From a virus, in IMG/VR virus record IMGVR_UViG_3300031759_000135, positions 1 to 25,221 of that record: DNA of 25,221 bases. One strand, given 5' to 3'. Within the stretch, counting starts at the first letter, position 1, and the number at the start of each line of letters is the position of its first letter. The notes beneath the pieces are model-generated. The model searched no databases, was not told where the DNA came from, and was given only the letters and a program-made list of their open reading frames with translations. The position numbers and the translations under genes were made by a program. Below are positions 1 to 25,221 of the stretch, in pieces.

Positions 1-1
1 T

Positions 2-1060
2 GACGTGCAATCCGCTGCACAGGGTGCTGAATCGGCTTTGCTTTCATTTGGTGATGCTGCGGTAACTTCTGATCAAGCACGAGCAAGTCTACAAAGCGCA
101 AATCAACAAGAAGCAGCAGCGTTGTCAGCGTACAACCAAGCAGTAAGAAATAGCGGTCAAAACTCCTCCGCAGCAAAAAATGCTTTGGATGCGCTTAATC
201 AAGCCAAGCTTCAACAACGTCAAGCATCGTTAGGTGTTGCTCAATCAATCGTTAACGAAAATCAAAATATTTCTCAACTTTCAAAAAGCACTGAGGATCT
301 TTACAAAAAACAGCAAAACAGTATTTCTGTAGCAAAATCTTCTCTTCTCAGTGATCAAATACTGCAAAAAAGTAAACAACAACTTGCAACAGATCAAAAC
401 AATCTGAATAAAGCCCTATCAAGTCCAGCGATTGTAGACTGGTTTAACTCGTTGAAGGCAACAACCGATGCGCTTAAGGGCGACGGAAACCCACAGCATC
501 AAGCGTTGTATGACCTCTTGCACAAGATTGAACAACAAAAACCAGGCGATGCGCTGAAGACAATGAACAGTGCGCTTCCTGGTGTCCAAACGGTAAGCGA
601 TGCAATTACCGCACTTCAAAATCAATTGAATGCTCTTGGACAAACAACTGTTAGTCCTTCAGTAAATTTCAACATTGGTTCTTCTCTTTCTTCATTGATA
701 AGCAGTTTGCCATCTTCTGGTTCAAAACCAATAAAAAAACTTCCTCCAGGACATGCTGCCGGTGGATTAATTACAAGTCCAGAGATTGCGCTTATTGGTG
801 AAGCCGGACCAGAGGTAATCATTCCTTTGAGTAACTTGCCAGGAGGAACTGGACTGGTTACTGGCAACACAACAGTGTCTCCGATTAGAACTGGATCGCC
901 AATTGCAGGTGGTTCGGCCCGAGGAGGACAAGTGATCAACGTCACGGTCAACATGCAGGGTGCGATGTACGGCAACATCAATCAATTTGCCAATGACTTG
1001 GGTCGTGTGCTCGCCACAAAGATCATGCCCAACTCTGGAACTCCGCTCATCACAACATGA
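2..1060 (+). CDS. Tail tape measure protein, C-terminal part (5' end outside window)
   Basis: The frame is open to the left edge, so this is the tail end of a longer gene; the GTG at position 5 is unlikely to be its start. Counting from that codon, residues 1-220 are Gln/Ser/Asn/Ala-rich and probably helical, as in the rod region of tape measure proteins that set tail length. Residues about 253-276 carry GGLITSPEIALIGEAGPEV followed by IIPLS, a C-terminal signature I know from many phage tape measure proteins (G-G-x-x-x-x-P-x-x-x-x-G-E-A-G-P-E). The end is hydrophobic and Gly-rich. The stop overlaps the next start (ATGA), consistent with tail genes translated together. The identification rests on the GEAGPE motif and the position just before a hub-like gene. 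Confidence 0.85.
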   Translation, partial: DVQSAAQGAESALLSFGDAAVTSDQARASLQSANQQEAAALSAYNQAVRNSGQNSSAAKNALDALNQAKLQQRQASLGVAQSIVNENQNISQLSKSTEDLYKKQQNSISVAKSSLLSDQILQKSKQQLATDQNNLNKALSSPAIVDWFNSLKATTDALKGDGNPQHQALYDLLHKIEQQKPGDALKTMNSALPGVQTVSDAITALQNQLNALGQTTVSPSVNFNIGSSLSSLISSLPSSGSKPIKKLPPGHAAGGLITSPEIALIGEAGPEVIIPLSNLPGGTGLVTGNTTVSPIRTGSPIAGGSARGGQVINVTVNMQGAMYGNINQFANDLGRVLATKIMPNSGTPLITT

Positions 1061-2913
1061 GTGACAGCATTGCAGTCCCCAATATCTCTTGCTACATAAC
1101 CCCGCCAGCACTGGGAGTAAACTTCAAGGGAAATATTAAGGACTACTCAAATCTTATTACGGGCATTTCCTCCACGGCGGGAATTATTGTAGGGATGCTT
1201 GTCACTGGTGACGGTATTCAATCCGGCACAACCGTCACTGCAATCAAACCCAACGTCAACAGCACTCCCAAGCACGGTAAACCCGTGCATACTCCAGGAG
1301 TTGTGACGCTTTCAAAAACAATCATTGGCGAGCCAGTCAATGGAGAGCGTGCAGTTCCCTTTGTTGCCAAACAAGTAGAACGTACAAAAGACTACGCATC
1401 GTTCATGTCGTGGAGTGGAGCATCCAATAGCTCAACAATTAGCCAGAACTTTGGACGACAAGGCGATACCGCAACTATTGTTTTGGTCGATGACTACTCT
1501 GCCAGTGTCAGTTCATTCCCAAATGTTGTCGGATCTGGTACTCGCAATCCGCACTTCTACATCCCGCCTTTTTCGGAAATTCTTGTTATAGACAACAACG
1601 TACACGCTGCATCAACAGCGCCGACAAAAAGCATGGCCGAAGGCGTGTTGTTTGCGGGACTCATCACAAATCCAAAGTTTCAGTGGCGTGCTCCTGGACT
1701 TGTCGAGTGGGTGCTCGAATGCGTGGACTACACCTACCTCGCTGACAATGCTTCTGAATCAGGGCTATACGTTGGGCAGCACATCAGCGACATCATCATT
1801 GATCTAACGCAGAACGCAGAGTGTGGGATCAGCGCACAACCTGCGCCCAAGTATTCCAGTGGCCGTGTGTACAAAGCCCCGATTACGCATTACCAAAACC
1901 TTGGGTACGACAAACTGACCAATCACTGGGACGCACTTGCAAAAGCTGCGTCAGGCAACGATGTGTGGGGATGGTACGTCGATTATCAAAAGCGACTTTG
2001 GTTCTATGGATCTCAAGCCCAAGGCCCGCTTTTCAAATCGTACGTTACGGTCACCGACACGATCACTGCGCCAGTACCCAGCATGTGGGAGTGTCACGTC
2101 GACACATCTCAGCAGATGTACTACGAGTACGACACGTCAACCTTTTACACACGGTGTGTTGTTGAGGGTGCAAGCACAACGCACAGTTACACCCTTCCTA
2201 CAGCAAAGAAATCCAAATCTCCCGCAACTCAAACGTGGACTGCAAACGGTCAAGAAACTTCATGGGTTCTTTCCAAAACCCCAGACGTTACTACCGCAAA
2301 CATTGTTGCTTCAGAACAATCAACCAAAAAAGAAGAGTCAAATTTTTATCTGACAATTGGTGGCAAGGCATATCGCGTAGAAGTTTGGGATGCATCTCGT
2401 ACTTCCACCTCTCCGTTTTATTTGCAAGAGAACGTAACGGGTGCAGGGATTCCTGTATGGGCATTGCATTCAAACCCTGCTCATGGTGGATTTTCTCCTG
2501 CCCGAGGCGTAGTGATTAACTTGTGGTACAAGTACATCAGTACTGTTCATGCGGCATCAAACAACGTTTCGCAGCAACGCAAACTTGCATCGCTTCCAAA
2601 CGGTGGAAAATTTACCACCGTTGTAAAAGATCAAACACTGACAACGGTTAAACAAGCGAATCTTCGCGCTGCTTCGGTACTCAAAGAGTATTCAGAACCT
2701 CAAGAACGAATTACGTTTTACACAGACCCTTCTTGGATTGGCGTCTTTCGAGTAGGTCAGACGTTTGTTGGAAACTTCTCCACCATTCCTAACTCTGACA
2801 ATGGTTACCAACTTGGTATCTACAACACGACTTTCTTCATTATCCAACAACAGATAACATTTAAAGACGGCGGGTACAGATCCTGCCAAGTCACAGCGAT
2901 TAGGCATACATAA
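1057..2913 (+). CDS. Tail hub / baseplate-like minor tail protein
   Basis: This 618-residue protein directly follows the tape measure, where phages encode distal-tail and hub proteins. Residues about 195-290 contain the pattern G-x-I-x-N-P-K-F, L-V-E-W-V-L-E-C-x-D-Y and later G-Q-H-I-S-D-I-I-I-D-L, which resembles the hub domain of actinophage and other siphophage minor tail proteins. The C-terminus (from about 545) has F-Y-T-D-P-S-W-I-G and a Tyr/Phe-rich beta section typical of the last hub domain. Residues 21-100 hold one copy of a module that recurs in two other tail proteins here and may have been inserted into the N-terminal domain. Start ATG overlaps the upstream stop. A role as the hub linking tail tube to fibres is inferred; I cannot separate hub from a Dit-hub fusion. 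Confidence 0.7.
   Translation: MSDSIAVPNISCYITPPALGVNFKGNIKDYSNLITGISSTAGIIVGMLVTGDGIQSGTTVTAIKPNVNSTPKHGKPVHTPGVVTLSKTIIGEPVNGERAVPFVAKQVERTKDYASFMSWSGASNSSTISQNFGRQGDTATIVLVDDYSASVSSFPNVVGSGTRNPHFYIPPFSEILVIDNNVHAASTAPTKSMAEGVLFAGLITNPKFQWRAPGLVEWVLECVDYTYLADNASESGLYVGQHISDIIIDLTQNAECGISAQPAPKYSSGRVYKAPITHYQNLGYDKLTNHWDALAKAASGNDVWGWYVDYQKRLWFYGSQAQGPLFKSYVTVTDTITAPVPSMWECHVDTSQQMYYEYDTSTFYTRCVVEGASTTHSYTLPTAKKSKSPATQTWTANGQETSWVLSKTPDVTTANIVASEQSTKKEESNFYLTIGGKAYRVEVWDASRTSTSPFYLQENVTGAGIPVWALHSNPAHGGFSPARGVVINLWYKYISTVHAASNNVSQQRKLASLPNGGKFTTVVKDQTLTTVKQANLRAASVLKEYSEPQERITFYTDPSWIGVFRVGQTFVGNFSTIPNSDNGYQLGIYNTTFFIIQQQITFKDGGYRSCQVTAIRHT
1117..1356 (+). repeat. Dispersed F-x-G-N module, copy in hub protein
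   Basis: Encodes residues 21-100 of the hub-like protein: F-K-G-N, then S-N-L-I-T-x-I-S-S-T-x-G-I, V-G-M, T-G-x-G-I and G-T-T-V-T-x-I, ending in a T-L-S-K strand. The same order of elements occurs in the proteins starting at 3158 and 6037. This copy carries an extra Pro/Lys/His-rich loop (residues about 65-80). Confidence 0.6.
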
Positions 2914-3167
2914 TGAGTACCAATCTCGGGTTTGGATCAGGTGGTGGTGGTGGACGACCGTTCACGATCCAGGATTTGTTTGCCGCAGTGTCTCCGACAA
3001 AGACATCAAACGGAACGCAAACTGGTAATCATGAAGTCATTAATACTCGCGAGTACGTTGCGCTCAATGACATCGTGACGTATGCGAGATACGGTTCATA
3101 TGGCACAGTAGAAGGACCGAATCAGGTCTATAATGTGGCAATCTGGCAGACGGGAATATGGGGCTAA
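2913..3167 (+). CDS. Small glycine-rich protein of the tail operon, function unknown
   Basis: An 84-residue protein whose ATG shares one base with the hub stop (TAATG) and whose end overlaps the next gene by 10 bases, so it is embedded in the tail operon. Residues 5-14 form a Gly-rich flexible stretch, followed by P-F-T-I-Q-D-L-F; the C-terminal half is Tyr-rich (A-R-Y-G-S-Y-G-T) and ends in W-Q-T-G-I-W-G. No signal peptide or membrane segment is seen. I do not recognise the family. Its position between hub and fibre suggests a small tail-tip connector, but this is inference only. Confidence 0.65.
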   Translation: MSTNLGFGSGGGGGRPFTIQDLFAAVSPTKTSNGTQTGNHEVINTREYVALNDIVTYARYGSYGTVEGPNQVYNVAIWQTGIWG

Positions 3168-4693
3168 CACCAATCAACGGTCGTATTACGCTTCGCACTG
3201 AACGCGACGGCGTATGCACAGGTGAGCAGACTTCTCAGAACATCATGTGCAATGGTGGCCTTGGTGAGCTTGCGTCTGCATTGGCATGGTCTGCTGCTCA
3301 AGATCAGGGATCTTTGATCGGTGCCGTCGCAAATTACATGACTCCATTTTATGGGGCTGTTGGTTCGGGAGCATATCCTCCCTTTAGCATCAATGGCGCG
3401 ATCAACAGCGGATCAACTCAGGTCACTCAAGTCTCGCCTAACCAGGTGACGTTTACTGGAAATGTCACTTCTGGTTCAAACTCTGTAACGAGTGTGTCAT
3501 CAACAACGGGAATCTTTGTTGGCATGACATTGTCTGACGTACTGGGATACATCCCTCCTGGCGCACAAGTCACAGCAATTGTTGGTAGCACCTTGACGTT
3601 AAGCGCAAACGCAACAAATAGCGCAACAACGGAAACCATCAACGGTTACTATCCGCTTTCTCCTGGAATGATCATTGAGGCAACCTCTGGCATTCCGTTG
3701 TACACAACAATTTCAAGCTACAGCCCATCAACAAACACCGTCACGATGTCAAAGGCCGCAACCGGCGACACAATGAATAACGCTGTGGCATTGGATATTG
3801 TGACGACTGGTACGACATCGGTAACAAGCAGCAGCTCAACAGCTATTACTACGATTGCTGGCGAGATGTTGATTGTAATCGTTGGATCTTACAACGGAGG
3901 TACAGCAAATCTTTCCATCTCAGATACGCTTGGCGGTCTGACATGGACAAAGATTCAAGGCAGCAACGGCACATCATTTGCTGCGCCTGCAATCTTCTGG
4001 GCAATCGCAAGCACAGCAACGTCTGGAAAAGTCACGGTCACGGACACTGGAACAAGCACGCTTGTCATGCAGCCGTGGCAAGTCAGCAATCAGGGTTCGT
4101 CTCCAATTGTTCAGACCATCAACGCCACGAGTTACGCAGCAAGTTTTACCAATCCACCAAATGCAAACTCGTTGGTAATTACTGTTTTTGAAGAAGCAAA
4201 CGCAAGCACGCCAACAATCACGCAGCCTAATGGATTTACCAGCATGATGGCGACAAGCTCTGGTCCCGTGTATTTGCAAGCTGCTCAGATGAACGGTCTC
4301 GCATATCAGAACATTATGTGGGCAGAGTCGGGTGTTACTGCGGCTCCTGCACTTCTTGCAATTGAGATCCAACCTGGACCGAATACAGCAATGAATGTAG
4401 GAACCTCTGCAACCGACCTTACGCTCTACAACGAACTTGGACGAGCGCAGGTCTCTGCTGTGACCTCGTCGCCTCCTGGATCATCTGGTACAGCAAACAC
4501 CTTCTATCAATTCCAGTTCGAGGCACAGACAGCTACGTTTACATTGACTGAGGCTGGTGTCTTTGCAAACGCAAGCAGCACAGTTGGAACCGGAAGTTTG
4601 CTTGATCATGCGTTGTTTATTCCTCAGTTCACTTGGACAGCGGGCGACACGTTGACAATGACAGCAGAGTTTACATGGAGTAACCCAACATGA
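3158..4693 (+). CDS. Mosaic tail fibre / minor tail protein
   Basis: A 511-residue protein with discontinuous architecture. Residues 1-75 (Q-N-I-M-C-N-G-G-L-G-E-L-A, then F-Y-G-A-V-G-S-G) and residues about 410-511 (T-D-L-T-L-Y-N-E-L-G-R-A-Q-V, then T-E-A-G-V-F and a T-x-T-x-T-x-E-F-T-W end) look like two halves of one phage tail-fibre fold. The 234-residue minus-strand protein at 18283-18987 has the same order of elements without the gap. Between the halves lie two copies of the F-T-G-N module (residues about 97-212) and a Thr/Ser-rich beta domain (about 212-405) with G-E-M-L-I-V-I-V-G and S-D-T-L-G-G-L-T-W. The start ATG lies inside the upstream gene, suggesting translational coupling. Role: structural, distal tail; ligand unknown. 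Confidence 0.7.
   Translation: MGLTPINGRITLRTERDGVCTGEQTSQNIMCNGGLGELASALAWSAAQDQGSLIGAVANYMTPFYGAVGSGAYPPFSINGAINSGSTQVTQVSPNQVTFTGNVTSGSNSVTSVSSTTGIFVGMTLSDVLGYIPPGAQVTAIVGSTLTLSANATNSATTETINGYYPLSPGMIIEATSGIPLYTTISSYSPSTNTVTMSKAATGDTMNNAVALDIVTTGTTSVTSSSSTAITTIAGEMLIVIVGSYNGGTANLSISDTLGGLTWTKIQGSNGTSFAAPAIFWAIASTATSGKVTVTDTGTSTLVMQPWQVSNQGSSPIVQTINATSYAASFTNPPNANSLVITVFEEANASTPTITQPNGFTSMMATSSGPVYLQAAQMNGLAYQNIMWAESGVTAAPALLAIEIQPGPNTAMNVGTSATDLTLYNELGRAQVSAVTSSPPGSSGTANTFYQFQFEAQTATFTLTEAGVFANASSTVGTGSLLDHALFIPQFTWTAGDTLTMTAEFTWSNPT
3446..3793 (+). repeat. Dispersed F-T-G-N module, tandem pair
   Basis: Encodes residues about 97-212 of the fibre protein starting at 3158. The first unit reads F-T-G-N, G-S-N-S-V-T, S-S-T-T-G-I, V-G-M and T-L-S-A-N-A. 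The second, degenerate unit begins at L-S-P-G-M and has S-G-I-P and T-V-T-M-S-K-A-A-T-G. The tandem arrangement matches the C-terminal pair in the protein starting at 6037. Confidence 0.6.
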
Positions 4694-6036
4694 CCTGGCA
4701 AGCTCCCACTCAAGGCCAAGCAACTCTTGTTGGTCACGCAAACCAATTCCTGGTTGGACACCCATCAACCGTGTACTACTCCGGTAGTACCATCGGTAGT
4801 AACCCAACTTTTGCTGCGGGCACTGCAGACACGCTTGGTTCTAATGCGCTGGCGTTTACGTTTACCCTTGCGTCGTCCACAACCATTAACGCTGTGTACT
4901 TGTCGCTCGGCGCAATTGGGGCGGGTGCTGACGTACTCGTATCAATTCAATCGAGCACGGGTAGCACTCCACAGCCAGCAGGAACGTCGGGAACAATTTA
5001 CGCATCTGCGGTCATACCTGCCGAATGGATGCCATCTGGTATTCAAACAACGATCAACAACTTTCACGTTCCACTTGCGTGCACTTTGGCAGCAGGACAG
5101 TACTGGGTTGTTGTGCAGCCGGGGTCAACGATCTACAACTCGACACCGGGTTCGTTGTTTACGGCGACCAATAACTACATCCAGGCTGCTACCGGATACA
5201 ACGACGTGTACCTGTCGAGGTCAACAGCTACGTCTGGTGCATCAACGTATTCGTCATCGTCTGGAACTTGGGCAGTACAGACGTATGGGTATGCCATCTA
5301 CTTGCAAGGTGGAACAACTGGAAACCTACTTGGATTTGCAGACGACCCATATCCTGTAAGCACAGCGTTATCGGTTCCTTCAAAACTCACTGCATATCAT
5401 TACAGCGTTTCTGCACAAATTAACACCGCATATGAATGGGCAACTCGTTCGTATGGATTGGTCAACAACATGTTGTGCCGTGATGATTCTAGTTTTGAAG
5501 TTGGAATTGGAACTTGGGTTGCTGGATCTAACACAACAGTGGCTCAGTCAACCACTCGCGCTCTTGATGGCACACACTCACTTGCATTAACGGCGACAGC
5601 CGCAGGATCAATGGCCGCATCAACTGGAGTCGGAACGTATCCTGCTAGCTACTACCCTGTTGTTGCGGGTCAAACGTATACCGCATCTGCGTATTTTTAT
5701 CCTGGCTCAACAGCGCGTAATGTCAGTGTGTATATCCAGTGGTATACGTCAAGCTCTTCTTCTACCACTACTACTGGAACAAGTGTTTCTGAAGTTCTTA
5801 ACACTTGGACTCAAGTAACGTCGGTCCTTGCTGGCGTTAGTGCAGTTGCACCAGCGGGCGCACTTTACGCACGTGTTGGAGTAAACATCTCATCTGCCGG
5901 TGCTGGTGAAATTCACTACATTGATCAAGTAAATTTGAACATCGGATCGTCTGCTATCTGGTCATATCCTGGTGTTGGCATTGCTTCTAAAAGAACACTT
6001 AGTTACGTATCTCTTAACTTAATAAGCGTGACTTAA
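4690..6036 (+). CDS. Tail fibre protein with carbohydrate-binding-like domain
   Basis: A 448-residue protein; its ATG overlaps the upstream stop by 4 bases. Residues about 40-205 form a beta-rich domain (F-T-F-T-L-A-S-S-T-T-I-N-A-V, V-L-V-S-I-Q, L-A-A-G-Q-Y-W-V-V-V) like jelly-roll anchor domains of phage and secreted proteins. Residues about 258-425 start L-V-N-N-M-L-C-R-D-D-S-S-F-E-V-G-x-G-x-W and continue with D-G-T-H-S-L, G-Q-T-Y-T-A-S-A-Y and I-H-Y-I-D-Q-V-N-L. That order is typical of CenC-like (CBM4/9-type) galactose-binding folds, which bind glycans. A receptor- or cell-wall-polysaccharide-binding role is inferred. No enzymatic motif is seen. The protein is rich in Ser, Thr and Ala, like its neighbours. 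Confidence 0.7.
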   Translation: MTWQAPTQGQATLVGHANQFLVGHPSTVYYSGSTIGSNPTFAAGTADTLGSNALAFTFTLASSTTINAVYLSLGAIGAGADVLVSIQSSTGSTPQPAGTSGTIYASAVIPAEWMPSGIQTTINNFHVPLACTLAAGQYWVVVQPGSTIYNSTPGSLFTATNNYIQAATGYNDVYLSRSTATSGASTYSSSSGTWAVQTYGYAIYLQGGTTGNLLGFADDPYPVSTALSVPSKLTAYHYSVSAQINTAYEWATRSYGLVNNMLCRDDSSFEVGIGTWVAGSNTTVAQSTTRALDGTHSLALTATAAGSMAASTGVGTYPASYYPVVAGQTYTASAYFYPGSTARNVSVYIQWYTSSSSSTTTTGTSVSEVLNTWTQVTSVLAGVSAVAPAGALYARVGVNISSAGAGEIHYIDQVNLNIGSSAIWSYPGVGIASKRTLSYVSLNLISVT

Positions 6037-9000
6037 ATGTCTGTAAGTATTGTTCAAACAGCAAACTCTGGATTAATTTCCGGAACAACAAATTCAACTA
6101 CCGTTACATTAACTTCGCCCCCAACTCCTGGCAATACTTTGATTGCTATTGGCGGTGGAGTTCTCAGCGTTCCATCACAAGGTTTTATTAACATATCTGG
6201 TTATGCATCTATAAACTCTGGCATTGTTTTTCAAAACTGGGAATACAATTCATCTAACGTAAACCCGGTTCAACTCAGTGTTACATATCGTTATTTACAG
6301 CCCGGTGATCAATCATCTTGGACAATCAATTTAGATCCACAAGGATCAGGAACTGCTACCTACGGATGGGGCGTTGTCCTTATTGAGGTTTCCGGATATG
6401 TGCAAATTAATTACAACTACGCTGCCAATAACGTATCGCCGGGAACAGGTGGACCAGTCACTTTGTACGGTACTAACCCTGCAGATTTAATTCTGGGTAT
6501 GGGTACTCAAATGACCGCGCAAAGTGCAACGCAGGGTTGGAGTCAGGGCGCAGGCTCAACAGTTGGTTTTTCTTTGTTAGCAAGTCTTGAGAGTGCTTCA
6601 TACTTTGGTTCGCTTGGGGTATGGTCGCTTTCAAGTCCTGGTGGTTCAGTTACGAGTTACGCAGTGAACACTCCGGTAAACGCTGCAAACTATCAATGGA
6701 TTGGTGGAATTGTTTCAATTACTTCTTCACCAGTTACTGCACACTCATGGGAAGCAGACAGTCAACAAAAATCATTAGAAGTAAGTTGCATCAATCAATT
6801 TCTTGACTTGCACGAATCGCAAGTCGTGTATCAAGGTTCACTGCTTCAACAAACAAGTACTGGAAATTTTAATAACTGGCAACAAGTTGGTGGTTACATG
6901 ATTGACCAACCATTTGTTGCAAATGATTCAACGCTTGGTTTTGTTCGTGTTCCTATTACAAATCAAAATCTTCCGGCACCCGAAGTTGATTTCACTGGAG
7001 ACATCACCGAAGGGTCAAACACAATTGTCAATGTCTCTTCTATTGCAAACCTTTTTGTAGGTATGCCTTTGTATGCAACTGGAATAGACAGTGACACCAC
7101 TATTGTTGCTATTAGTTCTGGTGTCGTGACAATGTCTACATACGCATCAGCAACATTGACACAAAACGATTTTGTTGCAGTTGCTGATGCGATTGGTTAC
7201 GACCATGCGGTCAACATTTCTGTTGGTATCTATAAAGATAACGCTGGTAAACCGGGAACACTTGTTGCTCAGTATCTTGTTCCATCGTCAATTATTGAAT
7301 CAACAGGAAACGCAGACTGGCCTGAGCCTCAAGATGTACTTGGGGGGAAATATGTTGTTGACAGGCTTGCGTCTTTCCCGCAGTATCAGTCAACGCCTTC
7401 TGGAATTAATTTGTTCCAAGCTGGTCAATATGCCGTTTACATTCAAGGTACTTCATCTACTTCTGGTGCTCCAATATGGACATCTTATTACGATGGATCA
7501 GATTTAACTGGTTGGATTTCTAACGGCAATCTACCTCCAAATACAAATGATGGTTATTCAACTGTTGTCTATTGTCCAAATGCTCAAGTTTTAATTGCAT
7601 CTGTTCAAAACAATAATCCTTGGGCTGCGATATTTAATCAACAAACTGGCGTTGTTGGAGCTTGGCAGCAATTAAATCCAACTGGTGGTAGTAGTCTTAT
7701 TTATAATTCAATTCTTGGTGTATTAAGTAACAACGGAATAGATTATTTATTTGTTATTGGTGGAAACGATTCCAGTAGTCCTTATAATAATGGAATAAAT
7801 ACAACTTATTACACTTCAATAAATAACGACGCAACTGATAACGGATGGAGTCTTGGACCACAATTTCCGGTTGATACATGGGCAAGTTTTGGAACTAGTA
7901 GTTTAAATTATTATCAAAGTCCATATTTTAATATGGAAGATGGAAGTCTTGTTGTTCAAAACGGAAACGTATATGTAAATGTTTTTACAATTCCCGGAAC
8001 AAGTACTCGTTCCGGGATGTGGAAACTTTCAAACCCAACTGGGTCATGGCAATACATTGGAGAATTTCCACAGACTGTATACCAAGGTATGTATGCAGCA
8101 GGATCTTTACTTACCGATCTTGGTAGCTACACAAGCTATCCATTGGTTGCGTATACATCTTCACAAACAGGAATTGCTAACTGGGGAATGCAATCTTTAG
8201 GTGGCAACGTGTCTCAAGGACGTTGCGTGTTTGAAAACTCTGATGGTTCATATACTGCATTTTGGTCTCAACAATATGGTGGAACCAGCTACAAACAAGA
8301 AATCTTTCCATGCAATTGGGTAAGCGTACCGATTGGTCTTAACAATTTAACTTCCGGATCAACGTACCACTTGGTACTTAGCGGTTCGACACCAAACAAT
8401 TTTTCAAATGCAAACATTCCAATGATGAATCCTGTTGCTGGTTACAGTCAAACTTCCGCACAGATTTCTTCAAACGGTGGCACAACTTGGACAAGCCTTA
8501 ACGCTTCGGTTCCATGCCTTTTGTACGCTTCGTACAAACCAGGGACTCCAGGCAATGAGGGGATGTTTGGTTTTATTGATGATCAAGGTGCTCGTATTTC
8601 AACGTATTATTTTGGAAGTCCCTCATCTGATCTTATTAATGCGTCTCAGTGGACGGTAACGAATTTTCCCGCAACACTGACTGGATACACGTTTACGGGA
8701 AATACAACGTCGGGGTCAAACACCATTACCGCAATTGCTTCAACCACAGGCATTGTGGCTGGCATGGTTGTAAGCGGAACTGGTATTCCAGTAAATACAA
8801 CCGTTGTGTCAACGACCTCAACAACAATTATAATGAGCAAAAACGCTCAACTAAGCACAAACGGTTTAACTTTTAGCGCAGGTTCAACAATCGTAACTAT
8901 TAATGGACCTCTTGATTTGTCGCCAGGTATGCCTGTTTCCGGAATGGGAATACCAAACAACACCAGTATTGTAACCGTAAACAATTCTTCGCTTGTGCTC

Positions 9001-9117
9001 AACAATGCAGCGACTATGTCGTGTACTACCTTGCTTGCTTCAACAACAACAAGCATTGAGTCATGCACTATTAATTACACAAACGGTGCAATAACTTCAA
9101 TTACTGGATTGATCTGA
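6037..9117 (+). CDS. Large mosaic tail fibre protein (jelly roll, propeller-like region, repeated modules)
   Basis: A 1026-residue protein starting immediately after the upstream stop. Residues 1-230 are a beta domain with P-G-N-T-L-I-A-I-G-G-G, similar to the internal domain of the protein starting at 3158. Residues about 285-480 look like a jelly roll (F-V-R-V-P-I, then V-G-I-Y-K-D-N-A-G-K-P-G), with an F-T-G-D module at 317-385 sitting between its strands. Residues about 485-840 contain repeated D/N-G-W, Y-F-V-I-G-G-N-D and T-Y-Y-T-S-type strands, suggesting a kelch-like beta propeller; I cannot count blades reliably. Residues 884-1010 are two more modules. No catalytic motif is visible. 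Base composition is AT-rich compared with neighbouring genes. No clear ribosome site, so coupling to the upstream gene is likely. Confidence 0.65.
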   Translation: MSVSIVQTANSGLISGTTNSTTVTLTSPPTPGNTLIAIGGGVLSVPSQGFINISGYASINSGIVFQNWEYNSSNVNPVQLSVTYRYLQPGDQSSWTINLDPQGSGTATYGWGVVLIEVSGYVQINYNYAANNVSPGTGGPVTLYGTNPADLILGMGTQMTAQSATQGWSQGAGSTVGFSLLASLESASYFGSLGVWSLSSPGGSVTSYAVNTPVNAANYQWIGGIVSITSSPVTAHSWEADSQQKSLEVSCINQFLDLHESQVVYQGSLLQQTSTGNFNNWQQVGGYMIDQPFVANDSTLGFVRVPITNQNLPAPEVDFTGDITEGSNTIVNVSSIANLFVGMPLYATGIDSDTTIVAISSGVVTMSTYASATLTQNDFVAVADAIGYDHAVNISVGIYKDNAGKPGTLVAQYLVPSSIIESTGNADWPEPQDVLGGKYVVDRLASFPQYQSTPSGINLFQAGQYAVYIQGTSSTSGAPIWTSYYDGSDLTGWISNGNLPPNTNDGYSTVVYCPNAQVLIASVQNNNPWAAIFNQQTGVVGAWQQLNPTGGSSLIYNSILGVLSNNGIDYLFVIGGNDSSSPYNNGINTTYYTSINNDATDNGWSLGPQFPVDTWASFGTSSLNYYQSPYFNMEDGSLVVQNGNVYVNVFTIPGTSTRSGMWKLSNPTGSWQYIGEFPQTVYQGMYAAGSLLTDLGSYTSYPLVAYTSSQTGIANWGMQSLGGNVSQGRCVFENSDGSYTAFWSQQYGGTSYKQEIFPCNWVSVPIGLNNLTSGSTYHLVLSGSTPNNFSNANIPMMNPVAGYSQTSAQISSNGGTTWTSLNASVPCLLYASYKPGTPGNEGMFGFIDDQGARISTYYFGSPSSDLINASQWTVTNFPATLTGYTFTGNTTSGSNTITAIASTTGIVAGMVVSGTGIPVNTTVVSTTSTTIIMSKNAQLSTNGLTFSAGSTIVTINGPLDLSPGMPVSGMGIPNNTSIVTVNNSSLVLNNAATMSCTTLLASTTTSIESCTINYTNGAITSITGLI
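6985..7185 (+). repeat. Dispersed F-T-G-N module, copy inside a jelly-roll domain
   Basis: Encodes residues 317-383 of the large fibre: F-T-G-D, G-S-N-T-I-V, V-S-S-I, F-V-G-M, A-T-G-I, D-T-T-I-V-A-I and V-T-M-S. It is flanked on both sides by what reads as one jelly-roll domain. Confidence 0.55.
8686..9060 (+). repeat. Dispersed F-T-G-N module, C-terminal tandem pair
   Basis: Encodes residues 884 to about 1008 of the large fibre. The first unit has F-T-G-N-T-T-S-G-S-N-T-I-T, S-T-T-G-I and S-G-T-G-I-P. The second has L-S-P-G-M, S-G-M-G-I-P and S-L-V-L-N-N-A-A. It is the best-preserved pair in the window. Confidence 0.6.
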
Positions 9118-9566
9118 TGGATTCAGAAACAATTTATTTTCCAACTCAATCTCCAGGTGTACCGTACGGTACGGTATCGTACTCAAACTTTTCTAACCCT
9201 GGCGCAACATGGACAAGCGTTGGAAGTTCGGCAACGGGTACTGGAAATTACGGAGTGACGTACTCGTCGGGCTCATTAACTTTTAATATTCCAGGAATTT
9301 ATATTGTTACTGCATCACTTACTTTAATTTCAGGAACTACTAATGATGTTAAATCTGTTGGATTTAGCGTAAACGGATCATTCTCAAACAGTAACATTTG
9401 TCAATCTTCTTATATGACATATGCTGCAGCTCTTGGTCAGTACTACACAATAAGCGGTTCTGTGTGCCAAGGATACGCTACCGGAAGTGTTATTCACACT
9501 TACGCATGGACACAGACTGCCGCAACTATTCAATGCTCTCTTGCAGCAGCATTATTAACGAGTTGA
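9117..9566 (+). CDS. C1q/TNF-like jelly-roll tail protein 1 of 3
   Basis: 149 residues; the ATG overlaps the preceding stop by one base (TGATG). It begins M-D-S-E-T, has V-P-Y-G-T-V-S-Y near residue 16, and a central F-N-I-P-G-I-Y-I-V-T-A strand. In C1q/TNF-type jelly rolls a P-G-x-Y strand occupies this position. The rest is short alternating beta strands rich in Ser, Gly and Tyr, ending with I-Q-C-S-L-A-A-A-L-L. Two following genes share the start, the Y-G-x-x-x-Y patch and the central G-x-Y strand, so the three are paralogues. C1q-like heads in phages are trimeric fibre tips, so a receptor-binding role is likely but inferred. Confidence 0.65.
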   Translation: MDSETIYFPTQSPGVPYGTVSYSNFSNPGATWTSVGSSATGTGNYGVTYSSGSLTFNIPGIYIVTASLTLISGTTNDVKSVGFSVNGSFSNSNICQSSYMTYAAALGQYYTISGSVCQGYATGSVIHTYAWTQTAATIQCSLAAALLTS

Positions 9567-9570
9567 TGAC

Positions 9571-10011
9571 ATGGATTCTGAAACGCTTTGGATGATTGCT
9601 CAAAACAGAACGCTTGCAAAAAAACCGTATGGATACATTTATTACGGTTCAAACTCGGTCGTCAACTCATTTCATGCAATGACTGGCGCAGGGACAGCAA
9701 ACGCTTTGTACGGAATGACTTTATTGAATAACTCTTTGTACATTCCGGTAACAGGTTTGTACATAGTTAACTGTCAATTGGGTTTTGGTTTAAGTGTTGC
9801 CGCAGTTGTTTCTGTTGGAATGTTTAGCAACAATAGTGCAATATCTTTAGGAACTTGTAATATGCTAGCCGGTCTAGGACTAGAAGCAACAGGAAATTAT
9901 ATTGGTGGATTAACTGCTGGACAAACTATTCAACTTGGTGCATACGTGTCCACTACCACAACACAATCAATATATGGGTTTATGGAAATTATTTGTTTGG
10001 GAGGATTTTAA
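9571..10011 (+). CDS. C1q/TNF-like jelly-roll tail protein 2 of 3
   Basis: 146 residues, starting M-D-S-E-T-L-W-M-I-A-Q, four bases after the upstream stop. K-P-Y-G-Y-I-Y-Y (residues 18-25) and the central Y-I-P-V-T-G-L-Y-I-V-N-C line up with the paralogues on either side. L-T-A-G-Q-T-I-Q-L-G-A-Y near residue 114-125 is the usual penultimate strand of C1q-like folds (A-G-x-x-I-x-L). The end is F-M-E-I-I-C-L-G-G-F. An overlapping ATG one frame off at 9566 opens only a short frame and was not used. Likely a fibre head or tip subunit; the ligand cannot be read from sequence. Confidence 0.65.
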   Translation: MDSETLWMIAQNRTLAKKPYGYIYYGSNSVVNSFHAMTGAGTANALYGMTLLNNSLYIPVTGLYIVNCQLGFGLSVAAVVSVGMFSNNSAISLGTCNMLAGLGLEATGNYIGGLTAGQTIQLGAYVSTTTTQSIYGFMEIICLGGF

Positions 10012-10482
10012 ATGGATACCCAAACTCTTGTTGCGTTAAATCAGGCAAATAGCAATTCTCAAAAACCCTGGGGATACGTAAATTATCCTTCTCAATCACT
10101 ATCGGGAGGTACCGGCACTCCTGGATGGATTTCTTTTTCATATGGAAATACTGGTTCTTCTTCGTATGGAATGGGATGGAACTCTTTAGGTTTAACTATA
10201 GGAACAACTGGTATTTATTTTGTTTACTTCACCATGACTGACACGGGAATAGGTAACACTTTTCTTGGTGGTGGATTATTGTTTGGAGAAAATTTAACGT
10301 CTTCTTCTACACCACTAATGATTAATTGTGCATATCCAGGAACAGCAGCTTCCGGTCTTAGCCTTACTGGAACTTGGATTGGTCTAATATCTGCAGGCAC
10401 AGCAGTTCAACTTGCAGGATTTACTATTGTAGACTTTTCATGTAGTGCAACACTTACTTCTGTTTATATTGGCCCACAATAA
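10012..10482 (+). CDS. C1q/TNF-like jelly-roll tail protein 3 of 3
   Basis: 156 residues; the start directly abuts the previous stop, with a good GGGAGG ribosome site seven bases upstream. The N-terminus M-D-T-Q-T-L and K-P-W-G-Y-V-N-Y match the two upstream paralogues, as does the central T-T-G-I-Y-F-V-Y strand and the late S-A-G-T-A-V-Q-L-A-G-F strand. It is the most Gly/Ser-rich of the three. It closes the plus-strand tail block: downstream genes look like lysis or accessory functions and are less AT-rich. Probable receptor-binding fibre subunit, by analogy with other phage C1q-like proteins. Confidence 0.65.
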   Translation: MDTQTLVALNQANSNSQKPWGYVNYPSQSLSGGTGTPGWISFSYGNTGSSSYGMGWNSLGLTIGTTGIYFVYFTMTDTGIGNTFLGGGLLFGENLTSSSTPLMINCAYPGTAASGLSLTGTWIGLISAGTAVQLAGFTIVDFSCSATLTSVYIGPQ

Positions 10483-10495
10483 AAACGGTTCAAAA

Positions 10496-10576
10496 ATGAC
10501 CTGTACTAATACAAAAGCGCCAGTTCAAACGTGGCCTGGTGAGACAGACACCACTCCTGGCAACGACGTTTACTAG
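10496..10576 (+). CDS. Possible 26-residue peptide, unknown
   Basis: A short frame in the 99-base gap between the last fibre gene and the coiled-coil gene: ATG at 10496, TAG at 10574-10576, with T-W-P-G-E-T-D-T-T-P-G-N in its second half. It ends five bases before the next start, so it could act as a coupling leader. No ribosome site is seen and the length is within chance expectation, so this is a weak call. Confidence 0.25.
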   Translation: MTCTNTKAPVQTWPGETDTTPGNDVY

Positions 10577-10581
10577 CTTGT

Positions 10582-10899
10582 ATGAATCCCAACGAGGCCA
10601 TATTGCAGATGCTCCAGAACCTCACTGATACGGTTACGCAAAACCGTAGAGAGGCAATGGAAGAGCATAAGGCATTAAAGCGTTCCATTGATACGTTGTC
10701 TGAAAGAGTCAACGTGCAGAACGGTCGCATTGGGAAAATTGAATCAGCTCGGGTAGCCGATCGAGAAGTGCGGAAAGCACTTTCCGAAGATCTCAGCAAG
10801 AGGCAGCACCGTGCGTACTTCTGGATTACTACTGCTGTCGCTATTATCGCTGCCGTACTTGGCTCAACCGTATACGTTCTTATCGGACACCTAGGATAA
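10582..10899 (+). CDS. Coiled-coil protein with one C-terminal membrane segment (XhlA/holin-like)
   Basis: 105 residues. Residues about 5-75 are charged and heptad-like (L-K-R-S-I-D-T-L-S-E-R-V and similar), suggesting a coiled coil. Residues about 80-101 (F-W-I-T-T-A-V-A-I-I-A-A-V-L-G and onward) form a single transmembrane helix, followed by G-H-L-G. A cytoplasmic coiled coil plus one C-terminal TM is the plan of haemolysin XhlA-type proteins, which sit in phage lysis cassettes. Its place just after the tail genes fits that. It could also be an unrelated membrane anchor; homology was not tested. It is followed after three bases by an HNH gene. Confidence 0.6.
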   Translation: MNPNEAILQMLQNLTDTVTQNRREAMEEHKALKRSIDTLSERVNVQNGRIGKIESARVADREVRKALSEDLSKRQHRAYFWITTAVAIIAAVLGSTVYVLIGHLG

Positions 10900-10902
10900 G
10901 TT

Positions 10903-11343
10903 ATGAGCATTCTTCACCGTACACTCGACGAACTGGTTGCATATCCAAAGCATGAGCCGAGAACTGAATCCTCGACCTATAAGAGAACACACCATCATTT
11001 GGTCTACGAACTTGACGCCCCTTGCTGGGTCTGCGGAATCCGTCACTCCGAAGGTGGGGCGATGGAAACGCATCACTCGCATTTTGAATGGGCGTCTCAG
11101 AATGGCCTTGACCTTGAAAAGGTAACCGCAGACTGGCCGGATATCACCGACCGCGAGAAGCTGGGGCAATGGGTTGACTCGGAGGCGAACATGCTGGTGC
11201 TGTGCTCAACGCATCACAGAGGACAGCACACTGGCATTCATTCCATCTCCTACCCCGCATGGCTTCTCCAGCGTTACCAGGGTGAGGACTTCACGTTCAT
11301 CTCACAGCCCACAGCCAAAATCGGACTTCACGAGGGAAAGTAA
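10903..11343 (+). CDS. HNH endonuclease-like protein
   Basis: 146 residues with an HNH/zinc pattern: C-W-V-C-G at 41-45, E-T-H-H-S-H at 55-60, Asn 96 in N-M-L-V-L-C, C-S-T-H-H-R-G-Q-H at 101-109. This gives the two CxxC/CxxH zinc pairs and the His-Asn-His core. HNH nucleases in tailed phages assist terminase, recombination or act as homing enzymes; here the gene is far from any terminase. Start: ATG with AGGA a few bases upstream; the stop overlaps the next start (TAATG). The Glu/Trp-rich stretch between 60 and 90 is an insertion between motif halves. Confidence 0.75.
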   Translation: MSILHRTLDELVAYPKHEPRTESSTYKRTHHHLVYELDAPCWVCGIRHSEGGAMETHHSHFEWASQNGLDLEKVTADWPDITDREKLGQWVDSEANMLVLCSTHHRGQHTGIHSISYPAWLLQRYQGEDFTFISQPTAKIGLHEGK

Positions 11344-12044
11344 TGAAGCTTGGACGCCTTGCTGCCACCCGCCCGCATGGGCTCAAAGACCTTGCCGTCT
11401 ACGCGCAGGGCAAACTTCCTGCTCCTCCAGATAACGTCCCTGCTCCTGTGGTGGACTGGCGCATGGATCTCAACGACACCTATGGGATCTGCACCATCGC
11501 CGGTGTTGACCACTTGATTGCTGCGTGGGATGAGGAAGTCAAAGAGAACGACCCTCGCCCCAACGACAGCGAGCTGCTCTCCACATACATGGATCTTACG
11601 GGTGGCGCTGATACCGGATTGAATGAAGCCCTCGTCTTGCAGCAGTGGCAGTCAAAGGGTCTGTTTGGAACAAAGATCGCAGGATACGCTCCTGTCCACC
11701 CACAAGACATTGTGGCCCTGCATCAAGCCATTGCCTTCTATGGTGGCGCGTATCTGGGAATCATGTGCCCTGAGTCATGCAAGCGCCAAGCCGTTGGCAA
11801 TCAGCCCTGGACCTACGTGCCGAACTCTCCCATTGAGGGCGGACACTGCATCGTTGCTGTCGGGTATGACCAGTTCTCAATCAAGTGCGTGTCGTGGGGC
11901 AAGCTGGTGGATGTCAGCTACGGATTCCTTGCTCACTACTTAGAAGAAGCGTGGGCAATCCTCGGTCAAGAGATGGTCGAGGCGAAGGGTGATGCGTTGG
12001 GTATTGACCTTTCCACCTTGCAAGCAGACCTACCAACCTTGTAA
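11343..12044 (+). CDS. Papain-fold-like cysteine peptidase candidate
   Basis: 233 residues. D-T-Y-G-I-C-T-I-A-G places Cys 50 where papain/C39-type peptidases have the nucleophile at a helix start. E-G-G-H-C-I-V-A-V-G-Y-D supplies His 168, and V-S-W-G-K (184-188) follows as in the family's third motif. I am fairly confident of the fold class and not of the substrate. Situated after a possible XhlA-like protein, it might cut peptidoglycan cross-links (endolysin role), but there is no cell-wall-binding domain or signal peptide. It might also be a structural-protein protease. It has GAGGGAAAG just before its ATG, is clearly GC-richer than the fibre genes, and ends the plus-strand arm. Confidence 0.6.
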   Translation: MKLGRLAATRPHGLKDLAVYAQGKLPAPPDNVPAPVVDWRMDLNDTYGICTIAGVDHLIAAWDEEVKENDPRPNDSELLSTYMDLTGGADTGLNEALVLQQWQSKGLFGTKIAGYAPVHPQDIVALHQAIAFYGGAYLGIMCPESCKRQAVGNQPWTYVPNSPIEGGHCIVAVGYDQFSIKCVSWGKLVDVSYGFLAHYLEEAWAILGQEMVEAKGDALGIDLSTLQADLPTL

Positions 12045-12234
12045 AGTACTACAACGAGAGCGTTCCAGTCCCGCTCTCGTAATGGGGGTAGGGGTCGAGC
12101 GGCGTTGGTAGCGGCGCTGCTCCCCCTCTCTCACAAAGAACAAGGGCCAGGGAATTATTCCCCGGCCCTTTGTCACTGAATACCCCTATTCAGACACAGC
12201 GACTGCATCCGGCAGTCATTGCTCCGCAACATTA
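12045..12234. other. Convergent intergenic region with five consecutive hairpins
   Basis: No gene is seen in these 190 bases between converging transcripts. Perfect or near-perfect stems follow one another: 12054-12062 with 12072-12080 (9 bp); 12091-12104 with 12115-12126 (8 bp including one G-U, a two-base bulge, then 4 bp); 12142-12154 with 12158-12170 (12 of 13 pairs); 12176-12182 with 12187-12193 (7 bp, CCCC loop); 12201-12206 with 12212-12217 (6 bp). A tiny TTGC/GCAA stem follows at 12219-12229. A transcription-stop zone is the simplest reading; a structured RNA is possible. Confidence 0.7.
12142..12170. terminator. Strong hairpin, probable bidirectional terminator
   Basis: Stem AAGGGCCAGGGAA with its near-complement across a TTA loop: 12 of 13 pairs, one A-C mismatch at 12149/12163. 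It lies between convergent operons. On the plus strand only CTTTG follows; on the minus strand the downstream bases are T-richer (TTGTTCTTT), so it may work best for the minus transcript that ends with the zinc microprotein gene. Confidence 0.6.
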
Positions 12235-12441
12235 CTACAAAAATGGAACAGATCCAACCCCAAGGCATTGAAAACAATATCCGTAATACTTCATGTCTGA
12301 CGTGTAGATCAATCCATTGCCCCAACAAATTGAGCACGTTGTCCATTTTGCATCAGGTATTGATGTTTGTTCTGAGCGCGATTGACCAGTAGCTGTGCGT
12401 TTACTTGACCAACCTATCTCGCGACGGATTCCCGCAAGCAT
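12235..12441 (-). CDS. DnaJ-type zinc-finger microprotein (two CxxCxGxG)
   Basis: A 68-residue protein. Residues 36-43 (C-S-I-C-W-G-N-G) and 56-63 (C-F-Q-C-L-G-V-G) are two CxxCxGxG motifs, the pair that binds one zinc in the DnaJ cysteine-rich domain and related small zinc proteins. The N-terminal 30 residues are basic and polar with no clear fold. AAGGGG lies upstream of the ATG with suitable spacing, supporting this start. It is the last gene of the minus-strand arm, next to the metallophosphoesterase. Zinc binding is well supported; function (chaperone-like, redox or nucleic-acid binding) is unknown. Confidence 0.6.
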   Translation of the reverse strand: MLAGIRREIGWSSKRTATGQSRSEQTSIPDAKWTTCSICWGNGLIYTSDMKYYGYCFQCLGVGSVPFL

Positions 12442-12462
12442 GATGCCCCTTTGTAACTAAAG

Positions 12463-13497
12463 TCACTTTAGCAACCAGAGCAGATACTCTGCAGTAATCT
12501 CGCCTTTTTCTGGGGACACGAACGCTGCTCGCTGGCCGGGCCTTCCCTTTGCACCAACAAACTCCGTGGCATACTGGCTTCCGCTCTCTGTGGATGGAGT
12601 GACAAACACACGTCCACCATTCGCCATTGATAGTGTCATTGCTTGATGGAAGTGACCCATCCAACAATCTCTGAATTCTGGAAGCACACCAGTTGCCCAC
12701 GCATTGACCTTACGAAGAATTCCAAATGCTGGCACGTTGCCACCAAAAGATTTGATCTGGTCACCGTGACAAAGGAGCGCAGTGTAGTTCCCAATGCGTA
12801 CCATCGAGTACCATCCGCCCTCCGGTTCAACCCAGTTCAGACGTTTTTGTTTGCGTAGTTTGTCGCGGACAATACCGACAAGGATTGCATCAGTGTTGTC
12901 TGATCGTGGGTGATCACCTGACTTTGCACGCCCCATGCGCCCATGGTTTCCAGCAACCCACGTCACGTTGACTTTCTCAAAATGTTCCAGCAAGGTCATG
13001 ATGGATTCTTCGACAAGGTTGGCAGCAACAAAAATCTGCGACAGCACACCACCGGGAGCAATCTCCCATGCTTGTCCTGGGAAGATATTTGTTCCCTCAA
13101 CAAGGTCGCCCCCAAGAAGCAGCCAACATTCTGGAACAGGGTGAGCCGCGCGCTGGATCTCGGTAACTTTGATGGCACGTCGCACACAGTCGCGTACTCG
13201 ATCTGCACAAACATCTGGGTCATATGCTTCTGGACCGTGAGTTACTTTTCCAAGCTGCCAGTCCGTAAGATGAAGAACCATTGTTTCTGGCTTTGGACGT
13301 TTGTCTGCTTTGGGTCCAGGAATAGGAGAAGGTGTTCCCACAACAATTTGCGCGTCGTGAGCTGCCTGATACACCGCTTGAATGAAGTCAGCGTTCTTTC
13401 GTTTGGATTCTGAAAGCTGACGTTGGAGTTTGCGATTGATTGACTCAAGCTCTGTCAATCTTTGATGAGAATTAAACTCATCAGCGAGGGCAGCCAC
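12463..13497 (-). CDS. Calcineurin-like metallophosphoesterase
   Basis: 344 residues. All family blocks are present: H-L-T-D-W-Q-L-G with Asp 79 (Gln 81 replaces the usual His of DxH), L-L-G-G-D-L-V-E-G with Asp 131, V-A-G-N-H-G-R with Asn 184/His 185, L-L-C-H-G-D with His 244, and M-G-H-F-H at 280-284. These bind two metals and hydrolyse phosphodiester or phosphomonoester bonds. Residues about 12-35 form a short coiled coil. The block arrangement is like phage DNA-associated phosphoesterases (Mre11/SbcD superfamily), but there is no capping domain to fix the substrate. The GTG start overlaps the upstream gene by 17 bases and has AAGGGG four bases before it. Confidence 0.8.
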   Translation of the reverse strand: MAALADEFNSHQRLTELESINRKLQRQLSESKRKNADFIQAVYQAAHDAQIVVGTPSPIPGPKADKRPKPETMVLHLTDWQLGKVTHGPEAYDPDVCADRVRDCVRRAIKVTEIQRAAHPVPECWLLLGGDLVEGTNIFPGQAWEIAPGGVLSQIFVAANLVEESIMTLLEHFEKVNVTWVAGNHGRMGRAKSGDHPRSDNTDAILVGIVRDKLRKQKRLNWVEPEGGWYSMVRIGNYTALLCHGDQIKSFGGNVPAFGILRKVNAWATGVLPEFRDCWMGHFHQAMTLSMANGGRVFVTPSTESGSQYATEFVGAKGRPGQRAAFVSPEKGEITAEYLLWLLK

Positions 13498-13717
13498 AAA
13501 GCCCCTTACGGTGTCGGCTTACTCCGCTCAAACTCAAAATGTGACCTCGTTCCTTGAGCACAAAAGTAATTGAAGCGTGAGTAATGCTTGGATCATCAAG
13601 AGCATTGATTAAATCTTTTTTGTCTTGGGAATCCATTTGATCCAACAATTTTTGAATGGAACAACCTTTTTGAGTTCCAGTCCTATTTTGTTGCTGTATA
13701 TCGTTGAGCAGTCCCAT
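13481..13717 (-). CDS. Small helix-turn-helix DNA-binding protein
   Basis: 78 residues: L-L-D-Q-M-D-S-Q-D-K at 24-33, A-L-D-D-P-S-I-T-H at 39-47, then I-T-F-V-L-K-E-R-G-H and S-L-S-G-V-S-R-H-R-K-G-L-C-G-C at the end. This order (acidic helix, 'D-P-S-I', helix, 'R-G', then V-x-R-H-R-x-x-x-C-x-C) is one I know from short DNA-binding proteins of actinobacterial phages, some of them next to terminase or regulatory genes. AAGGAAC precedes the ATG. A role as regulator or DNA-packaging partner cannot be decided; no terminase is in view. The last 17 bases overlap the phosphoesterase start. Confidence 0.6.
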   Translation of the reverse strand: MGLLNDIQQQNRTGTQKGCSIQKLLDQMDSQDKKDLINALDDPSITHASITFVLKERGHILSLSGVSRHRKGLCGCPR

Positions 13718-13741
13718 GCAGTTCCTTTATAAGGGAAACAG

Positions 13742-13752
13742 TACAAATTGTA
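13742..13752. promoter_or_regulatory. Short inverted repeat upstream of HTH gene
   Basis: TACAA-A-TTGTA, five-base arms around one base, sits about 25 bases upstream of the small HTH gene's start. On the minus strand the area also contains TACAAT and TATAAA, either of which could be a -10 box, but no convincing -35 at normal spacing. Could be an operator; could be chance. Confidence 0.25.
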
Positions 13753-13766
13753 ATTTCTGCATTTTA

Positions 13767-13788
13767 GGGCAAATTCCTACTTTTGCCC
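13767..13788 (-). other. Hairpin spanning the stop codon of the DUF6378-like gene
   Basis: GGGCAAA (13767-13773) pairs perfectly with TTTGCCC (13782-13788) over an eight-base loop that contains the gene's TAG stop on the minus strand. It is followed on that strand by TAAAATG, with no T-run, so it is not a classical terminator. It may affect 3' stability or partial termination. Confidence 0.35.
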
Positions 13789-14043
13789 AGATTCGTCAGC
13801 CAAAACAAGATAACCAACTGCGTCTACAAAATCATCTCGATTGTCTCTGTTTGATGCACGAACAAGTTTCATGCCTGCCAGCATAAGCGCAACCGTTCGT
13901 GGCGGAATAGCGTCTTGCATAAGAAGAGCGCCCCACACAATTCCAATGCGCGTGAGGTTGTCCTCGGGATTACCGTAATCTTTTTGCCGGTCGCCACGAA
14001 CAATTGAACGGGCAATCTCAAGCAGATCGTTTTCTTCGTTCAC
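13777..14043 (-). CDS. DUF6378-like phage protein
   Basis: 88 residues. R-G-D-R-Q-K-D-Y-G-N-P-E-D-N (17-30), I-G-I-V-W-G-A-L-L (33-41), A-L-M-L-A-G-M-K-L-V-R (52-62) and D-D-F-V-D-A-V-G-Y-L (70-79) follow the order I associate with the DUF6378 phage family: a helical protein of about 90 residues with a conserved D-Y-G and a K-x-x-R...D-x-x-D-x-x-G-Y ending. That resembles all-alpha NTP-pyrophosphohydrolase folds (a helix bundle with acidic residues), but the metal-binding set is incomplete by eye, so I do not assign an activity. Start is GTG in a GTGA overlap with the upstream stop. Confidence 0.65.
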   Translation of the reverse strand: MNEENDLLEIARSIVRGDRQKDYGNPEDNLTRIGIVWGALLMQDAIPPRTVALMLAGMKLVRASNRDNRDDFVDAVGYLVLADESGQK

Positions 14044-14360
14044 GGTAACAATGTGTTTGGAACAATGAGAACCGAGATGGTCCCAACTGCTTGACCGACA
14101 CCACGAGAAATGCCTGCGCCCTGAAATGTTCCCGACATTGAAGTCGTGTCAACGCGGGCACGATACTCGCCTGTTCCTGTACGCCATACGGTGTTTGTTC
14201 CTGGCGTTAAGGCTCCGGTGTATGTGAACTTGATTGGTCCCACGGTGCCACAAGTGAAATTGAATTCCACAATGTCAGGGTCTACAAGATTCCCCGATTC
14301 ATCTATGACGGAGAATGGGAAATCGACAAGGTCTCCCTGCACGTATTTTGTGATGCTCAT
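14040..14360 (-). CDS. Small beta-rich structural protein (BppU-N-like)
   Basis: 106 residues, overlapping both neighbours by four bases. Y-V-Q-G-D-L-V-D-F-P-F-S-V-I-D-E-S-G-N-L-V-D at 6-27 is the opening I know from small phage baseplate/tail domains ('G-D-x-x-x-F-x-F-x-x-x-D-G-x-x-x-D'). V-E-F-N-F-T-C and then V-W-R-T-G-T-G-E-Y-R-A-R-V-D-T-T supply the later strands of an immunoglobulin-like sandwich. It follows the repeat fibre gene, so it may be a fibre accessory or capping protein. No enzymatic signature. Confidence 0.55.
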   Translation of the reverse strand: MSITKYVQGDLVDFPFSVIDESGNLVDPDIVEFNFTCGTVGPIKFTYTGALTPGTNTVWRTGTGEYRARVDTTSMSGTFQGAGISRGVGQAVGTISVLIVPNTLLP

Positions 14361-17305
14361 ATGGAATCAATCTCCATTGTGTTGACTGCTTGAGAAGATA
14401 TACCAGTATCGTAAACGGCTTCACTGGAAAGTGTAGTAGTTGTTACGAGTTCGCTGCTGACATTCAAAGTGTTTGTAGACTGAGACGTTACGTTTGCAAC
14501 GTACGCCAGCAAACTGCTGACGGTAATAAACGCAAGGAACTGCTGACGAGTTGTTGCCGTTCCCATTGCAATGAAGTTGACCGAGAGTTGCCCAACGCTC
14601 GGAAAGAACGCTGATGCTGTACCACTTGCGGTAAAGGTTGTTGTACCAGAACCTGTCCCATTCTGTACAACTGTTCCCGTGCTGGTTGCACCAAAGACAA
14701 AGCTTCCTGTACCAACCTCGGGGCAAACAACCAGCGCAGTTGATGATGCGGTAAAGGTTGACGTACCTGTGCCAGTTGCAGACAGGGAGACAATTGCGCT
14801 TGCTGCGCCAGCAAATTGATAGGTGCCGGTGCCGGTCTCAATTGCAATAACCAAACCAGTACCGGAACCATTGAAGGCTCCGCTTCCTGATGCAGTACTT
14901 GGCTCAACGAGGACAGCAGAGGAAACAGCGGAGAATCCAAATACGCCAGCGGCGGTTGCAAACTCCTCAACCGTTGCGGAAGAAATTCCCAGATAAGCCG
15001 AGACAAACGCTGCGCTCGCAGGGACGATAGTGCTAGCAGTACTTGCTCCGTTGTAATTGAAGCTGGCAGATCCCGTCTCCGGCACCACCACCGTAGCGGT
15101 AGCAGTTGCGGAGAAATCAAACGACTCAGTTGCAGTAGCGGGAACAACAACCGTGGCAGTTGATGATCCCGAGAAACTGTACGACCCTGTTCCCACATAT
15201 GGCAGGAACCATATTGCGGTTCCACTTCCAGCAAACTCGTAGGTACCAGATCCGCTAGCGGAGAAAACAAGACCAAGTGCAGACCCGCTAAAGTTGTACG
15301 TTCCAGTTGCGGTGGCAGGAACAACGATAAGTCCAGCAACAGAAGCAGAGAAGCCAAACGATCCGCTTGCGGTTGAGGGTTCAACCAGCGTAGCCGTTGA
15401 TACTGCGGTAAAGGCAAACGCTTCAGCAGCGGTTGCGCTTTCAACCGTGGTTGCTGTTGATGTTGCGGCAAATCCAAATGTTGCTGCCGCAGTTGCAAGA
15501 ACAACTATTGTTGCGGTAGATGATGCGTTGTAACTAAAAGATCCGGAACCGATCTCTTGTGCTACAACTGTAGCCGTCGATGTCGCCGCAAACGATGCAG
15601 AGAAAGTTCCCGTTGCTGAGATTGTTGTAACTGCCGTACTTGTTGCCGAGAACGAGTACGTTCCGCTCGCAATCGAGGGTTCAACAACAGTTGCGGTCGA
15701 AACAGCAGTGAAGGCAAACGCTCCGGCTGCGGTAGCTGACTCGACTGTTGTTGCTGTGGATACGCCAGCAAATCCAAACGCTGCGGCAGCGGTCGCCGTT
15801 TCTACCGTGGTAGCAGTTGAGACTCCTGAGAAACTAAACGCTGCGGTAGCGGTCGCAGGCACAACAACCGTTGCCGTGGACGACGCGCTAAAACTGAATG
15901 ACCCAGACGCGGTTGCGGGAACCACAACTGTTGCGGTGGATGATCCTGAGTACGAGTACGTTCCTGTTGCTGTTGCTGGAACCACAACCGTTGCTGTTGC
16001 GCTTCCAGCAAAATTGAATGAACTTGCGCCCGTGGCCGTAATAACAACAGTTGCCGTAGATGCACCAGAGAAGCTGTAGGTACCTGTTGCAGTAGCGGGC
16101 ACCACCACGATGGCAGTTGCTGACGCTGAGAAACTGTATGCGCCAGATCCTGTAGCGGGCAGAACATTAACGCCAGTACCAGAACCAGAGAACGCGAAGC
16201 CAGATGAACCCGTACTTGGCTCAACAACTGTCGCCGAAGAAACGCCAGCAAATCCAAACGCTGCTGCTGCTGTTGCGTTCTCAACCGTTGTTGCTGTAGA
16301 TACAGCGGTAAATGCCAAAACCATCGCAGCAGTTGCTGGGATAGTGACAACACCTGTTGCCGTTCCCGAGAATGCAAATGATCCAGTCCCGGTGAAATTG
16401 TCAATGACAACAGAAGTAACCGAGCCACTGCTTGCTTGAGTATCTGTGGCAGTGCGCGAGAATCCAACAGAACGTCTAAGAGTGTCGGAGCTTGCTTGTG
16501 TGTCGCTTGCGCTGCGCGAGAATCCAACGGAGCGCGATACAAAATCACTTGAGCTTTGTGTGTCGCTCGCAGAACGCTTGTACGTTCCTACCGTGCTAAG
16601 AGAGTCAGAGCTTGCCTGAGTATCAGTAGCGGTTCTTTTGGCAACCGTGACGCGAGTGACCGTATCGGAGCTTGCTTGCGTGTCCAAAATGGTTCTTGAA
16701 TATGTTGCAACACGACTTGCGGTATCGCTGGAAGTTTGTGTGTCGCTTGCAGAACGAGAAAACGCGACATTGCGCGTGATCGAATCTGATGAAGATTGGC
16801 TATCTGCAACGGAACGAGTAAAACTAGATTTTGTATTTACTGAATCCGATGACGCTTGTGTATCTGTTTGAGTGCGAGAGAACGCGACGAATCGCGTGGC
16901 GGTATCGCTTGACCCTTGTGTGTCGTTAGCAGCACGACGCGAAACCGTAACTCTGACAAGAGTATCGGTTGACGCTTGAGTATCCGAAACAGAACGAACA
17001 GTTGTCGCAACTCGCGTGACGGAGTCAGACGATGCTTGAGTATCCGTAATAGAACGAGCAAACTTGACCGCTCGCGTAACGGTGTCTGAGCTAGCCTGAG
17101 TATCTGTGGCAGTACGGCTAGCTGTTACAACGCGGGTGACAGAATCTGTACTAGCCTGAGTATCTGTAGCGGTACGTTTGGCAACTGTAACGCGGGTGAC
17201 AGTGTCTGAGCTTGCTTGAGTATCTGTGTTGGTACGAGTGTATTGTTTGGGAAGCTTGCCAGACCCATAAGGTACGCCCGCGTAAGTTGCGCCTCCGTAT
17301 GCCAT
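14357..17305 (-). CDS. 982-residue tail fibre made of 45 twenty-residue repeats
   Basis: A long fibrous protein. Residues 1-23 (M-A-Y-G-G-A-T-Y-A-G-V-P-Y-G-S-G) look like a phage fibre head-end motif. Residues 24-303 are 14 units of 20 residues with core R-[ST]-x-x-D-T-Q-A-S-S-D-[TS]-V-T-R. Residues 307-925 are about 31 units with core x-G-[TS]-[FY]-x-F-x-x-x-S-T-A-T-V-V-x-P-A-T-[AG]; one unit is 19 residues long. Residues 940-979 are four 10-residue units. Almost no Lys, Cys, Trp or Pro apart from the conserved ones, and no catalytic motif. Repeats of this kind form beta-solenoid or extended beta shafts, so a long tail fibre or whisker is likely. It abuts the collar-domain fibre gene (four bases apart) and overlaps the next gene by four bases. 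Confidence 0.7.
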   Translation of the reverse strand: MAYGGATYAGVPYGSGKLPKQYTRTNTDTQASSDTVTRVTVAKRTATDTQASTDSVTRVVTASRTATDTQASSDTVTRAVKFARSITDTQASSDSVTRVATTVRSVSDTQASTDTLVRVTVSRRAANDTQGSSDTATRFVAFSRTQTDTQASSDSVNTKSSFTRSVADSQSSSDSITRNVAFSRSASDTQTSSDTASRVATYSRTILDTQASSDTVTRVTVAKRTATDTQASSDSLSTVGTYKRSASDTQSSSDFVSRSVGFSRSASDTQASSDTLRRSVGFSRTATDTQASSGSVTSVVIDNFTGTGSFAFSGTATGVVTIPATAAMVLAFTAVSTATTVENATAAAAFGFAGVSSATVVEPSTGSSGFAFSGSGTGVNVLPATGSGAYSFSASATAIVVVPATATGTYSFSGASTATVVITATGASSFNFAGSATATVVVPATATGTYSYSGSSTATVVVPATASGSFSFSASSTATVVVPATATAAFSFSGVSTATTVETATAAAAFGFAGVSTATTVESATAAGAFAFTAVSTATVVEPSIASGTYSFSATSTAVTTISATGTFSASFAATSTATVVAQEIGSGSFSYNASSTATIVVLATAAATFGFAATSTATTVESATAAEAFAFTAVSTATLVEPSTASGSFGFSASVAGLIVVPATATGTYNFSGSALGLVFSASGSGTYEFAGSGTAIWFLPYVGTGSYSFSGSSTATVVVPATATESFDFSATATATVVVPETGSASFNYNGASTASTIVPASAAFVSAYLGISSATVEEFATAAGVFGFSAVSSAVLVEPSTASGSGAFNGSGTGLVIAIETGTGTYQFAGAASAIVSLSATGTGTSTFTASSTALVVCPEVGTGSFVFGATSTGTVVQNGTGSGTTTFTASGTASAFFPSVGQLSVNFIAMGTATTRQQFLAFITVSSLLAYVANVTSQSTNTLNVSSELVTTTTLSSEAVYDTGISSQAVNTMEIDSI
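14369..14488 (-). repeat. C-terminal array of four 10-residue units
   Basis: Codes for residues 940-979: T-S-Q-S-T-N-T-L-N-V, S-S-E-L-V-T-T-T-T-L, S-S-E-A-V-Y-D-T-G-I and S-S-Q-A-V-N-T-M-E-I. The period is exactly half of the 20-residue repeats before it. Confidence 0.65.
14531..16387 (-). repeat. Repeat array B: about 31 units of 60 bp
   Basis: Codes for residues 307-925. Consensus T-G-T-Y-S-F-S-G-S-S-T-A-T-V-V-V-P-A-T-A. Aromatics at positions 4 and 6 and the V-V-V-P strand are the most constant. A second variant (A-A-A-F-G-F-A-G-V-S-T-A-T-T-V-E-S-A-T-A) recurs among the common form. One unit (T-G-T-Y-N-F-S-G-S-A-L-G) is one residue short. Confidence 0.9.
16397..17236 (-). repeat. Repeat array A: 14 units of 60 bp
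   Basis: Codes for residues 24-303 of the repeat fibre. All units are exactly 60 bp. Consensus core D-T-Q-A-S-S-D-T-V-T-R. Units 1-2 and 10-11 share an identical protein stretch (D-T-V-T-R-V-T-V-A-K-R-T-A-T-D-T-Q-A-S) yet differ at about 10 of 60 bases by my count. Confidence 0.9.
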
Positions 17306-17309
17306 ACGG

Positions 17310-18230
17310 TTAGGTTTTGATTATGAAATTAAGAACTTGATAATACAGCGAGGCAGCGTTTACCGTCAAAGACGGGATGGTCAATGCGGGGATACTGTGG
17401 GTGTGGGTTATTTGCGTAGCACCCGTTGAACCACCGCCCGCAAAACTGTTGAGCGAAGAACTAGCCGAGCTCGTTGTTCCCGTTCCCGTGTTGTTTGCTA
17501 CCGTTGTTGTAGAAAACGTCTTTCCAGATACACGCAACGTATCAACCGGAGCCGTTGGAGAGGTTCCCACTCCATCGTTTGCGCTTAGTGTGTTTTGAGT
17601 TCCTAACCCAATCGGTATGCGTTCGCGCATGTCGGGGATGTTAAAAGTCGTTGAGCCATCGCCGACGCCATAGGTGGTTCCGATAAGCGCAAACAACGTA
17701 GCGTACGTTGTGCGAGAAACCTGCGAGCCATCACACAACAACCAGCCGCTTGGTGCAGTTGATGCTGCGTAGGCTTGAACTGATCCGGTCGGTGGTCCTA
17801 ATTGCACCCACGTTCCTGGCGTACCGGCAGCAGTACATACCCAGAGCGTGTTGTTTGAGTCCGTCCAAAATTGACCGACAACATATGTTCCTGTTGTCGG
17901 AGCGCCTGCGGTACCGCCAACATTTGCGGGCGAGAAGTCTACGTTTGTCGGTCCATGAATCCAGTTCGTTCCCGTAAACGTCACGCCCGATGTGGACTCT
18001 TGTGCGCGGGTTACGGTGCCAGTCGTTGCGCCAGAGGTATACGCGGTGAGATACATTATCTCTTCGCTTGTGGTATCTGGTTGCGCGACAATGACTGCGT
18101 AGTTCGGTGACGCAATCGTAGGAAACGACGGAGCACTAGAGAAGGTAATTGTTGTCGTAGACGTAGACGACAACGTAATGCTAATCCCGGATGCGGCTCC
18201 CGAGATATTGTTGTAGCGAACCCTTGGCAT
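17310..18230 (-). CDS. Tail fibre protein with phage tail collar domain
   Basis: 306 residues. Residues 149-210 are a clear tail collar domain (Phage_Collar type): G-S-V-Q-A-Y-A, then P-S-G-W-L-L-C-D-G-S, T-T-Y-A-T-L-F-A-L-I-G-T-T-Y-G, G-D-G-S-T-T-F-N-I-P-D-M-R. Residues 1-100 are a Ser/Thr-rich beta head, with F-W-T-D-S-N-N-T-L-W-V-C (121-132) between them, often seen in fibre proteins. The C-terminal 60 residues include H-T-H-S-I-P, a His motif common after collar domains. Such proteins form trimeric short fibres that bind host surface. AAGGAGCACGG before the ATG is a strong ribosome site, just after a terminator-like hairpin. Confidence 0.85.
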   Translation of the reverse strand: MPRVRYNNISGAASGISITLSSTSTTTITFSSAPSFPTIASPNYAVIVAQPDTTSEEIMYLTAYTSGATTGTVTRAQESTSGVTFTGTNWIHGPTNVDFSPANVGGTAGAPTTGTYVVGQFWTDSNNTLWVCTAAGTPGTWVQLGPPTGSVQAYAASTAPSGWLLCDGSQVSRTTYATLFALIGTTYGVGDGSTTFNIPDMRERIPIGLGTQNTLSANDGVGTSPTAPVDTLRVSGKTFSTTTVANNTGTGTTSSASSSLNSFAGGGSTGATQITHTHSIPALTIPSLTVNAASLYYQVLNFIIKT

Positions 18231-18243
18231 CCGTGCTCCTTAC

Positions 18244-18274
18244 AAAAATAGTGGGAGAGGTTTGCACCCCTCCC
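18244..18274 (-). terminator. Rho-independent terminator inside the tail-fibre run
   Basis: On the minus strand GGGAGGGG, a TGCAAA loop, and CCTCTCCC form eight pairs (one G-U), followed by ACTA and five Ts. It lies between the 234-residue tail gene and the collar fibre gene, which still has its own ribosome site right after it. Likely attenuates rather than ends transcription. Confidence 0.65.
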
Positions 18275-18282
18275 TATATAGC

Positions 18283-18987
18283 TTACGAGAAAGTGATCTG
18301 GAACGTAAGCTGCAATGTATCCGCTGAAGTAATAACTGCAGTTGCACTAAGTACGGTGCGGTCGTACATCGTTCCAGATGGAGTACCGGCAACGGTCTGA
18401 ATGGAGATGTTGTCAAACATTCCCGCCTCAGCAATCGTCACCGTGGTACCACCGTTGATGTTACCGGCCACCGACGTAGCGGTTTGCTGGTAGACGTTGG
18501 TGGTGTTAGAACCTGTACCCAACAAACGCTGACCTGATGCTGCGCCACGAACCTCAGTGATTGGGCTACCCGTACCACCACCAAGAGCAGTATCACCCAC
18601 GGCTGCGGCAGTCGAGCCGGTCCCGATGCCGAGGTACTTCATGAATGGCGTCGTGGTTGGAGTCGCAGTTGCGAGGTAGTTTGCAAGCGCGGTCTTGCCA
18701 ACAGTCGTGATGATCTTGGCAGAGCGCCATGCGCCTGTCTCAATGCCATCGCCGTTGAAACGACGGATGTCCCACGATCCAATCATCAAACCAGCAGGCA
18801 ACTGCTCGCCAATTTCTGGACCCCAGACACCGTACATTTTCTCCCAGTCTTTCCGGTAGAAAAGATCGTTCTGGTAGATCTGCTCTAGGCGTTCGCCTTG
18901 AGTTGTCTCGGTTGAGTTGTGCCAGATATTTAACAGACCCTCGTAGGTCAAGTTTGTTGGAGTTCTGCCGTTAAGCAAAGCAGTCAT
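18283..18987 (-). CDS. Tail fibre-like structural protein
   Basis: 234 residues. The first 85 residues are helical/mixed (Y-E-G-L-L-N-I-W-H-N-S, E-R-L-E-Q-I-Y-Q-N-D), unlike the beta-rich fibres. From residue about 88, K-I-I-T-T-V-G-K-T-A-L-A-N-Y-L, then K-Y-L-G-I-G-T-G-S-T-A, D-T-A-L-G-G-G, E-V-R-G-A-A, T-I-A-E-A-G-M-F-D and a final T-L-Q-L-T-F-Q-I-T-F follow the order of a widespread tail protein fold. The plus-strand protein at 3158-4693 carries the same elements split by a long insert. The ATG is preceded by AAAAGGAATAGGT and lies two bases after the upstream stop. Probably a fibre or adaptor; exact role unknown. Confidence 0.65.
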   Translation of the reverse strand: MTALLNGRTPTNLTYEGLLNIWHNSTETTQGERLEQIYQNDLFYRKDWEKMYGVWGPEIGEQLPAGLMIGSWDIRRFNGDGIETGAWRSAKIITTVGKTALANYLATATPTTTPFMKYLGIGTGSTAAAVGDTALGGGTGSPITEVRGAASGQRLLGTGSNTTNVYQQTATSVAGNINGGTTVTIAEAGMFDNISIQTVAGTPSGTMYDRTVLSATAVITSADTLQLTFQITFS

Positions 18988-18989
18988 AC

Positions 18990-19127
18990 CTATTCCTTTT
19001 CCCCGTCGCTTTGCGCCACGGTTTCCTCAATTGTAATTACGACATTTGATGCGGCTTCACCAGGGATGATGACCGTTCCTACAGCAGTACCAACAAGTTC
19101 GTGAACTGCTCCTTCTTCTTCTCCCAT
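18990..19127 (-). CDS. 45-residue acidic peptide, unknown
   Basis: A short gene with a strong AAAGGAG ribosome site seven bases before its ATG and a stop two bases before the next gene's start. It begins M-G-E-E-E-G-A-V-H-E-L-V and continues G-T-V-I-I-P-G-E and V-V-I-T-I-E-E-T-V-A, ending in an acidic/Lys tail. The alternating hydrophobic pattern suggests two beta strands. No match to a family is recognised. The packing and ribosome site make it more credible than the overlapping frame at 19079-19192. Confidence 0.5.
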   Translation of the reverse strand: MGEEEGAVHELVGTAVGTVIIPGEAASNVVITIEETVAQSDGEKE

Positions 19128-19192
19128 GACTGCTCCTTTGATTGCCCGTCGAACGTAGGGTTCGACTCAATGTTCGAGATAACAAGTGCCAT
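19079..19192 (-). CDS. Possible 37-residue peptide overlapping the 45-residue gene
   Basis: ATG three bases after the stop of the 121-residue tail gene; reads M-A-L-V-I-S-N-I-E-S-N-P-T-F-D-G and ends K-K-K-E-Q-F-T-N-L-L-V-L-L. It overlaps the 45-residue frame by 49 bases and has no ribosome site, though coupling to the upstream stop is possible. It fills an otherwise empty stretch in a tightly packed operon, which is the main argument for it. Confidence 0.35.
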   Translation of the reverse strand: MALVISNIESNPTFDGQSKEQSWEKKKEQFTNLLVLL

Positions 19193-19195
19193 GGA

Positions 19196-19561
19196 TTACG
19201 ACAGCGACAAAGTGACGGCACCCGAAGCGAAGGCAACGGTTGCACCGGAAGGCACTGAGGCCACGCCCGACACAGTACCTCCGCCAAGATAAGTCCCGCC
19301 CGTTGATGCCGAGTAGATGCCAAAGTATGGAACACCAGAAGCTTCAACTGGCATACCAGTAAAGTTTTGTGCGTTCGATGAAGATTGCGAACCACCTGAT
19401 GCAGCAGCCCAAGTGATTGACTGGCGTGCGTATGAGCCACCAGTTACTTCAGAACCCGAGCCCGTAGTACCGGGGTCAGTTGTGAACAACGCCAAGTACT
19501 GGGTTCCAGTAAACACTGAACCGAGCATTGTGTTGGCAGATGTTGGGTTAAGACGTGCCAT
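19196..19561 (-). CDS. Small tail fibre-type protein
   Basis: 121 residues with Y-L-A-L-F-T-T-D-P-G (22-31), S-E-V-T-G-G-S-Y-A-R-Q (37-47), and V-P-Y-F-G-I-Y-S-A-S-T-G-G-T-Y-L-G-G-G (77-95). This L-A-L-F-T-x-x-P, E-V-x-G-x-x-Y-x-R, G-I-x-x-A-x-x-G-G order is a familiar short phage tail-fibre protein pattern, common in actinophages. GGAGGG lies upstream of the ATG at normal spacing. It opens the minus-strand fibre cluster that continues to the 982-residue protein. Confidence 0.75.
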   Translation of the reverse strand: MARLNPTSANTMLGSVFTGTQYLALFTTDPGTTGSGSEVTGGSYARQSITWAAASGGSQSSSNAQNFTGMPVEASGVPYFGIYSASTGGTYLGGGTVSGVASVPSGATVAFASGAVTLSLS

Positions 19562-19629
19562 GCTGAAACCCTCCAGGGCTTAGTTAACTTCCTAGATGGT
19601 ACAGCCCTTAGCGGGTTCAGGCTACTAAA

Positions 19630-19863
19630 TCAAGCATATTCCGGCCACGACCATCGGCCAGAATCTTTTGCGCTAAGTAGTGCTTGTGCTTGAAGCTCAG
19701 GTGGTAGCGGTGATCGAGGGTCAGTCTCTCCAACAATCTTTGTGTCGGGAAGTCGTACCTCAAGAATAATGTATGGGTTATTGCAAGGAACAAGGTGGGC
19801 AAGAATCTTGCACCCATGTTCTTGCGCCTCGTCAAATAACTTGTAATAACTCTTCACATCCAT
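19630..19863 (-). CDS. Hypothetical 77-residue protein
   Basis: I do not recognise this protein. It starts M-D-V-K-S-Y-Y-K-L-F-D-E-A and contains a hydrophobic core I-L-A-H-L-V-P, Y-I-I-L-E-V-R-L-P-D, then L-P-P-E-L-Q-A-Q-A-L and a terminal G-R-W-S-W-P-E-Y-A. No membrane segment, no metal motif. It begins eight bases after the upstream stop with a weak ribosome site. A 72-residue frame over the same bases looks less protein-like. The 68 bases downstream of its stop, before the next gene, hold only that gene's ribosome site and no convincing terminator. Confidence 0.5.
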   Translation of the reverse strand: MDVKSYYKLFDEAQEHGCKILAHLVPCNNPYIILEVRLPDTKIVGETDPRSPLPPELQAQALLSAKDSGRWSWPEYA

Positions 19864-19871
19864 AGGCTACT

Positions 19872-20153
19872 TTATTTGTTCTTTTGGTGTGCTGAGTTAT
19901 TACGAACATTCATTTGATATTGCCGAGTAACAGATGCAACCTTTGAGTTGTAGTCACGCATTGCTCGTGTTATCTGTGACTTTGTTCCGGGGTATGCATT
20001 GTTCCACACCAACTCAAACTGCCACTTATCAAAGCCAATAACGATATTCATTTGACCGACGTTCGAGAATCCGTTAAAGAAACCGTTCTCGTAACCTTCG
20101 TTATAACCGCGTTCGTATTCTTGCTTCTTGACCGAATGGAATGATTGTCCCAT
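19872..20153 (-). CDS. Hypothetical 93-residue protein with aromatic-Gly repeat
   Basis: Residues about 11-31 (Y-E-R-G-Y-N-E-G-Y-E-N-G-F-F-N-G-F) repeat an aromatic-x-x-G step about every four residues, a feature found in several small phage proteins of unknown role. It is followed by F-D-K-W-Q-F-E-L-V-W and a basic, Asn/Gln-rich C-terminus (A-M-R-D-Y-N-S-K, R-Q-Y-Q-M-N-V-R). GGGGAG upstream of the ATG is a strong ribosome site, which supports this gene over a competing frame that runs through it. Could be nucleic-acid binding given its basic end; not established. Confidence 0.6.
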   Translation of the reverse strand: MGQSFHSVKKQEYERGYNEGYENGFFNGFSNVGQMNIVIGFDKWQFELVWNNAYPGTKSQITRAMRDYNSKVASVTRQYQMNVRNNSAHQKNK

Positions 20154-20162
20154 GTTCTCCCC

Positions 20163-20423
20163 TTATTGACATGTTCTATTTTTATTTGACCAAAGTTCCT
20201 GCACGAGTAATTGATGAATGTCGACACCTCGTGGCGTGTTGTGAGATCTTTCTTCCACTGGCTGCCCCAGTAATCCACATAGATATGCGGTGAGGTCTGA
20301 ACCTGACCGCCCTGATACTGCAAAGGCAATGTGGTCAACCCAGTCAAACAGATCGCGCACATAACTTTGAGCATGTCGTTCCTTACTCGTGCTTACTTGT
20401 AAGGCGACGAAGTGCTGACACAA
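20163..20423 (-). CDS. Hypothetical 86-residue protein; start uncertain
   Basis: The frame contains D-L-F-D-W-V-D-H-I-A-F-A-V (24-36), S-G-S-D-L-T-A-Y-L-C-G-L-L-G-Q-P-V-E-E (40-58) and H-Q-L-L-V-Q-E-L-W, an amphipathic helical composition typical of small phage proteins. Its stop falls just before the next gene's ribosome site. The start is a problem: TTG at 20423 overlaps the upstream HNH gene by 41 bases, and an internal GTG near 20360 lacks a ribosome site. A competing frame (20048-20374) has a better ATG with AAGGA but would overlap the 93-residue gene by more than 100 bases. I favour this frame on composition. Confidence 0.45.
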   Translation of the reverse strand: MCQHFVALQVSTSKERHAQSYVRDLFDWVDHIAFAVSGRSGSDLTAYLCGLLGQPVEERSHNTPRGVDIHQLLVQELWSNKNRTCQ

Positions 20424-20685
20424 TCCCGACGTGTTCTACTGCTGCTGCTTGTTCCCCATAAGAGAGATAAGGGAGAAGATCAAGACGGCGAGCGTCAAAA
20501 AGCTGATGGCAAACAACACAAAGAGGAACAACGTCAATAGCACGAACGACACCATCCACCGGATCATGTGTCCTCCCAATGGTATGTGCCGCTTGTACTG
20601 TGTCCTGTGATCCACAGACTCGGCAGTTTCTTTCCTGAGCCACCTTCGCTCGTGCTGCTTTCCAGTCTCGCCTTACAGCCATCAT
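20383..20685 (-). CDS. HNH endonuclease-like protein (small)
   Basis: 100 residues. C-R-V-C-G at 21-25, A-A-H-T-I-G-R at 32-38, D-V-V-P-L-C-V-V-C-H at 51-60 followed by F-D-A-R-R-L-D-L-L-P-Y-L. This is a zinc-containing HNH plan: CxxC, a His, then CxxCH; the usual central Asn is not obvious (Asp 51 sits near its place). Small HNH proteins of this size are frequent in early regions of phages and may nick DNA for recombination or act on host DNA. ATGA overlap with the upstream gene. It is the second HNH gene in the window and not closely similar to the first. Confidence 0.65.
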   Translation of the reverse strand: MMAVRRDWKAARAKVAQERNCRVCGSQDTVQAAHTIGRTHDPVDGVVRAIDVVPLCVVCHQLFDARRLDLLPYLSYGEQAAAVEHVGIVSALRRLTSKHE

Positions 20686-21047
20686 TGGTTCTCTGTGTAT
20701 GGCATCATGGACAACTCGGCTCGAACTGCAGCGCCATAACTTCTGCCAATGTCAATGCGTGTTTCAATTGATCTCACCGTAGCGCGCAGGTGTCTGACCA
20801 AAGCCTCTGCCACTAGCGCATCACCCTCAAGATCTCCAGCGGAAAGACGAGCCTCGTGTTTGCGAAGATCCATAGAACCTTCGGCTTCAACGAACGCCTT
20901 ACTCTCTGCAAGGTTGGCAGCATGACGCTTGCGTACAGCGTCAAGCTCTGCGCTTTGCAAAGCATTGACGGTTATGTCTAAGTCCTTGCCAAGATCGGCA
21001 AGGTGATTGACAACCTTCTGTGGTGTAAGCAAGGAATGGTGTGCCAT
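20682..21047 (-). CDS. Helical hypothetical protein
   Basis: 121 residues, nearly all predicted helix by composition: V-V-N-H-L-A-D-L-G-K-D-L-D, A-L-Q-S-A-E-L-D-A-V-R-K-R-H-A-A-N-L-A-E-S-K-A-F, then S-M-D-L-R-K-H-E-A-R-L and V-R-H-L-R-A-T-V-R-S-I-E-T-R-I-D-I-G-R-S-Y-G. Long amphipathic helices with Arg/Glu pairs suggest a coiled-coil oligomer. AAGGAG is eight bases before the ATG. It lies directly downstream of the SSB-like gene and upstream of the HNH gene, so a role in DNA recombination or replication is plausible by neighbourhood only. Family not recognised with confidence. Confidence 0.6.
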   Translation of the reverse strand: MAHHSLLTPQKVVNHLADLGKDLDITVNALQSAELDAVRKRHAANLAESKAFVEAEGSMDLRKHEARLSAGDLEGDALVAEALVRHLRATVRSIETRIDIGRSYGAAVRAELSMMPYTENQ

Positions 21048-21065
21048 GCCGGTAGCTCCTTGTTA

Positions 21066-21497
21066 TCAGAAGGGAATGTCGCTGTCGTCAATCTCTTGTG
21101 CTGAGAACTGCTCTTTAATCTGTGCGTCTAAATCAGGCACGGATACAGAACTTGTTGGGACATCAGAACGCTTCACTGATGCGCTGAACGTACGCATCTG
21201 CCACTCTTCGTTTGGACGCTCTGGGTGTCGCTTTGGCTTGCCAGTCTTGTCAACGATTGTCTCCCACCCATCAAACTGGATCTGCACAAAGTCACCCTGC
21301 TGTGGTGCCTCAAGATCAAGCCAACGCTTGAGTGCGGCAGGCGACAACCAGACGGACACATGTCCTTGTGGCCCATCTAGTTCCATGATGTTGACGGGTC
21401 CGTACCTTGCCTCTGGCATGTAGCGAATGTCAACAACTTCTCCGCTTACAAACGGTCCATCTTTATCCCAGTTCCATGTCGCTGGGTAATCAGCCAT
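21066..21497 (-). CDS. SSB-like single-stranded DNA-binding protein candidate
   Basis: 143 residues using the ATG at 21497, chosen because GGGAGA lies just upstream and it overlaps the previous stop by eight bases; a longer frame to 21548 lies inside that gene. The body has beta strands spaced as in OB folds (G-E-V-V-D-I-R-Y, V-N-I-M-E-L-D-G, H-V-S-V-W-L-S, D-F-V-Q-I-Q-F-D-G-W). The last residues are D-D-S-D-I-P-F: an acidic end with D-I-P-F like the SSB C-terminal tip that recruits repair and replication proteins. The tail and place among DNA-handling genes support an ssDNA-binding role. Sequence of the body is not typical SSB, so it may be an analogue. Confidence 0.6.
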   Translation of the reverse strand: MADYPATWNWDKDGPFVSGEVVDIRYMPEARYGPVNIMELDGPQGHVSVWLSPAALKRWLDLEAPQQGDFVQIQFDGWETIVDKTGKPKRHPERPNEEWQMRTFSASVKRSDVPTSSVSVPDLDAQIKEQFSAQEIDDSDIPF

Positions 21498-21813
21498 CGT
21501 TCTCTCCCAGTTGTTCAACTTTTTTTGCTGACCAAGTTCTGCCAGCATCTCCGCCCCACAACGCCCACGCTACATCCCACGGCGTGACCTCATCTCTGGT
21601 CTTACTCCTGCCACCTGCATGACGCTCGAAGAACGAGTGCATCCGCTTGACATGTTTGGGAGTCAGGTTCTCACCACTCTGTGCGGCGCTAATGATCTTC
21701 TTGGCACGAGTAACTGTTGCCTTCTCAAGTCCATCTCCAGCCAGACCTTCCGAGTACCACTTGAGTCCCTTCTCGGCAGCAGCCTTCATACCTTTGGTGG
21801 GGATTAGGTTCAT
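21490..21813 (-). CDS. Conserved phage protein with W-A-L-W-G-G-D-A-G-R motif
   Basis: 107 residues. M-K-A-A-A-E-K-G-L-K-W-Y-S-E-G-L-A-G-D-G-L (9-29), A-T-V-T-R-A-K-K-I, L-T-P-K-H-V-K-R-M-H-S-F-F-E-R-H (50-65) and D-V-A-W-A-L-W-G-G-D-A-G-R-T-W-S (79-94) follow a strongly conserved order that I know from phage proteins, both as free small proteins and as part of larger head-maturation or nuclease proteins. Its biochemical role is unknown to me. Basic N-terminal half fits nucleic-acid contact. AGGAG upstream; ATGA overlap with the upstream gene and overlap with the SSB-like start. Confidence 0.7.
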   Translation of the reverse strand: MNLIPTKGMKAAAEKGLKWYSEGLAGDGLEKATVTRAKKIISAAQSGENLTPKHVKRMHSFFERHAGGRSKTRDEVTPWDVAWALWGGDAGRTWSAKKVEQLGENDG

Positions 21814-22106
21814 TTCTTTAACTCCTGCCTACGTTCCTTAGCGTAGTGCTTTGGACACAGACCCTTGGCTCTTGCCTTGTTGTCACAGCCATCAACATGA
21901 CAGCTATCAAACGAGATGATGTTGTAAACAGTTGCCCGAGTGATGTTGGCTGACGCAGCAACTTGATCAACAGTCGCGCCTTTGCTTATCGCATTTGCAA
22001 TAAGTTTGTTTCTTACATTGCGAGCACTCTTTGCGGCGAGCATTGAGAGGTAAAGCTCTTGCTCAACTTCTTCAATCTCTTCGAGAAGTTCATGAATATC
22101 TTTCAC
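21810..22106 (-). CDS. HTH plus zinc-knuckle DNA-binding protein
   Basis: 98 residues in two parts. Residues 40-65 (S-K-G-A-T-V-D-Q-V-A-A-S-A-N-I-T-R-A-T-V-Y) are a resolvase/Hin-type helix-turn-helix. Residues 69-87 (C-H-V-D-G-C, then K-A-R-A-K-G-L-C-P-K-H-Y) are a CxxxxC...CxxH zinc motif seen alone in many short actinophage proteins. The N-terminal 30 residues are a Glu-rich helix, likely for dimerisation. Start is GTG in a GTGA overlap with the upstream gene. Likely a regulator or DNA-architectural protein; the target is unknown, though the palindrome at 22531-22551 is an obvious candidate. Confidence 0.65.
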   Translation of the reverse strand: MKDIHELLEEIEEVEQELYLSMLAAKSARNVRNKLIANAISKGATVDQVAASANITRATVYNIISFDSCHVDGCDNKARAKGLCPKHYAKERRQELKK

Positions 22107-22495
22107 GATTTCTTTTCTGTGTAGTCGGCTTTTGCACTGATCTGTTCAAATACTTCAAGACCAAGATCGGTGATCTTGCACACCATTCGAGGAGTTCCGC
22201 TTGCGTTAATCCGAGTATCGCCCGTAGGTGTGATGTATCCATCACGACGAAGATCGGATGATCGCTTCCACCATCCGCATCGTGGATTATCAATCAGTCC
22301 GGAGTGCGCTGCTGCCTCCTCGTCGGTAAGACCGGCGTCACCAGTCCACGCATACGATGACAACAACTTGAACTTTTGTGCAGATGCACGGAGGCGTACG
22401 TCTTTAGCCCCCTGCTTGCTTGTGATTGGATCGTCAGTGCGAGCCAACAAAATGTAATCATCTAACAGAAGTGGATGAATCTTGTCTGATTCCAT
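22103..22495 (-). CDS. Winged-helix DNA-binding protein
   Basis: 130 residues. R-T-D-D-P-I-T-S-K-Q-G-A (19-30), A-G-L-T-D-E-E-A-A-A-H-S-G-L (54-67), W-W-K-R-S-S-D-L-R-R-D-G-Y-I (75-88), then T-R-I-N-A-S-G-T-P-R-M-V and I-T-D-L-G. This is a winged-helix plan in which 'G-L-T-D-E-E-A' begins the first helix, 'W-K-R-x-x-x-L' is the recognition helix and 'G-Y-I' enters the wing; similar proteins occur in many actinophage early regions. AAGGAGG lies just before the ATG. First gene after the promoter/operator-like site, so it could regulate that site. Confidence 0.7.
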   Translation of the reverse strand: MESDKIHPLLLDDYILLARTDDPITSKQGAKDVRLRASAQKFKLLSSYAWTGDAGLTDEEAAAHSGLIDNPRCGWWKRSSDLRRDGYITPTGDTRINASGTPRMVCKITDLGLEVFEQISAKADYTEKKS

Positions 22496-22528
22496 GTTGC
22501 CTCCTTGGGGCTATGCAATTGTTTCTAC

Positions 22529-22557
22529 ACCCTACATGTTTGTCATGTAGGTTTCAA
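22529..22557 (-). promoter_or_regulatory. Promoter with palindromic operator in its spacer
   Basis: On the minus strand TTGAAA (22557-22552), a 17-base spacer, and TAGGGT (22534-22529; fits TAnnnT). The palindrome CCTACATG / CATGTAGG (22531-22538 and 22544-22551, five-base loop) fills the spacer and overlaps the -10. It starts right after the holin-candidate stop; a perfect ribosome site and the winged-helix gene follow. It reads as a repressible promoter for the downstream minus-strand genes. The palindrome could alternatively be an RNA hairpin, but no T-run follows. Confidence 0.5.
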
Positions 22558-22560
22558 CAC

Positions 22561-23085
22561 TTACTTACCAGCAGGTGGTGCAGGCGTTGGTCCCACGGGC
22601 TGCGGAACACCTGCGCCCATGCCCCAGTTCTGGAGCGCCTTCTGAATTCCCTGACCGATCACAGTGGCGAGCGCGATGATGCCACCGATCTTTGCCATCG
22701 TGCCGCTTGACACTCCAAGTGCCGACACGTTGCCTGCGATACCTGACCATGCGGCGGATACCTCGTACACCATCGTCATCACTACACCGACAACAGTGGC
22801 GATGCCAACCTCAACACGAGTGAGGAATCCAACGCTTGCGCCAATGCCAGCGTTCTGGAATGACGCGATCAATGAACGACTTGCAATGAGGACGACTGCA
22901 TCAATGCCTGCGATCCATGCAAGGTTTGCCTGAGACAAACCCCAGAAGCCACCCGATCCAGCGATGGCGTCAACAATGACTGACACGATAGTTGCAGCGA
23001 GGACCAAGAGCATCAGCCCGGTAACTGCATCGACTTCAACCTGGCTCATCTTGAGAGAAGGTGGGTTAGTACTAAAGAGATTCAC
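22561..23085 (-). CDS. Multi-TM membrane protein, holin candidate
   Basis: 174 residues from the GTG at 23085, chosen because AGGAG stands five bases upstream; a longer frame to 23118 lacks this. Four hydrophobic segments: L-M-L-L-V-L-A-A-T-I-V-S-V-I-V, A-W-I-A-G-I-D-A-V-V-L-I-A, V-G-I-A-T-V-V-G-V-V-M-T-M-V and I-G-G-I-I-A-L-A-T-V-I-G. The C-terminus is Pro-rich (P-V-G-P-T-P-A-P-P-A-G-K). It overlaps the end of the amidase gene by 14 bases, the usual partner arrangement of endolysin and holin, hence the call. It has no family-specific motif. Confidence 0.6.
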   Translation of the reverse strand: MNLFSTNPPSLKMSQVEVDAVTGLMLLVLAATIVSVIVDAIAGSGGFWGLSQANLAWIAGIDAVVLIASRSLIASFQNAGIGASVGFLTRVEVGIATVVGVVMTMVYEVSAAWSGIAGNVSALGVSSGTMAKIGGIIALATVIGQGIQKALQNWGMGAGVPQPVGPTPAPPAGK

Positions 23086-23650
23086 ATCTACTCCTAGCGT
23101 CCGTAGTGGTCCGCCCAATTACGAGTCCGTAGTTTGCGGGGAACGTGTGGGTCTTGAGTGCTGCGTTGACCTCGTTGATGAACGTGGTGTCGTTCCAGTT
23201 CGGTGAGTCTGGGTCAACGTGTCCACCACCAAACACACCAAGCTGCTTGTGCGTAGCGATGCCACCCATTGCGTGCTCAGTGTATGCGGGCTTGATACCG
23301 AAGCGATGGCACAGGAATGCCACGAGGTTTGCTGTGGCTTGGATCTGTGCTGGCTTGAGAGGGTTCGCCTTCTCGCCTGCCATCTCAATGCCAATGGTGT
23401 ACGGGTTTGCATTGACGGCGTGCCACGCTGCATCAGCGTACGCAACCATCTGCGTCACCTCGGTGCCATCTTCGTTCACAACGAAGTGTGCGGACACCTG
23501 AGACTTTGCTTGCTCGAACCAACCAACTGCACCAGCGTACGCACCTTCGGTTTCGTGGATCACGATTCCGGTTGGGTGTGCGCCATTGCGTCCAGCGTAA
23601 TGATTCGGGCTTGGCTTCCACACCAAATGTGGAAGGGTAATCACGGCCAT
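23072..23650 (-). CDS. N-acetylmuramoyl-L-alanine amidase endolysin (Amidase_2)
   Basis: 192 residues. G-I-V-I-H-E-T-E-G (28-36) gives the first zinc His (32), S-A-H-F-V-V-N-E-D-G-T (53-63) is the conserved 'S-x-H-x-x-V' strand, T-I-G-I-E-M-A-G (85-92) follows, and T-H-K-Q-L-G...G-H-V-D-P-D-S-P-N-W (133-152) gives the late His/Asp ligands. This is the Amidase_2 (PGRP/T7-lysozyme-like) catalytic domain that cleaves the amide bond between muramic acid and the stem peptide. There is no signal peptide and no separate wall-binding domain; the last 25 residues are short and basic. AAGGAG before the ATG. Export probably depends on the overlapping downstream membrane protein. Confidence 0.85.
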   Translation of the reverse strand: MAVITLPHLVWKPSPNHYAGRNGAHPTGIVIHETEGAYAGAVGWFEQAKSQVSAHFVVNEDGTEVTQMVAYADAAWHAVNANPYTIGIEMAGEKANPLKPAQIQATANLVAFLCHRFGIKPAYTEHAMGGIATHKQLGVFGGGHVDPDSPNWNDTTFINEVNAALKTHTFPANYGLVIGRTTTDARSRCESL

Positions 23651-24069
23651 GGTTTCTCCTTACTCGGAAGTGCCTTCGTAGTGTAGACCTCTTCGAGTTC
23701 TTTTTTCGAGGGGCGAGGGAACGGAAGAGGTTCGAGCATGATGCCATTGGCACGATGGATCTCCCAGTTCTGCCATGCATGCTCTTGGTCGATCACCAAC
23801 TGATCGCTCTTGCGAATTTGGATTGCCTCGAGGGTATTGGATTGAACGCCTTTGTTGTACGCCGCGAACTTGGCAAGTCGCCCACCGTTCGGCAGCCAGG
23901 ATGGATCGTCGTCGACATGGTTCTTGAGTGCGGTGCGAATCTCATCCATGGAGTACGGCTCAACATCCGGGTACCAGATCTTAATCCAGCTCTCGGTAAT
24001 CAAGTTCGATTGCTGCGGCCAGCGCAGCGCAAGCTCCGCAGAGAATGCTGTCCACTCTGAAGGCGTCAT
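23641..24069 (-). CDS. Helicase-loader-like replication protein
   Basis: 142 residues from the ATG at 24069 (ATGA overlap with the upstream stop; a GTG two codons earlier is less likely). T-P-S-E-W-T-A-F-S-A-E-L-A-L-R-W-P near the start, W-Y-P-D-V-E-P-Y-S-M-D-E-I-R-T-A-L-K-N-H (32-51) and W-L-P-N-G-G-R-L-A (57-65) match the helical N-terminal pattern of phage helicase loader/inhibitor proteins (G39P-type): an aromatic pair, a charged helix, then P-x-x-x-x-L/I. Lys/Pro-rich C-terminus. It follows the replisome organiser by one gene, the usual place of a loader. The helicase itself is not in the window. Confidence 0.55.
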   Translation of the reverse strand: MTPSEWTAFSAELALRWPQQSNLITESWIKIWYPDVEPYSMDEIRTALKNHVDDDPSWLPNGGRLAKFAAYNKGVQSNTLEAIQIRKSDQLVIDQEHAWQNWEIHRANGIMLEPLPFPRPSKKELEEVYTTKALPSKEKPWP

Positions 24070-24335
24070 GAACACAAACCTTCTTCGTCTTGGTCGAGCC
24101 GTTCAATAACATCAACCAGACCAGACAGATCTGAGTTCGTGTTCTTCCCGTACATCACGGCAACTGCGAACATGAATGTTGCAAGACACGCTGCACTACA
24201 GGCGTAGCTACTCAGCAGCTCGTAGACTGGGGCACCGCTTCGCGCTTCGAGGTTCCACCAGTTGTCCGGTAGTTCTTTCTTGGTCTCGGTCGCGGTCGCC
24301 CCGCATACCTTGCATGTGTAATCAAAGTCACTCAT
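24066..24335 (-). CDS. Small Cys-rich zinc-binding-type protein
   Basis: 89 residues from the ATG at 24335, which overlaps the upstream stop (ATGA). A longer frame to 24530 is Cys/Arg-rich noise lying antiparallel in the upstream gene. C-K-V-C-G at 8-12 and A-C-S-A-A-C at 45-50 are two Cys pairs that could bind one zinc. N-W-W-N-L-E-A-R follows the first pair. L-A-T-F-M-F-A-V-A-V-M-Y (51-62) is a hydrophobic stretch, too short for a clear TM. The acidic tail is I-E-R-L-D-Q-D-E-E. It lies between the replication initiator and loader candidates and may act with them; function unknown. Confidence 0.55.
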   Translation of the reverse strand: MSDFDYTCKVCGATATETKKELPDNWWNLEARSGAPVYELLSSYACSAACLATFMFAVAVMYGKNTNSDLSGLVDVIERLDQDEEGLCS

Positions 24336-25198
24336 GTCCACACCTCGTCTTCCTTTTGCTTCATCCTCTCTGCAGCAGCGAGGAGGGCTGACGCCTTTGC
24401 ATCGCCCACGTTTTTGATCGCGAAGTCTTTGGGCCTGTGCTTGGCATTGACTGCGTTGAGTACAGCAGTGAAGGTCGAGCGTACGCTTGTGTGTTTCAAG
24501 AACCTGTTCGCGTGGAACTCCTGATCCCACACGTTGCGTGCAACGAACTCGATCTTCTCAAACGGAACACCGTCCTTGACCATGAGGTTGCGAACCGCTG
24601 ACTCCCAACGCTTACCCTTGTCACCCTGAAGGTCTGGTGGCAGGAAGTCATTCCTTGCGAGGAGTACGTCAGACGCAAGCTCACGAAGGATGACTGCTTC
24701 GTCCCTGGCTGGAGTCTCGATAATGGCGAGTGGCGCAGCCACGATTTCTTTTTCTTTCGCCTTTTCTTTTTCTTTTTTTTCTTTCGTATTCGTATCGTTT
24801 CGTATCGTGCTATTAGGTCTACCTATAGGTCTACCTAATGGGTTACCTATAGCCTCTTCGCTTTTTGCCTGCTTACCCCAACGTATTGCTGCACCCTTTG
24901 TTCCGCCCATTCTTTGCTTCTCGCGAATGGATGAGTCCGGTTGGTAGTCGAGGTAGTCGTGGATCACGTAGTCGGAATCTTGACGGTCGAACAACCCAAC
25001 CTCGACCAGCTTCTCTGCCACGTCCAGTGACCTGTGCGCCACACGCTGCACCCATGACGCGGTGATCAATCCATTGGTTCCCTGATCAGATGAGTACGCG
25101 ATGCACTCGATCCAGAAACGAAACTCGTTGTCATTCAACTCGATGACTTTTGCGTGCGTGATTGCACGACACTCAAGCTTAAACCATCGGCCATTCAT
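24332..25198 (-). CDS. Phage replisome organiser / replication initiator (DnaD-like)
   Basis: 288 residues. W-F-K-L-E-C-R-A-I-T-H-A-K-V (5-18), F-R-F-W-I-E-C-I-A-Y-S-S-D-Q-G-T-N-G-L-I-T (27-47) and L-V-E-V-G-L-F-D-R (64-72) with H-D-Y-L-D-Y-Q-P form the winged-helix N-terminal domain of phage replisome organisers, the part that binds the origin. Residues about 113-152 are a low-complexity linker (G-N-P-L-G-R-P-I-G-R-P, then Lys/Glu-rich) whose DNA looks like an origin. The C-terminal half (165-288) is helical, with L-P-P-D-L-Q-G-D-K-G-K-R-W (185-197), and would contact the loader/helicase. GGAAGC precedes the ATG; the frame stays open to the window edge, so a slightly earlier start cannot be excluded. 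Confidence 0.75.
   Translation of the reverse strand: MNGRWFKLECRAITHAKVIELNDNEFRFWIECIAYSSDQGTNGLITASWVQRVAHRSLDVAEKLVEVGLFDRQDSDYVIHDYLDYQPDSSIREKQRMGGTKGAAIRWGKQAKSEEAIGNPLGRPIGRPNSTIRNDTNTKEKKEKEKAKEKEIVAAPLAIIETPARDEAVILRELASDVLLARNDFLPPDLQGDKGKRWESAVRNLMVKDGVPFEKIEFVARNVWDQEFHANRFLKHTSVRSTFTAVLNAVNAKHRPKDFAIKNVGDAKASALLAAAERMKQKEDEVWT
24745..24849. other. Candidate replication origin inside the initiator gene
   Basis: Three elements in 105 bases: two exact tandem copies of TAGGTCTACCTA (24814-24825 and 24826-24837) plus a third in register with 8 of 12 matches (24838-24849); two exact tandem copies of TTCGTATCGT (24789-24798, 24799-24808); and a pyrimidine tract with a single G (24745-24785). 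Iterons beside a homopurine/AT-rich stretch in the inter-domain linker of the initiator gene is the lambda O arrangement. Confidence 0.45.
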
Positions 25199-25221
25199 CG
25201 GTTGCTTCCTGCTTTCCTTGG

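Follow-up and report, generated by a model that had tools for sequence, protein, structure and literature searches.

A small beta module inserted in loops of unrelated phage virion proteins

A small autonomous beta domain, about 55-70 residues long, is repeated in tail proteins of the phage studied here, and probably it is a module that sits, singly or in tandem, in loops of unrelated virion proteins, where it would serve decoration or adhesion, stability, or both. The window, by which we mean the whole stretch of DNA analysed, is the 25,221-base IMG/VR record IMGVR_UViG_3300031759_000135, and it encodes the end of a tape-measure protein followed by tail genes. The six units that an initial annotation had pointed out in three of the encoded proteins are all there: one in protein A (starting at 1057), two in protein B (3158) and three in protein C (6037). 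They are also homologues, as had been proposed, since they align and since a profile HMM built from 63 copies from other viruses, with every window copy left out, detects all six (A1 37.9, B1 32.6, B2 24.3, C1 30.6, C2 46.0 and C3 42.6 bits; E-values from 4.5e-6 to 8e-13 in a search of 3,604 ORFs), the match to A1 covering its first two thirds only.

A second record (IMGVR_UViG_3300032675_000048; 42,758 bases) has tail genes identical to those of the window plus more of the genome, and holds nine module copies in five proteins. The three copies beyond the window are two in the tail tube and one in a 387-aa protein. The hosts in the window phage are a hub, a tail protein of the phrog_5417 type, a tail protein with a D-type domain (see below) and a propeller, the tail tube (twice) and the 387-aa protein. 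Promiscuous Ig-like domains on phages are already known, but this module, though widespread, has no entry in Pfam or NCBIfam and in PHROGs is present only inside larger families, where it is hidden. With a profile for the module, many virion proteins would be annotated anew.

Distribution among virion proteins and possible role

To find further copies we used a DNA pattern of the module core, which matched 49 viral contigs and 21 genome contigs. Hosts elsewhere include an SU10-type head-tail adaptor, a phrog_3287 virion protein, a phrog_2175 Ig-domain protein and a protein of the baseplate-wedge type that carries three copies. The adaptor, a baseplate J-like protein, the tail tube, the hub, a 244-aa virion protein and the D-type tail protein are unrelated hosts. 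The module had been described from tail proteins; its presence also in the head-tail adaptor, in other virion proteins and in a capsid decoration protein makes it a general virion module. On genome contigs (L058, L061-L070, L073, L075, L077), mostly from Verrucomicrobiota, very long proteins have several HMM matches, which suggests that surface proteins of bacteria use the module too, the homology in this case being that given by the HMM alone.

Some hosts exist with and without the module. The SU10-type adaptor has it in L008, L093 and L096 and lacks it in L103 and L105, at about 60% identity, and the 244-aa virion protein (the L041 group) has 173-aa relatives, 70-75% identical, that lack exactly the module. 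Such pairs, to which the hub and the tail tube can be added, are natural experiments on decoration function.

As for what the modules do, by analogy to phage Ig-like domains they may act through weak multivalent adhesion to cell-surface glycans, through added stability, or both. The copies would decorate the outside of the tail, and a copy in the tail tube, being repeated in every tube ring, could make many weak contacts. Surface decoration and weak cell-surface binding are what we infer, and it is plausible that the modules vary tail surfaces. Comparison of their genes shows that the module is dispensable for relatives of the window phage. A real though doubtful possibility is that the modules serve assembly or virion stability, as cement or decoration proteins do, and not adhesion. 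The single solved sequence relative is indeed a capsid decoration protein (8ECI), and modules occur in proteins that are not adhesins, namely head-tail adaptors and further virion proteins other than fibres; but relatives in the same phage group assemble without modules, and tailspikes that degrade polysaccharides (4y9v, 4hiz) have small domains of this fold.

Host folds interrupted by the module and uninterrupted in relatives

The hub motif FGRQGDTA, turned into a degenerate DNA pattern, brought together 61 viral loci. Nearly all of them are relatives of the window tail region, the relatives being 36-55% identical. Comparison with these relatives shows the module inserted, at several sites, in folds that are continuous without it. 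Named phages offered little: a tblastn search with the window proteins found for protein A a single distant hub relative in phage THSA-485A, for protein C a single stretch, at an E-value of 0.4, of Bordetella phage PHB04 (two records), and no match for protein B. Pfam has no family for A and B at E<=1, and for C only Kelch_6 (0.45). That a module can divide the fold of its host helps to explain the failure of some tail proteins in family searches.

Protein A (1057-2913, plus strand) is of the tail hub type and its gene comes directly after that of the tape-measure protein. Module A1 (1117-1368, residues 21-104) bears an insertion of about 15 residues ahead of its last strands. In the 58 hub relatives, which are 37-40% identical to protein A outside the module, the alignment starts only at about residue 110, and a conserved N-terminal ITPP segment runs straight into the next segment; we conclude that A1 is absent from all 58.

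Protein B (3158-4693, plus strand), the phrog_5417-type tail protein, has an insert at residues ~77-416 (3386-4405) that contains B1 (3446-3640), B2 (3602-3799) and a separate domain of about 190 residues (3800-4372, residues 215-405), for which no family match was found. Residues ~1-75 abut residues ~417-507 in 35 relatives, with -8 to +7 residues between the two flanks, so both modules and the ~190-aa domain are absent there. The module pair had been placed within a fold that is continuous in the protein at 18283-18987 (minus strand), and this is borne out: the 35 relatives lack about residues 76-416 of B, and both the 18283 protein (E-value 4e-10) and L176, a module-free relative of B, match phrog_5417, which makes the former an uninterrupted member of the family. 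With the insert excised, B aligns to the 18283 protein better than 500 of 500 shuffles, while its N-terminal part alone fails to beat shuffles. BLASTP between B and the 18283 protein gives no significant match, the link having come through the relatives and phrog_5417. The description of the insert needs amending in one respect, which is that the pair is accompanied in it by the ~190-aa domain.

Protein C (6037-9117, plus strand) has an N-terminal domain (residues 1-236), a domain split by C1 (6985-7188) and by a Kelch-like beta-propeller region (7321-8295), and then C2 (8686-8880) in tandem with C3 (8857-9042). The first ~215 residues of the preceding protein D (4690-6036, plus strand), which has full-length relatives in L173, L202, L196 and L213, are the uninterrupted form of the split domain. 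C matches D by BLASTP with an E-value of 3e-4. When the module and the propeller are cut out, C aligns to D residues 1-215 with a score of 120 (z 11; reached in 0 of 500 shuffles), and cutting C1 alone raises a partial C-D score from 70 to 92. In addition, relatives of C that keep the two-part domain and the propeller have an empty C1 site, as seen in L155, L166, L172, L178 and L205 among others, and 16 related loci bear the signature of an empty site. The claim that C1 splits a domain is confirmed by both results. The propeller aligns with that of L155, L166, L172 and L178, the first of which matches the Kelch family PF24681 at 1.1e-13, and being common to relatives it is an older insertion than C1. 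An AlphaFold model of C residues 231-1026, from 8 sequences, has a mean pLDDT of 40, too poor to judge whether the split domain is the jelly roll for which the initial annotation took it. A kinship of the N-terminal domain of C with residues 215-405 of B was rejected (z -0.5, not above shuffles).

The tail-tube host belongs to Phage_tube_2 (PF18906), with 38.9 bits against a curated cut-off of 27, and because of the insertions the match is spread over residues 21-397. At the second of its two module sites the flanks join in the relatives seen. Likewise, in relatives of the 387-aa protein, residue ~186 joins residue ~256, and the module site is empty.

Two further groups of window genes deserve mention. 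Immediately after protein C lie three adjoining small proteins (9117-9566, 9571-10011 and 10012-10482, plus strand) that start with MDSET or MDTQT and have a beta pattern in common (GIYIV, GLYIV, GIYFV), and have the look of tandem paralogues of the C1q/TNF-like head type. A 982-aa protein (14357-17305, minus strand), with no match in a Pfam search, has two repeat arrays, first of ~15-residue units (TDTQASSDTVTR...) and then of ~20-residue units (...ATGTYSFSGSSTATVVVP...).

Age and spread of the copies

The initial annotation took the module for a mobile domain. This stands insofar as one homologous domain is found at unrelated positions in other folds, with presence and absence in several lineages. 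It does not stand for recent jumping in the genome, of which there is no sign: the nine copies have mean identities of 35% at the amino-acid and only 43% at the nucleotide level, with a nucleotide maximum of 55%, and on these nucleotide identities we reject recent internal duplication. Eight of the nine copies have a closer match in another phage than among their siblings, and for the ninth the two are equally close, in a comparison where the larger pool of foreign copies favours nearer foreign matches. Low identity and nearer foreign copies both argue against recent duplication, and fit either acquisition on several occasions or divergence over a long time. We saw no mobile element, and the module may have spread instead through long-term recombination between virion genes.

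By parsimony, gain here is favoured over many losses, among relatives that are only 36-55% identical. An ancestral presence of the modules in these tail proteins, followed by loss in the relatives, is unlikely. The copies are old enough, by their mean amino-acid identity, that divergence alone would be compatible with such a history, but it needs losses in 58 hub relatives, in 35 B relatives and, in every relative seen, at the second loop of the tail tube, each with a clean joint, and the module HMM finds in the 61 related loci no copy beyond the window phage's own.

The tandem pair in protein B

We obtained an AlphaFold model of B from an alignment that left out the 18283 protein, which misaligned. 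Residues 91-200 are mostly at pLDDT 80-98 and nearly all else is below 50; with confidence high in the modules and low elsewhere, the model is usable for the module fold and not for the host fold. B1 lies in the confident region, the secondary structure of B2 is taken from the same model, and the two have a long strand in common (residues 156-165). This arrangement bears on the possibility that B1 interrupts B2, one module lying within another, for which residues 76-96 look like a first strand and, joined to B2, give 25.8-27.2 bits. We consider it very unlikely and have rejected it, as native B2 scores slightly better (28.8 bits), so that nesting does no better than tandem copies, and the model has B1 and B2 as neighbours around their common strand.

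Controls for the module HMM

When all ORFs were shuffled five times, the best score of the module HMM was 12.1 bits; reversed ORFs gave at best 8.7 bits, and 3,000 shuffles of proteins A, B and C at best 11.9 bits. That the six units are alike by composition only, as low-complexity Thr/Ser/Gly beta sequence, is hardly credible and refuted by these controls, for although the units are rich in Ser, Thr and Gly and a filtered tblastn search with C2-C3 gave no phage match, they score 24-46 bits against at most 12.1 for shuffled or reversed sequence, the HMM singles out the window phage among the 61 related loci, and the module fold is predicted with high confidence.

Tail-tube loops and a second module type

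The first tail-tube site is occupied in a different manner. Where relatives have another type of module (type 2), the window phage has its own (type 1). Across 27 relatives, type 2 copies at this site number none in 12, one in 11 and two in 4. Type 2 modules are seen in the tail-tube genes of L158, L160, L161, L175, L179, L207 and others, with the pattern TTL...AGATTVTVTSATGF..GQ.VQID...EVRK...LTLD.AL.YAHASGA. They match the Pfam family K1-lyase_Rider (PF24149), at best with 7e-6, the member shown being below the curated cut-off, while none of 23 type 1 modules matches this family. By sequence, the type 2 profile is matched best by 9N71, the tail tube of Acinetobacter phage Mystique. Comparing the two types directly, hhalign reports a probability of 15% and an E-value of 0.0017, and their relation by sequence is only suggestive.

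With none, one or two Rider-like copies at one tube loop, the docking loops look interchangeable. We put forward, as a tentative idea that is somewhat less likely than not, that the SGTGIP type and the Rider or tail-tube type each form a branch of a single, uncatalogued superfamily of virion decoration domains, swapped at fixed docking loops that hold none, one or two copies of either type. If so, the decoration of the virion would be a layer that can be exchanged whatever protein lies beneath it.

Comparison with known systems

Foldseek neighbours of the module are the 9N71 tail tube (top), the AP22 tailspike (4y9v), 8ECI, endosialidases and ubiquitin E1 enzymes, the E-values (0.01-0.2) being weak owing to the poor quality of the model elsewhere. 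The matched parts of 4hiz, 3ju4, 4p22 and 7sol we take to be the endosialidase beta-barrel (PF12195) or the E1 FCCH domain (PF16190); the module is matched in these structures by fold, and in sequence it matched neither domain.

The Mystique tail tube, with its Rider-type insertion domain, resembles the case described here in two ways: relatives use the same tail-tube loop, and by fold the window module matches it best. It differs in that the sequence link between the Rider type and the window module type is weak.

Ig-like domains of tailed phages, whose promiscuity in virion proteins was reported in 2006 (Fraser et al. 2006, as cited in PMC10721106), are, like the module, small beta domains found in many virion proteins that are unrelated to one another. 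One case described in PMC10721106 is lambda gpJ, where a domain of the protein has an FNIII domain inserted in it; in that paper weak carbohydrate binding by phage Ig-like domains is also given as a proposal (citing Fraser et al. 2006). The module is unlike them in sequence family, as none of the 23 modules matches an Ig-type family and no Ig, FNIII or Big match was found in Pfam, and by fold it best matches small beta domains of other kinds.

Finally, gp7 of Arthrobacter phage Bridgette is like the window module both by sequence homology and by fold. The module profile matches 8ECI with an E-value of 9.8e-7 over 57 of 64 profile positions, and the folds agree with a Foldseek probability of 1.00 and an rmsd of 2.0 over 73 columns (E-value 0.05). 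The adaptor of L008 also matches 8ECI (0.0045), and the 8ECI sequence matches gp7 of Arthrobacter phages, that of Bridgette included. The difference is one of context: in Bridgette it is a separate capsid decoration protein of 126 residues, whereas here the domain sits in the loops of tail proteins.
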